64,000 nucleotides of DNA from Iodidimonas sp. SYSU 1G8 (GTDB taxonomy: Bacteria; Pseudomonadota; Alphaproteobacteria; SMXS01): the NCBI RefSeq assembly GCF_039655775.1, contig NZ_JBBYXJ010000001.1:992001-1056000 (forward strand). Reading direction: 5' to 3'. The notes below the pieces were generated by a model. The model ran no database searches and was not told the DNA's origin. It worked only from the letters and a program-made list of their open reading frames with translations. The stretch's first letter is position 1, and the number at the start of each line of letters is the position of its first letter. Below, one piece after another: positions 1 to 64,000 of this stretch. The position numbers and the translations under genes were made by a program.

Positions 1-685
1 TCAGCACCGCGTCGTTGTACTGACGCCGGCGATCGACCAGTTCGCTCTTCTCGCGCTGCATGCGCGCATAGTAGTTGTCGTCACCGGGAAGCATGCCGAT
101 GTTATCGCGGCGGAACGTGGCGCGGCGCTGTTCGGCCTCGGACAGCTGCTGCTCGTAATCCCGGATCTGTTCGTCCAGGAAGCGACGCGCCTGGGAAATG
201 TCCTGGCGGCTCAGACCGAGATTGCTCTCGACGAAGATGGTCAACAGCGACTGGACCACACGCTGGGCCTTCTGACGATCGTGATCCTCATAGGACAGGC
301 GGAACAGGTTGGGGGCCACGGGCGTCAGCTGCACCTTGCTGCGGATCTGGTTGGCCATGGCGGCGACCTGAGCGTCGCTGGTGGCGCCGAGATCCAGATC
401 GGACATGCGCAGCACGCGTTCCATGTTGGGACGGCTGAGCAGCGTCTGCTGCATCACCTGAACCTGCCGGTTGACATCGACGGCGACGGTCACGCCCTCG
501 AGCAGGTCCTTCAGCATGGTGTCGGTGTCGATGTAGATCTGGGCCGAGGATTCATATTTGTCGGGAATGGAGGTGACGTACATCCATCCGCCCAGCGTCA
601 CCAGCCAGGCGACGCCTAACGCATACCAGCGCCTAAGCCAGAGCGACCTGAGCAGGAGAAGCAGTTGTACATAGTTATCGTTCAT
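1..685 (-). CDS. Exosortase-A-type polysaccharide chain-length determinant (Wzz/GNVR family), 3' part missing
   Basis: Reading leftward from an ATG at 683-685 gives an open frame that runs off the left edge, so only about 228 N-terminal residues are visible. The protein starts MNDNYVQLLLLLRSLWLRRW and has one membrane segment at roughly residues 20-38. A Wzz-like region follows (KYESSAQIYIDTDTMLKDLL), then a long, charged, probably coiled-coil stretch (residues 150-228). Proteins of this kind sit in the inner membrane with a periplasmic coiled coil and set polysaccharide chain length; the version found beside PEP-CTERM systems is about 500 residues long. The export lipoprotein gene lies 245 nt upstream on the same strand, as expected for a Wzz/Wza pair. 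The missing C-terminus should carry a second membrane segment. Confidence 0.88.
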   Translation of the reverse strand, partial: MNDNYVQLLLLLRSLWLRRWYALGVAWLVTLGGWMYVTSIPDKYESSAQIYIDTDTMLKDLLEGVTVAVDVNRQVQVMQQTLLSRPNMERVLRMSDLDLGATSDAQVAAMANQIRSKVQLTPVAPNLFRLSYEDHDRQKAQRVVQSLLTIFVESNLGLSRQDISQARRFLDEQIRDYEQQLSEAEQRRATFRRDNIGMLPGDDNYYARMQREKSELVDRRRQYNDAVL

Positions 686-930
686 GATTCGTCTTCGGAG
701 CCGTTGAGCTTCTAAAGCCCCTTCCTCGTTAGGTTTATCGCGCTCCCATTCGCGAACCCGTTGATAGGCCAGTATACCGCGAAAGCGGCGGAACCGACAG
801 TAGGGCCTTTGGAGAGTTCCCTCACGCCGGAAAACATCCGAACCGGACGCCTTCCCCTCGTGTTCTCCAGGGCGACAACCGCCAACTTCCTAACGAACAA
901 TTCCTCGACTATGTGTGGCTGCCCAGCCGC

Positions 931-1575
931 TCAGAAAAAGCTTTCCGGGATGATGATCACATCGCCGGGATTGATTTTCACATTGGCGGAGGTGTCACCA
1001 TCACGGATCAGGTCGCTGATCCGTACAGTGTACTCCTCCTGCTTGTTCTCCTGTACGTTGTAACGCACGAGCGTGGACCTGTTGCCGGCGGCATATTCCG
1101 TCAGTCCGCCCACGCTGATCATCACATCGAGCAATGTCATGTTGGAGCGGAACGGGATCGCCTGCGGCTCGGTTGCCTCGCCGACGACGCGCACCTGCTG
1201 CGCGAACGGGCCGGTGAATCCCGAGACGATCACGGTCACGATCGGGTTGCGAATATACTTGGAGAGCGCCTGTTCGATATCGCGCGCCAGCTGCGTCGGC
1301 GTTTTGCCGGTGGCGGCCAGATCCTCGATCAGGGGGACCGAAATACGGCCATCGGGGCGCACGGTCACGGTCGTCGTGACTTCCTGGTTGCGCCAGACGA
1401 AGACGTTGATGGTGTCGAGGGGACCGATGATGTAATCCGGCCCGGGCCCTTCATTGGGGGAGACGAATTCGGCGGAGGGCAGCGAACCATGGCGGGCACC
1501 GCAGGCGGCGACCAACAGGACCATGACCCCCAGAATGATTGACCGCGTCACGTTCTTCACAATTCCGACCGTCAA
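931..1575 (-). CDS. Polysaccharide export lipoprotein, exosortase-A-associated (Wza-like)
   Basis: A 214-residue outer-membrane export protein of the Wza/KpsD type. The N-terminus has a signal peptide ending in a lipobox (LVAAC, Cys25), so it should be lipid-anchored in the outer membrane. A polysaccharide-export domain covers about residues 45-120 (PDYIIGPLDTINVFVW is typical), followed by an SLBB-like fold (VRVVGEATEPQAIPF, residues 127-175). The best start is a TTG at 1575, preceded by the good ribosome site GAGGGAAG. GTG codons at residues 6 and 9 are alternatives and would still leave the lipobox intact. It pairs with the chain-length protein encoded just to the left. The size matches the short export proteins of PEP-CTERM exopolysaccharide loci. 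Confidence 0.92.
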   Translation of the reverse strand: MTVGIVKNVTRSIILGVMVLLVAACGARHGSLPSAEFVSPNEGPGPDYIIGPLDTINVFVWRNQEVTTTVTVRPDGRISVPLIEDLAATGKTPTQLARDIEQALSKYIRNPIVTVIVSGFTGPFAQQVRVVGEATEPQAIPFRSNMTLLDVMISVGGLTEYAAGNRSTLVRYNVQENKQEEYTVRISDLIRDGDTSANVKINPGDVIIIPESFF

Positions 1576-1593
1576 GCCGACTTCCCTCGCCTA

Positions 1594-1606
1594 GTAACCT
1601 GGTTAC
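1594..1606. promoter_or_regulatory. Inverted repeat GTAACC-T-GGTTAC upstream of the export lipoprotein
   Basis: A perfect 6+1+6 dyad lies 19-31 nt upstream of the export-lipoprotein start, where a regulator could act. Read on the minus strand it contains GGTAACCAG, a 9-mer that recurs at 4565-4573 in the divergent ligase/FemAB promoter gap. A protein-binding site is an inference from position and symmetry only. Confidence 0.3.
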
Positions 1607-1787
1607 CAAGACACCGCCCCAAGACGACGTCATTCCGAGCAGCGGATGTGTAGCCCACCAAGATGCCAGCACTTCTCGGAACACTTGATCCGAGGATATA
1701 CTGACAATTCCTTTGTTTCACTAGCAAATTGTGTATTCCGGGTATGCTCCGGAGCGACGCAGGCCGTGGCGGATTCGACCCTGCCGG

Positions 1788-3008
1788 TCAATCCAGGAAG
1801 ACCTCCACCGGCGCCGCGTGGCCCAGAAACGCGCCTGGACTGGCCGACGGGCCATAGGCGCCGGACTGGAACACGATAAAAAGATCTCCCACGTCAGCCC
1901 TCGGCAGCCCCACATTGTCCCCAAGACGGTCGAGGGGCGTGCACAAGCAGCCCACGACATCCACCGTCTCCTCCGGCGCACGGCCGATCCCGCCATCGAT
2001 CGCGACGGGATAATTCTTGCGGATCACCTGACCGAAATTGCCCGAGAGCGCCAGGTGATGGTGCAGGCCGCCATCGGTCACCAGGAAAGTCTTGCCGCGC
2101 GAGACCTTCCGGTCGACGATCCGGGAAACATAGACGCCGGCCTCGCCCACCAGGTAGCGGCCCAGTTCAATCGCGAAGACGGCCTGCGGCAATGCCTGCC
2201 GCGCCGGGATCAGCATCTCGGTCAGCGCCGCGCCGACGCGGGCAAGATCCAGCGGCGTCTCGCCGGGGAAATACGGTATGCCGAAGCCGCCGCCCAGATT
2301 GACGTAGCGGACCGGAGATGGCGCGGCCTCGGCGAGCCGGAGCGCAAGCTCGACCGTGCTGCGCAAGCAATCAATCAGGATGTCCCCGCCGAGCACCTGG
2401 GAGCCCGCGAAGATATGGAATCCGGCGAAATCCAGCGGCAGTCCGGCAAGCTCGGCCAGCAGCGCGGGCACTTGTTCCTCGTCCACGCCGAAGGGTTTGG
2501 CGCCGCCGCCCATGCGCATGCCCGATTGCCGCGTCTCGAACAGCGGGTTGACGCGCACGGCGACCCGTGGACGGCGGCCCAGCGCGGCGCCGATAGCCGC
2601 CAGCCGGCGCATCTCGCCGGCCGATTCCAGATTGACCGTCACGCCGGCGCTGGCCGCCGCGGTCAGTTCGGCATCGGTCTTGCCCGGTCCGGCGAAGCTG
2701 ATCCGCGCCGGGGCAGTCTGGCTCGCCAGCGCCCGGTCCAGTTCGCCGCCGGACGCCACATCCAGGCCATCCACGAGGCGGGCGAGATGAGCGATCACTT
2801 CCGGCATGGGATTGGCCTTGATCGCATAGTGGAGATGCAAGCCGTCCGGCATGACGGCGCGCAGCGCCGCCACACGCCTTGCCATCAGGCGTCCGTCATA
2901 GGCGAACAGCGGCGTGCCCCGCGCGGCAGCGATCTCCGCCAGCCGCGTGCCGGCCACCAGCAGCGCGTGATCGCGGACCTCGAAATCGCCGGGTGGCATA
3001 CCGGTCAC
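1788..3008 (-). CDS. PLP-dependent decarboxylase, exosortase A system-associated
   Basis: A 406-residue fold-type III (alanine-racemase-like barrel) decarboxylase related to diaminopimelate and ornithine decarboxylases. The PLP lysine is Lys64 in HYAIKANP. The glycine-rich phosphate loop is NLGGGFGIPYF, and the second active-site Cys from the partner subunit is in GCLCTPLDRLGD. This is the family that always accompanies exosortase A loci; its substrate is not known. The start codon overlaps the stop of the upstream ligase gene by 4 nt (3005-3008), so the two are probably translationally coupled. This suggests that the ligase and decarboxylase act on one pathway, perhaps making or activating an amine or amino-acid-derived group for the polysaccharide or lipid carrier. 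That last step is inference. Confidence 0.93.
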   Translation of the reverse strand: MTGMPPGDFEVRDHALLVAGTRLAEIAAARGTPLFAYDGRLMARRVAALRAVMPDGLHLHYAIKANPMPEVIAHLARLVDGLDVASGGELDRALASQTAPARISFAGPGKTDAELTAAASAGVTVNLESAGEMRRLAAIGAALGRRPRVAVRVNPLFETRQSGMRMGGGAKPFGVDEEQVPALLAELAGLPLDFAGFHIFAGSQVLGGDILIDCLRSTVELALRLAEAAPSPVRYVNLGGGFGIPYFPGETPLDLARVGAALTEMLIPARQALPQAVFAIELGRYLVGEAGVYVSRIVDRKVSRGKTFLVTDGGLHHHLALSGNFGQVIRKNYPVAIDGGIGRAPEETVDVVGCLCTPLDRLGDNVGLPRADVGDLFIVFQSGAYGPSASPGAFLGHAAPVEVFLD

Positions 3009-4537
3009 GGCGTCCTCCCGAACATGCCCGCCATCTCAGCCGTCAATCCCACGCGGTCGATCTTGCCATTCGGATTTCTCGGCAGCGCCTCGCGCAGGAT
3101 GATCGCCTTGGGCACCATGTAGGACGGCAGCTGCGCCCGGCAGTACGCCAGCACGTCATCCGCGGAGACGGCGTCCTCGTCACGCAGCGTGATCAGACCC
3201 ACGATGGCCTGCCCCAGCGACGGATGCGGCAGGCCCAGCGCGATGGCCTCGGCGACGCCTTCGGCCTCGAAGAGCACATCCTCGATCTCGGTCGGGCTCA
3301 CCCGGTAACCGGAGGTCTTGATCATGTTGTCCTGCCGCTCGACGAAGTAGAGATATCCCTCCTCGTCGCGGATGACCGTATCGCCGGACCAGACGGCGGG
3401 AGCCGTCACGCCGAACGTCTCCGGCAGCGGCCGGAAGCGGCGTGAGGTGCGCTCCGGATCGTTCCAGTACCCTTGCGCCACAAGCGGGCCGCTATGGACC
3501 AGTTCGCCCGGCTCGCCCGGCGCCGCCGGCCGTCCGTGGGCATCGACGACATCGATACGGGCATAAGGGATCGCCATGCCGATGGAGTCGGGACGTGTAT
3601 CGACCTGGTCCGGGTCCAGATAGGTCGACCGGAACGCCTCGGTGAGACCGTACATCAGGTAGATCCGCGTCGATGGCGCGCGGGCGCGGATCGCGTCGAT
3701 GGCATGCCGCGGCATCCGGCCACCCGAATTGGTGACGTAGCGCAGGGTCGCGGCGATCTCCGGCGGCCAGTCCAGACCCAACACCTGCAGCCAGAGTGGC
3801 GGCACACAGGCAAGGCCCGTGATGCGCTCGCGGACCAGCACATTGATGATATCCTGCGGGAACAGGTGGTTGATCAGAACAGCGGTCGCGCCGCTCAGGA
3901 ACGCCGTCGAGACCTGCGAGAGGCCATAGTCGAAACTTAGCGGCAACGCGCACAGGATCCTGTCCTCGGCATGGTTGCCGAGATAGGACGCGACGCTGCG
4001 GGCACCGGTGACGAGGTTGCGGTGAGACAGCATCACGCCCTTGGGCAGGCCGGTGCTGCCGGAGGTGTAGAGGAGCGCGGCGAGATCGTCGGGCGCCGGG
4101 TGTCCGATGGCGTCGGATGTCTTGGCCAGGAACGCATCCCAACCGGTCTCGACGGTCACGACGTGCCTGATCGTCTCGGGCAGGCCGCCCGCGTCGGCGC
4201 GGAGCGCGGCCAAGCGGTCCGCCGAGGTCACGAGGATGGCGGCCCCTGAGTCGGACAGGATATGATTGACCTGCCGGGCCTTGAGCACCGGATTGACCGG
4301 CACGAAAACGCCGCCCGCGCGCGCCGCGGCGAACAGCGATATGACGGTCTCGAACGATTTGGGCAGGTAGACGGCGACGCGCTCGCCCGCCCGCAACCCG
4401 TGGGCGAGAAACGCCCCGGATGCACGCCGGATTTCGCGGGCTGCCGCCACATAGGTCAGCGACTCCGGTCCGAGGCGCAGCGCCTCGCCCAGCGGATTGA
4501 GCGTCAGACCGCGCTCGATGAGGTCGCCAAATAGCAT
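3005..4537 (-). CDS. AMP-forming acyl-CoA/acyl-ACP ligase, exosortase A system-associated
   Basis: A 510-residue member of the adenylate-forming (ANL) superfamily. The ATP-binding motif is LLYTSGSTGLPKGVMLSH, followed by YGLTEAF, and the C-terminal catalytic lysine is in NPNGKIDR. The open frame extends to 4642, but the ATG at 4537 (MLFGDLIERG) is the better start because it begins where the family does and has GAAGG upstream. The enzyme should adenylate a carboxylic acid and load it on CoA or, since an ACP gene lies 1.1 kb away, on that carrier protein. It is coupled to the decarboxylase by a 4-nt overlap and diverges from the FemAB-like gene across 64 nt. The substrate is unknown. Confidence 0.93.
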   Translation of the reverse strand: MLFGDLIERGLTLNPLGEALRLGPESLTYVAAAREIRRASGAFLAHGLRAGERVAVYLPKSFETVISLFAAARAGGVFVPVNPVLKARQVNHILSDSGAAILVTSADRLAALRADAGGLPETIRHVVTVETGWDAFLAKTSDAIGHPAPDDLAALLYTSGSTGLPKGVMLSHRNLVTGARSVASYLGNHAEDRILCALPLSFDYGLSQVSTAFLSGATAVLINHLFPQDIINVLVRERITGLACVPPLWLQVLGLDWPPEIAATLRYVTNSGGRMPRHAIDAIRARAPSTRIYLMYGLTEAFRSTYLDPDQVDTRPDSIGMAIPYARIDVVDAHGRPAAPGEPGELVHSGPLVAQGYWNDPERTSRRFRPLPETFGVTAPAVWSGDTVIRDEEGYLYFVERQDNMIKTSGYRVSPTEIEDVLFEAEGVAEAIALGLPHPSLGQAIVGLITLRDEDAVSADDVLAYCRAQLPSYMVPKAIILREALPRNPNGKIDRVGLTAEMAGMFGRTP

Positions 4538-4601
4538 GATGAAGCGGGTGCCTTCACGCAGTAGGGTAACCAGTGTCCATACCCGGCAGCTTGTTAGACG
4601 A
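4538..4601. promoter_or_regulatory. Divergent promoter gap between ligase and FemAB-like genes
   Basis: This 64-nt gap must carry the leftward start of the ligase-decarboxylase unit and the rightward start of the FemAB-ACP-hydrolase unit. It contains GGTAACCAG at 4565-4573, the 9-mer also present in the dyad before the export gene. No convincing -35/-10 pair is visible. Confidence 0.4.
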
Positions 4602-5663
4602 ATGACCGTCATAGTGGAAGAGTTTCGCGATGTTGCGCGCATGCCGGCGCGCTTCGGCCCGCTGTTTGCCCGTCACGAAGCGCGCAGCATCTTCCTGACC
4701 CGCGACTGGTTCGCCCTGCTTCCGGCCTGCGGATTCGAGAGGAACAGCGCGCTGGCCTTCATGGCGGCCAGCGCGCCGTCGGGCGAACCGCTCGCCGTCC
4801 TGCCTCTGGCTTTTTCCGGAGCAGGCGCTTCCTCGCTGGCCAATTTCTATTCCCTTCGCTTCGCGCCGCTGCTGAACGAGGATGCATCACCGGGGCTCAG
4901 GATCGAGGCCCTCGCCGCCATCGGCGCCGACCTGAAGCGGCGCTGCACCCTGGTCCACCTGAAACCCATGGCGGGCGACGACCCATCCCTGCCCTTGATG
5001 AACGAGGCGTTTCGCCGCGCCGGTTTCCTGGTGGACAGCCACGCCGGATCACCGATGCGCTATCGCGACACGGCCGGGTTGAGCGGGTCGGACTTTGCCG
5101 CGCAGCTCGGCTCGCGCCTGCGAAACAGCATCCGGCGCAACATGAAGGTCCGTGAACCGTCCGATGGCTTCTCGCTGTTCACCGCGCAGGAGGACACCGC
5201 GCGAGGCATCGGTCTTTTTGAAGCCGTCTACGCCCGAAGCTGGAAGGGCGCCGAGCCGTTTCCCGCCTTCATGCCGGCATTCGCCGCCATGCTGGCCCGC
5301 CGCGGCGCGCTCCGGCTGGGCGTGTGGGAGATCGACGGCCGGCCCGCGGCGGCGCAGCTCTGGATCGTTCACGAACGTCAGGCCACCATCTACAAGCTGG
5401 CGCATGACCCGGACTATGACGACCTGTCCGTCGGGTCGGCGCTGACCCTGCGCATGTTCCAAGAAGTCCTCGACCGCGACAGCCCCGCGCGGATCGACTT
5501 CGGCCTCGGCGACGAGCCGTTCAAGAGCGACTGGACGCCGTGCCGCGCGGACGGGCTCGGCTGGCTCGCCTTCAATCCATCGACCGTCACCGGACTGCTG
5601 CAGGCGGCAAGACACCGCGCCGGGCGCCTTTTCAGCTTATCAGGCGGACGGAACGGTGTATAA
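4602..5663 (+). CDS. FemAB-like GNAT-fold protein, exosortase A system-associated
   Basis: A 353-residue protein of the FemAB-related group found in PEP-CTERM loci. The internal LRNSIRRNMKVREP and the C-terminal half (LGVWEIDGRPAAAQLWIV, DFGLGDEPFKSDW) match the acyltransferase fold that in Gram-positives adds amino acids to peptidoglycan from aminoacyl-tRNA. Here the acceptor is unknown; a sugar or lipid carrier of the exopolysaccharide is plausible. The open frame reaches back to 4497, inside the divergent ligase gene, so the ATG at 4602 (MTVIVEEF) is preferred. The stop overlaps the GTG start of the ACP gene, making the two translationally linked. It is likely cytoplasmic, with no signal peptide. 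Confidence 0.9.
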   Translation: MTVIVEEFRDVARMPARFGPLFARHEARSIFLTRDWFALLPACGFERNSALAFMAASAPSGEPLAVLPLAFSGAGASSLANFYSLRFAPLLNEDASPGLRIEALAAIGADLKRRCTLVHLKPMAGDDPSLPLMNEAFRRAGFLVDSHAGSPMRYRDTAGLSGSDFAAQLGSRLRNSIRRNMKVREPSDGFSLFTAQEDTARGIGLFEAVYARSWKGAEPFPAFMPAFAAMLARRGALRLGVWEIDGRPAAAQLWIVHERQATIYKLAHDPDYDDLSVGSALTLRMFQEVLDRDSPARIDFGLGDEPFKSDWTPCRADGLGWLAFNPSTVTGLLQAARHRAGRLFSLSGGRNGV

Positions 5664-5934
5664 ACCCGAAAATTTCGACAGGGCGACCATGGCCACCATC
5701 GACAAAGTTCGCGACGTGCTGGGAGAGACACTGGGGCTGGGTGACCGGACAGCCTCCATGCTCGCCTCCACGCCGCTTCTGGGAAATCTGCCGGAGCTCG
5801 ACTCCATGGCGGTGGTGGAAATCGTCACCCGTCTCGAAGCGGATTTTCAGATCAGGATCCACGATGACGAGATCAGCGCCGAGACCTTCGCGACGCTCGG
5901 CAGCCTGACTGGCTTCATCGAGGGAAAACTCTAG
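5656..5934 (+). CDS. Acyl carrier protein of the exosortase A locus
   Basis: A 92-residue carrier protein. The phosphopantetheine attachment serine is in ELDSMAVVEI. Flanking acidic helices and hydrophobic positions (VRDVLGETLGL, LEADFQIRI) fit the ACP fold. The start used is a GTG at 5656 that overlaps the FemAB stop; an ATG at 5689 would remove 11 residues and still leave a complete ACP. Its place between an acyl ligase, a FemAB-like transferase and two hydrolase-fold proteins implies that it holds an acyl or aminoacyl intermediate dedicated to this locus rather than serving fatty-acid synthesis. Confidence 0.93.
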   Translation: MYKPENFDRATMATIDKVRDVLGETLGLGDRTASMLASTPLLGNLPELDSMAVVEIVTRLEADFQIRIHDDEISAETFATLGSLTGFIEGKL

Positions 5935-5954
5935 CCGCGACGGGGCCAGCGCCA

Positions 5955-6779
5955 GTGAAGGCCGAGTTCATTGCCGGTCCAAGGGGCGAACTCTTCACCC
6001 TGTACTTTCCGACTGCGCCTGGCGTGACGCCACGCGGCGCCATGGTGTTCGTCCCACCCTTCGCCGAGGAAATGAATCGGGCGCGCGCCACGGTCACCGC
6101 GCAGGCGCGGGCCTTCGCGTCGGTCGGCGTCGCCGTTCTCGTGCTGGATCTCTACGGCACGGGTGACAGCGAAGGCGCCTTCGCCGACGCCCGCTGGGAA
6201 ACCTGGCGCGAGGACGTGCGGGTCGCCGGCCAGTGGCTGCGCGATGCCGGGCATGGCCAGGTCGGTCTCTGGGGTTTGCGATTGGGTGCCCTGCTGGCGG
6301 TGGACACGGTTTTCGATGCGCCGGATTCCTTCGACTTCATCCTGCTGTGGGAGCCCGTCCTGTCCGGAAAGGCGTTCATGGACCAGTTCCTGCGGATCGG
6401 TATCGCCGAAGGGCTCGAAGCCGGTGGCCGCAGCATCACGCTCAACGAATTACGCTTGAAGCTGAGCCGCACGGAACCCGTGGAAGTCGCCGGCTATGTG
6501 GTCTCACGAATTCTGACTCACGCCATCGACAGGTCGGACATGATCCTGCTGGCCGAGGCATTGCGGGTGCCGCTCACCTGGCTCGACGTCTCGCCTCCCG
6601 GCCCCGACCGCCGCGATGCCATCGACGAGATCATGCGTGTCTGCGGCGCGGCGGGCGTGAGCATCGATTACCGGGAAGTCCGCGGTCAGCCCTTCTGGGC
6701 GGTCCAGAACGCCGCAGCCAGCCCGTCGCTGATCGAGACGACACTCAGCGCGGTCGCGGATACCCATGGCCCAGTCTGA
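5955..6779 (+). CDS. Alpha/beta-hydrolase-fold protein, exosortase A system type 2, lacking a Ser nucleophile
   Basis: A 274-residue cytoplasmic alpha/beta-hydrolase-fold protein of the second hydrolase group tied to exosortase A loci. The fold is clear (GAMVFVPPFAEEMNRAR, VLVLDLYGTGDSEG), but the nucleophile elbow reads GLRLG, with Arg where Ser or Cys is expected. The C-terminal loop that normally supplies the catalytic His reads RGQPFWAV. It may therefore be non-hydrolytic, either a binding or partner subunit or an enzyme with other chemistry. It follows the ACP gene by 20 nt and overlaps the next hydrolase gene by 14 nt, so all are in one operon. Confidence 0.9.
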   Translation: MKAEFIAGPRGELFTLYFPTAPGVTPRGAMVFVPPFAEEMNRARATVTAQARAFASVGVAVLVLDLYGTGDSEGAFADARWETWREDVRVAGQWLRDAGHGQVGLWGLRLGALLAVDTVFDAPDSFDFILLWEPVLSGKAFMDQFLRIGIAEGLEAGGRSITLNELRLKLSRTEPVEVAGYVVSRILTHAIDRSDMILLAEALRVPLTWLDVSPPGPDRRDAIDEIMRVCGAAGVSIDYREVRGQPFWAVQNAAASPSLIETTLSAVADTHGPV

Positions 6780-7617
6780 GGAACGCAGTCTCGTCTTCAT
6801 GGCCGACGGGACGCTTCTCGTCGGCGTGCTCCACCTGCCCGAAGAAGACACCGCGCGCGCGGTCCTGATCGTGCCGGGGGCGCCGCAAACCCGGGTCGGG
6901 CCGCACCGGCTGTTCGTCGATCTGGCCCGGCAACTGACCGCGCACGGCGTCGCCGTGATGCGGATGGACCGCCGCGGGTTTGGTGACAGCAGCGGCCCGC
7001 AGGTCGAGTTCGAGAATGCCGGCGCCGACATCGCCGCCGCCGTCGCGGCGCTGCGGAACGCGCAACCCGGCATTCGCTCGGTGTGCGTCATGGGTCTGTG
7101 CGACGGCGCCAGCGCCGCGCTGCTGCATGCCACGGTAATTCCCGGCGTCGACGAACTCATCCTGATCAATCCCTGGGCGCGAACGGACGGCGGGGAAGCC
7201 AGAGCGGTGCTGCAGGCCTATTACCTGCCCCGCCTGCTGCGCTGGCGGCGCTGGCTGGCCGTCATGACCTCCTATGCCCGGATGCGCGGCGCCCTGGGCA
7301 GCCTTGCCACCGCGGTCGTCGATGCGGTCAGGACCAGCGCGAAACCCGGGGGACAACCCGAGTTCATCGCCGCCATGCTGGGAAACTGGGTGTCCTTCAA
7401 GGGCCGCTCCCTCGTGATCCTGAGTGACCGGGACCTTACCGCGACCGCCTTCGATGACGTGGTCCGCCAGACGCTGAGCTGGCCGGTGCTGATGCGGTCC
7501 ACCCGCGCGGAGGTGGCCCATATCCGGGACGCCGATCATACCTTCAGTTCGCGCAAGCAGAAGGCACTGCTGGCCGGCTGCATCACGGCGTGGCTGGAAA
7601 CGGAGAGCGGCTCCTAG
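6766..7617 (+). CDS. Alpha/beta hydrolase, exosortase A system type 1, with a Cys nucleophile
   Basis: A 283-residue alpha/beta hydrolase. The nucleophile elbow is GLCDGAS, so the expected Ser is Cys, as in dienelactone-hydrolase-like enzymes. An Asp (ILSDRD) and a His (DADHTFS) complete a plausible Cys-Asp-His triad. The oxyanion strand region is LIVPGAPQTRVGPHR and the usual RMDRRGFGDS is present. A Cys nucleophile next to an ACP gene would suit taking an acyl group from a thioester (acyl transfer) as well as hydrolysis; this is inference. The gene start lies inside the end of the type 2 gene (14-nt overlap), which suggests that the two products are made together and may form a pair. Confidence 0.92.
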   Translation: MAQSEERSLVFMADGTLLVGVLHLPEEDTARAVLIVPGAPQTRVGPHRLFVDLARQLTAHGVAVMRMDRRGFGDSSGPQVEFENAGADIAAAVAALRNAQPGIRSVCVMGLCDGASAALLHATVIPGVDELILINPWARTDGGEARAVLQAYYLPRLLRWRRWLAVMTSYARMRGALGSLATAVVDAVRTSAKPGGQPEFIAAMLGNWVSFKGRSLVILSDRDLTATAFDDVVRQTLSWPVLMRSTRAEVAHIRDADHTFSSRKQKALLAGCITAWLETESGS

Positions 7618-7757
7618 GAACCCTGCGGACCGTCGCCATCGGGCCGCTTGGGTGGTGTCGGCCGCCAGGGCCCCTTCTTCGCGCCTGGCCCGCTTTTTTC
7701 AAGCCGGACAAGCACATAGGCGACGACCGGAACGGCCGCGCAGAAGAGGATGAACAT
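7614..7757 (-). CDS. Small single-span membrane protein, hypothetical
   Basis: A 47-residue minus-strand frame in the 260-nt gap between hydrolase 1 and the O-ligase gene. It starts MFILFCAAVPVVAYVLVRLE, one membrane helix, then has a basic, Pro/Gly-rich tail (KKGPWRPTPPKRP). A GTG at 7772 would add five residues. The layout (helix, then positive tail) looks like a real small membrane protein and is not what the antisense of a coding gene would give here, because no plus-strand gene covers 7618-7877. There is no homology evidence, and its stop overlaps the end of hydrolase 1 by 4 nt. It could also be spurious. Confidence 0.4.
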   Translation of the reverse strand: MFILFCAAVPVVAYVLVRLEKSGPGAKKGPWRPTPPKRPDGDGPQGS

Positions 7758-7877
7758 GGCCGTGTCGAACACAGGCGGGCTTTCGTCGGGACGCCGGAAC
7801 GGCCGCGCGCTTGTGCGTCGGCCTGACGCCTGATACCACAGACGCACCGGCGCGAAAACGGAGACGATTACCAGCCG

Positions 7878-9248
7878 ATGCGCAGCCTGTTTGTCATGGC
7901 ACTGGTTTTTGCCTGGGTTCCCGCCATCGCTATGTGGCCCTATCTGGGCATCGTGGTGTGGATGTGGATTTCCTACATGAACCCGCACCGCCTCACCGAT
8001 GGCATGGCGTACGACTTTCCCGTCGCCGAAATCGTCGCCATCGCCACGCTTCTGGCCTGGGTGTTCTCGCGCGAGCGCAAGGAACTGCCCATGCGTCCGC
8101 TCGTGGTGCTGATCCTCGTCTATACGATCTTCACGACGATCACGTCCGCCACGTCGCTGAACCCGCCGCTGGCGTGGGAGAAGTGGGAGGTCTTCGTCAA
8201 GGTGATCCTGTTCACGCTGATCACCATCCCGCTGATCAACACCCGCGAGCGGCTGCACGCGATCATCTGGGTGATGGTGATCTCCTGCGGGTATTTCGCC
8301 ATGCGCGGCGGACTGTTCACCGCGCTGACCCTGGGCGCCTACCGGGTTTTCGGCCCGCCGGGCACCTTCCACGGCGACAACAACGGCATCGCGGTCACCT
8401 TCCTGATGATCCTGCCGCTGATCCGCTATCTGCAACTGCAGACCGAAAACCGCTTCGCCTGGTTCTGCTTTCTCGGCGCGCAGATTCTGACCCTGTTCGC
8501 GGTGTTCGGCACCCAGTCTCGCGGCGCGCTGGTCGCATTGCTCGCCATGACGATCTATCTGCTGATCCGGTCGCGCCGGATCGGCACCATGATCGTCATC
8601 GGCGTCGCCGGGCTACTGGCGTACAACTTCATGCCGGAGGAGATGAAGGAGCGTCAGGGCACGACCCTCGACTACCAGGAAGACGCCTCGGCCATGGGTC
8701 GGATCACCATGTGGAATTTCGCCATCGACGTGGCGAACGACCGTCCGATCGTCGGCGGCGGCTTCAACGTCTTCTATGACAACCCGACCCGCGCCCGCCT
8801 GCTGCCGCGCAACGAAAAAGGCGAGCAGGAACAGGGCCGCGCCGCCCACAGCATCTATTTCGAAGTCCTGGGCGAGCACGGCTATGTCGGCCTCGGACTC
8901 TACCTGCTGACCGGCGTCTGGGCTTTCTTCGCCGCCGAGCGCCTGGCCGCGCGCGGCCGGCGGCGGCCCGACACGAAATGGGCGTCGGATCTGGCGCGGA
9001 TGATCCAATACAGTCTGATCGGGTTCGCGGTCGGCGGCGCGTTCCTGACCAAGGCGACCTTCGACCTCTACTATCATCTGCTGGCCCTGATCGTGATCAC
9101 CGAACTGCTGGTGGCCAAGGCGGCGAAGACGGAAGTACCGGAGGTGATTCCGCCCGGCGACCCGATCCTCGCCTTCTTCCTGAAGCCACGGCTCAAGGCG
9201 TTCAAGCCGCCAGCCGGCGGCGCGCGGGATTTCCGCAAGCCCCGTTAG
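7878..9248 (+). CDS. Putative O-glycosylation/polysaccharide ligase (Wzy/WaaL-like), exosortase A system-associated
   Basis: A 456-residue polytopic inner-membrane protein with about ten hydrophobic segments. The opening (VFAWVPAIAMWPYLGIVVWMW, shown in part) and the loop GTFHGDNNGIAVTFLMILP fit the ligase group linked to exosortase A. The Wzy_C-type region includes GTQSRGALVALLAM and the large periplasmic loop AAHSIYFEVLGEHGYVGL. It should join lipid-linked glycans to an acceptor, either by chain polymerisation or by transfer to sorted proteins. It runs with the hydrolase operon but is separated from it by 260 nt. It converges on the GT4 gene, with overlapping stops (TTAG at 9245-9248). Confidence 0.92.
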   Translation: MRSLFVMALVFAWVPAIAMWPYLGIVVWMWISYMNPHRLTDGMAYDFPVAEIVAIATLLAWVFSRERKELPMRPLVVLILVYTIFTTITSATSLNPPLAWEKWEVFVKVILFTLITIPLINTRERLHAIIWVMVISCGYFAMRGGLFTALTLGAYRVFGPPGTFHGDNNGIAVTFLMILPLIRYLQLQTENRFAWFCFLGAQILTLFAVFGTQSRGALVALLAMTIYLLIRSRRIGTMIVIGVAGLLAYNFMPEEMKERQGTTLDYQEDASAMGRITMWNFAIDVANDRPIVGGGFNVFYDNPTRARLLPRNEKGEQEQGRAAHSIYFEVLGEHGYVGLGLYLLTGVWAFFAAERLAARGRRRPDTKWASDLARMIQYSLIGFAVGGAFLTKATFDLYYHLLALIVITELLVAKAAKTEVPEVIPPGDPILAFFLKPRLKAFKPPAGGARDFRKPR

Positions 9249-10330
9249 GCCGAGACCAGCGCGCGGTAGGCCGCGACCATGCCGCCGAGATCGAACGCCT
9301 CGAAGGCGCGGCGCCTGTTGGCCTCGCCCAGGCGGCGGCGCAAGGACGGGTCCCGGGACAGCGCGAGAATGTGCCGCGCCAGACCATCCACGTCGCCAGC
9401 GGGCGTCAGGTACGGTGCGCTGTCGGGGGCGATCATCAGCCTGACATCGCCCACATCCGTCGATACGACCGGTAATCCGGCCGCCATCGCCTGCAGCACG
9501 CTGTTTGGCGTCTGCTCGGTCTCCGACGACAGGACGAACACGTCCAGTTTCGGATAGACGTTCTCCACATCCGTGACAAAGCCGGTGAATTCAGTATCCG
9601 CCGTCAGACCAAGCGCCGTGGCGCGCGCTTCGAGGGCCTGCCGCTCGAGGCCATCTCCCGCGATGACCAGCCGCGCAGGGACCGTGGCGCGGACGATGGC
9701 GAACGCGTCCAGCAGTAGATCCAGTCGCTTCTCCTCGCGCAGCACCGCGACAGTTCCGATGGTGAACGGTCGTGGGCCGGCAGGGGATGCCTCGGCGGCG
9801 GCGGCGAAGAGCGCGCAGTCGATGCCGTCCGGCACCAGCACCAGCCGCGCCGGGTTCAGCCGCCAGCCGGACACGGCACGATCGCGCAACCGGCGCGAGG
9901 GCACGATCACCCGTACGTCGCCGCTCAGGACCAGTCGGCGGATCAGGGCGCGGCGGCGGTAGTCCCTGTCCGCTTCCTCGGACCCGAACCCGCTTTCCAC
10001 ATGCAGCCGCCGGCAGCCCGGCAGTCCGCATGCGGCCAGCACCCATTCGATGCTGCCCCAGTTATTGGTGAGCAGCACATCGGGTCGCAGCCGGCGCAGC
10101 AGACGCCGACAGGCCAGCAAGTGCCCCGGCGGCCCGCCGCGCGCCGCCGGCGCGTCGACGAAATCGATCTCCAGATCGGGGGCCAGCCGGTCGCGGCACT
10201 CCAAATTGCCGTTGAGCGAAATGATCGAATGCCGGAAGCCTTTGCCCAGCGCATTGATCCAGGTGGCCGTCCGGGTCTGGACGCCGCCCAGTTCGAACGC
10301 CGGGAAAACATGAACAAGATGCCGCGTCAC
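9245..10330 (-). CDS. GT4-family glycosyltransferase of the exopolysaccharide locus
   Basis: A GT-B fold glycosyltransferase of 361 residues. HVFPAFELGGVQTR is the usual N-terminal donor/acceptor loop. The C-terminal nucleotide-sugar domain has VPDGID, GTVAVLREEKRLDLLLDAF and AMAAGLPVVSTDVGD. The open frame extends to an ATG at 10423 inside the preceding TPR gene; a GTG at 10330 starts directly before the first beta strand and avoids that overlap, so I prefer it, although no strong ribosome site is visible. In the EX7E motif the second Glu is Gln (EQTPNSVLQ). It should add a sugar to the growing lipid-linked repeat on the cytoplasmic face. Confidence 0.9.
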   Translation of the reverse strand: MTRHLVHVFPAFELGGVQTRTATWINALGKGFRHSIISLNGNLECRDRLAPDLEIDFVDAPAARGGPPGHLLACRRLLRRLRPDVLLTNNWGSIEWVLAACGLPGCRRLHVESGFGSEEADRDYRRRALIRRLVLSGDVRVIVPSRRLRDRAVSGWRLNPARLVLVPDGIDCALFAAAAEASPAGPRPFTIGTVAVLREEKRLDLLLDAFAIVRATVPARLVIAGDGLERQALEARATALGLTADTEFTGFVTDVENVYPKLDVFVLSSETEQTPNSVLQAMAAGLPVVSTDVGDVRLMIAPDSAPYLTPAGDVDGLARHILALSRDPSLRRRLGEANRRRAFEAFDLGGMVAAYRALVSA

Positions 10331-10370
10331 GGTCCAGCGCCGGCGTGGTGGCGCGTGCCGGGTCGAGCGG

Positions 10371-13172
10371 TCACTTGCAGGATTGCGCTTCCCTGAGCTT
10401 GCGTACGGCGTCGCGCTGGGCAAAGTCCGTGCCGCTTTGCATCACGGTGCCCAGGAGGCCACAAGCCTCGTCCTTGCGGCCCTGCTTCACGCGCGCGAGC
10501 GCCAGATGATACTGGATTTCAGGCTCATCGGGCGCCAATGCCGATGCCTCCTCGAGCAGGGCGGCGCCCTGGTCCACGCTCCCCTGCTCGATCAGCACCC
10601 AGCCATACGTGTCCTTCACGACCGCCGCGTTGGGCGCCAGTTCATAGGCGCGCTTGGCCTCGGGCAGCGCACGGGGATCTCGGACGGTCTGGTACAGCCA
10701 CGCCAGATTGTTGAGCACCATGGGATTGTTGCCATCCTGCTCCTTCAACTTCTGATGGTGCAGGATCGACTTCTGCGGATCATCCGCCGTCAGATAGGCG
10801 CTGGCCAGGATACGGCGGATCTGTTGATCGCCCGGCGTGCGGGACAGCCAGTCCTCGAGCACCTTGAAACCGTCTGCCTGCCTCTTGGCCTCGGTATAGC
10901 CGTAGTAGAGCCGCAGCGCCGATTCCGCTGAATCGATTTTCTTCTCCGCCGCGCGGTATGCCTCGAGCGCCTGCTCCATCTTGCCCATTTTGGCGTTCAC
11001 ATGGCCGACCAGCAGATCGCCCATGGGCATCTGCGGCTGGGCCGCCCGTAGCGCCGTCGCGATTTCCATGGCGGTCTGGTAGCGCTGGCTGTCGACTTCC
11101 AGATTGATCAGGTCCATCACCGCCGGCACCAGCTTGGGATCCAGCTTCAAGGCCTGCTGATAGGACGCGCGGGCGCCCAGAGCGTCGCCGGAGAGCAGCT
11201 GAGCCCGGCCCAGCGCATACATCACGTTGGCGTTGTCCTTGGCGAGACCGGACAGCCGCGTATAGGTGGCCACCGCGCTGACGGAATCGCCCGCCAGCAT
11301 CTGCGTGCGCCCCAGCGCCTCGATGACGTCGGGTCGGTCGGGAATGCGCCGGTCGAGCGCGCTCGCCGTCGCCAGCGCCTTCACCACGTCGCCTGCCTGC
11401 AGGTAAAGCTCGATGAGCCTGAGACCGGCGACGGGCGACTTAGGGTTCTCCGCCGCGGCCTTTTCCAGCCACTTCACCGCGTCGGCCCGCTTGTTGCGGC
11501 TCAGCGCGACGCGAGCCAGTTCGATCATCGCCCCCTCGTTCTTGGGGTCGCGCTTCAGGACTTCCTGAAAGCGCCCCTCGGCGGCCGCGTAATCCTTGCC
11601 CTGAACGTCGAGCCGGGCGAGATTCTGGGCCGCGGGCAGATAGTTGGGGTCGGCGGTCAACGCGGCCTGGAACGCCGCGCGCGCCTCGGCGGGGTTGTTC
11701 TTGCCCCGAAACACCACGCCCTTGAGATTGAGCGCGACCGGATCCTTCGGCGCGGTGCGCAGCATGTCGTTGATCTGCTTGAGCGCCGAATCATAGTCGC
11801 GGTTGAACAGGTGGTAACGGATCAGCAGGAGCTGCGGCCGCTTGGCTTCCGGGTCCTCGCGCACGGCGGTCTGCAGGTCGCGCACCGCGTCGCCGCCCTG
11901 CCCCGCGGCCATGCGGGCCACGGCAAGCTGCGTCTTGTAGGTGCTTTCGCCCGGTGCCAGCGACGAGGCCTTCTGAAACAGCTCGATCGCCCTGGGATAG
12001 TTGCCAGCCCCCATATGGGCGGCGCCCGCCAGCGCCAGAAGGCGCGCATCGGGCTGAGGCAGGGTGGTAAGCGGATCGAAAATCTTCACCGCGTCGTCGA
12101 AGCGGCCCTGGCGCACCAGCGTGGAGCCCAGAAGACGCCGGCCGTTGACATTGTCGGGCACCGCCGCGACGAACGCATTGAGACTGGTAAAAGCCTGCTC
12201 GAGATTGCCCTGGGCGTACGCGATCGCGCCCCTGAGATACTGGGCCGGAAGATAGGAATCGAGCGCGGTGCCCGCGCGCTGCAGGACCGACTGGGCGCCG
12301 GCGTAATCCTGCTTCTTGGTCAGGATCAGCGCATTGAGATAAAGGGCTAGCGGATGCTTGGCCGCCAGTTCCAGGGCCGTATCGATATTTTTCTGCGCTT
12401 CGGCGTCCCGGTCCATGTCGATGAGCGCGGCGGCACGGCCGAGCAGGGCTTCGACATGGCGCGGGTTGGCCTTCAACAGCCCGTCAAAGGTTGCCAGCGC
12501 GGCGGGAAGCTGGCGCTGCATGCGCTGCATCTCGCCCTTCAGCACCTTGGCGCCCGCGAAAGAGGGATCGATCACCAGCGCTTCATCGATCAGGGCGATG
12601 GCCCGCTCGTTCTCCTTGCGCTGGATCAGCACCCGCGCGTGGCCGATCTTGGCCGAGGTCGATCGCGGCGCCAGTTCGGTCGCCGCCTCGAAGGCCGCCT
12701 GTGCCTCGTCGAAACGCTCGAGGCCCAGATAGGCGCGCCCCCGCAGCGCCATGGCGGCCGACCGCTGCACCGCATCGACGCCCTGCGGCTGGATCTCCTT
12801 GAGGACGTCCTGGAACTTGCCCTGCGCCAGCATGGCCTCGCCGATCTGGTTGCGCACCTCGTCTGTGTCGCGGCCATAGGCGAGCGCGGCGCGGAACTCC
12901 TTTTCAGCCGACGGCCCCTGCTGGGCCATCATGTACATCTGGCCGAGCATGAAACGCGCGTCGGCGTCCTTGGGGTTGTCCTTCAGGGCGTTCTTCAGCA
13001 GGTCGACGGCTTTCTGCGCCTCGCCCTTGTCGAGATGCGCCTGGGCCTCGATCAGGAGCGGCTTTCGCGAGGCGGGCTCCGGCGCGCCATACACGACCGT
13101 CGGTAGGATGCAGAGAGACAGCAGTACCGATCCTGTCCGGACTAAGTGTCGTGCAGATCCGACTGGAAACAT
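10371..13172 (-). CDS. prsT: PrsT-type TPR protein of PEP-CTERM systems
   Basis: A 933-residue protein made almost wholly of tetratricopeptide repeats (more than twenty 34-residue units such as AEKEFRAALAYG and ALGARASYQQALKLDP). It matches the giant TPR family that accompanies exosortase A. The ATG at 13172 gives a signal peptide (LLSLCILPTVVYG then APEPAS); the open frame starts further upstream at 13238 but would put charged residues before the signal. The family is usually described as lipoproteins; here no lipobox Cys sits at the cleavage site, so this member is probably soluble in the periplasm. The likely role is a scaffold for polysaccharide assembly or PEP-CTERM protein handling. It lies between the GT4 and the priming transferase on the same strand. 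Confidence 0.92.
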   Translation of the reverse strand: MFPVGSARHLVRTGSVLLSLCILPTVVYGAPEPASRKPLLIEAQAHLDKGEAQKAVDLLKNALKDNPKDADARFMLGQMYMMAQQGPSAEKEFRAALAYGRDTDEVRNQIGEAMLAQGKFQDVLKEIQPQGVDAVQRSAAMALRGRAYLGLERFDEAQAAFEAATELAPRSTSAKIGHARVLIQRKENERAIALIDEALVIDPSFAGAKVLKGEMQRMQRQLPAALATFDGLLKANPRHVEALLGRAAALIDMDRDAEAQKNIDTALELAAKHPLALYLNALILTKKQDYAGAQSVLQRAGTALDSYLPAQYLRGAIAYAQGNLEQAFTSLNAFVAAVPDNVNGRRLLGSTLVRQGRFDDAVKIFDPLTTLPQPDARLLALAGAAHMGAGNYPRAIELFQKASSLAPGESTYKTQLAVARMAAGQGGDAVRDLQTAVREDPEAKRPQLLLIRYHLFNRDYDSALKQINDMLRTAPKDPVALNLKGVVFRGKNNPAEARAAFQAALTADPNYLPAAQNLARLDVQGKDYAAAEGRFQEVLKRDPKNEGAMIELARVALSRNKRADAVKWLEKAAAENPKSPVAGLRLIELYLQAGDVVKALATASALDRRIPDRPDVIEALGRTQMLAGDSVSAVATYTRLSGLAKDNANVMYALGRAQLLSGDALGARASYQQALKLDPKLVPAVMDLINLEVDSQRYQTAMEIATALRAAQPQMPMGDLLVGHVNAKMGKMEQALEAYRAAEKKIDSAESALRLYYGYTEAKRQADGFKVLEDWLSRTPGDQQIRRILASAYLTADDPQKSILHHQKLKEQDGNNPMVLNNLAWLYQTVRDPRALPEAKRAYELAPNAAVVKDTYGWVLIEQGSVDQGAALLEEASALAPDEPEIQYHLALARVKQGRKDEACGLLGTVMQSGTDFAQRDAVRKLREAQSCK

Positions 13173-13245
13173 GCGCTGAACCCCTCGCTTCGCTGTGGTG
13201 CGCACTATAGCCCCCGCCCTCATGCGATCAAAGCCCAACCCTCGC

Positions 13246-14637
13246 TCAACGCGCGCCGCTGGGAAACAGGATGACGCGGACGGTCTTGATCAGGATCAGG
13301 ATATCCAGAACGACCGAGAAGTTCTTGATGTAGTACAGGTCGTACTGAAGCTTCTGCCGGGCGTCCTCGACCGACGCACCGTAAGGATAGTTGACCTGGG
13401 CCCATCCCGTGATACCTGGCCGTACCGTATGCCGTTCGGCGAAATAGGGCAGCTCGCGCGACAATTCCTCGACAAAATAGGGCAATTCCGGCCTCGGACC
13501 GACAAAGCTCATGTCGCCCTTGAGCACGTTGAATATCTGGGGCAGCTCGTCGATCCTCAGCTTGCGGATGACACGCCCGACACCGGTGATGCGGGGATCG
13601 TTCGTCGACGCCCATTTTGGCCCGCCGGCTTCGGCGTCGGTGCGCATGCTCCGAAACTTGTAGAGGCGGAAGACACGTCCATGCTGGCCGACCCGGTCCT
13701 GGCGAAAAAAGACCGGGCCCGGGCTGGTCAGGCGGATCAGCAGCGCCGCGACAATAGTCACCGGCATGGTCAGTGTGACCAGCACGGCACTGGCCAGCAG
13801 ATCGATACCGCGCTTGATGAACAGCCGGAGCTGTCCACCGGTGGATCCTTCGGAATAGATCAGCCAGCTGGGCAGGAAGCCGTGCAGATCCACCTTGCCC
13901 GTCTCCCGCTCCATGAAGGCGGCGTAGTCGGTGATCCGGATGCCGGCCAGACGGCAGTCGAGCAGGTCACGCACCGGGAGGCTGCCACGGCGCTCCTCCA
14001 TGGCGGTGACGATCTCGTCGATCTGCTGGCTGACGGCGAAATCCCTGAGCGAGCCGATCTCGTCGCGATACCGCATCTGATCGGGCCCGACGGCGACCTG
14101 TTCCTGGGCCATGCGCACGAACACCACGCTGTGGAACCCCCGCGAGCGCTCGGCTTCCTGAATCTCCAGTATCCGGGACGCAAGCTTGCCGGCACCGAGA
14201 ACCAGGAGCCGGCGCTTGAACACGTCGAGGTCCAGAATACCAAGGAAGACGGCGCGCAGCAGCACGATCGCCGAGAATCCCAGAACGACGCCGGAGACGA
14301 AGATGCTGCGCCAGATGGCCACCCGCGGATAAAGAAAAAAGATCAGCGCGAGAATCAGGGCGCTGAGGGCAAACGCCGCCGTCAAGGTGACCATGGTCCG
14401 GCGCAGGTTGCGGCAGGTGTCGCGCTGGTAGAGCCCCAGCACCAGCATCACGGACTGGATGGTGACGATAAAGACCAGGTATTCGATCGTGGGGTCTTCG
14501 AGACTGTGATCCGACAAGCCGGCGAATGACAGGCGCAGATACTGCGCGCCATAGATGGCGCCCAGCAGCACGATCGTCTCAAGCAGCGCGAGCCCCAGTA
14601 CCGCCCGAGAGAAATAGTGCCCGAACACTCTGATCAT
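13246..14637 (-). CDS. EpsB-type undecaprenyl-phosphate sugar phosphotransferase (priming glycosyltransferase)
   Basis: A 463-residue polyprenyl-phosphate sugar-1-phosphate transferase. The N-terminal half has several membrane helices and a nucleotide-binding-like domain (LLVLGAGKLASRILEIQEAE). The C-terminal catalytic half has KRGIDLLASAVLV, GPVFFRQDRVGQHGRVFRLYKFRSM, then IDELPQIFNVLKGDMSFVGPRPE. It starts polysaccharide synthesis by loading the first sugar phosphate on undecaprenyl phosphate in the inner membrane. It is the first gene of the minus-strand block and diverges from manC across 203 nt. The family is the one seen in exosortase A loci. Confidence 0.95.
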   Translation of the reverse strand: MIRVFGHYFSRAVLGLALLETIVLLGAIYGAQYLRLSFAGLSDHSLEDPTIEYLVFIVTIQSVMLVLGLYQRDTCRNLRRTMVTLTAAFALSALILALIFFLYPRVAIWRSIFVSGVVLGFSAIVLLRAVFLGILDLDVFKRRLLVLGAGKLASRILEIQEAERSRGFHSVVFVRMAQEQVAVGPDQMRYRDEIGSLRDFAVSQQIDEIVTAMEERRGSLPVRDLLDCRLAGIRITDYAAFMERETGKVDLHGFLPSWLIYSEGSTGGQLRLFIKRGIDLLASAVLVTLTMPVTIVAALLIRLTSPGPVFFRQDRVGQHGRVFRLYKFRSMRTDAEAGGPKWASTNDPRITGVGRVIRKLRIDELPQIFNVLKGDMSFVGPRPELPYFVEELSRELPYFAERHTVRPGITGWAQVNYPYGASVEDARQKLQYDLYYIKNFSVVLDILILIKTVRVILFPSGAR

Positions 14638-14840
14638 GAAGCCGGGCCTTTCTTGCGTCGGTGGGGCAGCTTTTGAAGCGTCACCTGGAATCCCCCAATC
14701 CCGCCATCAGCATAACCGCCCCCGGCCGGAACCCAAACAGCAACATGGCGGTGGCGCGCATGCGTTCCTATTTCTCGGGGGTTGACCCTCTCCATCGCAT
14801 GGCCGCACACTTCAAGCGGGCCCTAATATCGAGTAAGCGG

Positions 14841-16265
14841 ATGTCTCATAAAATCCACCCCGCCATCCTGTGTGGCGGGTCGGGGACGCGCCTATGGCCG
14901 TTGTCGCGCCGCAGTCACCCCAAGCAGCTGCTTTCCCTTGTCGATCCGCTGAGCCTGTTGCAGGTCACCGCTCGCCGCTTCGCCGATACCGGGCTGTTCG
15001 CACCGCCCATCGCCCTGTGCAGCGAGGCCTACCGGTTCATCATCGCCGAACAGATGCACGCCGCCGGCATGGCGCCGGGCGCCGTTATCCTGGAGCCGGC
15101 TGGCCGGAACACGGCGCCGGCGGCGGCGGTCGCCGCGCTATGGGCGCGCCGGCAGGATCCCGAGGCACTCGTGCTGCTGTCCCCATCGGATCATGTCATC
15201 GGCGACCTCGCGGCGTTTCGAACGGCGATCGACGCCGCCGCCGAGATCGCCGTCCGAACCGGCGCCCTGGTCACCTTCGGTATCAAGCCGGACCGGCCCG
15301 AGACGGGCTATGGCTACATCGAGGCTGGCGAGCCGATCGACGGGACCACTGCCCTTGCCGTGACACGATTCGTCGAAAAACCCGACCTTGCGACGGCACG
15401 CGCCTATGTGGACGGAGGCCGCCATCTCTGGAACAGCGGCCTGTTTCTGTTTCGCGCCACGGACTTCCTGTCCGAGTTGGCCCGGCTCGAGCCGGACATG
15501 CTGGCCGCATGCGAGGAAGCGTTCGAGAAGGCCCGCACCGATCTGGATTTTGTCCGTCTCGACGAGGAAAGCTTTGGGCGGTCCCCATCCAATTCCATCG
15601 ATTACGCCGTGATGGAACGCACCGAACGGGCAGCCGTCGTGCCCGTGTCGATGGGCTGGAGCGACGTAGGTTCATGGAGCGCCCTGCGGGACGTCGCGGA
15701 GCAGGATGCTGCTGGCAACGCGGTGTGGGGCGACGTCCTCGCCATCGATACGCGAAACAGCCTCGTCCGCAGCGAGGGGCCACTGGTCGTTACCTACGGT
15801 CTCGACAATCTCGTCGTCGTCGCGACCAAGGACGCGGTCCTGGTATCCACGGCCGATGCCGCGCAGGACCTGAAGACCGTCGTGTCCCGCCTGGAAGCGC
15901 TGAAGCGCGAGGAAACCGAGTCCCATGCGCGGGTCTTCCGGCCGTGGGGCTGGTTCGAGACCATGGATCTGGGGCCCGGCTTCAAGGTCAAGCGCATCGC
16001 CGTCAAACCCGGTCAGAGGCTTTCCCTGCAAAGCCACAAGCACCGGGCCGAGCATTGGGTGGTCGTCAATGGCGTGGCCGAGGTCACGCGGGGCGAGGAA
16101 GTGACCCGGCTCGAGGCCAACCAGTCCACCTACATTCCAGCCGGCACGACCCACCGCCTTGGCAACGCGGGCGACTCAGAGCTTCAGATCATCGAGGTGC
16201 AGTCCGGCGGCTATCTCGGCGAGGATGACATCGTCCGTTTCGACGACATTTACGGGCGGAGTTGA
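14841..16265 (+). CDS. manC: Mannose-1-phosphate guanylyltransferase / mannose-6-phosphate isomerase (bifunctional)
   Basis: A 474-residue enzyme that makes GDP-mannose from mannose-1-phosphate and GTP, with a second type II phosphomannose isomerase domain. The nucleotidyltransferase signature is LCGGSGTRLWPLSRRSHPKQ (residues 10-29), followed by FVEKPD and NSGLFLF. The C-terminal cupin (residues 370-474) has FRPWGWFETMD, GQRLSLQSHKHRAEHWVVV and PAGTTHRLGN. The open frame begins at 14661, but the ATG at 14841 (MSHKIHPAIL) matches the family start. The gene supplies GDP-mannose to the locus, so the exopolysaccharide probably contains mannose or a GDP-mannose-derived sugar. Confidence 0.95.
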   Translation: MSHKIHPAILCGGSGTRLWPLSRRSHPKQLLSLVDPLSLLQVTARRFADTGLFAPPIALCSEAYRFIIAEQMHAAGMAPGAVILEPAGRNTAPAAAVAALWARRQDPEALVLLSPSDHVIGDLAAFRTAIDAAAEIAVRTGALVTFGIKPDRPETGYGYIEAGEPIDGTTALAVTRFVEKPDLATARAYVDGGRHLWNSGLFLFRATDFLSELARLEPDMLAACEEAFEKARTDLDFVRLDEESFGRSPSNSIDYAVMERTERAAVVPVSMGWSDVGSWSALRDVAEQDAAGNAVWGDVLAIDTRNSLVRSEGPLVVTYGLDNLVVVATKDAVLVSTADAAQDLKTVVSRLEALKREETESHARVFRPWGWFETMDLGPGFKVKRIAVKPGQRLSLQSHKHRAEHWVVVNGVAEVTRGEEVTRLEANQSTYIPAGTTHRLGNAGDSELQIIEVQSGGYLGEDDIVRFDDIYGRS

Positions 16266-16467
16266 GGTTTTCCGGCCCAATTTACATAAAAATCGTAATA
16301 CATTCTCCCATGAGCGATGCCGAGATGGTATTGGGATGAGATTCCTGACATCGTTCAGGGTCGCCTCCAGGTAGCTGCCGATCCATGTCGACGGATCCGG
16401 CTGGACGGCGCAGGGCCAATATCGGAGGGCGCGCCGCAGCGGGCAGGCCGTTTCCGGGAGTATCGGA
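16266..16467. other. Intergenic region before the PEP-CTERM gene
   Basis: This is 202 nt between manC and the PEP-CTERM protein. It has one clearly AT-rich patch at 16276-16304 (includes TTTACATAAAAATCG) that could hold a promoter, but I cannot place a -35/-10 pair with normal spacing. No sigma-54 GG-N10-GC element is evident, although PEP-CTERM genes are often sigma-54 dependent. Confidence 0.4.
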
Positions 16468-18624
16468 ATGAAGTCCAGGGACATCCTGGCCAGCGTGATC
16501 CTGATCGGCGCCGCGATCCTCGTCGCGGCCTCCATCTTTATCTCGCCGGCGACGCAGACCGAGAAAGATTTCGAGATCTACGGCTGGCTGTTCGAAAACC
16601 AGAAAGCCAGCGAGGCAGACTCCGAAGCGAAGGCCGCACCGGTCCGGGTCTATGACACCCCGAAAGCGCTGGGCGACGAGCTTTGGTCCATCCTGATGCC
16701 GAAAGACGCCCCGGCCCGCTTTTCCGGCACCGGCGGCTCGCTGTCCCTGCTGCAGGTCTCGACCGGGACTTTTCTGGGCGGCAGCGAAGGCAACGCCCTG
16801 CTCACCTCGCCCGAGTTCCAGGCCGCCGCCGATGGCGCGGTGAGCGGAACGGATGAAGGCATCGCCGCGCTGCTGCGGTTCTTCGACGCGGCCGGCGGCA
16901 ACGAGACCATCATCGCGTACCGCGCGCAGGTGCTGCTGGAGGCCATCACGCGCGACAGTGCCGTGACCGGCTCGCTGACCGCGCTGCAGGAAGCCACCAC
17001 CAATATTTCCGAAGCCGCCTTCACGGCCTTGTGGACCGGCTATGTCATGCCGGTGAATTTCCAGCCCGACTTCGCGGTTCCGCCCGGCGCGATCGGCTAC
17101 GATCTGGGACCGCTCATGCTGTCCAACAACGAGATCAACCCGGTTTACGACGACTTCATCCGGGTGCCCGCCGATAGCAGCCATGTGGAGGGCGACGCCC
17201 GAGACATCGAGAGCGGCCCACAGCTGCTTTGGGGCGACGGCGTCCAGGGCCTGACCGTGTTCACCGCGCCGATCCCGAACGGCACCTACAAGGTGTTCGT
17301 GATGACCTCCTCGGAAGGCGGCGTCGATCCGTCCGTCGCCTTCGGGGACTACAACACGCTCAAGCGCGAGAAGCCGGTCCGGCGCATCGATCTGCGCCAG
17401 CGCCACGACGCGCTCGAGCAGTGGCGGGACGCGCAGTGTGGCTGCGGCGCGGGGCCGGCGGACATGGCGCGCTTCCTGACGGACGAACAGCGCGCCCTGC
17501 CCGAGGCCGAACGCCAGACGCTCCTGGAGCAGATATGGCAACGGCGGGGCTGCGGGGCACGGGATCAGGTTCGGCTGGAGAACCCCGTCTTCAGTCCCGA
17601 TCAGGCAACGGCAGGCCAGGCGGTCTCCAATACTTCGGTCGAGGGCGCCGCCTCGTGCCGCATGCGCCATCCGGACGGCGTGCTGCCGGTCGCCGAGGTC
17701 CTCATGTCCCGCCAGGGCATGTCGCCGGAGATCGAGCCTGAACTGTCGACTGTTTCCCTGGGAAGCGACAAGACCGGCGGTCTTGGCTCGGTGTACGCGC
17801 TGCGCGAAGAGGTCAAGAACGGCACGCTCTTCATCGACTTCAACCAGGGCTACATTCCGTCCTATGTGGTCGGCATCATCGTCGTCGCGATCGACGATTC
17901 CTTCAGCGCCCAGATGTCCGCCATGGTCAGCGCCGTGCTGGAAACCGTGCATCCGGCGGTCGGCGCCGGCGGTCAAGGTCCCGGGCTTGCCACCAATTTC
18001 GCCGCGACCACCCTGCCGACCGGCACGCCCGGCGGCAGCGGCAGCGGAACGGGTGGGAGCGGCACGCCCGGCAGCGGCCTTCCAGGGACCGAAGCCAGCG
18101 CCGGAGATGGTGATGGGGACGGCGGTGATGGGGACGGAACGGGCGGAGACGGAGACGGCGACGGTACGGGCGGTGACGGTGATGGTACGGGCGGCGACGG
18201 CGATGGAACCGCGCAGCTCGTGGCGGAAGGCCTTGGCCCCTACACCGGCGTCTTCGGCGACGAACTGACGCTCGATGGTACCCAGTCCACCTTCAATGGC
18301 GAGCTCATCCTCAGCGCCATCGACAATCCGGCCGACCTTCTGGTCGAATGGCTGTTCGACCTCGATGGCGACGGCAGCTATGAAACCCTGATCTCGAACG
18401 ATCTGGTCGCGCTGATCGACAGCAGCGTCTTCGGCAGTACCGGCGAGTTTCAGGGCATTCTGCGCCTGACGCTGAACGGGCTGGTCAGCATCGATCAGGT
18501 CATCGTGATCCTGATTGGCGAAGGCACGGCGGTTCCCGAACCGGGTATCGGCCTGTTGCTCCTGCTGGCGCTCGGCCTGTTGGTCTACCTGCACCGGCGA
18601 CGGCGGGCCCGCGGCGCGCTGTAG
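16468..18624 (+). CDS. PEP-CTERM sorted surface protein with a Gly/Asp-rich linker and PKD-like domain
   Basis: A 718-residue secreted protein. Residues 1-30 hold a hydrophobic export signal. The large N-terminal region (30-510) has no family that I recognise and contains a Cys-rich stretch (AQCGCGAG, RRGCGARD, AASCRMRH). Residues 510-545 are Gly/Ser/Thr/Pro rich and 546-581 are GDGDGTG-type repeats. A PKD-like domain follows (GPYTGVFGDELTLDG, WLFDLDGDGSYETL). The last 30 residues are a textbook PEP-CTERM tag: VPEP, a hydrophobic helix, then an Arg cluster. Exosortase should cut it near VPEP. GGGAG lies about 8 nt before the ATG. It is probably the local cargo of this locus, an envelope-associated, possibly glycosylated and calcium-binding protein. 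Confidence 0.9.
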   Translation: MKSRDILASVILIGAAILVAASIFISPATQTEKDFEIYGWLFENQKASEADSEAKAAPVRVYDTPKALGDELWSILMPKDAPARFSGTGGSLSLLQVSTGTFLGGSEGNALLTSPEFQAAADGAVSGTDEGIAALLRFFDAAGGNETIIAYRAQVLLEAITRDSAVTGSLTALQEATTNISEAAFTALWTGYVMPVNFQPDFAVPPGAIGYDLGPLMLSNNEINPVYDDFIRVPADSSHVEGDARDIESGPQLLWGDGVQGLTVFTAPIPNGTYKVFVMTSSEGGVDPSVAFGDYNTLKREKPVRRIDLRQRHDALEQWRDAQCGCGAGPADMARFLTDEQRALPEAERQTLLEQIWQRRGCGARDQVRLENPVFSPDQATAGQAVSNTSVEGAASCRMRHPDGVLPVAEVLMSRQGMSPEIEPELSTVSLGSDKTGGLGSVYALREEVKNGTLFIDFNQGYIPSYVVGIIVVAIDDSFSAQMSAMVSAVLETVHPAVGAGGQGPGLATNFAATTLPTGTPGGSGSGTGGSGTPGSGLPGTEASAGDGDGDGGDGDGTGGDGDGDGTGGDGDGTGGDGDGTAQLVAEGLGPYTGVFGDELTLDGTQSTFNGELILSAIDNPADLLVEWLFDLDGDGSYETLISNDLVALIDSSVFGSTGEFQGILRLTLNGLVSIDQVIVILIGEGTAVPEPGIGLLLLLALGLLVYLHRRRRARGAL
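18103..18209 (+). repeat. Degenerate GGCGACGGTGATGG-type tandem repeat coding for the GDG linker
   Basis: About 107 nt of imperfect short tandem units (GGCGGTGATGGGGACGGAAC and variants) lie within the PEP-CTERM gene. They encode alternating Gly/Asp with occasional Thr. Synonymous variation between units shows that the array is not brand new. Such an array can change length by slippage. Confidence 0.75.
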
Positions 18625-18665
18625 GTCGCCCTACGGCATCGTGACCGTTTTATCCACCGTTCGGG

Positions 18666-18690
18666 GCGCGAAGCGGTTTCCGTTTCGCGC
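18666..18690 (+). terminator. GC-rich hairpin after the PEP-CTERM gene
   Basis: GCGCGAAGCGG-TTT-CCGTTTCGCGC forms an 11-bp stem (one G-U pair) with a 3-nt loop, starting 42 nt after the stop codon. No run of T follows, so it may be a weak terminator, an mRNA-stabilising hairpin, or an operator for the next gene (start 18745). Confidence 0.45.
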
Positions 18691-18744
18691 GATAGGCTCT
18701 AACATCGGCCACCGAACCGAAAGAGAGAGCCGGCACCTTCATCG

Positions 18745-20640
18745 ATGGCGCGACGACGTAGAAGATCCGGCACGGCCTCCCGGCGCATCCTGATCGCCAG
18801 CACGCTGCTGTTCGCGGCCTCGGTTGTCGCCTTCGTCGCCATGAAAACCGATATCGGCGAAACCGTGCTGCAGCGGGCGAAGGCCCTGTTTCCCGGAAAG
18901 GAAGCCTCGTGCTGCGGCGCCGATGTGGTTCTGACCGAATTCCAGGTCCCGGTTCTCGCCCACGTGGTCAACGACCTCTGGCGGGACGGCCGGGCTCGCG
19001 ACATCCCTCTTCCGCCCCGCCTGGCGACGCCGGCACAGGCCGTGAACGTGTCGCTGATCTCGCAGGGACGCGTGGTTCAGCAAGTATGGCTGCGCGAAGG
19101 CACGGTGATGGATGCGCTGACCGCCGCCCTCACCCAGTTCCGCAGCCAGCTGTCCGCCGAGCAGAAGGCCGGCATTGACGGCGTCGAGCTTTTTCTCGGC
19201 CACTCGTTCCGTACGGTCGATCTGGAAGATTATGATGAACAGGTCTTCGCCCAGCATCATCGCGGCATTCGCGGCCTGGAGATTTCCTACGAGGACCGAA
19301 CCGCGCTCTATTCGCCCCTGATGCTGCTGCGCCGCAACCGCTCGGCGAGCCGGCTGGCCGACGAGTTCGCCGCCGACAGCAAGATCGACCGGGCCTCGCT
19401 GCTGCGTCACGGCGTGTTCAAGATCTTCGACGGCGAGCAGATCCGGGTCACCCTGGGCAGCAATCCCTCGGCCGTGCTGATGGAGCGCGGCAATGTCTAC
19501 GTCAAGGTCACCGACATCGACGCGGCCGCCGTGCGCCGCGCCGCCGCGCTGGCGACCGACTGGCTGGCCGCCAACGTGGCGATCGATGGCGCCTTGCCCT
19601 ACGGCTACCGGCCAAGCGACCTGAAACCGCTCGAGGGCAGCAACCGTATCCGGCAATGGATGGCGACCATCGCCTTGCAGCGTGCGGCACAGCCTCGTCT
19701 CGATCCCGAAATCTGGGAACTGGCCGAGCGCAACCTCGCCTACAACATCGCGACGACCTACCGCCAGGAAGGCGCGCTGGGCGTCATTACCACCGAAAAC
19801 AACCAGGTCAGCCTCGGCAGCGTGGCGCTTGCCGCCCTCGCGATCCACGAGAGCCATGTCGGCGGTCGCCATGCGGCCGAGCAGGCCGCCCTCGGTGCCA
19901 CGATAGACAGTCTGCATGGCGAGAATGGCGCCTTCCGGACGTTCCTTCGGCCCGCGACACGAAACGACAACCAGAACTTCTATCCCGGCGAAGCGCTGCT
20001 GTACTGGGCCTCGCTGGAAGCAAAACAGCCTGACCCCCAGCGGCTCGAGCGTTTCATGCAGTCGTTTCGCCATTACCGCGACCGGTACCGGGCGAAACGG
20101 AACCCGGCCTTCATCGGCTGGCACAGCCAGGCCGACTACACGATGTGGCAGGTGACGCGGGCACCGGAGCTGCGGGACTTCGTGTTCGAGATGAACGACT
20201 GGCTGATCAGCCTCCAGCAATGGGCCGTCCCGACCGAATATCGCGATCTGATGGGCCGTTTTTACGCACCGGGCGCCGGATATGGCCCGCCCCATGCCTC
20301 GTCCAACGGTATCTACCTCGAAGGGCTCGTCGATGCGTTCGCGCTCGCGCGGGAGACCGGCGACACCAAGCGTGCCGAAGCCTACCGGATCGCCATCCTG
20401 CGCGGACTGCGCAGCGTGTTGCAATTGCAGTTTTCCGATGATACGGACATGTTCTATGTGCCGCCCGGCTTTCGCCGTTACGTCAGGGGCGGCATCCGGA
20501 CGACCGAATACGACAACGTCATCCGGATCGACAACGTCCAGCATAACCTCATGGCCATGCTGAAAATTCTTCAGGTCTTCAAGCCGGCGGATTATCGGTA
20601 TCCCGACGCGTCAGCGCCGACGCCGCAGCCGAAACCTTGA
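18745..20640 (+). CDS. Membrane-anchored protein of unknown function with a C-terminal helical (toroid-like) domain
   Basis: A 631-residue protein. A basic N-terminus (MARRRRRS) and one helix (residues 14-35) predict a signal anchor with the rest in the periplasm. Cys56-Cys57 follow soon after. Residues 60-270 form a mixed domain (VSLISQGRVVQQVWLREGT, FKIFDGEQIRVTLG); some motifs recall AMMECR1-like proteins, but I cannot assign it. Residues 270-610 are helix-rich with GALPYGYRPSDLKPLEGSNR, RQWMATIALQRAAQ and YYWAS-like repeats, which suggests an alpha/alpha toroid as in glycan lyases, epimerases or GH-like enzymes. It begins 120 nt after the PEP-CTERM gene on the same strand. A role in processing the polysaccharide or the sorted protein is a guess from location. 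Confidence 0.7.
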   Translation: MARRRRRSGTASRRILIASTLLFAASVVAFVAMKTDIGETVLQRAKALFPGKEASCCGADVVLTEFQVPVLAHVVNDLWRDGRARDIPLPPRLATPAQAVNVSLISQGRVVQQVWLREGTVMDALTAALTQFRSQLSAEQKAGIDGVELFLGHSFRTVDLEDYDEQVFAQHHRGIRGLEISYEDRTALYSPLMLLRRNRSASRLADEFAADSKIDRASLLRHGVFKIFDGEQIRVTLGSNPSAVLMERGNVYVKVTDIDAAAVRRAAALATDWLAANVAIDGALPYGYRPSDLKPLEGSNRIRQWMATIALQRAAQPRLDPEIWELAERNLAYNIATTYRQEGALGVITTENNQVSLGSVALAALAIHESHVGGRHAAEQAALGATIDSLHGENGAFRTFLRPATRNDNQNFYPGEALLYWASLEAKQPDPQRLERFMQSFRHYRDRYRAKRNPAFIGWHSQADYTMWQVTRAPELRDFVFEMNDWLISLQQWAVPTEYRDLMGRFYAPGAGYGPPHASSNGIYLEGLVDAFALARETGDTKRAEAYRIAILRGLRSVLQLQFSDDTDMFYVPPGFRRYVRGGIRTTEYDNVIRIDNVQHNLMAMLKILQVFKPADYRYPDASAPTPQPKP

Positions 20641-20671
20641 CTTTTTCTAAACATGTTTGACTATGTTGCCC
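20637..20671 (+). promoter_or_regulatory. TetR gene promoter with overlapping operator-like palindrome
   Basis: TTGACT (20637-20642) is a good -35 and overlaps the stop codon of the preceding gene. Seven nt later lies AACATGTTTGA (20650-20660), part of the perfect palindrome AAACATGTTT (20649-20658). A -10 would fall near 20660-20667 (GACTATGTT). The same TTGACT plus AACATGTTTGA arrangement occurs before the Rieske gene at 25216-25240. Autoregulation by the TetR protein is the natural reading. Confidence 0.55.
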
Positions 20672-21274
20672 ATGGCTAGGACGGCGTCAGCGGCGAAGGC
20701 CGACCCCAAGGAAGAACTGATCGCGGCGGCGGACGAAATCCTCGCCGAGCAGGGCGCGGCGGCGGCAACCGTGCGGGCCATCACCGCGCGGGCCGGCGTC
20801 AACATGGCCGCGGTCAACTACCACTTCGGCTCGCGCGATGGCCTCTTCATCGCCATCTGTGGCCGTCACATGCACGAGGCGAACGCCCGTGTCCTGCAGA
20901 ACCTCCAGAGTCTCGAGGACAGGCACTCCCCTCCGAGCGTCGCGGAAATCTTCCATCCGCTGGTCGAAACCGCGTTTCAGATCTGGGTCAACGACAAGGT
21001 CCTGCGCGCCCTGCGCAGCATGGTGTTCTTCAGTCCGGAAACGGCCGAGCGCCTGAACGTGTCCCAGATGTCGGAGGTCTACAACCGGATGCGCGCGGCG
21101 CTCATCCGCGCCTGCCCCCATCTGAGCGCCCAACAGATCAGGCAGCGCTTCGGCTTCGCCATCGGCGCCATCATGAACCACGTCCACAATCAGGACGCCC
21201 ACCTCCAGTGGAACCACGATGACGTGTCCATGGAAGAACTGGTGGCGTTCATCGCCGCCGGCTTTCGCGCCTGA
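20672..21274 (+). CDS. TetR/AcrR-family transcriptional regulator
   Basis: A 200-residue regulator. The N-terminal HTH is typical (AADEILAEQGAAAATVRAIT, then GVNMAAVNYHFGSRDGLF). The remainder is a helical ligand and dimer domain; the helix-loop style resembles the CecR-like group. The frame can start at TTG 20657, ATG 20663 or ATG 20672. Since the likely -10 covers 20660-20667 and no ribosome site is seen, I chose ATG 20672 (MARTASAAK), probably a leaderless or nearly leaderless message. A palindrome in its own promoter recurs before the divergent-side Rieske/amidohydrolase operon, so it is a candidate regulator of both. The phosphatase gene follows by 56 nt and may be co-transcribed. Confidence 0.93.
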   Translation: MARTASAAKADPKEELIAAADEILAEQGAAAATVRAITARAGVNMAAVNYHFGSRDGLFIAICGRHMHEANARVLQNLQSLEDRHSPPSVAEIFHPLVETAFQIWVNDKVLRALRSMVFFSPETAERLNVSQMSEVYNRMRAALIRACPHLSAQQIRQRFGFAIGAIMNHVHNQDAHLQWNHDDVSMEELVAFIAAGFRA

Positions 21275-21330
21275 TCGACGGCACACGCGGACGGGCATCC
21301 GGCAAGCGTCAGTCAGGGGAAGCAAATCAG

Positions 21331-22140
21331 ATGAACAGAACGACCGGCGTCATCGTCGCCATGCTTGTGCTCCTTGCCACCGCCGGCGCGGACGCCGCCG
21401 AACAGGATGAACACGGCTTCCCCAAGCTGCCACCCGGCATGCCAGCGGGCTATCTGGGCACGTCGAGCCTGCCGGACAGCCTGGCGCTGCTGCCGCCGCC
21501 GCCCGAGGCCGGTTCCGCCGCCGCCGCGCGGGACGAAGACGCGCGTAAGGCGATGACGCGAGCACCGGACTCACCTCGGTGGAAACAGGCCACGAGTGAT
21601 GCCGACCTGCATTTCCCGCACGGCGGGCAGGTCTTCGCCTGTACCACGGGCGTGGCGCCCGACAAGGACACCACGCCGGCGCTTTACAGGCTTTTGCAGC
21701 GATCGCTCCTCGATATCGGTCTGTCGACATACAAGGCCAAGAACCATTACAAGCGGGTCAGACCCTTTGTCGCCATGGGCACGGCCAGCTGCTCGCCGGG
21801 CGACGAGGCCATGCTGCGCGGCGACGGTTCCTATCCGTCGGGTCACGCCGCCGTGGGCTGGGGCTGGGCGCTGCTGATGGCCGAGATCGACCCCGACAAC
21901 GCGGACGCCATCCTGCAACGGGGACGGGACTTCGGACAAAGCCGCCTCGTGTGCAATGTCCACTGGCAGAGCGACGTGGAGGCCGGCCGTCTGGTCGCCT
22001 CCGCCGCCGTCGCCCGGCTGCATGCCGATCCCGGCTTCATGGCCGACCTGCAGGCCGCCAAGGCCGAGTTCGCCGCCGCGCGCGTAGCCGGAAAACCGGC
22101 ACTGGCAGATTGCGCCGCCGAGAGGGAATCGCTGCGATAG
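21331..22140 (+). CDS. Class A acid phosphatase (PAP2 superfamily), exported
   Basis: A 269-residue periplasmic phosphatase with a signal peptide (cut after about residue 22, GADAAE). The three PAP2 motifs are present and intact: KNHYKRVRP (K-X6-RP type), YPSGHA, and SRLVCNVHWQSD (SR-X5-H-X3-D). It should hydrolyse phosphate monoesters with a phospho-His intermediate. The ribosome site GGGGAA lies just before the ATG. Being behind the TetR gene with a 56-nt gap suggests common transcription. The gene converges with the amidohydrolase gene across a strong hairpin. Confidence 0.93.
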   Translation: MNRTTGVIVAMLVLLATAGADAAEQDEHGFPKLPPGMPAGYLGTSSLPDSLALLPPPPEAGSAAAARDEDARKAMTRAPDSPRWKQATSDADLHFPHGGQVFACTTGVAPDKDTTPALYRLLQRSLLDIGLSTYKAKNHYKRVRPFVAMGTASCSPGDEAMLRGDGSYPSGHAAVGWGWALLMAEIDPDNADAILQRGRDFGQSRLVCNVHWQSDVEAGRLVASAAVARLHADPGFMADLQAAKAEFAAARVAGKPALADCAAERESLR

Positions 22141-22166
22141 GCGGGACGGCGAGGCGCCGCCCCGCC
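22140..22166. terminator. Bidirectional hairpin between convergent genes
   Basis: GGCGGGACGGCG-AGG-CGCCGCCCCGCC makes a 12-bp stem with one A-C mismatch and a 3-nt loop. It fills the 33-nt gap between the phosphatase stop and the amidohydrolase stop. There is no T tract on either strand, so it may act as a weak or factor-aided terminator in both directions. Confidence 0.5.
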
Positions 22167-22173
22167 TGCCGGC

Positions 22174-23910
22174 TCAGCGATTGTGGAGCAGCACCTCGCC
22201 CGGTGTGGCGCCGGTGCACTCCAGGCCCTCGAAGGTGATCTGGCCGTTGACGATGGTGAAGTTGAGCCCCTCGGCCCGCTGGGACCGCCGCCAGCCGCCG
22301 GCGGGCTGATCGTACAGCTTCTCCATCTTGTCCCATGACGGCGTGCGGCGGATGGTCTGCGGATCGTAGACCACCACGTCGGCCGGCGCGCCCTCGCGCA
22401 GGATGCCGCGATCCGGCAACCCGAGCACATGAGCCGGCAGGCGGCTGAGGCCGTAATGGGCCTGTTCGGCGGTGATCAGCCCTTCCTCGCGCACCATCCA
22501 CTCCAGCAGGTCCGTCGGATAGGCGCCCTGCACCACGAAATGGCAGTGCGCGCCGCCATCCGAAATACCCGGCACGACATAGGGGTTGGCCAGCACCTTG
22601 GCCGTGGTCGCGGCGGAGGTGTCATAGGCGTTGCCGACAAACTCGGCCTTGAACTCCGACTCGATCGCGATGTCGAGGATGACGTCGGCGATATGCCGGC
22701 CTTCGGTGGCGGCGATTTCGGCCACGCCCCGGTCGACATATTTGTCGAGTTGCGCATATCCCGCCGAGCCATGCACCCGCAGCTCCTGCGCCACGCCGGA
22801 CGTACCCAGCCCGCCGACCAGCCGCTTGTCGATATCCTCGCGCAGACCACGGCGGATGCTTTCGTCCTTCATCATGGCGACGCGCTGCTCATACGGACCG
22901 TTCATGACGCCGTGCCAGTGCGGTGCATTATCCCAAAGGCTCCAGTCCTCGAAGGTCAGCAGGGTCGGCGAGCGCACCGTGAACCCCATGCCATAGACCT
23001 GAAGGCCCTTTTCGTGGGATTCGTTGAGCCAGTCGATGAAGGCCTCGTGCCGCGCCGGGTCCTTGTCGTTCGCCAGCAGGATATTGCGCACGATCGGCCG
23101 GCCCGATGCCTCGGCCAGCGAGGTCATGAAATCCTCGACCGTGTCGTGGTCCGACGGCGCGCCATCGAACATCTCGATGAATCCCTCGCCCCGCTTGCCC
23201 AGCTCGCGGCCGAACTCGATCAATTCGTAGTCGGGGATCACGTCCGTGGGCATGGGCGAGCCGTCCCAGTCCGGCTGGACCGAGGGCACGCCGCAGCGCT
23301 GGTAGGAGAAGCCGCAGGCGCCGTGATCCATGGCCTCGTTCATCAGCGCGAACATCTGCTGCTTTTCCGCTTCCGTCGGCCGGCGGCTCTTGGCCTCCTC
23401 GACGCTGCCCATCACATAGGCATAGAGCGGGTTGAGCGGCACCAGTGTCTGGCAGTTCACGCCCTTGGGGATGCGCTTCAGATGCTCGATCCACTGCGGC
23501 AGCGTTTCCCAGCCATATTTGTCCCATTCCATGCCTTCCTTCATGGTCTCGAAGGAAATCGCCTCGTTGCGGGTCATCATCATCTGCGCCCGCTCGCGCA
23601 TATGCGGCGGAATTGGTGCGAAACCGAAGCCGCAATTGCCCAGCAGCACCGAGGTGACGCCGTGCCAGCCGGAGATCGTGCAATACGGGTCCCAGAGGAT
23701 CTGCGCGTCGTAATGGGTGTGGATGTCGATGTATCCCGGCGCGACGATGTTGCCGCCGGCATCGATCACGCGGTCGGCGCTCGCCGTCTTCCGGATGCCG
23801 CCGATCTTGGCCACCTTGCCGTTCTTGATGCCCACATCGGCGCGAAAGCGCGGAAGGGTCGTGCCGTCGATGACGGTGCCGCCGCGAATGAGAATGTCGT
23901 AGTCGGACAT
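22174..23910 (-). CDS. Amidohydrolase of the N-acyl-D-amino-acid deacylase type
   Basis: A 578-residue zinc-dependent amidohydrolase. The metal-binding IDIHTHYDAQ and the Cys-containing LLGNCGFGFAP are characteristic of D-aminoacylases. The late GISDGGAH supplies the catalytic Asp, and the urease-like beta-sandwich is split between the ends (DILIRGGTVIDG; GAPADVVVYDP). It probably cleaves an N-acyl or cyclic amide bond; the natural substrate is not shown by sequence. The ribosome site GGGGAGA precedes the ATG. It lies 33 nt behind the Rieske oxygenase gene, so both should act in one catabolic route. A paralogue is encoded at 59024-60721. Confidence 0.93.
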   Translation of the reverse strand: MSDYDILIRGGTVIDGTTLPRFRADVGIKNGKVAKIGGIRKTASADRVIDAGGNIVAPGYIDIHTHYDAQILWDPYCTISGWHGVTSVLLGNCGFGFAPIPPHMRERAQMMMTRNEAISFETMKEGMEWDKYGWETLPQWIEHLKRIPKGVNCQTLVPLNPLYAYVMGSVEEAKSRRPTEAEKQQMFALMNEAMDHGACGFSYQRCGVPSVQPDWDGSPMPTDVIPDYELIEFGRELGKRGEGFIEMFDGAPSDHDTVEDFMTSLAEASGRPIVRNILLANDKDPARHEAFIDWLNESHEKGLQVYGMGFTVRSPTLLTFEDWSLWDNAPHWHGVMNGPYEQRVAMMKDESIRRGLREDIDKRLVGGLGTSGVAQELRVHGSAGYAQLDKYVDRGVAEIAATEGRHIADVILDIAIESEFKAEFVGNAYDTSAATTAKVLANPYVVPGISDGGAHCHFVVQGAYPTDLLEWMVREEGLITAEQAHYGLSRLPAHVLGLPDRGILREGAPADVVVYDPQTIRRTPSWDKMEKLYDQPAGGWRRSQRAEGLNFTIVNGQITFEGLECTGATPGEVLLHNR

Positions 23911-23943
23911 GATGGTCTCCCCGATTTCAGATGAGGTGAAGGG

Positions 23944-25170
23944 TCAGACCGCGGCAGCGGTCCTGACGATGCGGCCGGCCAGCAAGGGCTCTACCCGCAG
24001 ACGCTCGGGCACGTGGTCGCCGAGCATGCGGTCCACATGCTCCTCCAGGTGATAGATGCGCTTTTCGTGATAGCTGCATTTCGGCCCGGCGAAGACGGGA
24101 GAGCGCAGCGAGTGCTGGATGTGCTCCATGTTCCAGGTGTCTTCGTCGAGCACGATGTCGAAATAGGCGGCGCGCTGCGCGTGGTCCGGCGGCGGATCGC
24201 CCTGCCCCCAATCCTCCTCGACCACCGAGGTGACGATCCGCGTGTGTTCGTGACCCAGCGGCCAGAACTCCATGAGGATGTAGCCGGTCTCGCTGGCCGG
24301 GGTCAGGAGGTTGGGAAAGATGTGATAGGACACGTTGGCCTCGCGGCGCAGCACCCGGCCCTCGTCCCAGTCATCGGGAATCACATCCGGCGGCGCCTTG
24401 TAGTTCTGCGGCGTCGCCGGCACGATCATGCGCGAGTGGCCATTCTCGAAGAAGGTCGACACCGTTCCCCGGTAGTCGATGGTGCCCGAGACCGTTTCCG
24501 GATGGATGGTCGTGATGTGGTAGACCTCGATGAAGGCCTCGATCGCGACGCGCCAGTTGCAGGCGATCACGCGCTCGCGGCGGTTCGAGGGCCGCTTGTG
24601 CGCCGCCCAGGCGAAATCCGTCGCTACAGGACCCAGCCACGCCGCGAGATCGGGCGCATCGGCATGGACATTGATGAAGATGTGATCGCCCCACAGCTCG
24701 CAGCGCACCGATTTGAGGTTGTGCTTGCTGCGGTCCATGTCCGGGGAGAAGTCCCAGGGACCGGGGATGCCGACCAGCTTTCCTTCCAGGTCGTAGGTCC
24801 AGCTGTGGAACTGGCACTTGAGACGGCTGCCGGCCTTGCCGCATGGCTCGCGGGTAATGGTCGCGCCCCGATGCTGGCAGGTATTGTAGAAGGCGCGGAT
24901 GACGCCGTCGCGCCCGCGCACGAGCAGGATCGGCGCCCTGCCGAAATTATCGAATGACTTGTAGTCGCCGGGCTCCGGAAGCTCCCATGCCGAGCCGGCG
25001 TAGAGCCACGCCTTGTCGAAGACATGCTCCTGTTCCAGCCGGTGGAACGCCGCATCGATATAGCGCTCGCGCGGAATGGGCGGCAGGTCCGGAAACCCGT
25101 CCGGCGGCGCGTTGCGAGACCGCTCGCGCTGGATTTCCACACGTAGAAGATCGACTGTCGCGGTATCCAT
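23944..25170 (-). CDS. Rieske-type aromatic ring-hydroxylating oxygenase, alpha subunit
   Basis: A 408-residue oxygenase. The Rieske [2Fe-2S] ligands are CQHRG and KCQFHSW (C-X-H and C-X2-H). The mononuclear iron site has EVYHITTIHPET (two His) with a downstream Asp in FDIVLDED. Members of this family hydroxylate or demethylate aromatic, betaine-like or steroid substrates and need a separate reductase, which is not encoded nearby. The strong ribosome site GGGGAGGAAG precedes the ATG. It is the first gene of an operon with the amidohydrolase, from a promoter that carries the TetR-gene operator element. Confidence 0.93.
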   Translation of the reverse strand: MDTATVDLLRVEIQRERSRNAPPDGFPDLPPIPRERYIDAAFHRLEQEHVFDKAWLYAGSAWELPEPGDYKSFDNFGRAPILLVRGRDGVIRAFYNTCQHRGATITREPCGKAGSRLKCQFHSWTYDLEGKLVGIPGPWDFSPDMDRSKHNLKSVRCELWGDHIFINVHADAPDLAAWLGPVATDFAWAAHKRPSNRRERVIACNWRVAIEAFIEVYHITTIHPETVSGTIDYRGTVSTFFENGHSRMIVPATPQNYKAPPDVIPDDWDEGRVLRREANVSYHIFPNLLTPASETGYILMEFWPLGHEHTRIVTSVVEEDWGQGDPPPDHAQRAAYFDIVLDEDTWNMEHIQHSLRSPVFAGPKCSYHEKRIYHLEEHVDRMLGDHVPERLRVEPLLAGRIVRTAAAV

Positions 25171-25211
25171 GGCTTCCTCCCCGAAGCTGGTGAACCGTCG
25201 TAAGCCGTATC

Positions 25212-25240
25212 AATTTCAAACATGTTACAATCAGAGTCAA
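25212..25240 (-). promoter_or_regulatory. Rieske operon promoter with a TetR-type operator element
   Basis: On the minus strand, TTGACT (25240-25235) is followed after 8 nt by AACATGTTTGA (25226-25216), which lies in the spacer before a weak -10 (GAAATT, 25217-25212; 17-nt spacing). The start codon is 41 nt further on. The identical 11-mer after the identical hexamer occurs in the promoter of the TetR gene at 20637. Confidence 0.55.
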
Positions 25241-25286
25241 GACAGAGCTTTGGCCTCCATCTTGACTCCCTCACAGCGACGAAATG

Positions 25287-27926
25287 TCAGCCGCCGGCGA
25301 CGCTCTTGGACGCGATCTCGTACACGTCCTTCGACAGACCGGGCTGGCGCAGGATCCGGTCAATCTCGGCCCGCATCAGGCCACGCCGCTTCTCGTCGTA
25401 GCGGCGCCACTGGTTGAAGCCACCCACCATGCGCGCCGCGACCTGCGGATTGATCCGGTCCAGCTCCAGCACCGTGTCGGCGAGCAGTTCGTAGCCGCCG
25501 CCATGGGCGTCATGGAAACGGGGCATGTTGGATTGGGTGAACGCGCCGATCAGCGAGCGGACCCGGTTCGGATTCCTGATGGAGAATGACTCGTGCCCCA
25601 TCAGCGACCGGACCCGTTCCAGCGTATCGGGCAATTCGGACATGGCCTGCACCGACAGCCACTTGTCGATCACCAGCGGATTCTTCGACCATTTTTCGTA
25701 GAACGCCTGCACGGCTTCCTCGCGCTCCGGCACATCCGTATTGGCGAGCGCGGTCAGCGCGGCCAGCGAATCGGTCATGTTGTCGGCCCAGAAGAACTGG
25801 TCGCGGCACAGTGCCACGGTCTCCCGCGACGGATTGGCCATGAGATAGAACAGGCAGGCATTCTTGAGGCTGCGGCGGCCCACCGCGTCGGATGCGAAGC
25901 GATAGGGCTGGCGATCGTTCAGGCGATGGTAGATCGCCAGGAACCTGTCACCCAGCCGACGCGACAGCTCGGCGCGCACGAACTGGTGCACATGCTCGAT
26001 GGCCTCCACGTCGATCTCGGCCATCTGCTGCGCCAGATAGGACTGGCTGGGCAAGGTGATGGCGAGCGCGATGAACGCGGGATCGAGGCTGGCGCTGGTC
26101 AGCACCGCCTCGAACGCGGTGAGGAAGGTCGGGTCCAGCACCATGGGCTGGCGTTGGCGATAGGCCGTCACCAGATCGAGCATCAGGCCGGTCGCCAGGG
26201 TCTGGCCGGCTTCCCACCGGGCAAACTCGTCGGGATCATTGCTCAGCAGGAACGCCAGATCCTCGCGGCTGTAGCCTGCATCCAGCGTGACGGGCGCCGA
26301 GAACCCGCGCAGCAGCGACGGCACCGGCCGCTCGCCGATACCGGTGAAGGTAAAGCTCTGCTCGGGCTCCTTGACGTCGAGCACGCGGCTGAGCGGGCCG
26401 TCGTCATTGTCGCCCTCGAAGGTGAGCGGCATCTGGCGGCCGCCCGCGCCCAGCAGACCAACCGCCAGCGGGATATGAAGCGGACGCTTTTCCGGCTGGC
26501 CCGGAGTCGGCTTGGCCGACTGCCTGACCCTCAGCGTGTAGGTCTGCTCGCCCTCGTTCCAGGCGCCGCGGACTTCCAGATGCGGCGTGCCGGCCTGGCC
26601 GTACCAGCGGGTGAACTGGGTGAGGTCGACGCCGGAGGCATCCTGCATGGCGGCGACGAAATCCTCGACCGTGGCGGCGGTGCCGTCATGGCGCTTGAAG
26701 TAGAGGTCCATGCCCTTTCGGAAGTTGTCCTTGCCGATGATGGTCTGCATCATCCGGATGATCTCGGCGCCCTTCTCATACACGGTCGCCGTATAGAAAT
26801 TGTTGATTTCAATATAGGATTCGGGACGCACTGGGTGCGCCTGCGGCCCGGCATCCTCGGGGAACTGGCGGGCGCGCAGCATCTTGACGTCGTCGATGCG
26901 CTGCTCGGCGGCCGACTGCATGTCGGCGGAGAACTGCTGGTCGCGGAAGACGGTCAGGCCTTCCTTCAGGCTCAGCTGGAACCAGTCCCGGCAGGTCACG
27001 CGGTTGCCGGTCCAGTTATGGAAATATTCGTGCGCGATGACGCTTTCGATGGCGTTGAAGTTGGCGTCGGTCGCGGTTTCGGGCGTCGCCAGCACATAGG
27101 CGCTGTTGAAGACGTTGAGGCTCTTGTTCTCCATCGCGCCCATGTTGAAGTCGCGGACGGCGACGATGTTGTAGATGTCCAGGTCGTATTCCAGACCGAA
27201 GACGTCCTCATCCCATTTCATGGATTTCTTCAGCGATTCCATGGCGTGCGCGCACTTGTCGCTGTCCTCGGCCACGGTATAGATCCGCAAGGTCACGTCG
27301 CGACCGGACGATGTGATGAAATGGTCTTCCACATGGGCCAGATCGCCGGCCACCAGGGCGAACAGGTAACTCGGCTTCAGAAACGGGTCTTCCCAGACCG
27401 CCTGATGCCGGCCGCCGTCGAGATCGTCGGTTTCCACCAGATTGCCGTTCGACAGCAGCACCGGATACTTCGTCTTGTCGGCGGTGATCCTGGTGGTGAA
27501 GCGGGACAGCACGTCGGGACGGTCGAGGAAATAGGTGATACGGCGGAAGCCTTCCGCCTCGCACTGGGTACAGAAATTGCCGCTCGACTGGTACAGGCCG
27601 GAAAGCTGGGTGTTTTCCTGCGGCTTGAGGCGCGTGACGATCTGGATTTCGGCCTCATGCCCGATCAGGGGAATGATCAGGCTGGCGGGCGTAACCGTGT
27701 AATCATCGCGCCCCAGCGCATGGCCATCGACCTTCACGGAGATCAGCTCGAGGTCCTCGCCATCCAGGGTCAGCGGGTCCTCGGACCGCGTCCGCCGCAC
27801 CGACATGGTCGATGTGACGAGGGTGGATTCCTCGGCCAGATCGAAGCGCAGATCGACCTTCTCGATGGCGAAGGACGGCGAGCGGTAATCCTGCAGGCGG
27901 ATGGTCTGGGGGCTGGCGTGGTCCAT
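25287..27926 (-). CDS. pepN: Aminopeptidase N (M1 zinc metallopeptidase)
   Basis: An 879-residue cytoplasmic aminopeptidase of the bacterial PepN type. The exopeptidase motif reads GAMENKSLN and the zinc site is HEYFHNW with the second Glu in LKEGLTVFRDQQFS. The long C-terminal helical domain (ending near KDVYEIASKSVAGG) fits the usual length of 870-890 residues. It removes N-terminal residues from peptides during protein turnover. The gene stands alone: 116 nt separate it from the Rieske promoter and 142 nt from the upstream fatty-acid gene. Confidence 0.97.
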   Translation of the reverse strand: MDHASPQTIRLQDYRSPSFAIEKVDLRFDLAEESTLVTSTMSVRRTRSEDPLTLDGEDLELISVKVDGHALGRDDYTVTPASLIIPLIGHEAEIQIVTRLKPQENTQLSGLYQSSGNFCTQCEAEGFRRITYFLDRPDVLSRFTTRITADKTKYPVLLSNGNLVETDDLDGGRHQAVWEDPFLKPSYLFALVAGDLAHVEDHFITSSGRDVTLRIYTVAEDSDKCAHAMESLKKSMKWDEDVFGLEYDLDIYNIVAVRDFNMGAMENKSLNVFNSAYVLATPETATDANFNAIESVIAHEYFHNWTGNRVTCRDWFQLSLKEGLTVFRDQQFSADMQSAAEQRIDDVKMLRARQFPEDAGPQAHPVRPESYIEINNFYTATVYEKGAEIIRMMQTIIGKDNFRKGMDLYFKRHDGTAATVEDFVAAMQDASGVDLTQFTRWYGQAGTPHLEVRGAWNEGEQTYTLRVRQSAKPTPGQPEKRPLHIPLAVGLLGAGGRQMPLTFEGDNDDGPLSRVLDVKEPEQSFTFTGIGERPVPSLLRGFSAPVTLDAGYSREDLAFLLSNDPDEFARWEAGQTLATGLMLDLVTAYRQRQPMVLDPTFLTAFEAVLTSASLDPAFIALAITLPSQSYLAQQMAEIDVEAIEHVHQFVRAELSRRLGDRFLAIYHRLNDRQPYRFASDAVGRRSLKNACLFYLMANPSRETVALCRDQFFWADNMTDSLAALTALANTDVPEREEAVQAFYEKWSKNPLVIDKWLSVQAMSELPDTLERVRSLMGHESFSIRNPNRVRSLIGAFTQSNMPRFHDAHGGGYELLADTVLELDRINPQVAARMVGGFNQWRRYDEKRRGLMRAEIDRILRQPGLSKDVYEIASKSVAGG

Positions 27927-28068
27927 GAAACCCTTCGCGTCATGATGTGGAAGTAGCGCCGCGGCCCCGCTCGATCAGCGAAGTCGCGGCGCCGGAGGCT
28001 GTGATGTAGGGTGCCTCACCGAGGGGGCAAAGAGAAACCCGCCCGCTCGCCAAGGCACCCAATTCGGG

Positions 28069-30168
<2,100 letters not shown>

Positions 30169-30216
30169 GACTGGATTCCCTGAGTTGGTTCTTTTCTGGT
30201 TGGAAAGCTCGCACGA

Positions 30217-30253
30217 CGGGTGGCCACCCGCGCGGAATTCCTGTTAGAACAGG
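30217..30253. promoter_or_regulatory. Two dyads in the divergent fadB-like / soxA gap
   Basis: CGGGTGGCCACCCG (30217-30230) is a perfect 14-bp palindrome. CCTGTT-AG-AACAGG (30240-30253) is a 6+2+6 inverted repeat just beyond it. Both lie in the middle of the 141-nt gap that must hold both divergent promoters. They are good candidates for regulator sites; the regulator is unknown. Confidence 0.4.
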
Positions 30254-30309
30254 TCGGACGAGCCGCCGACAATGTGCCAGACCAGCGATTTCACAGGCAA
30301 GACCTATAG

Positions 30310-33126
30310 ATGCCAGCGTTAATGCGCCGACGTGAAACGGGGGGCCGGATTGATCGGTCTCGTCCGCTTTCGTTCAGCTTCAATGGACGGCCCTGCGTCG
30401 GCTTCGCGGGAGATACACTCGCGTCCGCCCTGCTCGCCAACGACATTTCCATCATCGGCCGCAGCCTGCGGCATAACCGGCCGCGCAGCATCATGGGGGC
30501 CGGATATTCCGACCAGACCTCCTACCTGAAGCTGCACGAGAACGGCGGCATGCGCATCGTGCAGGCGACTCAGGTGGAACTTTACGACGGCCTCACGGCC
30601 GAAAGCCTGTTGCCCTGGCCGCCACCGACCCTGATCGAACGGCTGCGCCGGGACCAGCCGAAAGCGCCGACGACCGATCCGGTCCACACCGCCATGCGGC
30701 CCGATTTCGCCGCCGAATCCGGCTTCGCCCATTGCGACGTGCTGGTGGTCGGCGGCGGCCCCGCCGGTCTCATGACCGCCCTGACCGCCGGCTACGCCGG
30801 CGCGCGCGTCATCGTGGCGGATGATGGATTCTCCATAGGAGGCAGCCTGCTCTGGTGCCCCGCGACCATCGACGGCATGGACAGCGATACCTGGCTGCAG
30901 GATGCGGAACAGGCGCTGCGCAGCCTGCCCGACGTTCAGATCTTCACCCGCAGCACCGTGACCGGCATCGACGGACGCGGTCATGTGGTGATTCTGCGCG
31001 AATGCGCCGGGCCTGAGACCGCGGGGTCATCGACGGGCGGCCAGTGGCAGGTCTGGAAGATCATCGCCAAGCAGATCGTCCTGGCCTCGGGCACCGTGGA
31101 ACGCCAGATGGTCTTTCCGGACAACGACACGCCGGGCGTCATGCTGTCGAGCGCTGTGCTGGGTTATTCCCGCCAATTCGCCCTGCAACCCGTCGATGGC
31201 GCGGTGGCCGTGGTCAGCAACAATGACCGTACCCTCGAACTGGCGGCGCGCCTGTTCGACGAGGGATTGCGGATCGAGACGGTAATCGATGCCCGGCGCG
31301 AAATCCGCGCCGAAATGATTACCGCCATGTGCGACCGGGGCATCAATCTGTTTGGCGGCCATGTCATCACCAGGATCTCCGGTGAAACGCATGTTGATGG
31401 CATCGAGGTGAACCATCTGAGCGAAGGCCGCGTGGATGGAGACCGTAAGCATTTCGCCTGCCGGTTCGTCGCCACGTCGGGCGGCTGGAATCCCCGCATC
31501 GACCTGTTGCGCCAGGCCGGCGGCACGGTCGCCTACGATGCGGGCTCCGCGGCCCTCGTCCCCACCAGCCTGGGGTCGATCTCGTTCGCCGCGGGCAGCG
31601 TCGCCGGAAACGGATCGCTCAATTTCGCCCTGCAATCGGGCCGCGACGCCGGCGTCGCCGCCGCACGCGCCATCGGCCTGAAGGGCGGCGAGGAAATCAC
31701 CGTCCCGGAGACCGATGCCCAGCCCGGACCCACGACCACCATGCCCTTGTGGCAGGTGCCGCAGTCGGGCCTGAGCAACCGGGCCCGGCAGTGGGTCGAC
31801 CTGCGGCGGGACATGACGACCAGCGACTATTCGCCATCGGGCCGCGCCGCCGAGGATACCTGGCTGGGCGGGATCGCCGACGCGGCCCTGACGCCGCCGC
31901 GTCCGGCCGTGAGCTTCGACTTCGTCACCATGAACGTGGAACGCAAGCCGGAGCCGCCCTTGCGCCTTCTGCCCGCGCATCCATCCTATGCCGCGCGCGA
32001 CGCGGCGTTCCGGCGCACCGGCGGATGGCTCAGCCCGGCCTACTATCCCGTTCAGGACGCGACGGCGGAACAGGCCGTCACCGCCGAGATGCATGCCGCC
32101 CGCAATGGCGGCGGTCTGATCGACTTTTCCTTCCTGGGCCGCATCGAGATTGCCGGCGACAACGCCCCCGACTTCCTCGAGCGGCTCTATTGCACCCCCA
32201 TGGCCAACCTGCCGATCGGCACCGCCCGCTATGGCCGTATGCTGGACGAGGCAGGCGCGGTGGTCGATCACGGCATCGTCGCGCGGCTCGACGAGACACG
32301 CTTTCTGATCCACACCTCGCCAGGCAACGAGGGGCCTGTGCGTGAATGGTTCGAGAGCTGGCTGAGCACGGACCTGGCCAGAATGTCCGTGGTGATCGCG
32401 CCGCTGGGCTCCTCCTGGGCAACCTTCGCCGTCGCCGGACCCCGCGCCCGTCAGGTTCTGCTCGAGCTCGAGCGGGATATCGATATCTCCACGGCGGGCT
32501 TCCCTTTCCTCGCCGTGCGCGAAGGCACCTTGTGCGGCGCGCCCGTCCGGATGATCCGGACAGGCAATATCGGCGAGGTCTGCTTCGAGGTCAGCGTCCC
32601 CGCCAGCTACGGCAAGTCGCTGTGGGACATGCTGATGATGGCCGGCTCGCGCTTCGGCCTCAAGCCGGTCGGCGAAATCGCGCTTCACCGGCTGGCGGCG
32701 GAGAAAGGCCGGATCGATATTCCGGGCGTGGCGAGCCGCAGCCTGACGCCCTTCGACCTTGATCCGGCGGGTAAATACCGCCCGAAGGACGAGGAATTCG
32801 TCGGCAAGAGCGCTTTGGCCCGGGCCCGCAGCGGACCGCAGGAACGCCTGCAACTGGTGGCGCTACGCAGCGAGGACGCGGCCATCGTGTTGCCCCAGAG
32901 CGGCATGGTCGTCTCGCTCGACGGCAATCAGGACAACAGGCAGGGCCGGATCGTCCTCAGTTTCGACAGCGACGCGGTTGGACAGCCTGTGACCCTGGCG
33001 CTGATCGTCAACGGGCATCAGCGCCTGGGCGACACTGTCCGCGTCACCGCGCGCGGCGCCAGCGCGCCGGCCCGGATCGTGAAGCCGTTCATCTTCGACC
33101 CCAGCGGAAGGCGCCGTTATGGTTGA
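30310..33126 (+). CDS. soxA: Sarcosine oxidase, alpha subunit
   Basis: A 938-residue subunit of heterotetrameric sarcosine oxidase, which demethylates sarcosine to glycine with transfer of the C1 unit to tetrahydrofolate. The N-terminal domain starts GGRIDRSRPLSFSFNG. The nucleotide-binding Rossmann motif is VLVVGGGPAGLMTALTAG, and a second FAD/NAD region includes GTVERQMVFPDNDTPGVML. The C-terminal third is a GcvT-like folate domain (GLIDFSFLGRIEIAGDNA; GEVCFEVSVP). An ATG at 30322 is an alternative start. The gene overlaps soxG by 8 nt. The usual soxB and soxD partners, normally directly upstream, are absent here. Confidence 0.93.
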   Translation: MPALMRRRETGGRIDRSRPLSFSFNGRPCVGFAGDTLASALLANDISIIGRSLRHNRPRSIMGAGYSDQTSYLKLHENGGMRIVQATQVELYDGLTAESLLPWPPPTLIERLRRDQPKAPTTDPVHTAMRPDFAAESGFAHCDVLVVGGGPAGLMTALTAGYAGARVIVADDGFSIGGSLLWCPATIDGMDSDTWLQDAEQALRSLPDVQIFTRSTVTGIDGRGHVVILRECAGPETAGSSTGGQWQVWKIIAKQIVLASGTVERQMVFPDNDTPGVMLSSAVLGYSRQFALQPVDGAVAVVSNNDRTLELAARLFDEGLRIETVIDARREIRAEMITAMCDRGINLFGGHVITRISGETHVDGIEVNHLSEGRVDGDRKHFACRFVATSGGWNPRIDLLRQAGGTVAYDAGSAALVPTSLGSISFAAGSVAGNGSLNFALQSGRDAGVAAARAIGLKGGEEITVPETDAQPGPTTTMPLWQVPQSGLSNRARQWVDLRRDMTTSDYSPSGRAAEDTWLGGIADAALTPPRPAVSFDFVTMNVERKPEPPLRLLPAHPSYAARDAAFRRTGGWLSPAYYPVQDATAEQAVTAEMHAARNGGGLIDFSFLGRIEIAGDNAPDFLERLYCTPMANLPIGTARYGRMLDEAGAVVDHGIVARLDETRFLIHTSPGNEGPVREWFESWLSTDLARMSVVIAPLGSSWATFAVAGPRARQVLLELERDIDISTAGFPFLAVREGTLCGAPVRMIRTGNIGEVCFEVSVPASYGKSLWDMLMMAGSRFGLKPVGEIALHRLAAEKGRIDIPGVASRSLTPFDLDPAGKYRPKDEEFVGKSALARARSGPQERLQLVALRSEDAAIVLPQSGMVVSLDGNQDNRQGRIVLSFDSDAVGQPVTLALIVNGHQRLGDTVRVTARGASAPARIVKPFIFDPSGRRRYG

Positions 33127-33697
33127 TCTCGTCGCCCAGTCACCGCTGCAGGACCATTGGGCGGACAATTATCCGGCGCGCATTCAGCGCACCGGCCTCG
33201 ATGTGCGCGAAAATCCCGGACGCCTGAAATATCTGCTGGCGACCGACGGAACCAGCGATGTGCTGCGGGCCGTCACCACCTCGCTGGGCGCGCCGTTGCC
33301 GGCCACGGCCAAGGACATCACGGGCGACGATCCCTGCTGCATTCGGCTGGCGCCCAACCGGTGGCTGATCTGCTACGAGCGCTCGCATGGCCTCGGCGAA
33401 CGGCTGATCCGCACCACCGCCGCGCTGCAGGCCTCGGTCAACGATGTCAGCGACGGCTGGCTGTCCATCGATATCGCCGGTCCCCTCGCCTACGCGCTGC
33501 TGGTGCGCGGCTGTGAGCTGGACCTGCACCAGCGTGCCTTCGGCAAGGGACGCTTCGCGGCCACCCAGATCGCGGCCATCGACGTGCTGATCCATTTGCG
33601 GGTCCACGCCGACTCCTACGAGGTTCTGGTGGATCGCTCGCTTGCGGCGGACCTCTGGATGTGGCTAAAGGACAGGGCGAAGGAACTCACCGAGTAA
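33119..33697 (+). CDS. soxG: Sarcosine oxidase, gamma subunit
   Basis: A 192-residue GcvT-like small subunit. PNRWLICYERS, VNDVSDGWLSIDIAGPLAYALLVRGCELDL and the closing IHLRVHADSYEVLVDRSLA are typical of SoxG. It packs against the alpha subunit in the oxidase. Its start lies within the end of soxA (8-nt overlap), so translation is coupled. The gene order soxA-soxG-purU is the conserved tail of sarcosine oxidase operons. Confidence 0.93.
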   Translation: MVDLVAQSPLQDHWADNYPARIQRTGLDVRENPGRLKYLLATDGTSDVLRAVTTSLGAPLPATAKDITGDDPCCIRLAPNRWLICYERSHGLGERLIRTTAALQASVNDVSDGWLSIDIAGPLAYALLVRGCELDLHQRAFGKGRFAATQIAAIDVLIHLRVHADSYEVLVDRSLAADLWMWLKDRAKELTE

Positions 33698-33739
33698 GGG
33701 GAGCCCCCGCGCACCCGGCGAGTCCCAACGAGAAGACCC

Positions 33740-34609
33740 ATGAACGGCCCTGAAGACAGCTACGTCCTGACCCTCACCTGCCCCGACCGCACCGGCATCG
33801 TTGCCGCCGTCACCGGATTCCTCGCCGAGCGGGACGGCTTCCTGACCGAGCTGTCCCACTACGCCGATCCGGTGTCGAAACGCTCGTTCCTGCGCACTGT
33901 CTTCCACGCCGGCAGCCCCAAACTGCCGACCCGCGAGAAGCTGCAGCAGGAATTCCTCGCCGTTTCCGACCGGTTCTCCATGGATTTCCGCATCGTACCC
34001 GCCGCGCAGAAATGCCGCGTCATGGTGCTGGTCAGCAAGTTCGGCCACTGCCTCAACAATTTGCTGCACGACTGGCGCAATGGCAGCCTGCCCATCGACA
34101 TCCGCGCCGTCGTCTCGAACCACGAGGACATGCGCTCGCTGGTCGAATGGCACGGCATTCCCTACCAGTACCTGCCGGTGACGGCAGAGACCAAGGCGAG
34201 ACAGGAAGAACGGATCAAGGAACTGGTGGGCTCGCTGGAGATCGATCTGGTCGTGCTCGCGCGCTACATGCAGATCCTGTCCGACGACATGTGCCGGGCG
34301 CTGGAATGGAAGGCGATCAACATCCACCATTCCTTCCTGCCCAGCTTCAAGGGCGCCAAGCCCTATCATCAGGCCCATGCGCGCGGCGTGAAGATCATCG
34401 GGGCAACCGCCCATTACGTCACCCAGGCGCTGGACGAAGGCCCGATCATCGAACAGTCGGTGGAACGCATCGACCATGTGCAGACGCCCGACGACATGGT
34501 GCGCATCGGCCGCGACATCGAAAGCGTGGTGCTCAACCGCGCCGTCCGCTGGCACGCGGAACACCGCATCCTGGACAACGGCAACAAGACGGTCGTGTTC
34601 AAGTCCTGA
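33740..34609 (+). CDS. purU: Formyltetrahydrofolate deformylase
   Basis: A 289-residue enzyme that hydrolyses 10-formyl-tetrahydrofolate to formate and tetrahydrofolate. The N-terminal ACT domain (residues 8-90; LTCPDRTGIVAAVTGFLAE) is followed by a formyltransferase-like domain with INIHHSFLPSFKGAKPYHQA and the catalytic Asp in ALDEGPIIEQ. It is found behind soxG in sarcosine operons, where it recycles the folate loaded by demethylation. It lies 42 nt after soxG and is very likely in the same transcript. Confidence 0.96.
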   Translation: MNGPEDSYVLTLTCPDRTGIVAAVTGFLAERDGFLTELSHYADPVSKRSFLRTVFHAGSPKLPTREKLQQEFLAVSDRFSMDFRIVPAAQKCRVMVLVSKFGHCLNNLLHDWRNGSLPIDIRAVVSNHEDMRSLVEWHGIPYQYLPVTAETKARQEERIKELVGSLEIDLVVLARYMQILSDDMCRALEWKAINIHHSFLPSFKGAKPYHQAHARGVKIIGATAHYVTQALDEGPIIEQSVERIDHVQTPDDMVRIGRDIESVVLNRAVRWHAEHRILDNGNKTVVFKS

Positions 34610-34617
34610 AGCGACAA

Positions 34618-35286
34618 CTAGGCTGCCGTCGACGCTCGGTATATCGCCTCAGCGTGAACGTCGGCGCAATCAATGGTCTCGAAACCGACATCTTGATCAG
34701 CAAACGCCAAGAACATATCGGTTCCACCTAAAACCACAGCCTGAGCCCCTTTCTCGCACAATGCGCGGCCAGCTTCAAACAAGGTTCGACGCTGTTCTCC
34801 AGTTGATCGCCCATTCGTCGCAATACCCAAATACGCTTGATGTACGTCGTCGAATGAATCGGCAGGAATGACTAAGTCTGAGGACCTTAGCGCGCCATAG
34901 CATCCAGTCTGCATGACGACACGGGTGCCAAGCAAGCCCACCCGATGCAGTCCTCGCCCGGCTATAGTCGCTTCAAGCGCCGGAAGGGCGCTGATGATCG
35001 GAAGAGGCGACCGAGCCTCAACCTCGCGAACGCAGAAATGGCCCGTCATTGAGGTAATCGCAGCGACCTGGGCGCCCGCGTCGCGGAGCCTGCCGATGAG
35101 AGAGAGGAAAATTCCAGCCTGTTCGCTGGCTGCCCCCCGGGCGGCGTTCGCGCTCAACGTAGCGACGTCAGCGTGAGCGATTGTAATATCCAGTGAATGA
35201 GTTGACCCAGCGTAAAGCTGGATCAGCCTACGATAATAGTAGTCGGTGGCCGCCGGCCCAATTCCGCCAATAAGTCCAATATGCAT
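34618..35286 (-). CDS. Aspartate/glutamate racemase superfamily protein lacking the canonical Cys pair
   Basis: A 222-residue protein of the Asp/Glu racemase fold: MHIGLIGGIGPAATDYYYRR at the N-terminus, VGLLGTR at the middle, and ETIDCADVHAEAIY at the end. The two catalytic Cys are not at their normal places. PCNTAH-like is TSMTGH, and GCTE-like is GGTDMFL; a Cys does follow the first motif (GHFC). It may belong to a side branch with other chemistry. I place the start at ATG 35286; a TTG lies one codon earlier. By counting lines, the gene is about 54% G+C against roughly two-thirds around it, with many A/T-ending codons, a sign of recent acquisition. It converges on purU. Confidence 0.8.
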   Translation of the reverse strand: MHIGLIGGIGPAATDYYYRRLIQLYAGSTHSLDITIAHADVATLSANAARGAASEQAGIFLSLIGRLRDAGAQVAAITSMTGHFCVREVEARSPLPIISALPALEATIAGRGLHRVGLLGTRVVMQTGCYGALRSSDLVIPADSFDDVHQAYLGIATNGRSTGEQRRTLFEAGRALCEKGAQAVVLGGTDMFLAFADQDVGFETIDCADVHAEAIYRASTAA

Positions 35287-35346
35287 CAATACACTCTGGA
35301 GATAACATCGGTTGAATATCGGTTTTAGTTACGCCGTCTCCCTCGG

Positions 35347-36498
35347 CTACCTTGCGAGCCTAACCGCTGGCTGCGGGGCGTCGCGCTGGCGCCATGTCCG
35401 GGCCGCCTGTTCGACGCGGCCCATGGTCTGCGAGGTCTGCGTCACCGCCAATTTGGGATAGATGTCGGCGGCGTTCCTGTCCCCGGCTTCCTTGGCGAGG
35501 TTCAGCCAGACCATGCCCTGAAACGTGTCACGCGGCACGCCCCTTCCCTGCACCAGCATCAGCCCATAAGCCGCCTGCGCGCCGGCGTCGCCGAGATCCG
35601 CCGCCCGCTGCAGCATGCTGGCGGCGCGCGTCGTGGCCGCGGCATCGGGTTTTCCGGAAAGCGCGGCCAGCGCCAGTGTCATCAGCGATCCGGCATGGCC
35701 ATTGGCCGCCGCCTCGCGGCGCCAGCGATCGGCCGCGGCGCGGTCGGCGGCGACACCCGTGCCTTTTTCCAGCATGCCCGCCACCGCGGCCTGCGACACC
35801 GAATGACCGCCTTCGGCGGCCTTGCGGAACCAACCATAGGCGCCCGGCATGTCGCGTCGGTCGGCCAGGATGCGGCCCAGATGATACTGGGCGAGCGTGT
35901 CCCCGCCCTCGGCGAGAGGTCGCAATTGCTGAATGGCGCCATCGACGAAACCGACGCGCAGATTGTCCAGCGCGCCTTCGATCGTCTCGATGGATGCTTC
36001 GTCCCGCGCCGCCAGCAGCCCGCGCGGCGCCTGCAACGGCCCCTCGACGAAGCCATTGACGTAGAAGCGGAACAGTCGGGCACCGTCCGGCCCGGCCTGA
36101 ACGACCCGCAAGCTTACCGTGTCCGGCGCCCCGGGCAGCCGGAACGCACAGCATGCCTCGCCCATCAGGACATTGAGCGGCTGGCCGTCACCGCTGCGAA
36201 GAAGCCGGAAATAGGTCTCGACCCGGCGGTCGAAGTCGCGTGCCGCCATCCCGCCGATCAGGATCGGCTTGTCCGGCGAAAAACCATACGCCGGATCCTG
36301 AGCCACGCCCTGAAGGCGGACCGTCCGGTCAGCCGCCGCCACAGGCGGTGGGGGCGCGTTGACACGCACCGGCGGACTGATTTGCGGCGCCTGCTGAACA
36401 GGGATGGTCTGCCCGGCGGGAACAGTATCCTGCGCATGCGATGCGGGCACCCATGCGAAGGCCAGTGCCGTGATGGAAAGAATCTGGGTTGGCCTCAT
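35347..36498 (-). CDS. Exported Sel1-repeat (TPR-like) protein
   Basis: A 383-residue protein with a signal peptide (cut near SHAQD, residue 22), a Pro-rich linker (residues 30-57), a small unassigned domain (70-170; includes EACCAFRL), and about five Sel1-like repeats (AQYHLGRILADRRDMPGAYG, AQAAYGLMLVQGRGVPRDT). Such repeats bind other proteins. Its ATG overlaps the glpD stop by 4 nt (36495-36498), so it is translated with glycerol-3-phosphate dehydrogenase; a functional link is not obvious. Confidence 0.85.
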   Translation of the reverse strand: MRPTQILSITALAFAWVPASHAQDTVPAGQTIPVQQAPQISPPVRVNAPPPPVAAADRTVRLQGVAQDPAYGFSPDKPILIGGMAARDFDRRVETYFRLLRSGDGQPLNVLMGEACCAFRLPGAPDTVSLRVVQAGPDGARLFRFYVNGFVEGPLQAPRGLLAARDEASIETIEGALDNLRVGFVDGAIQQLRPLAEGGDTLAQYHLGRILADRRDMPGAYGWFRKAAEGGHSVSQAAVAGMLEKGTGVAADRAAADRWRREAAANGHAGSLMTLALAALSGKPDAAATTRAASMLQRAADLGDAGAQAAYGLMLVQGRGVPRDTFQGMVWLNLAKEAGDRNAADIYPKLAVTQTSQTMGRVEQAARTWRQRDAPQPAVRLAR

Positions 36499-38006
36499 CC
36501 GGTTCCGCTCGTCAGTCGTGCCCTAAGGCGCGCGACGGTGTCCGCTGCCGCGACCAGCCCCAGCTTGGAGCGCCGCCACAGAAAATCATCCACCGTCTCG
36601 AGCCACTCATGTCGCAAGAGATAGCCGATTTCAGCTTCGTAGACACCATCACCGTAATGCGCGCCGAGATCGTCCAGCGAACCCGCCTTGCCGAGGATCA
36701 TGCGTGTCCGGCTCCCGTAGGAGCGGCTCAGACGGCGCGCCAGACCGGACGGCAGCCACGGATATTCGTTCAGGATATCGGCCAGAAGGCGCTCGAAATC
36801 TCCCTCCGGCAGATCGCCGCCGGGCAGCACCGCCTGAGCGGTCCAGGGGCCTGACGCATTAGGCAGGTGCGGCCCGAGCAGCGCCAGCGCCTGCTCGGAC
36901 AAAACCCGGTAGGTGGTGAGCTTGCCGCCCAGGACCGACAGCAGTGGCGCCTCGCCGTGGGGTGCGTCCAGATCCATCAGGAAGTCGCGGGTGACGGAGG
37001 ACGGATCATTCTCGGCATCGTCGACGAGCGGCCTGACGCCGGCGAAGGACCAGACCACGTCCGACGGCGCCACGGACTTGCGGAAGTAGCGATTCACCGC
37101 GCCGCACAGATAGTCCACTTCCTCCGGCGAAATGGTGACCGTGTCCGGCATCTCGGGCAACTCGACTTCGGTGGTGCCGACCAGCGAGTAGCGCTCCTGG
37201 AACGGCAGCACGAAAACGACCCGGCCATCGGTGTTCTGCAGCAGATAGGCTTCGTCGCCCCGGGTCAGGCGGGGCAACACGATGTGGCTGCCCTTGACCA
37301 GCCGCAGCCGGTCCCGCTCCGTGGTCTGAATCCGGTCCGTCATGAGATCCGCCGCCCAGGGCCCGGCCGCGTTTACCAGAACACGCGTCGCGACGGTTGT
37401 CGTCCGTCCGTTTCGCCTGTCGCGCAATACAGCCCGCCACTGTCCCGCCTCGCGCGCGGCGGAGACCAGCTCGGTGCGGGTCAGAATCGTCGCGCCCCTC
37501 GCCGCGGCGTCCATGGCGTTGGCGACGACCAGCCGAGCGTCATCCGCCCAGCAGTCCGCGTAGACGAAGCCGCGGCGGAATTCGTCCTTGAGAACGCCGC
37601 CCGCCGGATCGCCGCGCAGATTGACCGAGCGCGACCGGGGCAGTTTCTGACGGCCGCCAAGGCGGTCATAGAGCAGAAGGCCGATGCGCAGCATCCATCC
37701 CGGGCGCGAGGCCAGCCCTTGCGGCAGGACGAATTCCAGCGGCCATACCAGATGCGGCGCCGCCCGCAGCAGCACCTCCCGCTCCTTGAGCGCCTTGCGC
37801 ACCAGCGCGAATTCATAATGTTCCAGATAGCGCAGGCCGCCATGGATCAGCTTGGAACTGGCCGAGGACGTCGCCCCGGCGAGATCGTCGCGCTCGCAGA
37901 GCATGACGCTGAGGCCGCGTCCCGCGGCATCCCGCGCGATCCCTGTCCCGTTGATGCCGCCGCCGACGACGAGCAGGTCAACCGATTGGCTTTGCACGTC
38001 TTCCAT
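36495..38006 (-). CDS. glpD: Aerobic glycerol-3-phosphate dehydrogenase
   Basis: A 503-residue FAD enzyme of the inner membrane that oxidises glycerol-3-phosphate to dihydroxyacetone phosphate and reduces quinone. The FAD motif is [20 protein letters not shown]. The conserved [17 protein letters not shown] and GGKLTTYR are present, and the C-terminal GlpD domain is complete. Its start codon is only 14 nt from the glpK start on the other strand, so the promoter of each gene must lie inside the other coding region or the true starts differ. Confidence 0.96.
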
Positions 38007-38020
38007 TGCATAGTCGTAGC

Positions 38021-39523
38021 ATGACCGACCGACGCGCCATACTGGCTATTGATCAGGGAACCACCAGCAGCCGCGCGCTGGTTTTCGACATGGCCGGAAA
38101 CACCGTCGCCCTGGCACAGACCGATCTCACCCAGCACTATCCAGGCGATGGCTGGGTCGAGCACGATCCGGAGCAGATCTGGCGCGACACGCTGGCGGCG
38201 TGCCGGAGCGTGCTGACGCAGGCTGCGGAAAAAGGCTTCGGCACCGTCTGCATCGGCATCACCAACCAGCGCGAGACGACCATCGTCTGGGACCGGCGCA
38301 CCGGAGATCCGATCCACAACGCCATCGTCTGGCAGGACCGCAGAACCGCGCCGCTGTGCCGGACGCTGCGAGACGCCGGCCACGAAACCATGGTCGCCGA
38401 ACGGACGGGACTTCTGCTGGACCCGTATTTTTCCGGCACCAAGATCGCCTGGCTGCTCGACAACGTGCCCGGCGCCCGCGACCGTGCCGAGCGCGGTGAG
38501 CTGGCCTTCGGCACGGTGGACAGTTTCCTGCTGTGGCGCCTGACCGGAGGCCGCCACGCCACGGACGCGACCAACGCCTCGCGCACCCTCCTGTTCAACA
38601 TTCACACCCAGGACTGGGACGACGATCTGCTGGCCCTGCTCGGCATCCCCCGTTCCCTGCTGCCCGAGGTGACCGACTGCGCTGGTCCGCTCGGTGAAAC
38701 CAGCCTGTTCGGCGACCTGCTGCCGGTCACGGGGATGGCCGGCGACCAGCAGGCCGCCACCGTGGGCCAGGCCTGCCTGAAGCCGGGCATGCTCAAGAGC
38801 ACCTATGGCACCGGTTGCTTCGCCCTGCTGAACACCGGGCACACGCCCATCGCCTCGCGCAACCGGCTGCTCACCACCGTGGCCTACCGCCTTGATGGGG
38901 TGCCGACCTATGCGCTGGAAGGCAGCATCTTCATCGCCGGCGCGGCCATCCAGTGGCTGCGCGACGGGCTCGGCATCATCGGCACGTCGTCGGAAAGCGC
39001 GGCGCTGGCCCAGTCGCTGCCGGACAATGAAGGCGTCTACATGGTCCCCGCCTTTACCGGACTGGGCGCGCCCTGGTGGGACCCGGACGCCCGCGGACTG
39101 ATCACCGGACTGACCCGCAACACAGGGCCGGCGCATCTGGCGCGGGCCGCGCTGGAAGCCGCCTGCTACCAGACCGACGACCTGCTCAGGGCCATGCGCG
39201 CCGACTATCAGGGCGACGTTGCCGAGATCCGCGTCGATGGCGGCATGGCCGCGAACGACTGGCTGCTGCAGTTCCTCAGTGACATCACCGACGCGCCGGT
39301 CGAGCGCCCGCACACCACCGAGATCACCGCGCTCGGCGCCGCGTTGCTGGCCGGACTGGGTCACGGCCTTTGGGAGTCGCCTGACGAAGCCGCCCTGCTC
39401 TGGCAACGCGCGGCGCGCTTCGCGCCGGCTATGTCGGCGGGGGAACGCAAGCGGCTGGTCGATGGATGGACGCAGGCCGTTCGCCGTTCGGTTAGTGATT
39501 TTGGACAGGAGCCCATGTCATGA
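38021..39523 (+). CDS. glpK: Glycerol kinase
   Basis: A 500-residue FGGY-family kinase that makes glycerol-3-phosphate from glycerol and ATP. It begins [16 protein letters not shown] and has [14 protein letters not shown], the FGGY signatures [20 protein letters not shown] and [21 protein letters not shown] at 38006 is in frame, but the ATG at 38021 is the family start. With divergent glpD it forms a complete aerobic glycerol pathway; no uptake facilitator is adjacent. The stop overlaps the cytochrome b start (ATGA, 39520-39523). Confidence 0.97.
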
Positions 39524-40206
39524 AAACCAAGGTCTGGGATCTGCCGATCCGGCTGTTCCACATCGGTATCATCGTGCTTGTCGGTATCTCATGGTGGAGC
39601 GGCGAGCGGCTGGATCGCACGGAACTGGCCGGCCTCGACCCGCTGGACATCCACATCTGGAGCGGGTGCACCATTCTGGCGCTGGTCCTGTTCCGCATTC
39701 TCTGGGGCTTTGTCGGCAGCACCACCGCCCGGTTCAGCCACTTCGTCAAAGGCCCCGTCGCCGTCGCGCGCTATCTGCGCGGCATGGTCTCCCGCCAGTC
39801 GCGGCAGGAAGCCGGGCACAATCCTCTGGGCGGCTGGTCGGTCGTTCTGATGCTGGCCATGCTGCTGGCCATGCCGCTGATGGGATTGTTCGCCGCCGAC
39901 GCCGATCTGTGGGGCGCCGGGCCAAGCGGGCCGCTGAGCAGCCTCGTGCAGGAAGACACGGCCGACAATCTGGCCCACTGGCACGAGGATCTGTGGGAGA
40001 TCCTGATGATCGTGCTTGGCGTCCACATCGCGGCCGCCCTGTTCTATCTGGTCGTGAAGCGCCAGAACCTGATCGGCGCCATGATCACCGGGCGCGCCAA
40101 TGTGGAAGGGGCCGAAACCCTGCGGTTCCGGCCCCTGTGGCTTGCTGTGCTGATCCTCGCCGTGACTGGCGGCGCCGTGGTGGCCGCCATCACGACCCTG
40201 GCGTGA
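39520..40206 (+). CDS. Membrane dihaem cytochrome b (cytochrome b561 / Ni-Fe-hydrogenase b-type)
   Basis: A 228-residue four-helix cytochrome b. [12 protein letters not shown] near the N-terminus gives the first His ligand, with others in [15 protein letters not shown] and [11 protein letters not shown]. Membrane segments are near residues 14-33, 47-68, 105-125 and 155-175, with a fifth at the C-terminus. Such proteins pass electrons between quinol and soluble cytochromes. It is translationally coupled to glpK and its stop abuts the stop of the convergent cytochrome c' gene; those two may be redox partners. Confidence 0.92.
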
Positions 40207-40665
40207 TCAGTCCTTGAACTTGTCGTGACAGCCCTTGCATGACGCACCGACGCCCTTGGCGGCGGCGCCGATGGCTGCCTGATCGCCTGCCTGCACGGCG
40301 GAGGCCAACGCGACGGCGGCCTTCTCGAAATCATCGGCCTGCTTGCTGAAGTCGGAACCGGCGGCCCAGATTGCATCCTTGGCTTCCGTCTTGACGCCGG
40401 AACCCGACGTGTTCTGGGCGAACGCGGCCTTCACCTGCTTGGAGGCGGCGGCCAGGGCGTCCGCATTATAGGCCAGCGCATCCTTGTGCGGCACCTTGCC
40501 CTGGAGAATGCTGAAGAAGTTCCCCGTATGGCCGCCGATCACCGACATCACCCCCTCGCGATATTTCACCGCGTCTTCGGGCTTGGCGTCCTGGGCGTGG
40601 GCCGGGACCAGGAACGCAGCGGCCAGCAAACCGCCGGCTACCGTGGCACGAGCAAAGATCTTCAT
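40207..40665 (-). CDS. Cytochrome c', class II, periplasmic
   Basis: A 152-residue protein with a signal peptide (AHAQD, cut near residue 24) and a four-helix bundle. The haem c site is at the very end, CKGCH (residues 143-147), the hallmark of class II cytochromes c. It may carry electrons or bind NO. It converges with the cytochrome b gene with no gap, a common pairing of b561 and class II c. Confidence 0.95.
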   Translation of the reverse strand: MKIFARATVAGGLLAAAFLVPAHAQDAKPEDAVKYREGVMSVIGGHTGNFFSILQGKVPHKDALAYNADALAAASKQVKAAFAQNTSGSGVKTEAKDAIWAAGSDFSKQADDFEKAAVALASAVQAGDQAAIGAAAKGVGASCKGCHDKFKD

Positions 40666-40771
40666 ATGATTTCCCCTGAGGTGAGTGCGCTTCCAAAGAT
40701 GATGGTACCTGAGGAACGCGCCCTCTGAAAGGTGCTAGCGGATATGGCAGGAGGGCTCGTTTTATCTTGCT

Positions 40772-40788
40772 ATTGCGAGTCATTATTA
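40772..40788 (+). promoter_or_regulatory. Possible Fur/Irr-like site
   Basis: ATTGCGAGTCATTATTA resembles the iron-box pattern (TTGCGA-N-CATT-TT) seen before iron genes in proteobacteria. It lies 24 nt before the first ATG of the unknown gene at 40812, in an otherwise AT-rich patch. The match is imperfect and I could not score it. Confidence 0.3.
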
Positions 40789-40811
40789 AATAAGCTGATA
40801 CGACTGAACCA

Positions 40812-41339
40812 ATGAATGGACATGATCCCATGCAGAACGACGCTCTCATGACCACCGAGGTGCACACTTTCGATAGCGACACCCGCAGTTTTGCTGATCA
40901 ATTCGTGCTCTGGGCGATGCGAAAATGGGTGATCGGCCATAAGGGCGCGCCAGCGGCCCTCGCCCTGTTGCAGAACGCCTTCGACCGCACGAGCGCCCCC
41001 GACGCGGTTCAGCATCTGAATGGCCTGATGCAGGCGATCACGGCCGGCGCGTCTCGGCGCATCGCGGTCCATGCGCCCTGCTGTACGGCGGTCAGCGGCG
41101 ATGAATTGCTGGTGCTCGACGCCATCGCCCTTGCCCAGGCGGAAGTGAAGGTCGACGTGGCATTTCTGCTTCGGCGTTTCCTGACACCGGCCGGGGCGCG
41201 CGCGGCCGCAGCGCCGTTGCGGGATCTGGCGGCGGCGCTGCGCGACAGCGGCCTGCGGCTCACCGTACGCTCGGGAACCTATCCGCTGGCCGGCGTGACC
41301 ACGCTCGACATGGTCCAGGTGCCGGCGACCCTGCACTGA
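40812..41339 (+). CDS. Hypothetical 175-residue protein
   Basis: I do not recognise this family. The protein is mostly helical, with a central VLWAMRKWVIGHKG and an APCCTAVSGDELLVLDAIAL segment whose Cys-Cys pair could bind metal. There is no signal peptide or membrane helix. In-frame ATG codons at 40830 and 40848 are alternative starts; no ribosome site is clear for any. A Fur-like sequence upstream suggests iron or redox control. Its stop abuts the stop of the convergent kinase gene. Confidence 0.75.
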   Translation: MNGHDPMQNDALMTTEVHTFDSDTRSFADQFVLWAMRKWVIGHKGAPAALALLQNAFDRTSAPDAVQHLNGLMQAITAGASRRIAVHAPCCTAVSGDELLVLDAIALAQAEVKVDVAFLLRRFLTPAGARAAAAPLRDLAAALRDSGLRLTVRSGTYPLAGVTTLDMVQVPATLH

Positions 41340-43331
41340 TCAAAGATCGGCGGGACGCGACAAAAGCTCGTCGATCTTCGCCAGCAGGTCCTTCTTGGAA
41401 AAAGGCTTCTGCAACAGGACCATGCCAGCATCGACTCGACCGCCATGGACAAGCACGTTCTCGGCATAGCCTGACATGAACAGCACGCGGCATTCCGGCA
41501 CGCGCAGCAACACGGCCTCAGCCACTTCGCGGCCGGTAATCCGGTCCGGCAGCACCACGTCGGCGACCAGCATCTGCGGACGGAAGCGCCCGGTATCGAT
41601 CAGATCGATCGCCTCCCGCCCTGTCGCCGCCACCTCGACGGTATAGCCTTCCTTGCGCAGCATGACGCGCAAGGTGCGGCGGACATCGTCATTGTCCTCG
41701 ACCACCAGAATCGTTTCCAGGCCCTTCGGCGCGACACGCGTTTCCGGCTGGACAGGTGCCGTCACGACCAGGGACGACGATGTACGAGGCAGATGGATCA
41801 GGATCGTGGTGCCGCGACCCAGTTCACTGACGATAGCGATATGGCCGCCCGACTGCCGCACGAAGCCGTAGACCATGCTGAGCCCCAGGCCGGTCCCCTT
41901 ACCCACGTCCTTGGTGGTGAAGAAGGGCTCGAAAGCGCGGTCTATGACGTCGCTCGGCATGCCGGTGCCCGTGTCGCTGATCTCGATCGTGACATACTCG
42001 CCCGATTTGATCCCGCCGCCCTTGCCACCCAGTTCATCGTCGCCGAGCCACCCGCACCGTGTCCGGAGCGTCAGCGTCCCGCCCTGCGGCATGGCGTCGC
42101 CGGCATTGACCGCCAGGTTCAGCAGCGCATTCTGAAACTGACCGGGATCGATTTCGCAGGGCCACACCGTGTCGGCGAAATTGGCGAGGATCTGGATATC
42201 CTCGCGTAGGGTACGGCGCAGGAAGACCAAGGCATCGCCCATGATCTCGTTGACGTCCACCACCCGGGGCTCGAGCGGCTGGCGGCGGGCGAACGCGAGA
42301 AGCCGCTGGGTCAACTGTGTCCCGCGCTCCACCGCGCCAGCCAGCATCCGCAGTGAATCGGCCGCCATCGGGTCAGCATACGGCTGATCGTGCAGCACTT
42401 CGAGGCTGAGCTGCATCGCCATCAAAAGGTTGTTGAAGTCGTGCGCGACGCCGCCGGTCAATTGTCCGATCGCCTCCAGCCGGTGCGCCTGCTGCAGATC
42501 GGCCTGGGCTCGCTTGATCTCCGTCAGATCCAGAATCTCGGAGACGAAGTGCAGTGGTTCTCCCGAGCCGTCGCGGACCATGGAGACGCTCAGCAGCGCC
42601 CATACCGCCTCGCCGCCTTTCCGGAGGTACCGCTTCTCCATCTGGAAGGACGTGATATTGCCAGCCAGCATCTGCTGGACCTGATGGAGATCGGCATCCA
42701 GGTCATCGGGATGGGTGATGGCCTGAAAGTCGAGGGCGCAAAGCTCGTCCTGCGTATAATCCAGCATGGTGGCCAGCGCGGCGTTCACCATCAGCAGCCG
42801 GCCGCACGGCGACACCAGCGCCATGCCGTGGGGCGCGGTCTCGAAGACACCGCGGAATCTCTGCTCGCTTTCCAGCAGCGCGAGATTGGAGCGGGACAAT
42901 TGCGCGTTCGTCCGTTCCAGTTCCGCAAGGATTTCATGCCGCTCGGTTTCCTGTCGCAGGCGAACCATCGCCGCGGCGATGGCGCTGCGGAAAGCAGGGC
43001 CGCGAAGATCATCGCTGAACATGCAGGCCTGCGCGCCGGATCGGATGGCCTCGGCCAGCACGCTCTCATCGTCCCGCTCGGCGATCAGCACGACAGCCGG
43101 ACCGCGTCCGCCCCAATAGGACCGTACCCGCTTCAGAAAGTCGATCCCGTCGCCGCCGAACAGGCCTTCCTCGAGCAGGACGCAGTCAAATCTCTCCTCG
43201 GTGAGCAGGACGAATGCCAGATGACCATCCGCTGTCTCGGTCACGGACATGTTCGGCATGGCCTCACCGAGGACCCTGAGGATCGCGTGGCGCCGTGCCG
43301 CGTCATTCATCACGAGAAGCGTGTTGATCAA
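41340..43331 (-). CDS. Hybrid sensor histidine kinase (degenerate REC-PAS-HisKA-HATPase-REC)
   Basis: A 663-residue soluble hybrid kinase. Residues 1-125 form a receiver-like domain in which the phospho-acceptor Asp is replaced by Glu (FDCVLLEEGLFGGDG). A coiled linker is followed by a PAS/PAC domain (150-285), HisKA with His in GGVAHDFNNLL, an ATPase domain ([28 protein letters not shown]), and a complete C-terminal receiver (LVADVVLPDRITG, KPFSKKDLL). It lacks membrane segments and so senses a cytoplasmic signal. No dedicated output regulator is adjacent. Confidence 0.94.
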   Translation of the reverse strand: MINTLLVMNDAARRHAILRVLGEAMPNMSVTETADGHLAFVLLTEERFDCVLLEEGLFGGDGIDFLKRVRSYWGGRGPAVVLIAERDDESVLAEAIRSGAQACMFSDDLRGPAFRSAIAAAMVRLRQETERHEILAELERTNAQLSRSNLALLESEQRFRGVFETAPHGMALVSPCGRLLMVNAALATMLDYTQDELCALDFQAITHPDDLDADLHQVQQMLAGNITSFQMEKRYLRKGGEAVWALLSVSMVRDGSGEPLHFVSEILDLTEIKRAQADLQQAHRLEAIGQLTGGVAHDFNNLLMAMQLSLEVLHDQPYADPMAADSLRMLAGAVERGTQLTQRLLAFARRQPLEPRVVDVNEIMGDALVFLRRTLREDIQILANFADTVWPCEIDPGQFQNALLNLAVNAGDAMPQGGTLTLRTRCGWLGDDELGGKGGGIKSGEYVTIEISDTGTGMPSDVIDRAFEPFFTTKDVGKGTGLGLSMVYGFVRQSGGHIAIVSELGRGTTILIHLPRTSSSLVVTAPVQPETRVAPKGLETILVVEDNDDVRRTLRVMLRKEGYTVEVAATGREAIDLIDTGRFRPQMLVADVVLPDRITGREVAEAVLLRVPECRVLFMSGYAENVLVHGGRVDAGMVLLQKPFSKKDLLAKIDELLSRPADL

Positions 43332-43480
43332 GCCTGGCTCTACAATCGCTGTCAGAAACGGGGCGGTGCAACCGGTCGAGGACAGCGAAACGGTCCAACG
43401 GTCCGGATCGTCAAATCTCGCTGCGCCGCAACATTAACGCCTGAACAATCCCGGATACAAACCGGATTTGACCCTGCGCT

Positions 43481-44659
43481 TCAGTAAATCGGCTCCACAT
43501 CGAACGCCACGCAGACCCGTCGCTCTTCGCTCCGGAAAGGAACGGTACCGTGATACAGGTACGAAGGGAAAAGAAACATCTGGCCGAGGACGGGTCTGTA
43601 CTGACGGATATCGAAGCCGCCGGCGACGTTCAGTTGTCCGGTGGGCTTGCCGAACTCCAGCCATCCTTCCGGACGGTGCGCAGGGTCGTCGATGACGGCG
43701 GGCAACTGCGGATAGAACACGCCGCTCAGCCAACCATTGGGGTGGATGTGCGGACGCTCGTGGCCGCGATTGTGCATCACCACGCCCCAGGCGGTCAGGC
43801 GCCATTTGTCCGGCGCCCAGCGAACCGCCGGATGTGACGGATCATCGGGCAATTGCGCCTTGTACCAGCGGACAGCCTCGTCGATCCGGGCGATCATCCC
43901 TTCCATGGGCCCGAGAGGCGGCTTGATCAGCTCGCCCGTATGCCGCCCGTTTTCAGTCGACATCACGCCGCCCTGCAAAGTCGGGTGAGTTCGGATGTAG
44001 CGTGACAGCGCCTTATTGAAGGACGCCATGTCGGCATAACCGTCCGGCGGCGCGAACGCGTAGCTTTTCACCAGTGTATCGAAGTCGAGCAGGCGCCCGG
44101 CCTCGTCCGTCCGGCCCGCGGCGGCCAGCGCGTGCGCCTGATAGGCCAGCGCGTGAAAGTCGCGGCCGCGCGCCACCATGCACGCATCGAAAACGGCGAC
44201 GGCCTCGTCGGCGCGCCCCTGCGCCAGATAGAGATTGCCCAGATCGTAATAGGGGTCGCCATAGCGCGGGTCGCGGGCGATGGCCTCCCGGAAGGCCGCC
44301 TCGGCCTCTTCCGGCAGGCCCGCCTTGACGGAAGCGGCGCCCAGATTCATGAAATAGCCGGGCTCGGATGCCCCCAGCGCGATGGCGCGCCGGATCATCT
44401 CCAGCGCCGCGTCATAGCGACCCGCGTGGAACTCGATCATGCCAAGACCGCTGATCGCCCCCACATGCCGGTCATCCAGCGCCAGCAGCTGCCGGTAAAG
44501 GGACTCCGCCTCGCGAAACCTGTTCGCCTGGTGATAGCGCACGGCCGCCTGGAAGGCCGAAACCGCGTTCTCGCGTGACACCATCGGCGGCGCGGCGGCG
44601 GCCGAGGGCTGCTTGCGGAGCGACTTTTCCTGCATCCTGCGTTGCTGGCGGTTCGACAT
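43481..44659 (-). CDS. TPR protein with a putative 2OG-Fe(II) oxygenase domain
   Basis: A 392-residue protein. Residues 30-190 carry about four TPR units (FREAESLYRQLLALD, EAAFREAIARDPRYG). The C-terminal 200 residues look like the TPR-linked 2-oxoglutarate/Fe(II) oxygenase family: HIHPNGWLSGVFYPQLP supplies the first iron ligands and FPSYLYHGTVPFRSEERRV the distal His and 2OG-binding Arg. It may hydroxylate a protein or a small molecule. The ATG at 44659 opens with a basic MSNRQQRRMQ. Upstream, 62 nt separate it from the divergent acyl-CoA synthetase gene. Confidence 0.88.
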   Translation of the reverse strand: MSNRQQRRMQEKSLRKQPSAAAAPPMVSRENAVSAFQAAVRYHQANRFREAESLYRQLLALDDRHVGAISGLGMIEFHAGRYDAALEMIRRAIALGASEPGYFMNLGAASVKAGLPEEAEAAFREAIARDPRYGDPYYDLGNLYLAQGRADEAVAVFDACMVARGRDFHALAYQAHALAAAGRTDEAGRLLDFDTLVKSYAFAPPDGYADMASFNKALSRYIRTHPTLQGGVMSTENGRHTGELIKPPLGPMEGMIARIDEAVRWYKAQLPDDPSHPAVRWAPDKWRLTAWGVVMHNRGHERPHIHPNGWLSGVFYPQLPAVIDDPAHRPEGWLEFGKPTGQLNVAGGFDIRQYRPVLGQMFLFPSYLYHGTVPFRSEERRVCVAFDVEPIY

Positions 44660-44721
44660 GCTTGTCCGGCGGGTCCCGTTGTGATTGCCTCGGCATCATA
44701 ATGCGGTTTCGGGGAGCGACC

Positions 44722-46272
44722 ATGCGGCAAATTCTCGACGCACCCAGCGTCTTCCTGCCCCACATCTGGGCCAGTCACGCACGCCACTTTCCGAACCGCG
44801 ATGCCATCGTCTGCGGCGACACGCGCTGGAGCTGGCGCCAGTTCAACGAGACCATGAACCGGGTGGCGAACGGACTGGCTTCGCTGGGAATCGGCCAGGG
44901 TGACAAGGTCGCCGTCATCATGTCGAACGCCGCGGAAACGGCGGCCGTGCTCTACGGCGTCCTGAAGTCCGGCGCCTGCGCGGTACCGGTCTCGGCGCTG
45001 CTGTCGCCGGAACAAATCCTGGGCATGGTCGAGGACGCCGGCGCGCAAGTGCTGTTCGCCGATGCCCTCACCCACGCATTGATCGAGCCGGTGCGCGACC
45101 GCATGGCGCGCGTCCGGCGCAACGGCTTCTTCGCCCAAGGCTTCGCGGCGGATGGCTGGCGCGACCTGACGGACTGGCTTGCCAAACAGGACACCGTGGA
45201 GCCGGACGTGGCCTACGCGTCCGATGACGAGGTGAACATCATCTATTCGTCCGGCACGACAGGCCTGCCCAAGGGCATCGTCATGAGTCACGCCGCGCGG
45301 CTGCATTTCGCCTGGTCCAACGCGATCGAGATGCGCTTCTCGCGGCGAAGCCGCGCGCTGGTCACCACCGCGCTCTATTCCAACGGCACCTGGCTGATGG
45401 CGCTGCCGGTGCTGTTCACGGGCGGAACGCTCCACATCCTGCCCTCGTTCTCGCCCGACGCATTTCTGGCGGCGGTGCAGCGCGAGCGGATCACCCACAC
45501 CTTCATGGTGCCGACCCAGTACATCGTGACCCTCGAACATCCGGCGCTCGAGACCGCCGACCTGTCGAGCCTCGAAGTCATGCTGTCGGCCGGATCGCCG
45601 CTGAGGGTCGAGACAAAGAGACAGCTCATCGCCCGCATCGGACGAGGCATCCACGAGCTATATGGTTACTCGGAAGGGGCAGCGACCATGATCAAGCCCG
45701 AGGACGCCGAGGCGAAATGGGGATCGGTCGGCACCCCGGTCATCGGGTTCGACATCTCGATCATCGACGAGAGCGGCAACGAACTGCCGTTCGGCGAAAC
45801 GGGCGAGATCGTGGCGCGCGGCGGCGGCGTCATGACCGGATATCACAAGCGGCCCGACGCCACGGCGGCGCTCGTCTGGAAAGATGAGGCGGGCCGGGTC
45901 TGGATCAGATCGGGCGATATCGGGCGCTTCGACGAAGACGGTTTCCTTTATATTCTCGACCGTAAGAAGGACATGATCATCTCGGGCGGATTCAACGTGT
46001 TCCCCGCCGATATCGAGCAGGTGATCGGGACCCACCCGGACGTCTCCGACGTCACCGTCATCGGCATCCCGCACGAAAAGTGGGGCGAGACGCCGCTGGC
46101 ACTGGTCATTCCCAGACCGGGCGCCGCCGCCGACGCGGGAAGCATCCGAAACTGGGCCAATGAACGGCTCGCCAAGCCACAGCGTGTCTCCGTGCTGGAG
46201 TTGCGTGACGAGTTTCCCCGCAACGCGCTGGGCAAGGTGGTCAAACGGCTGTTGCGCGAGCCCTATTGGTAA
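44722..46272 (+). CDS. Class I AMP-forming acyl-CoA synthetase
   Basis: A 516-residue member of the ANL superfamily. IIYSSGTTGLPKGIVMSH is the phosphate-binding loop, LYGYSEGA follows, and the C-terminal lysine is in PRNALGKVVKRLL. It should activate a fatty or aromatic acid to its CoA ester through an acyl-AMP. The open frame starts at 44575, but the ATG at 44722 with GGGGAG just upstream is the right start (MRQILDAPSV). The substrate cannot be read from sequence. Confidence 0.94.
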   Translation: MRQILDAPSVFLPHIWASHARHFPNRDAIVCGDTRWSWRQFNETMNRVANGLASLGIGQGDKVAVIMSNAAETAAVLYGVLKSGACAVPVSALLSPEQILGMVEDAGAQVLFADALTHALIEPVRDRMARVRRNGFFAQGFAADGWRDLTDWLAKQDTVEPDVAYASDDEVNIIYSSGTTGLPKGIVMSHAARLHFAWSNAIEMRFSRRSRALVTTALYSNGTWLMALPVLFTGGTLHILPSFSPDAFLAAVQRERITHTFMVPTQYIVTLEHPALETADLSSLEVMLSAGSPLRVETKRQLIARIGRGIHELYGYSEGAATMIKPEDAEAKWGSVGTPVIGFDISIIDESGNELPFGETGEIVARGGGVMTGYHKRPDATAALVWKDEAGRVWIRSGDIGRFDEDGFLYILDRKKDMIISGGFNVFPADIEQVIGTHPDVSDVTVIGIPHEKWGETPLALVIPRPGAAADAGSIRNWANERLAKPQRVSVLELRDEFPRNALGKVVKRLLREPYW

Positions 46273-46456
46273 CCGTCACAGCCGGCGCGAAAACACAGGC
46301 ATGTCCGTCGACCTAGCTGTCCTGTCCTGCGGACATTGCGGGGGTAACTGGGTGCGCGAGCGGTTAGCCTGAGTGACCGACCTCCCCACTCCGCCATCTC
46401 CGCGCTGTAACACCTATCTTCTAGTGTGACGCGCACATCGTTCCCGAAGGCCTATC

Positions 46457-48166
<1,710 letters not shown>

Positions 48167-48213
48167 TGCCGGACCGCGCTCAGACTTCCCCGTTCCTGGG
48201 GAGGAGAACGAGC

Positions 48214-48669
48214 ATGGATCGGGGTATTCTGGACAAGATCGCCCGCACGCGGTACGGCGCCATCGAGAACGTCAATTCCAACCTGGTCGACTGGCGCGAA
48301 GTCGAGGGCCAGAAGGGCAACTACATCAAGGTGCTGGCGCTCGATACGTCGCGTCACCGGGTGGACTTTCTGTTCCGCCAGGACCCGCACGCCGAATTCG
48401 CCAAGCACAATCACCGCTGCCTCGCCATCGCCTACACGCTGGGCGGACTCTGGGGCTACCGCGAAGGCGCCGAGCTGCATTTTCCCGGCACCTTTTCCTA
48501 CGAGCCGCCGGGCAGCATTCACACGCCCTATTCCACCGCCGACGGCATGTTCCTCTATGGCAGCTTTCAGGGCGACAGCGACGTGATGCTCGACATCCTC
48601 GACGAGGACGACAAGGTGATCGATCAGCTCAAGCTGAACTTCTTCGCCCAATATTACGACGGGAAGTGA
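48214..48669 (+). CDS. Cupin-domain protein (acetylacetone-dioxygenase-like)
   Basis: A 151-residue single cupin. The metal-binding set appears to be HNHRCLAIAYTLGGLWGYRE with a Glu and a second motif FSYEPPGSIHTPY. It resembles small cupins annotated as acetylacetone-cleaving or ChrR-like; no firm function. The ATG at 48214 follows a strong GGGGAGGAG. A short hairpin, TCCCC (48187-48191) pairing with GGGGA (48198-48202), overlaps that ribosome site and might modulate translation. It converges with the LLM oxidoreductase gene. Confidence 0.85.
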   Translation: MDRGILDKIARTRYGAIENVNSNLVDWREVEGQKGNYIKVLALDTSRHRVDFLFRQDPHAEFAKHNHRCLAIAYTLGGLWGYREGAELHFPGTFSYEPPGSIHTPYSTADGMFLYGSFQGDSDVMLDILDEDDKVIDQLKLNFFAQYYDGK

Positions 48670-48670
48670 T

Positions 48671-49516
48671 CTACAGCGCCGCGATCGCCTCGCCGACGGC
48701 CTCGATGACTTCCGCCGGCTTGCCGACCACGGGCACCAGCATGCGGTGGATACCCGCGTCGCGGTAGCGCCGGACCGTGTCCAACCCGGTCTGCATGTGC
48801 CACATGGCGGTGATCTCGATCTCGGCGGGATCGCGGCCCACGGCGCGGCAGGCGCTGGCGATCTCGTCGCGTCCGTGCATCACATCCTCCAGCTTTCCGC
48901 GCGGCGTGTACCAGCCATTGCCGTATTTGGCGATGCGCTCGAACGCCTTGCCCTTGTCGCCGCCGATGACCACCGGCAACGGGGACTGGACTGGCAGCGG
49001 ATACGACTTGAAATTGTGCCAGCTCAGGAACTCGCTTTCATGCTCGACCACGTCGCCGGACCACACCTTGCGCATGGCCTGCAGATAGTCGTCGAACCGC
49101 GCGCCCCGCCGCTCGAACGGCACGCCCATGGCGTCGTACTCTTCCTTCAGCCAGCCAATGCCCAGGCCCAGCATCAGGCGGCCATTGGACATGAAGTCGA
49201 GACCGGCCGCCTGCTTGGCCAGCAGCAGCGGGTTGACCTGCGGCAGGATGTTCACGCCCGTTCCGAGACGGATCGTGCTCGTCGCGCCGGCGATGGCCGC
49301 GAGCGTGATCAGCGGATCGACCAGATTGGTCTCGGGCGGCACGCCCATCTTGCCATTCTCGTTGTACGGATAGGGTGAGCTGTACTCGAGCGGGATGATC
49401 ACATGCTCGCCGGTCCACACGGACTCGATACCCAACGCCTCGGCGCGGCGCGCCAGTTCGATGATGGAATCGCCGGATTTGGCGCCGGTATTGATGAAGA
49501 CGATACCCAATTTCAT
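48671..49516 (-). CDS. LLM-class (luciferase-like) flavin/F420-dependent oxidoreductase
   Basis: A 281-residue TIM-barrel oxidoreductase. KLGIVFINTGAKSGDS, ESVWTGEHVIIP, IRLGTGVNILPQVNPLLLAKQ and RLMLGLGIGWLKEEYDAMG are standard for the LLM family that is often annotated as F420-dependent. Whether F420 or FMN is used cannot be told here. The ATG at 49516 is preceded by GGGGAG; the open frame extends 78 nt further without support. It diverges from the E1 alpha gene across 165 nt. Confidence 0.93.
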   Translation of the reverse strand: MKLGIVFINTGAKSGDSIIELARRAEALGIESVWTGEHVIIPLEYSSPYPYNENGKMGVPPETNLVDPLITLAAIAGATSTIRLGTGVNILPQVNPLLLAKQAAGLDFMSNGRLMLGLGIGWLKEEYDAMGVPFERRGARFDDYLQAMRKVWSGDVVEHESEFLSWHNFKSYPLPVQSPLPVVIGGDKGKAFERIAKYGNGWYTPRGKLEDVMHGRDEIASACRAVGRDPAEIEITAMWHMQTGLDTVRRYRDAGIHRMLVPVVGKPAEVIEAVGEAIAAL

Positions 49517-49623
49517 GGTTGCTCTCCCCGTTTTCGTACCGGACGGTAACAGGCTCGGCGCGGAAAACAACCGGCTTGGTGTCCGGGCGGGCAACTTGTC
49601 CCCTTGCCGCTGCGAAAAGCTGC

Positions 49624-49648
49624 CTTTACAGTGCGCCCCACAGTAAAG
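49624..49648 (+). promoter_or_regulatory. Inverted repeat upstream of the E1 alpha gene
   Basis: CTTTACAGTG-cgccc-CACAGTAAAG pairs at 9 of 10 positions. It lies 34 nt before the TTG start of the E1 alpha gene and just before an AT-rich TATTAT (49658-49663) that could be a -10. It is a candidate operator or leader hairpin. Confidence 0.35.
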
Positions 49649-49681
49649 AACACACTCTATTATTCACTGGGGAGACCGACA

Positions 49682-50653
49682 TTGCAGTTGAGCCGCGAGC
49701 AGCTGTTGAGCGCCTATCGCCGGATGCGCACCATCCGGGAGTTCGAGGAACGCCTGCACCAGGAGTTCCAGTCCGGCACCGTACCGGGGTTTCTCCACCT
49801 GTATTCGGGCCAGGAAGCCATCGCCGTCGGCATCTGCGAGCAGCTTGAGGATCACCGCGACTATATCGGCTCGACCCATCGCGGCCATGGCCACTGCATC
49901 GCCAAGGGCGTCGACGTGAAGGCGATGATGAAGGAGATCTACTGCAAGAAGAACGGCGTCTGCGGCGGCAAGGGCGGTTCCATGCACATCGCCGACCTGG
50001 ACAAGGGCATGCTCGGCGCCAATGCCATCGTCGGCGGCGCGCCGCCGCTGGCGCTGGGCGCGGCGCTGACCGCCAAGACACTGAAGACGGGCGGCGTCGC
50101 CGTGCCGTTCATCGGCGATGGCGCCGCCAATCAGGGCACGGTCGCCGAATCCATGAACATGGCCGCCGTGCTGAAGCTGCCCATGGTGTTCATGTTCGAG
50201 AACAATGGCTACGCCGAGTTCACGGCCGCATCCTATGCGACGGCGGGCAGCATCGAGGCGCGCGCGAAAGCCTACGACATCCCGGCGGTGACCGTGGATG
50301 GCGCCGATTTCTTCGCCGTCTACGAAGCGTCACGCGAGGCGATCGAGCGCGCCCGCAATGGCGGCGGCCCGAGCGCCATCGAAGCCAAGGCCTATCGCTT
50401 CTGGGGTCACTTCGCCGGCGATCCGCAGCGGTACCGCGCGCCGAACGAGACCAAGGAACTGCGCGAAAATCACGACTGCCTCAAGCATTTCGCCGCGCGC
50501 GTCACGCAGGCGGCGCTGCTCGACCAGGCGGAGATGGACGCCATCGACGTGGAAGTGATGCAGCTGATCGAGGACGCGGTGATCGAGGCCAAGGCCGACG
50601 ACCAGCCCGACCCGCAGTCGCTCTACAACGACGTCTACGTCTCGTACAACTGA
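49682..50653 (+). CDS. Thiamine-diphosphate-dependent dehydrogenase E1, alpha subunit (pyruvate/acetoin type)
   Basis: A 323-residue E1 alpha subunit. The thiamine diphosphate motif is FIGDGAANQGTVAESMNMA ending in FMFENN. GSTHRGHGHCIAKG and GVCGGKGGSMHIADL are typical of acetoin or pyruvate dehydrogenase E1. The open frame begins at 49604, but GGGGAG (49669-49674) sits 7 nt before a TTG at 49682 (LQLSREQLLSAYRRM), which I take as the start. The beta-subunit gene follows 17 nt later. The E2 and E3 genes usual in such operons are not here. Confidence 0.93.
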   Translation: MQLSREQLLSAYRRMRTIREFEERLHQEFQSGTVPGFLHLYSGQEAIAVGICEQLEDHRDYIGSTHRGHGHCIAKGVDVKAMMKEIYCKKNGVCGGKGGSMHIADLDKGMLGANAIVGGAPPLALGAALTAKTLKTGGVAVPFIGDGAANQGTVAESMNMAAVLKLPMVFMFENNGYAEFTAASYATAGSIEARAKAYDIPAVTVDGADFFAVYEASREAIERARNGGGPSAIEAKAYRFWGHFAGDPQRYRAPNETKELRENHDCLKHFAARVTQAALLDQAEMDAIDVEVMQLIEDAVIEAKADDQPDPQSLYNDVYVSYN

Positions 50654-50670
50654 TCGATCGGAGATAGATC

Positions 50671-51681
50671 ATGTCACTCAAGACCTATCGCGAGGCGATC
50701 AACGAAGCGCTGCGTCAGGAAATGGAAGCCAATGACCGCGTCATCGTCATCGGCGAGGACGTTGCGGGCGGCGCCGGCGGCTCGGCTGGCGGCGCGGAAG
50801 CCGCAGGCGGCGTCATGGGCATCACCGCCGGCCTCGCCACCAAATTCGGCCGCGACCGCGTCATCGACACGCCGATCACCGAATCCGCCATCATCGGCAT
50901 GGCGGCGGGCGCCGCGCTGACCGGCATGCGGCCTGTGGCCGAGCTGATGTTCGCCGACTTCATCGGCGTCTGCCTCGACCAGATCTACAACCAGGCCGCC
51001 AAGTTCCGCTACATGTTCGGCGGCAAGGCACGCACGCCGCTTGTTGTCCGCACCATGATTGGCGCGGGCATGGGCGCCGGGCCGCAGCACAGCCAGGCCA
51101 TCTACCCGATCCTGACCATGATCCCGGGCCTCAAGGTGATCGTGCCGTCCAACGCGTATGATGCCAAGGGCCTGCTGATCCAGGCGATCCGCGACGACGA
51201 TCCGGTGATCTTCTGCGAACACAAGGGCCTCCTTGGCGACAGCTGCGAGGTTCCCGACGAGCCCTACACGATCCCGTTCGGCAAGGCGGCCATCACCCGC
51301 AAGGGCGATGCGCTCACCTTGGTCGGCATGTCGCGCATGGTGAAGCATTGCAACGAGGTCGCCGACCGGATGAAGAAGGATGGCATCGACATCGAGGTCA
51401 TCGATATCCGTACCACCTCGCCGCTCGATGCCGCCACCATCCTGGAGAGCGTGAAGAAGACGGGACGGCTGGTGGTCGTGGACGAAGCCAATCCGATGTG
51501 TTCGGTGGCCTCCGAGATCTCCAGCATCGTCGCGTCGGACGCGTTCGACTATCTCGACGCCCCGATCAAGAAGGTCACGGCGCCGCACACGCCGGTCCCC
51601 GCTTCCCCCACGCTCGAGGCTCTCTACCTCCCAACGCCGGCCAAGATCGAGCTGGTCGTCCGGGAACTGCTCGACTACTAG
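50671..51681 (+). CDS. Thiamine-diphosphate-dependent dehydrogenase E1, beta subunit
   Basis: A 336-residue transketolase-like beta subunit. VIGEDVAGGAGG near the start, RVIDTPITESAIIGMAAGAAL, MRPVAELMFADF and the C-terminal IEVIDIRTTSPLDAATI are characteristic. With the alpha subunit it decarboxylates pyruvate, acetoin or a branched 2-oxoacid and passes the acyl group to a lipoyl E2. The ribosome site GGAGAT precedes the ATG. A strong terminator follows 35 nt after the stop. Confidence 0.95.
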   Translation: MSLKTYREAINEALRQEMEANDRVIVIGEDVAGGAGGSAGGAEAAGGVMGITAGLATKFGRDRVIDTPITESAIIGMAAGAALTGMRPVAELMFADFIGVCLDQIYNQAAKFRYMFGGKARTPLVVRTMIGAGMGAGPQHSQAIYPILTMIPGLKVIVPSNAYDAKGLLIQAIRDDDPVIFCEHKGLLGDSCEVPDEPYTIPFGKAAITRKGDALTLVGMSRMVKHCNEVADRMKKDGIDIEVIDIRTTSPLDAATILESVKKTGRLVVVDEANPMCSVASEISSIVASDAFDYLDAPIKKVTAPHTPVPASPTLEALYLPTPAKIELVVRELLDY

Positions 51682-51716
51682 ACCGCGTCCTCGGGACACA
51701 AAACATTGAAATCGCG

Positions 51717-51742
51717 GAAGGGGGATGCCAGCATCCCCCTTC
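51717..51742 (+). terminator. Rho-independent terminator after the E1 alpha/beta operon
   Basis: GAAGGGGGATGC-CA-GCATCCCCCTTC is a perfect 12-bp inverted repeat (in practice an 11-bp stem with a 4-nt loop) followed by GTCTTTGTT. It ends the two-gene E1 operon 35 nt after the stop. It also leaves just room for the ribosome site of the next gene (GGGAGG, 51752-51757), so that gene needs read-through or a promoter within the E1 genes. Confidence 0.8.
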
Positions 51743-51763
51743 GTCTTTGTTGGGAGGCAAAGA

Positions 51764-53764
51764 ATGACGGTTTCAGGACGCGGGCTCTGGCTGGCGCTGC
51801 TGCTGGTCTCGGGGCTTTCGGCCTGCGGACCGGAGGAAGCACCGCCTGCGCCCGTCCCGTCGACGACGAACGCGGAACACGACCCCCTCGACGTTCACGC
51901 CGGCGCCACCGGCGCGGGCCCCGAACTTTACCGTGCGCGCTGCGCCTCGTGCCATGAGGGCGGCGTCGCGGGCGCCGCGCACGCGGTCACCTTCCAGAAC
52001 GGTCGTCCCGAAGCCATTCTGGATGCCATGGCAGGCGTGATGGCCCGGCAATCCGAGGGATTGACCCAGGAGGAGCGCGTGCTCCTCGCCGAATTCCTCA
52101 CCGGCCAGACCCTGTCCCGTACCGGCGGCGCCGCGCCCGTCCAGATGTGCGCCGAATGGCAGAAGCGCTTTGATTTCGACCGACCGCCCGCCTTCCCCGG
52201 CTGGGGCCTGACGCGAGGCAACACCCGTGTCATCCCGCCGGCCACCGCGCGCCTGACGGCGACCGACCTGCCGAGGATGCAGGTGAAATGGGTCTTCGCC
52301 TATCCCAACGCCACGCGGGTGCGCGGACAGCCCGCGCTGGCTGGCGGCGCGGTTTTCGTGGGAAGCCAGGACGGCCATGTCTATGCGCTCGACGAGGACA
52401 GCGGCTGCGCCCGCTGGACCTTTCGTGCCGACGGGGAAGTCCGGACGTCCATCTCCATCAGCCCGTGGCAGGCCGGTGACAAGACCGCGACCCCCTCGGT
52501 ATTCTTCGGCGACACCACCGCCAAGGCCTATCGCCTCGACGCCCAGACCGGAGAACTGATCTGGGCGGTACAGGTCGAGGAACACCCCAACGCGCGCATC
52601 AGCGGCACGCCGACGCTCTATGACGGCCGGCTATACGTGCCCATGTCGTCCACCGAATGGGCCTCGGCCGCCGATCCAGCCTATGAATGCTGCACCTTCC
52701 GGGGCAGCGTCACGGCGCTGGACGCGGACACCGGCCAACGCATCTGGAAGACCTTCTCGATCCCCGCGGATCCGCGGCTGACCGGTGCCACCAACCCGGC
52801 CGGCACGCCCACATGGCATCCGGCGGGAGCACCGATCTGGAACAGTCCGACAATCGACGCAAAGCGGAACCGGCTCTATGTCGGCACCGGCGAGAGCTAT
52901 ACCTCGCCCGCCGCGAGTACCAGCGACGCGATCCTCGCTCTCGATCTGGAGAACGGGAAAATCGTCTGGCACTATCAGGCGACGGCAGGCGACGCCTGGA
53001 ACATGGCCTGCGCCCTGAAGGACAAGATCAACTGTCCGGCGGAAAACGGTCCGGACTTTGATTTCGGTGCGCCGCCCATCCTGCTGTCGCTCGACGGCAA
53101 GAAGGATATTCTGCTCGCAGGACAGAAATCGGGCTATCTGCACGCGATCGATCCCGATACGGGCCATCTGATATGGCGCCAGAAGGCCGGCGCGGCTGGC
53201 GCCTCGGGCGGCATCCAGTCGGGCATGGCGGCAGCCGACGAAACGGTCTACGCGCCGATCAACGGCACCGACTTCTTCGGCCGCGCCAAGGACCCGCGTC
53301 GGCCCGGTCTTTCCGCCAGCGATGCGGTAACGGGCGAGCAGATCTGGTTCACGCCCAACGAGGATATCTGTCCCGACGAGCTCCGCCCGCGCTGCGATCC
53401 CGGCTTGTCCGCGGCGCCGACCGTCACCGCCGATGCGGTCTTCGTCGGCGCTTTCGACGGCTGGCTACGCGCCTATGACCGCGCGACCGGACAGGTCATC
53501 TGGTCCTTCGACACCAGCGCGAACTTCGAGACCGTGAACGGCGTCACCGCCCATGGCGGATCGATGGATTCCGCCGGCCCCGTCATCGCCAATGGCCGCC
53601 TGTTCGTGAACTCCGGCTTCCTGTATGGCGGCCGCATGGCGGGCAACGTCCTGATCGTCCTCGAGGCGGCCCGCGCGCCCGCCATCGGCCGGCCTGCCCC
53701 GCCAGAGACGGCGGCACCCGAGACAGCCGTTCCCCAGGACGAATCCGGGGCGACACAGAACTGA
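51764..53764 (+). CDS. PQQ-dependent quinohaemoprotein dehydrogenase (polyvinyl-alcohol-dehydrogenase-like), lipoprotein
   Basis: A 666-residue protein with three parts. First is a lipoprotein signal (LVSGLSACGPEE, Cys near residue 20). Next is a cytochrome c domain (residues 40-120) with haem site CASCH. Then follows a PQQ-type beta-propeller with repeated GHVYALDEDSGCARWTF-type blades. A vicinal Cys pair occurs in DPAYECCTFRGSV, and WNSPTIDAKRNRLYVGTGES is a family signature. The cytochrome-first order and size resemble polyvinyl alcohol dehydrogenases. It would oxidise an alcohol in the periplasm and pass electrons to its own haem. ATG 51764 follows GGGAGG. The C-terminal 25 residues are Pro/Ala/Glu-rich. 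Confidence 0.9.
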   Translation: MTVSGRGLWLALLLVSGLSACGPEEAPPAPVPSTTNAEHDPLDVHAGATGAGPELYRARCASCHEGGVAGAAHAVTFQNGRPEAILDAMAGVMARQSEGLTQEERVLLAEFLTGQTLSRTGGAAPVQMCAEWQKRFDFDRPPAFPGWGLTRGNTRVIPPATARLTATDLPRMQVKWVFAYPNATRVRGQPALAGGAVFVGSQDGHVYALDEDSGCARWTFRADGEVRTSISISPWQAGDKTATPSVFFGDTTAKAYRLDAQTGELIWAVQVEEHPNARISGTPTLYDGRLYVPMSSTEWASAADPAYECCTFRGSVTALDADTGQRIWKTFSIPADPRLTGATNPAGTPTWHPAGAPIWNSPTIDAKRNRLYVGTGESYTSPAASTSDAILALDLENGKIVWHYQATAGDAWNMACALKDKINCPAENGPDFDFGAPPILLSLDGKKDILLAGQKSGYLHAIDPDTGHLIWRQKAGAAGASGGIQSGMAAADETVYAPINGTDFFGRAKDPRRPGLSASDAVTGEQIWFTPNEDICPDELRPRCDPGLSAAPTVTADAVFVGAFDGWLRAYDRATGQVIWSFDTSANFETVNGVTAHGGSMDSAGPVIANGRLFVNSGFLYGGRMAGNVLIVLEAARAPAIGRPAPPETAAPETAVPQDESGATQN

Positions 53765-53810
53765 CGAACAGCAGCCATTTGGTCGCTCCGTACGCATCGG
53801 CCAGACGCGC

Positions 53811-55655
53811 CTACCGGCGGGCGCGTCGGTCCAGCACCGCGCGGATGCGTTCGGCGAGTTCTTCCTGCTTGTAGGGCTTTTGCAGCAGGTCCAGCGGTTC
53901 CTCGCCCGCTTCGACCTCCAGCACGTGGAGGTCCGTATAGCCTGAGCTGAACAGGGTGCGGATCCCTGGCCAGCGGGCATGCACCCGGTTCGCCAGCGTC
54001 CGGCCATTCAAGCCACCCGGCAGGATCATGTCGGTGAACAGCAGGTCGAACCGGCTGTCCTGTTCCAGCAACTCAAGAGCCTGATGCGCGTCAGGCATCG
54101 GCACCACCTCGTAGCCGAGCCGCCTGAGCAGAACCTGTACCGAGGAACGCACCAGGTCATTGTCCTCGACAAACAGAATCCTCTCGCTGCCGCCCCGGGC
54201 CTTCCGCGCGGCGGGCGCGGCATCCGGGGACAACGCGCGCTGCACGCTCGCCGGCAGATACAGGATGACCGACGTCCCTTGGCCCGGGATGGACTCGATT
54301 ACCGCGCCGCCGCCGAGCTGCTTCATCAGGCCGTACACCATGCTGAGGCCGAGACCGGTTCCCTTGCCCTGTGCCTTGGTGGTGAAGAACGGCTCGAAGG
54401 CCCGCTGGACGACATCGGGTGTCATGCCGGTGCCGTCATCCGTCACCGCGATCTGCACATAATGGCCGGGGGCGACACCATCGCAATTGCTGGTGCGGGC
54501 CGCGTCGATCTGGATCGATTGCGCGGCGATGGTCAGATTGCCGCCTTCCGCCATGGCGTCGCGGGCATTCAGGCACAAATTGATCAGCGAGGTCTCCAGT
54601 TGGGCCTCGTCGGCGGTGGCCGCGGGAAGATCGGAGGAGACCCGGCTCCGCACCCGGATCGTCTCCCCCAGCGTTCGCCGCGCCAAAGCCTCCACGCGTT
54701 TGACCAGAGAGGTCACGTCGACCGCCTTCGTCGTCAGGGTCTGCCGCCGCGCGAAGATCAGCAGACGGCGGGTCAGGTCCGCCCCCCGTTCCGCCGCCAG
54801 CAGGATGTAGCGGGCATGGTTGCGCAGTTCCTCGTCCCGGTCGCTGTTTACCAAAGCCTCGGCGTTGCCGAGAATGACCTGCAGCAGGTTGTTGATATCG
54901 TGGGCGACACCGCCGGTGAGTTGTCCGACCGCCTCCATTTTCTGGGACTGGAAGAGCTTCTCCTCCATCAGATACCGATCGGTCATGTCGCGGATGGAGG
55001 CCAGCAGCGCGGGGCGGCCATGCCATTCGATGCGGGCGACGCGGACCTCGGCCCGGCGCTTTTCGCCGTCGCGCACCACTTCAATGCCGGTGACCTCGTC
55101 TTCACGCAACGGGAAATCCAATGTCCTTCCCAGCAACTCATTCTCGGAAATCCCGAACAGGTCGACGGCGGCTCTGTTCACGAAATGCACCGCATGCGCG
55201 GAATCGGTCACGATGACGGCATCGGGGTTGGCCGCGATGATCGCCTCGATCTGCCGCTGCATCGTCTGCGCCTTGTAGCGCTCGATGGAATACAGCAGCC
55301 CCCTTACCTGCACGCCATAACTGGTCGCATTCTTCTCGACGAAATCCAGCGCGCCCTCGCGCATCGCCTGCAAGCGCAGCTCCGGATCGCTGTCGCCGGA
55401 GTAGACGACGATGGCGACGTTTTCGCTGACCCGCCGGAGTTGGCGGAAGGTCTCGATGCCGGATGAATCCGGCAGATTGAGATCGAGGATAACGGCGTCG
55501 ATGCGGGTCTGCTCCAGCACCTCGATCGCATGCTTCAGCCGATCGACCACGGTGATCTGGTGGTCGGGAACCTCCGCCAGACGCTCGGCGGCCAGATCCG
55601 CGTCGCCGGGATTATCCTCGACGAGAAGCAGTCGGAACTGGTCAATCTTGCTCAT
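53811..55655 (-). CDS. Hybrid sensor histidine kinase (REC-PAS-HisKA-HATPase-REC)
   Basis: A 614-residue soluble hybrid kinase. The N-terminal receiver has an intact Asp ([15 protein letters not shown]). PAS spans about 130-250. HisKA has [11 protein letters not shown], the ATPase has [14 protein letters not shown] and [13 protein letters not shown], and the C-terminal receiver has [15 protein letters not shown] with [10 protein letters not shown]. The architecture is the same as the kinase at 41340-43331, but here both receivers keep Asp. It lies 48 nt downstream of the small response regulator, so the three signalling genes 53811-58762 form one unit. Confidence 0.95.
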
Positions 55656-55703
55656 TTATCGCCCCCCTCCCGGCGTCCCTGGGCGCACACGGATTGCCGG
55701 TCA

Positions 55704-56147
55704 TCACGTCATTTCGGCGGCGCCGGTCGGCAACGTCGCCACGGCGAACCAGAATCCTTCGAGCGCCTGCACCACATTCTGAAAGGCCTTTAGGTCGCCC
55801 GGCTTGGTAATGAAACAGTTGGCGCCAAGCTGATAACTGGCGAGTACGTCGCTTTCGGCGTCCGACGAGGTCAGAACCACCACCGGAATCTTTTTCAGGT
55901 CGAAATCGTCCTTGATGGCGACCAGCACCTGGCGTCCGTCCACCTTCGGCAGGTTGAGATCGAGCAGAATGAGATCCGGCCGCCCATCGCCCCCGCCGAC
56001 ACCGCGACGCGTCAGTATCTCGATGGCCTCGACCCCGTCCGAAGCGACTGTCAGATCCACATTGAGCCGGCTGGCCTCGAATGTCTCCCGGGTCAGATCC
56101 ACATCAGCGTCGTTGTCTTCAACCAGCAGAACCTTGACAGGTTTCAT
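55704..56147 (-). CDS. Single-domain response regulator (Rcp1/CheY-like)
   Basis: A 147-residue receiver with no output domain. KVLLVEDNDADVDLTRETFE, the phospho-acceptor LILLDLNLPKVDGRQVL and VVVLTSSDAESDV are intact, and the Lys switch is in FITKPGDL. It is the type seen beside phytochrome-style kinases, where it relays phosphate. Its start overlaps the stop of the upstream kinase by 4 nt (ATGA), so the two products are made together and are probably partners. Confidence 0.95.
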   Translation of the reverse strand: MKPVKVLLVEDNDADVDLTRETFEASRLNVDLTVASDGVEAIEILTRRGVGGGDGRPDLILLDLNLPKVDGRQVLVAIKDDFDLKKIPVVVLTSSDAESDVLASYQLGANCFITKPGDLKAFQNVVQALEGFWFAVATLPTGAAEMT

Positions 56148-58762
56148 GACCGATCTCCTGTGCCGTGCGCAAGCAGGGTAAAATAGAATGTCGTCCCTTC
56201 GCCTACTCTAGAATCAAAGCGGATGGTTCCGCCATGTCGCTCGACGATTTTCTTGGCGATGGCAAGCCCGATGCCGTTTCCCTCATACTCATCGCGCGCG
56301 TGCAGCCGCTGAAACATCTGAAAAATTCGTTCGGAATACTGCGCGTCGATACCGATGCCATTATCGCCTACTGAAAATATCCATGTCGCACCATCGCGGA
56401 CGGCGCCTATGGTAATCCTCGGCGCGCGATCCGGCGCATGAAATTTCAGGGCGTTGCCGATCAAATTCTGGAGAAGTTGCCCCAACTGACCCTCGTCCGC
56501 CTGCACGACGGGCAGATCTCCGTGCTCGATCTGGGCGTGCTGACGCCTGATCGCGTCACCCAGCGAGCGGCAGACGCGCCGGACCACCGCTGCCGTGTCC
56601 GTGGGCTCGAACGCCTTGCCCTGCGTGCCGACACGGGACAGGGTCAACAGGTCGCTGACAAGCCGCTGCATGCGCTTGGCGCCATCGACGATGTAGCCGA
56701 TGTACTTGTCGGCGCGCTCGTCGAGCGAGCCGCGATACCGTTCTGCCAGCAGTTCCGTGTAGCTCGCGACCATGCGCAGCGGCTCGCGCAGGTCATGGGA
56801 CGCGACATAGGCGAACTGCTCCAGCTCGGCGTTCGAGCGCTCCAGCTCCCTCGTCTTGGCGGCAAGAGCCGCCGCCGCCTTCCGCCGCTCCGTGATGTCG
56901 AGGATCACGCCCAGCACCAGCAGGCCGGCCGCCGTCTCGACCGGCTGCAACGTGATCTCGATGGGAAACTCGCTGCCATCCCGGCGCAGCCCGAAGAGAT
57001 CACGCCCTTCGCCCATGGCGCGTGCCGACGGCGCCGCGGTGAATGCCTGAAGGTCGAGCGGGTGTGTTTCGCGAAACCGGACCGGCACGAGACCGTGGAC
57101 CGGGCGTCCGACCAGTTCGTCGGCGCGATAGCCGAACATGCGCTCGACCTGGTGGTTCACCAGTGCGATCACGCCGCCGGCATCCACCATGATCATGCCG
57201 CTGGGCGAGGCCTCGAACGCCAGCCTGAACTTGGCCTCCAACTGTCGCTTCTCCGCGACGTCGCTCAGAATGCCGAGCGAGCCGATGAGTTCTCCGGCCG
57301 GCCCTCTGATGGCGGAGACGCGCGCCTCGAGCAGCAGGCGGGTGCCATCCTTGGCCACATGCACCACATCCATGTCCTGGAAGCCGTGGCCGTCGCGGAT
57401 GCGTTTCAGATTCCGCTCCAGCGATGTCTCGTTGCCAGGCTCGATGAGCATGCGCGCGGGGGCGCCGATCGCTTCTTCGGCCGTGTAGCCGTACAGCCTC
57501 TCCGCCGCGGGGTTCCATCCCGTGATGACACCGTCGAGCGTGGTGGCAATGACGGCATCTTCCGAAGAGTCGAGGGCCGCGCCGAACATGCGCTCCCGCA
57601 GGGCATAATGCTGAAAGGCCCGCGCCAGCACGCCCACTTCGCCAGCTGTGTCGACGGGCAGCGTGACGGCACGTCCCGATTGCAGGGCAGTAACGGCGTT
57701 CGTCATCTGAATGATGGGACGGGCCAGCGAACGGGCCAGTATGACGCCGGCGATCCCCGCGATCAGCGCCGCGACGACCCCCGCCAGCAATGCGGAATCC
57801 CGGATCGCCCGGACGGCGCCGACGATGTGCGCATAGCGCTGCGCCTGGATGACCGAGATACGCGGCCCTTCCGCCAGCGGCACCGATGCGATGGCGAGCC
57901 CGATCCGTCGGTCGCCAAGGGTCGTGATGGAGGTCGCGGCGCCCCCTTCCGGATCAATGTTCAGATCAGGAATGTCCTCCTGAACACGCCGCGGCCGACC
58001 GAACTCGAACGCGAATTCGTTCTGCGGGGCCGGGTGAAGAAGATAGTCGCCGCGTCCATTGACGACGAAGAGTTGGGTCTGAGGAAGGCGGCGCTGCCGC
58101 AGTTCGCGGAATGCCGGGCGCATGTCGATATTGAGGATCACGAGTCCGAAGGGCGTGCCGTCGGCGGCATGCACCGGCGTTGCCGTGCGGAGGACCGGCA
58201 TGGCTGGCAGCACGACCCTGCCCTGCTCGACATTCAGGTCGATGTCCGAGACATAGACCTCGCCCGGCATGAGCCGTACGGTTTCCCCGACGAAGTCCCG
58301 CACGCCCTTGCGCTGCAACTTGTCACGGGCGACACGCCGGACCGATCCGTCCCCGGTCAGGCGATCAACCCGGACGATCTCGCGGCCACCATCATCAAGG
58401 CCGATCAGCCGCGCCTTGACATAAGCAGGCTTGGCCGCGAGCACCGCCGACAGAAGCTGGGCGAACTGATCCTCGTACTGCTTGTCGGTCAAGCCGGTGA
58501 CGGGATCCCGTCCGCCAGAGCGCCGCGCCCGGACGAGGCCATCGACCGACGCGGAGCCTCGCAGGGAGAGAACGTCGGCGCGGGCCCCTTCCGCATGATC
58601 GGCGAGATGATCGGCCAGCAGCCGCGTGTCGCCTTCGAGCCGGCGCATCTCCACCGGCAGGACCGTCTCCTCCAGATCCCGGTAGACGAAGATACCAATG
58701 AGACCGGCTGTAAGCGCGGCCAAGCCAACCATGGCGCCCGTCAGTCTGGTGACAAGCGTCAT
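56144..58762 (-). CDS. Membrane sensor histidine kinase (dCache-HAMP-PAS-PAS-HisKA-HATPase)
   Basis: An 872-residue kinase. TM1 is near residues 8-30, a large periplasmic sensor domain covers 30-315, and TM2 plus HAMP (LARPIIQMTNAVTALQSG) follow. Two PAS domains (AVIATTLDGVITGWNPAAER; GMIMVDAGGVIALVNHQVER) come next. HisKA reads QFAYVASHDLREPLRMV, the phytochrome-like class, and the ATPase has NLIGNALKFH and GNGIGLAIAKKIVE. The ATG at 58762 (MTLVTRLTG) is preferred over the frame start at 58807. It probably phosphorylates the overlapping single-domain regulator in response to a periplasmic ligand. Confidence 0.94.
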   Translation of the reverse strand: MTLVTRLTGAMVGLAALTAGLIGIFVYRDLEETVLPVEMRRLEGDTRLLADHLADHAEGARADVLSLRGSASVDGLVRARRSGGRDPVTGLTDKQYEDQFAQLLSAVLAAKPAYVKARLIGLDDGGREIVRVDRLTGDGSVRRVARDKLQRKGVRDFVGETVRLMPGEVYVSDIDLNVEQGRVVLPAMPVLRTATPVHAADGTPFGLVILNIDMRPAFRELRQRRLPQTQLFVVNGRGDYLLHPAPQNEFAFEFGRPRRVQEDIPDLNIDPEGGAATSITTLGDRRIGLAIASVPLAEGPRISVIQAQRYAHIVGAVRAIRDSALLAGVVAALIAGIAGVILARSLARPIIQMTNAVTALQSGRAVTLPVDTAGEVGVLARAFQHYALRERMFGAALDSSEDAVIATTLDGVITGWNPAAERLYGYTAEEAIGAPARMLIEPGNETSLERNLKRIRDGHGFQDMDVVHVAKDGTRLLLEARVSAIRGPAGELIGSLGILSDVAEKRQLEAKFRLAFEASPSGMIMVDAGGVIALVNHQVERMFGYRADELVGRPVHGLVPVRFRETHPLDLQAFTAAPSARAMGEGRDLFGLRRDGSEFPIEITLQPVETAAGLLVLGVILDITERRKAAAALAAKTRELERSNAELEQFAYVASHDLREPLRMVASYTELLAERYRGSLDERADKYIGYIVDGAKRMQRLVSDLLTLSRVGTQGKAFEPTDTAAVVRRVCRSLGDAIRRQHAQIEHGDLPVVQADEGQLGQLLQNLIGNALKFHAPDRAPRITIGAVRDGATWIFSVGDNGIGIDAQYSERIFQMFQRLHARDEYEGNGIGLAIAKKIVERHGGTIRFDSRVGEGTTFYFTLLAHGTGDRS

Positions 58763-59023
58763 GCCGGACACTCCGCGCCAACGCGGGCGAAACCATAACT
58801 CCGGCACTGGCGGCCATTACCGCCGGCGACGCCGAACAATCCACCCCAAGAACCCATGATCGTTTTCAGCGATCCCTGCCATGGGGAATTCTTTACCCTC
58901 ATGATCGCTGGCCAGGTCTCGCTACCTTCAATGGCCTCACCAAATGCCGCTAGGGTACTCCGATTCCGGCTCCCGAACAATCAATGCGGGTGCTTGAGTA
59001 CCGCGCGGTCCCGGCGCCGATCT

Positions 59024-60721
59024 CTATTCGGCGGCGAGCCGGGCCGCTGACGAGGCATGGCCATTGCGCAGCAGGCGTCCGGGTAGCGCGCCAGCGGGAT
59101 CGACGTGGTCCGTTCCGTGATAGCGCAGCAGGGTGCCATTGACGATAACGGCATCAATGCCGATGGCGTCCGACTGCAGCCGGTCGGCGCCTCCCGGCAA
59201 ATCATAGACGCGGCGGATGGGCGCCGGGCCGACGGTCGCGGGATCGAACACGACAACGTCGGCGGCGACGCCGACGGCGAGGCGCCCCCGGTCCGTGATG
59301 CCGAAGACTTCGGCGGGCCGCGATGTCAGCGCGCGCACACCCTGTTCGAGAGTGAGAGCGCCCTTGTCACGCACCCAATGACCGAGAAGATGCGTGGAGA
59401 AGCACGCATCGCAAAGCTGGCTGGCATGCGCGCCGGCATCGGAGAGACCGAGCACCGTGTTCGGGTCGTGCAACATCTCGCCGATGGCCGCCTCGTCGGT
59501 ATTGAGGACGGCGGTACGGAAACGGGCTTTCAGGTCGGTCGCCAGCGCCATGTCGAGCGCCAGGTCGGTCGCATCGACGCCGCGCTCGCGCGCGACATCC
59601 ACCAGATTGCGCTCCTCGAGCGCAGGCTCCGGCGGATAGACCGCGATGGTCGTGCGTTCGTCCCAGCCTTCCAGCACCGGGATCAGGCTCTCGCGCATCT
59701 GCTGGCGCCATGCCGGGTCCGAGAACCGGGCGATCCGCGCCTCGCGCGTGCCCGCGCCCAGTTCCGCGAACATGGGCATGGCCTCGAACGGGAATGGCGT
59801 CTCGAACTGGAACTCGAAGTTCAGCGGCCGGCAGGCGACCTGCGGGATGATGTTCAGCCCCTGCTCCACCAGATCGGCGGTACGGTCCAGCTGCTTGCGG
59901 TGCCCGCCCGGCCCGAAGAGGCCGGTGAGCATGGCGGTCCAGCTGATCCATTTGCCGGTGCGGCGGGCGATGGCCGACAGCTCCTTCAGATAGAAGCCGG
60001 GTCCGACATTCACCTGTACCATGCCGCCGACCTCGCCGACCGGGCTGGCCAGTTCCTCGATCTCGTCGAGCTCGGCCAGACGGCTCGGCACCGGCTTGCC
60101 GGCATAACCCCAATGGGTGATCGCCTTCGACGTCGCGAAACCGACGGCGCCTGCCTGCAGCGCTTCGCGCACGATGTCGCGCATGCGGGCGACCTCGTCC
60201 GGCGTCGCGGCACGCTCGACGGCGTCCTCGCCCATCACGTACATGCGCAGCGGCGTATGCCCGATCAGCACGCCCAGGTTGATCGCCATGCCCTTGCGTT
60301 CGATGGCGTCCAGATATTCCGGAAAGGTCTCGAAGCCCCAATCGTCGCCCAGTCCCGCCTCGAGCGCCTCCAAGGACATGCCCTCGACGTTCTCCAGCGT
60401 TTGCAGGATCAGCCGGCGATGATCCGGCCGGGTGGGCGCGACGCCAAAGCCGCAATTGCCGACCACCGCCGTCGTCACGCCATGCCAGGGCGAGATCGTC
60501 AGCATCCGGTCCCACATGATCTGGGCGTCGTAATGGGTATGAATATCCACGAAACCCGGACAGACCACGCGTCCTCCGGCATCGATGGTCCGCGCGGCGG
60601 GCTCGGGCGCATCGCCCAGCGCGACGATCCGACCGTCCTTGATTCCGACATCGCCCCGATAGCCAGGCGCGCCGGTGCCGTCGATGATCGTGCCGCCGAC
60701 AATCTTGATATCGTAGCTCAT
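59024..60721 (-). CDS. Amidohydrolase of the N-acyl-D-amino-acid deacylase type (second copy)
   Basis: A 565-residue amidohydrolase related to the one at 22174-23910. FVDIHTHYDAQIMWD holds the first metal His pair, VVGNCGFGVAP the bridging Cys, and LGLSDAGAHASQ the late catalytic Asp. The split beta-sandwich is GGTIIDGTGAPGYRGD and GVAADVVVFDPATVG. Differences through the middle of the protein suggest a different substrate from its paralogue. The ribosome site GGGGAG precedes the ATG. The TenA gene lies 79 nt upstream on the same strand and may be co-transcribed. Confidence 0.93.
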   Translation of the reverse strand: MSYDIKIVGGTIIDGTGAPGYRGDVGIKDGRIVALGDAPEPAARTIDAGGRVVCPGFVDIHTHYDAQIMWDRMLTISPWHGVTTAVVGNCGFGVAPTRPDHRRLILQTLENVEGMSLEALEAGLGDDWGFETFPEYLDAIERKGMAINLGVLIGHTPLRMYVMGEDAVERAATPDEVARMRDIVREALQAGAVGFATSKAITHWGYAGKPVPSRLAELDEIEELASPVGEVGGMVQVNVGPGFYLKELSAIARRTGKWISWTAMLTGLFGPGGHRKQLDRTADLVEQGLNIIPQVACRPLNFEFQFETPFPFEAMPMFAELGAGTREARIARFSDPAWRQQMRESLIPVLEGWDERTTIAVYPPEPALEERNLVDVARERGVDATDLALDMALATDLKARFRTAVLNTDEAAIGEMLHDPNTVLGLSDAGAHASQLCDACFSTHLLGHWVRDKGALTLEQGVRALTSRPAEVFGITDRGRLAVGVAADVVVFDPATVGPAPIRRVYDLPGGADRLQSDAIGIDAVIVNGTLLRYHGTDHVDPAGALPGRLLRNGHASSAARLAAE

Positions 60722-60800
60722 GTCTGCTCTCCCCGCGTTTGACGGTAATTAAAGCAGGCGTGAAGGAGGATGTCGAGGCAGTGCTACCCCGGCGGTAACA

Positions 60801-61463
60801 TCACACCGGCCAGCTTTCCCGGCGCCAGGCGCTGTCCCAGAACATCCATTCGAACTGCACCGACCTGACAAAGGCCGCCGCCATGCGGTCGACACGCGAC
60901 GGCGAAGCCTCAGCGGCGAGCGCATCGGCGATGGCGATCACCCTGCGCACCGCCGCCGCGAAATCCTCGCTCGCATAGGTGTCGATCCAGGCCCGGTAGG
61001 GATTGTCCGCGGCGGCGCGCGCATGGATCGCGTTGCCTACTTCCTCATAGACCCAGAAGCACGGCAGGACGGCCGCGACCGCCTCCTCGATGCTGGCCTG
61101 ATGCGCCGTGGCGACGAGAAAGTTGACGTAGTTCAGGCAGGTCGGTGACGGCTCCGCCGCCTTGACCGCGGCGTCGTCGAGTCCGTTCGCACGGAAGACG
61201 CCCTCGTGCAGCGACCGTTCCACCACAAGCGCCACCTGCGCCGCCTGGGCGAATTCCAGCATCATCGGTGTCTCCGGCGCCTTGGCCGACAGCAACGACA
61301 GGGTCCGCGAATAGCCTTCGAGATACAGACTGTCTTGCAGCATGTAGAACTGGAAGGTCTCGCGCGGCAACGAACCGTCCGACAGCGCCTTGTTGAAGGG
61401 CATTTCGGCAATGGCGGCGCGCAGCGGCGCGACACGGCGCCATACATCCTCGCAGAACGACAT
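60801..61463 (-). CDS. tenA: TenA-family thiaminase II / aminopyrimidine aminohydrolase
   Basis: A 220-residue all-helical TenA protein. The catalytic Cys is in AAVLPCFWVYEEVG, an acidic pair surrounds FYMLQDSLYLEGYSR, and the C-terminal Glu is in QFEWMFWDSAW. TenA enzymes salvage the pyrimidine half of degraded thiamine or hydrolyse related amines. No THI-box riboswitch was found upstream. Its neighbours are an amidohydrolase on the same strand and a divergent TonB receptor, so salvage of an imported compound is possible. Confidence 0.92.
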   Translation of the reverse strand: MSFCEDVWRRVAPLRAAIAEMPFNKALSDGSLPRETFQFYMLQDSLYLEGYSRTLSLLSAKAPETPMMLEFAQAAQVALVVERSLHEGVFRANGLDDAAVKAAEPSPTCLNYVNFLVATAHQASIEEAVAAVLPCFWVYEEVGNAIHARAAADNPYRAWIDTYASEDFAAAVRRVIAIADALAAEASPSRVDRMAAAFVRSVQFEWMFWDSAWRRESWPV

Positions 61464-61843
61464 GAAAACTCCTGTTGGTTCCGATGCGGGCTAGTTCGGC
61501 GCATGCGCGGCCCGCGCGTCAAGCCCGGAATGCCGGATGCCGCGGCGGAACCGGCTCCTGGGACGGTGCCCGCCACAAGCCTGTTGCAGGATCGCCACAC
61601 CCTTTGATCAAACGCACAGGTCGTCAGCAGCGCCGACTTTTTAAGGTTGCAAAGACGTTACCGGACGGTTTATTGCCGCCGCTGTAAGAGGATAAAAGCC
61701 TCTTACTAATCAGGTACTTGCAACGTCCGATTGAAACAATATGACCTGGCTGCCGGCCTCGCGCCGCCGGGATTGGCATGGGTGCCTTTCCCGATGACGA
61801 CTTGGCCGGTCAAAGCGGGGTCTATCCGAAGGGAACTCTCTCC
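61464..61843. other. 380-nt divergent intergenic region between tenA and the TonB receptor
   Basis: This is the longest non-coding stretch in the window. It must hold the tenA promoter (minus) and the receptor promoter (plus). The half near the receptor is AT-richer (61615-61740) and contains a perfect 8-bp hairpin at 61684-61706 and two TTGCAA motifs (about 61647 and 61721). I see no convincing open frame, tRNA or known riboswitch. Confidence 0.6.
61684..61706. promoter_or_regulatory. Inverted repeat GTAAGAGG-N7-CCTCTTAC
   Basis: A perfect 8+7+8 dyad lies 138 nt before the TonB receptor start in AT-rich sequence. It is not followed by T residues, so it is more likely a regulator site or a leader hairpin than a terminator. 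Confidence 0.4.
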
Positions 61844-64000
61844 ATGGACAAAGCTGACTTCAGGTCACGCTTTTGGGGTCCGGCTGCCGTCTTGGCCGTC
61901 TCCGTCTCCGGCTTCGCTCTCTCGACGAGCGTAGCACTGGCGCAGGCCGAGGATGCGGCCGCGGCGAACGCGGGCGCGCCCCGTACGTCGATCGAAACCG
62001 TCACGACCCAGGCCCAGAAGGTCGAGACGAACATCCAGTCGACCCCGGTTGCCGTCACGGCGATCTCCGGTGACACGCTGCAGCGTTCGTTCGCCCAGGA
62101 TCTTCGCGATCTGAGCAAGAACACGCCGAACGTCATGCTTGAGCCGGTCGGCGCGTTCCAGAACGCCTCGGCCTTCTTCATCCGCGGCTTCGGCAGCACG
62201 GACATCGAGTCCGCCGGCGACCCCGGCGTCGGCATCTTCGTCGACGGTGTCTATCAGGCCCGTTCCTCGACCGGCCTGTCGGACATGCTCGACGTGGAAG
62301 CGGTCGAAGTCCTGCGCGGTCCGCAGGGCACCCTGTTCGGCCGCAACACCATCGTCGGCGCCGTCCTGCTGAACCACAAGAAGCCCGACGTCGATGAATT
62401 CGGCGTCTCCGGCTCGGTTCTGGCCGGCAATTACGGCCGTATCGACATCAAGGGCGTGGTCAACGTGCCGATCGTCGAAGGCGTCGCCGCCGTCCGTCTG
62501 GCGATGAAGTCGACCAATTTCGACGGCTTCTACACCAACACCGTCGACAACAAGCCCTATGGCGGCAACGAGCGCCTGACCTTCAACCCGAGCCTGGGTG
62601 TGGTCGGCGAAAACTGGGATCTGACGATCCGCGGCGAATTCGCCCGCATCCGCGACGATTCCTACGCCAACGTGCAGTACAGCCAGTGCCCGGGTACCAA
62701 TGGCGTGCCGAATGTCGGCGCGTTCCAGACCGTCCCGCTGATCAGCGTGCTCTACAAGGGTAACGCCGGTCTCGACGCCTGCGGCATTGCGCCGAGCAAG
62801 GAATCGTTCACGGTCTCGCACGACAACACCAGCGGCCGCGGTTCCGACTTCGACGTGTGGGGCATCACCGGCGAGCTGAACTACAACATTCCGGACGTCG
62901 GCACGCTCAGCTACGTCGGCAACTACCGGAACACCGAAGAAGACGTGTATAACGACTTCGACGCCACCGACCTGCCGGTCTACATGACCCGCCGTCAGCA
63001 GGATCACTGGCAGACCAGCCACGAGTTGCGCTTCGCGTCCGAGTTCTCGGACACGGTCGATTTCGTCGCCGGCCTGTACTACTTCAAGCAGCGGTACTAC
63101 ATGGAACAGGACACTTTCGGGTGGCTGTTCGATGCCGGCTTCGGCAATGCGCTGCGTAACGCCCTGGGCGTGAACACCGGCACCACCACCACGTTCGACG
63201 ATCTGAACCCGAACGCGGGCGGTTTCGGCGCCACCACCCAGACCAACGAATCCTGGGCCGCGTTCCTCAACGTGAACTACCACATCACCGACACCATCAC
63301 CCTGTTCGGCGGTCTGCGGTACACGGAAGAGAGCAAGGACTTCGAAACCTGCGCGCCGTCGGCGGTGAACGACCGGATCAACCGGCTGTGCAACACCACC
63401 CCGGGCCTCGTCGGTTCCACCTACTACAACAGCCTTCTGCAGCTGGCGCCGGGCGACAGCAACTGGAGCAACGTGAGCCCCAAGGCGGGCGTGAACTGGC
63501 AGGCCACCGACGACCTGTTCGTCTACGGCAGCTGGACCCGTGGTTTCCGTTCGGGCGGCTTCAACGGCCGTTGCGGCACGCCGTTCTCGTGCACTCCGTT
63601 CGACCCCGAAGTGGCCGATTCCTATGAATTGGGCTTCAAGTGGGATCCGATGCAGGAACTGCGCATCAACCTGACCGGCTTCTGGCTGGAGTACAAGAAC
63701 CAGCAGGTTCCGCTGATCCGTCAGTCTCCCGGCGGTTCGGGCGGCGGCAACGAGACCGTCACGGCCAATGCCGGTTCGGCCCGCGCCAAGGGTGTCGAAC
63801 TGGAAGTGACCGCGGTTCCGACCGAAGGCCTGAAGATGTGGGGTGCTCTCGGCTTCCTCGACGCCAAGCGGACCAGCTTCTGCGCGGACGTCGATGGCGT
63901 TGGCGCCTTCCCGGGCGCGCCGGGTTCGTCGTGCAATCCGGATGACGAAATCCTGCTGACCAACCCGAACCCGATCGCCAACCCGAATGGCTACGGCTAT
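61844..64000 (+). CDS. TonB-dependent outer-membrane receptor, 3' end missing
   Basis: An open frame of 719 codons runs off the right edge. The signal peptide ends near VALAQAEDA (residue 35). The region SIETVTTQAQKVETN precedes the plug and may serve as the TonB box. The plug domain (55-165) has PNVMLEPVG, IRGFGSTDIE, VGIFVDGVYQ and VEVLRGPQGTLFGRN; the usual GGAVNI-like segment reads VGAVLLN. Beta-barrel strands follow, including GLRYTEESKDF and YGSWTRGFRSGGFNG. AAGGGAAC lies about 10 nt before the ATG. The receptor would import a siderophore, vitamin or other nutrient with TonB energy; the ligand is unknown. Confidence 0.93.
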   Translation, partial: MDKADFRSRFWGPAAVLAVSVSGFALSTSVALAQAEDAAAANAGAPRTSIETVTTQAQKVETNIQSTPVAVTAISGDTLQRSFAQDLRDLSKNTPNVMLEPVGAFQNASAFFIRGFGSTDIESAGDPGVGIFVDGVYQARSSTGLSDMLDVEAVEVLRGPQGTLFGRNTIVGAVLLNHKKPDVDEFGVSGSVLAGNYGRIDIKGVVNVPIVEGVAAVRLAMKSTNFDGFYTNTVDNKPYGGNERLTFNPSLGVVGENWDLTIRGEFARIRDDSYANVQYSQCPGTNGVPNVGAFQTVPLISVLYKGNAGLDACGIAPSKESFTVSHDNTSGRGSDFDVWGITGELNYNIPDVGTLSYVGNYRNTEEDVYNDFDATDLPVYMTRRQQDHWQTSHELRFASEFSDTVDFVAGLYYFKQRYYMEQDTFGWLFDAGFGNALRNALGVNTGTTTTFDDLNPNAGGFGATTQTNESWAAFLNVNYHITDTITLFGGLRYTEESKDFETCAPSAVNDRINRLCNTTPGLVGSTYYNSLLQLAPGDSNWSNVSPKAGVNWQATDDLFVYGSWTRGFRSGGFNGRCGTPFSCTPFDPEVADSYELGFKWDPMQELRINLTGFWLEYKNQQVPLIRQSPGGSGGGNETVTANAGSARAKGVELEVTAVPTEGLKMWGALGFLDAKRTSFCADVDGVGAFPGAPGSSCNPDDEILLTNPNPIANPNGYGY

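Follow-up and report, generated by a model that had tools for sequence, protein, structure and literature searches.

A conserved palindromic site shared by a PsrA-like TetR gene and a predicted Rieske-amidohydrolase operon in Iodidimonas sp. SYSU 1G8

Genes and Features of the Locus

The window, the whole 64,000-nt stretch of Iodidimonas sp. SYSU 1G8 DNA that was analysed, contains a gene for a TetR-family regulator, followed on the same strand by an acid phosphatase gene, and, on the opposite strand, genes for a Rieske oxygenase alpha subunit and an amidohydrolase (Table 1). The sequence-only reading of this DNA had the TetR and Rieske units divergently placed, but they are convergent, and what it took for the TetR gene is the promoter of that gene. 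The Rieske and amidohydrolase genes would form an operon, judging by strand and spacing. For the TetR gene we chose the ATG start that matches those of relatives in the alignment; an alternative TTG at 20657 falls within the operator. Upstream lies a 631-aa gene whose stop codon overlaps the -35-like box for TetR.

Table 1. Positions of the genes and putative control elements in the window
Feature	Position	Strand	Basis
-35-like box of TetR gene, TTGACT	20637..20642	+	Sequence
Predicted operator 1, AAACATGTTTGA (palindrome AAACATGTTT at 20649-20658)	20649..20660	+	Sequence; kept upstream of TetR orthologues
PsrA-like TetR-family regulator, 200 aa	20672..21274	+	Pfam, NCBIfam, PDB, alignment with relatives
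PAP2/PhoC-like acid phosphatase	21331..22140	+	56 nt behind TetR gene
Amidohydrolase, 578 aa, second operon gene	22174..23910	-	Pfam Amidohydro_3; PDB 3gip, 1m7j
Rieske oxygenase alpha subunit, 408 aa, first operon gene	23944..25170	-	Pfam Rieske and Ring_hydroxyl_A; orthologues
5' leader, Shine-Dalgarno-like GGGGAGGA	25171..25204	-	Presumed extent
Predicted operator 2, AACATGTTTGA (palindromic core AACATGTT)	25216..25226	-	Alignable with LLM-gene operators of relatives
-35-like box of Rieske operon, TTGACT	25235..25240	-	Sequence; conserved in relatives

The regulator has the N-terminal helix-turn-helix (Pfam TetR_N, 49.4 bits against a cut-off of 24) and the all-helical C-terminal domain of the TetR family (TetR_C_30, 37.3 against 26.3), and its AlphaFold2 model consists entirely of helices (pLDDT 86.8). 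By sequence, the amidohydrolase is a distant relative of D-aminoacylase and N-acyl-D-glutamate deacylase. The homology to D-aminoacylases/N-acyl-D-amino-acid deacylases includes the HxH and GNCG stretches, which we take to be the metal site: HTH and GNCG of the window protein align with HGH and GNCG of 3gip and with HTH and GNCG of 1m7j. Residues about 205-453 gave no alignment to solved structures by phmmer. An N-acyl or aromatic amine compound as the substrate class is a guess, and stays one because the kinship of the amidohydrolase to D-aminoacylase is so distant and the partner genes fit other substrates equally. These partners, a luciferase-like monooxygenase (LLM) and, in two relatives, an OYE-type flavoenzyme, fit the oxidative degradation of a ring compound or of a lipid-like compound equally well.

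The acid phosphatase is possibly co-transcribed with TetR in the window species. It had been proposed as a member of the regulon, which finds no support in the fetched loci of relatives: it was found neither in loci L086-L103 (E<=1e-15) nor in 22 loci of a further set (E<=1e-8), where two of the contigs searched stop within 0.8 and 2.2 kb of the end of the TetR gene.

A Shared Site at Two Promoters

Both units are preceded by TTGACT and AACATGTTTGA, as the sequence-only reading had it. The 11-mer follows the hexamer after 7 nt at the TetR gene (20650-20660) and after 8 nt at the Rieske gene (25226-25216). The palindrome that was said to lie within it holds for 10 bp in the TetR copy (AAACATGTTT) but for only 8 bp in the Rieske copy (AACATGTT). 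We speak of promoters because of the TTGAC box, its position and its conservation; a sigma-70 scan of 20400-25400 on both strands found no promoter-like site.

The repeat in itself says little. An 11-mer had been thought unlikely to recur by chance in 64 kb, which is wrong, since 4681 of the 58522 distinct 11-mers in the window do so. Among 11-mers with at least 8 A/T, 4 of 685 repeat, so that A+T-rich repeats of this kind are rare, and AACATGTTTGA is the sole repeated 11-mer in the window of which each copy is preceded by TTGACT at a distance of 3-20 nt. Allowing up to one mismatch, the window has only these two copies (mean of 0.20 in shuffled sequence, with two or more in 1 of 100 shuffles). 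In the whole genome (3,918,757 bases in 2 contigs) the exact 11-mer again occurs twice, at the TetR and Rieske promoters, and the reversed-pattern control does not occur. Scattering of the motif through coding regions genome-wide had been named as an outcome that would speak against a regulon; with the exact 11-mer no such scattering is seen.

The regulon may be wider, and near-matches were examined for further targets. With up to two mismatches to AAACATGTTTGA, the genome has 42 matches, some of them one place read in both directions, where the reversed control has 25. Six further places were inspected, and none offers a convincing target. Four of them (C2:518352, GGAAACATGTTTCC; C1:1904381; C1:1110661; C1:175510) lie within open frames, that at C1:1904381 being an OYE-type gene. 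The match at C1:2245014 lies where a transporter-like frame begins, as judged by eye, and that at C1:1505687 has a larger minus-strand frame on either side but is itself within a 236-aa plus-strand frame.

Conservation of the Site in Relatives

A TTGAC box with the AACATGTTT palindrome stands before the TetR gene, or before its same-strand gene run, in all nine TetR orthologues found (G000, G002, G003, G005, G006, G007, G009, L109, and L110; 47-100% identity, from two proteobacterial classes). Against the consensus TCAAACATGTTTGA, these sites score 11-14 of 14, the site of L109 being the one before the first gene of the run. Among 21 TetR matches of lower identity (26-43%), 20 score 10 or less against the same consensus within 250 nt upstream. 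The one remaining, with a score of 11, is the G008 protein, which is encoded beside a Rieske gene and has a similar site though it is only 27% identical. The palindromes are weaker in the window (10 and 8 bp) than in several relatives, where the 14-bp TCAAACATGTTTGA is found; deviating sites occur in G002 (CCGAACATGTTTAA), L110 (TTAAACATGTTTAA), and G008.

In the 16 aligned sites, TTGAC invariably lies 8-11 nt before ACATGT; the rows were selected for containing ACATGT, which in part accounts for the invariant core. Counting both strands, ACATGT is found 210 times in the window and the partly overlapping loci L086-L117, and the 20 occurrences with TTGAC 9-11 nt upstream represent 15 distinct sequences, all of them sites of the set. 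In genomes outside the family, the composite pattern does not rise above background (4 matches in 380 class genomes vs. 5 for the reversed control in 385). The site is found in front of the Rieske locus in 10 of 12 cases examined; L112 and L113 have the amidohydrolase and Rieske genes and no site. Regulator gene and neighboring operon carry the same predicted operator, and relatives keep it, as in an autoregulated local TetR regulon.

These results bear on the possibility that the A+T-rich 11-mer recurs at two unrelated promoters by coincidence, helped by promoter composition. The abundance of repeated 11-mers makes the repeat alone unremarkable, and under a third-order model 0.58 copies of AACATGTTTGA would be expected per genome. 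However, both genome copies fall at the TetR and Rieske genes, and across nine orthologous loci from two classes the position is conserved and the spacing similar, with some layouts having a single site for all genes. The conservation data already contradict a chance origin, which we regard as wholly improbable.

Likeness to PsrA

The best NCBIfam model for the regulator is PsrA, at 75.9 bits against a cut-off of 300, which is not reached; the short name of the model suggests that it is based on the Vibrio PsrA. The nearest PDB chain, both by sequence and by fold, is 2fbq (PA3006), and the recognition helices of the two proteins, GVNMAAVNYHFGS and GVNLAAVNYHFGS, are nearly identical, that of the window protein being of the PsrA type. 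PA3006 is psrA (PMC5722320). The published PsrA site is C/GAAAC-N2-4-GTTTG/C, as given in PMC13104628 and PMC10304680. At the TetR gene of G003, G006, G007, and G009 stands CAAACATGTTTG. The two window sites, TAAAC-AT-GTTTG and GTAAC-AT-GTTTG, have one perfect half-site each, the other half-site having a single mismatch. By sequence, the candidate TetR operator may be of the PsrA site type, the window's own copies having one half-site mismatch.

PsrA of Pseudomonas (PA3006) and its orthologue Smlt2053 are also TetR-family proteins and have a C/GAAAC-N2-4-GTTTG/C palindrome at their own promoter, and autoregulation has been described for both (PMC13104628, PMC10304680). The window regulator differs in having about 26% identity to PsrA and a score far below the NCBIfam cut-off, in being linked to a Rieske-amidohydrolase operon instead of beta-oxidation genes or rpoS, and in that its genome holds just two exact sites. 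PsrA responds to long-chain fatty acids and controls genes of their degradation, rpoS or both. In the whole-genome exact search neither copy of AACATGTTTGA adjoins a fatty-acid gene, and a target in rpoS or fatty-acid degradation was found neither at the exact sites nor, convincingly, at the six near-matches inspected.

A PsrA-like paralogue is encoded elsewhere in the genome (G000:C1:1280471-1281097). It is 28% identical to the regulator and could bind as well. On a rival reading, the site would be read mainly by the paralogue, the Rieske operon belonging to a wider fatty-acid-responsive regulon with the adjacent TetR as only one target. The NCBIfam PsrA model gives 121.5 bits for the paralogue's counterpart in G005, and beside the counterparts in G002 and G005 lies an enoyl-CoA hydratase/acyl-CoA dehydrogenase unit preceded by the consensus with a one-base change (13 of 14). 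Against this, the window genome, with its two exact sites only, has no match of up to two mismatches at the locus of the paralogue, and the nine orthologue-bearing genomes have the site at the TetR gene or its run, as autoregulation would predict. We consider control mainly by the paralogue quite unlikely.

Other TetR systems offer further comparisons. NicR2-like local TetR repressors have a small regulon, with the regulator beside its catabolic operon and the operator in the promoter. NicR2 itself (nicotine degradation, 5fgl) is of another protein subfamily, with 16-19% identity to the window regulator, and unlike in NicR2-type systems the regulator and operon here are convergent units with separate operator copies. 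KstR and KstR2 are mycobacterial TetR regulators of cholesterol degradation, an oxidative pathway, and have short palindromic sites, but the KstR motif differs from the window operator and the KstR regulon is much larger.

A Probable Local Regulatory Circuit

The regulator most likely controls itself and the operon because the same switch sequence stands at both, its exact form is found nowhere else in the genome, and it is kept in relatives. The sequence-only reading had proposed such control through the palindrome, and conservation and the single-site layouts argue strongly for it. On these grounds the TetR protein is, with high probability, a local autoregulating PsrA-like repressor of its own gene and of the small convergent Rieske-amidohydrolase operon. 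A dimer would bind the palindrome just downstream of the -35-like box at both promoters and so block RNA polymerase. A compound of the pathway, taken up or made, would then bind the C-terminal domain and release the protein from DNA, and operon and regulator would be switched on together. By analogy, the ligand may be acyl- or acyl-CoA-like or an intermediate derived from a ring. The local gene circuit is well supported and is fairly ordinary of its kind.

The regulator might instead activate the Rieske promoter or act there in both ways. Both repression and, for rpoS, activation have been ascribed to PsrA (PMC13104628, PMC5722320), and the sigma-70 scan found no good -10 box. The operator, however, follows the -35-like box and occupies the expected spacer, and a dimer bound at that place should keep polymerase off. 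Activation or dual regulation is unlikely, and repression remains the preferred mode of action.

Distribution and Wider Meaning

The genes may constitute a mobile self-regulated cassette, scattered in Alpha- and Gammaproteobacteria, that degrades some compound and in which a PsrA-like regulator has been re-targeted from fatty acids while a PsrA-type operator was kept. We put this forward tentatively, as somewhat less than an even prospect. The cassette would comprise the PsrA-like TetR, the Rieske oxygenase, the very strongly conserved amidohydrolase and, usually, the LLM monooxygenase. Among 81 genomes of the family of L110 searched (E<=1e-30), one had a match, L110 itself. A plasmid search with the amidohydrolase gave 16 records, all below 60% identity, the best among the best 8 of 16 being at 38.7%. 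In the literature, nothing relevant to the TetR/Rieske/amidohydrolase/LLM combination, or to PsrA together with Rieske, was found among the matches listed, nor among those listed for AAACATGTTT was there a bacterial regulator of such kind.

The predicted regulon is small and well defined, with two exact sites, and gives a TetR subfamily that is otherwise uncharacterised a clear predicted operator. It would also be a direct handle for finding the substrate of the Rieske/amidohydrolase/LLM pathway in little-studied proteobacteria, and suggests that operons outside fatty-acid metabolism can come under a PsrA-like regulator.

Gene Layouts and Module History

The arrangement of the genes varies with the genome. 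In G007 and G009 the order is site-TetR-Rieske-amidohydrolase, and one site ahead of these three genes is found in two alphaproteobacterial genera. In L109 the order is site-Rieske-TetR-LLM-amidohydrolase, and in the gammaproteobacterial L110 it is site-TetR-Rieske-...-LLM-amidohydrolase. In the genus of the window, the module is in two units with a site on each. In the ancestral state, a single site was probably followed, all on one strand, by the TetR, Rieske and amidohydrolase genes and often by the LLM gene.

The window species has no LLM gene, and its Rieske gene lies behind a leader resembling that of the LLM gene, CAGCTTCGGGGAGGAAG being common to the Rieske leader and the LLM-gene leaders of four relatives. 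G001 retains the LLM promoter, but the searches gave neither a close TetR nor a close Rieske orthologue there. A loss of OYE in the window species was also considered and finds no support, as G002 and G003 likewise have no OYE orthologue. We infer that the LLM gene was deleted in the window species and that the Rieske gene now lies directly behind what appears to be the old LLM promoter and leader.

Sites shared by the two units

The regulator is a 200-residue TetR protein with TetR_N and TetR_C_30 domains, and the operon facing it codes for the alpha subunit of a Rieske oxygenase and for a D-aminoacylase-related amidohydrolase. The sequence-only reading called the two units divergent; since the TetR gene is on the plus strand and the Rieske genes on the minus strand, they are in fact convergent, with the acid phosphatase in between. 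In relative G005 the TetR and amidohydrolase genes are about 40 nt apart; in the window genome the PhoC-like phosphatase occupies this gap. Located 5' of the operon are pepN and a FadJ-like gene on its strand and a SoxA-like gene on the opposite one.

Features of the locus
Feature	Position	Strand	Basis
TTGACT-N7-AACATGTTTGA at TetR gene	20637-20660	+	sequence
TetR gene	20672-21274	+	
PAP2/PhoC-like phosphatase	21331-22140		
Amidohydrolase	22174-23910	-	
Rieske oxygenase	23944-25170	-	
TTGACT-N8-AACATGTTTGA at Rieske operon	25240-25216	-	sequence

Both copies of the 11-mer, with their TTGACT boxes and spacings, are exactly as first described. In the 3,918,757 bases of the genome (2 contigs) AACATGTTTGA occurs twice, at these two places, and its reversed pattern, searched over the whole genome as a control, does not occur; a third-order model from the window (G+C 65%) predicts 0.58 copies per genome. 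Repetition of an 11-mer in 64 kb had been thought unlikely, which is wrong: the window has 58522 distinct 11-mers, and 4681 of them occur more than once. Among window 11-mers as A+T-rich as AACATGTTTGA just 4 of 685 repeat, and AACATGTTTGA is the only repeated 11-mer whose two copies both have TTGACT 3-20 nt in front.

Conservation in relatives

TetR orthologues at 53-100% identity are present in 7 of the 60 genomes searched, the window's own counted. All seven are preceded by a palindrome that begins 24-48 nt before the matched start and agrees with TCAAACATGTTTGA at 11-14 of 14 positions. Two more orthologues, at loci L109 and L110 (49 and 47% identity) in contigs labelled Gammaproteobacteria, have operators scoring 14 and 12 of 14. 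Of 21 remaining TetR matches (26-43% identity), 20 score 10 or less; the exception, in relative G008 (27% identity), scores 11 at -164, between the TetR gene and a divergent Rieske gene. The random-window control for these scores (2660 windows) has an inflated upper tail because its source loci partly hold the sites.

The majority reading of 16 core-aligned sites is TTGAC-N-TTCAAACATGTTTGAAA. Only sites with ACATGT entered the alignment, which partly builds in the invariance of the core. That selection does not bear on the flanks or the TTGAC box, and TTGAC lies 8-11 nt before ACATGT in 16/16. Both strands of the window and 32 fetched loci (L086-L117, some overlapping) together hold 210 copies of ACATGT. 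TTGAC stands 9-11 nt upstream of 20 of these, which reduce to 15 different sequences, each belonging to the aligned set; the remaining member of the 16, from relative G009, has it at 8 nt. In a sample of 385 genomes of the class (G002, G004, G006, G008 and G009 not drawn), TTGACN6-9AAACATGTTT is present in nine: five of the window's family, with seven sites, all of this set, and four others with one each. The reversed control gives 5 matches in the same sample.

Rieske genes at 42-100% identity, either neighbouring an amidohydrolase homologue or lying at the end of a contig, are behind a site in 10 of 12 cases (the window genome G000, G002, G003, G005-G009, L109 and L110); those at L112 (Acidimicrobiia) and L113 have none. 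Nor was a site found at L114-L117 (amidohydrolase 48%). The L113 pair lies behind a GntR/FCD-family regulator gene and has a P450 gene after it. Rieske-type oxygenase genes are abundant (E<=1e-30), with 35 places in the window's 3.9-Mb genome and 21-44 in nine relatives.

Layouts in relatives, operon structure inferred from strand and spacing (LLM, luciferase-like monooxygenase; OYE, OYE-type flavoenzyme)
Source	Layout	Further neighbours
G007	site-TetR-Rieske-amidohydrolase	
G009 (locus L108)	site-TetR-Rieske-amidohydrolase-LLM	L108: enoyl-CoA hydratase, SnoaL-like
L109	site-Rieske-TetR-LLM-amidohydrolase	SDR, SnoaL-like, second LLM, truncated AMP-ligase gene
L110	site-TetR-Rieske-(other)-LLM-amidohydrolase	polyketide-cyclase-like, second LLM
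G008	TetR(27%)-site-Rieske, divergent, then contig end	
G002, G003, G005, G006 (window's genus)	two units: site-TetR; site-LLM-(OYE in G005, G006)-Rieske-amidohydrolase	
L113 (L109 assembly)	second amidohydrolase-Rieske pair, no operator	P450

The two units are on separate contigs in G003 and G006. Contig L104 (CALQFM020000045.1) has a copy of this locus, together with pepN, FadJ-like and SoxA-like genes of the window's genus, in the gene order of G003:C45; its record title, "Candidatus Kuenenia stuttgartiensis", looks wrong.

The regulatory link first proposed is supported about as well as sequence alone allows, and the two units would form an autoregulated local TetR regulon, a known type of circuit. 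Among the matches listed from open-licence PMC papers, none was found on this gene set.

Regulator and predicted operator

The nearest solved relative of TetR is 2fbq both by sequence (E 7e-14) and by fold (Foldseek E 1.9e-07, TM 0.61, rmsd 5.6; predicted model pLDDT 86.8, pTM 0.78). This is PA3006, given as psrA in a passage of PMC5722320. PsrA is described, in passages of PMC13104628 and PMC10304680, as binding C/GAAAC-N2-4-GTTTG/C and repressing its own promoter. The recognition helices of the two proteins are nearly identical and the operator predicted here is of the PsrA type, each window site having one perfect half and one half with a single mismatch. TetR scores 75.9 against the PsrA model, far below the cut-off of 300 bits, and is therefore filed as PsrA-like, not PsrA.

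The operator comes shortly after the -35-like box, a position at which a bound dimer would be expected to block polymerase. For a spacer of 17 nt, arithmetic on the sequence would put the TetR transcript start at about its ATG (20672); a promoter scan at the locus returned no promoter-like site.

A paralogue in the window genome (28% identity) is nearer to PsrA, its G005 copy scoring 121.5 bits. In G002 (L142 2131) and G005 (L143 3056) the paralogue adjoins a one-base operator variant before an enoyl-CoA hydratase/acyl-CoA dehydrogenase unit, and at the window genome's locus (L141) no such site was found within two mismatches. The two regulators may share an operator type.

Origin of the window arrangement

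The window's Rieske leader has CAGCTTCGGGGAGGAAG in common with the LLM leaders of G001, G002, G003 and G005 (17/17), and 13 bases with that of G006; in six relatives, the sequence upstream of the Rieske gene matches it over no more than 9 bases. No close LLM homologue was found in the window genome (best match 36% identity). The simplest reading is that the LLM gene was lost and that its former promoter now immediately precedes the Rieske gene. Since a close OYE gene is found in G005 and G006 only (matches in G000, G001, G002, G003, G007 and G009 are 30-36% identical), the window's ancestor need not have had one.

In G001 the LLM promoter is present, the LLM gene is read in two frames and the contig then ends; a search there for a close TetR or Rieske orthologue found none. 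This gene (L097 6869-7653) has a perfect operator in front and a frame change near codon 75. The locus reflects either a pathway in decay or an error in the assembly.

Pathway

Partner genes in relatives encode the LLM monooxygenase and, in two, the OYE-type flavoenzyme, whose best models, mycofactocin-linked OYE and BaiCD, fall below cut-off. The gene set is consistent with a pathway in which a ring or lipid-like compound is opened oxidatively and then hydrolysed; amines are not singled out. Within the genus identity is 93-95% for the amidohydrolase, 77-79% for Rieske and 68-72% for TetR. This conservation of the amidohydrolase, far above that of its operon partners or pepN, suggests strong functional constraint (compared: window 22174-23910, L087, L088, L090, L091, L107-L111 and L113). 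The neighbouring pepN is 77-83% identical within the genus; in six proteobacterial loci that are more distant, the amidohydrolase is 73-85% identical.
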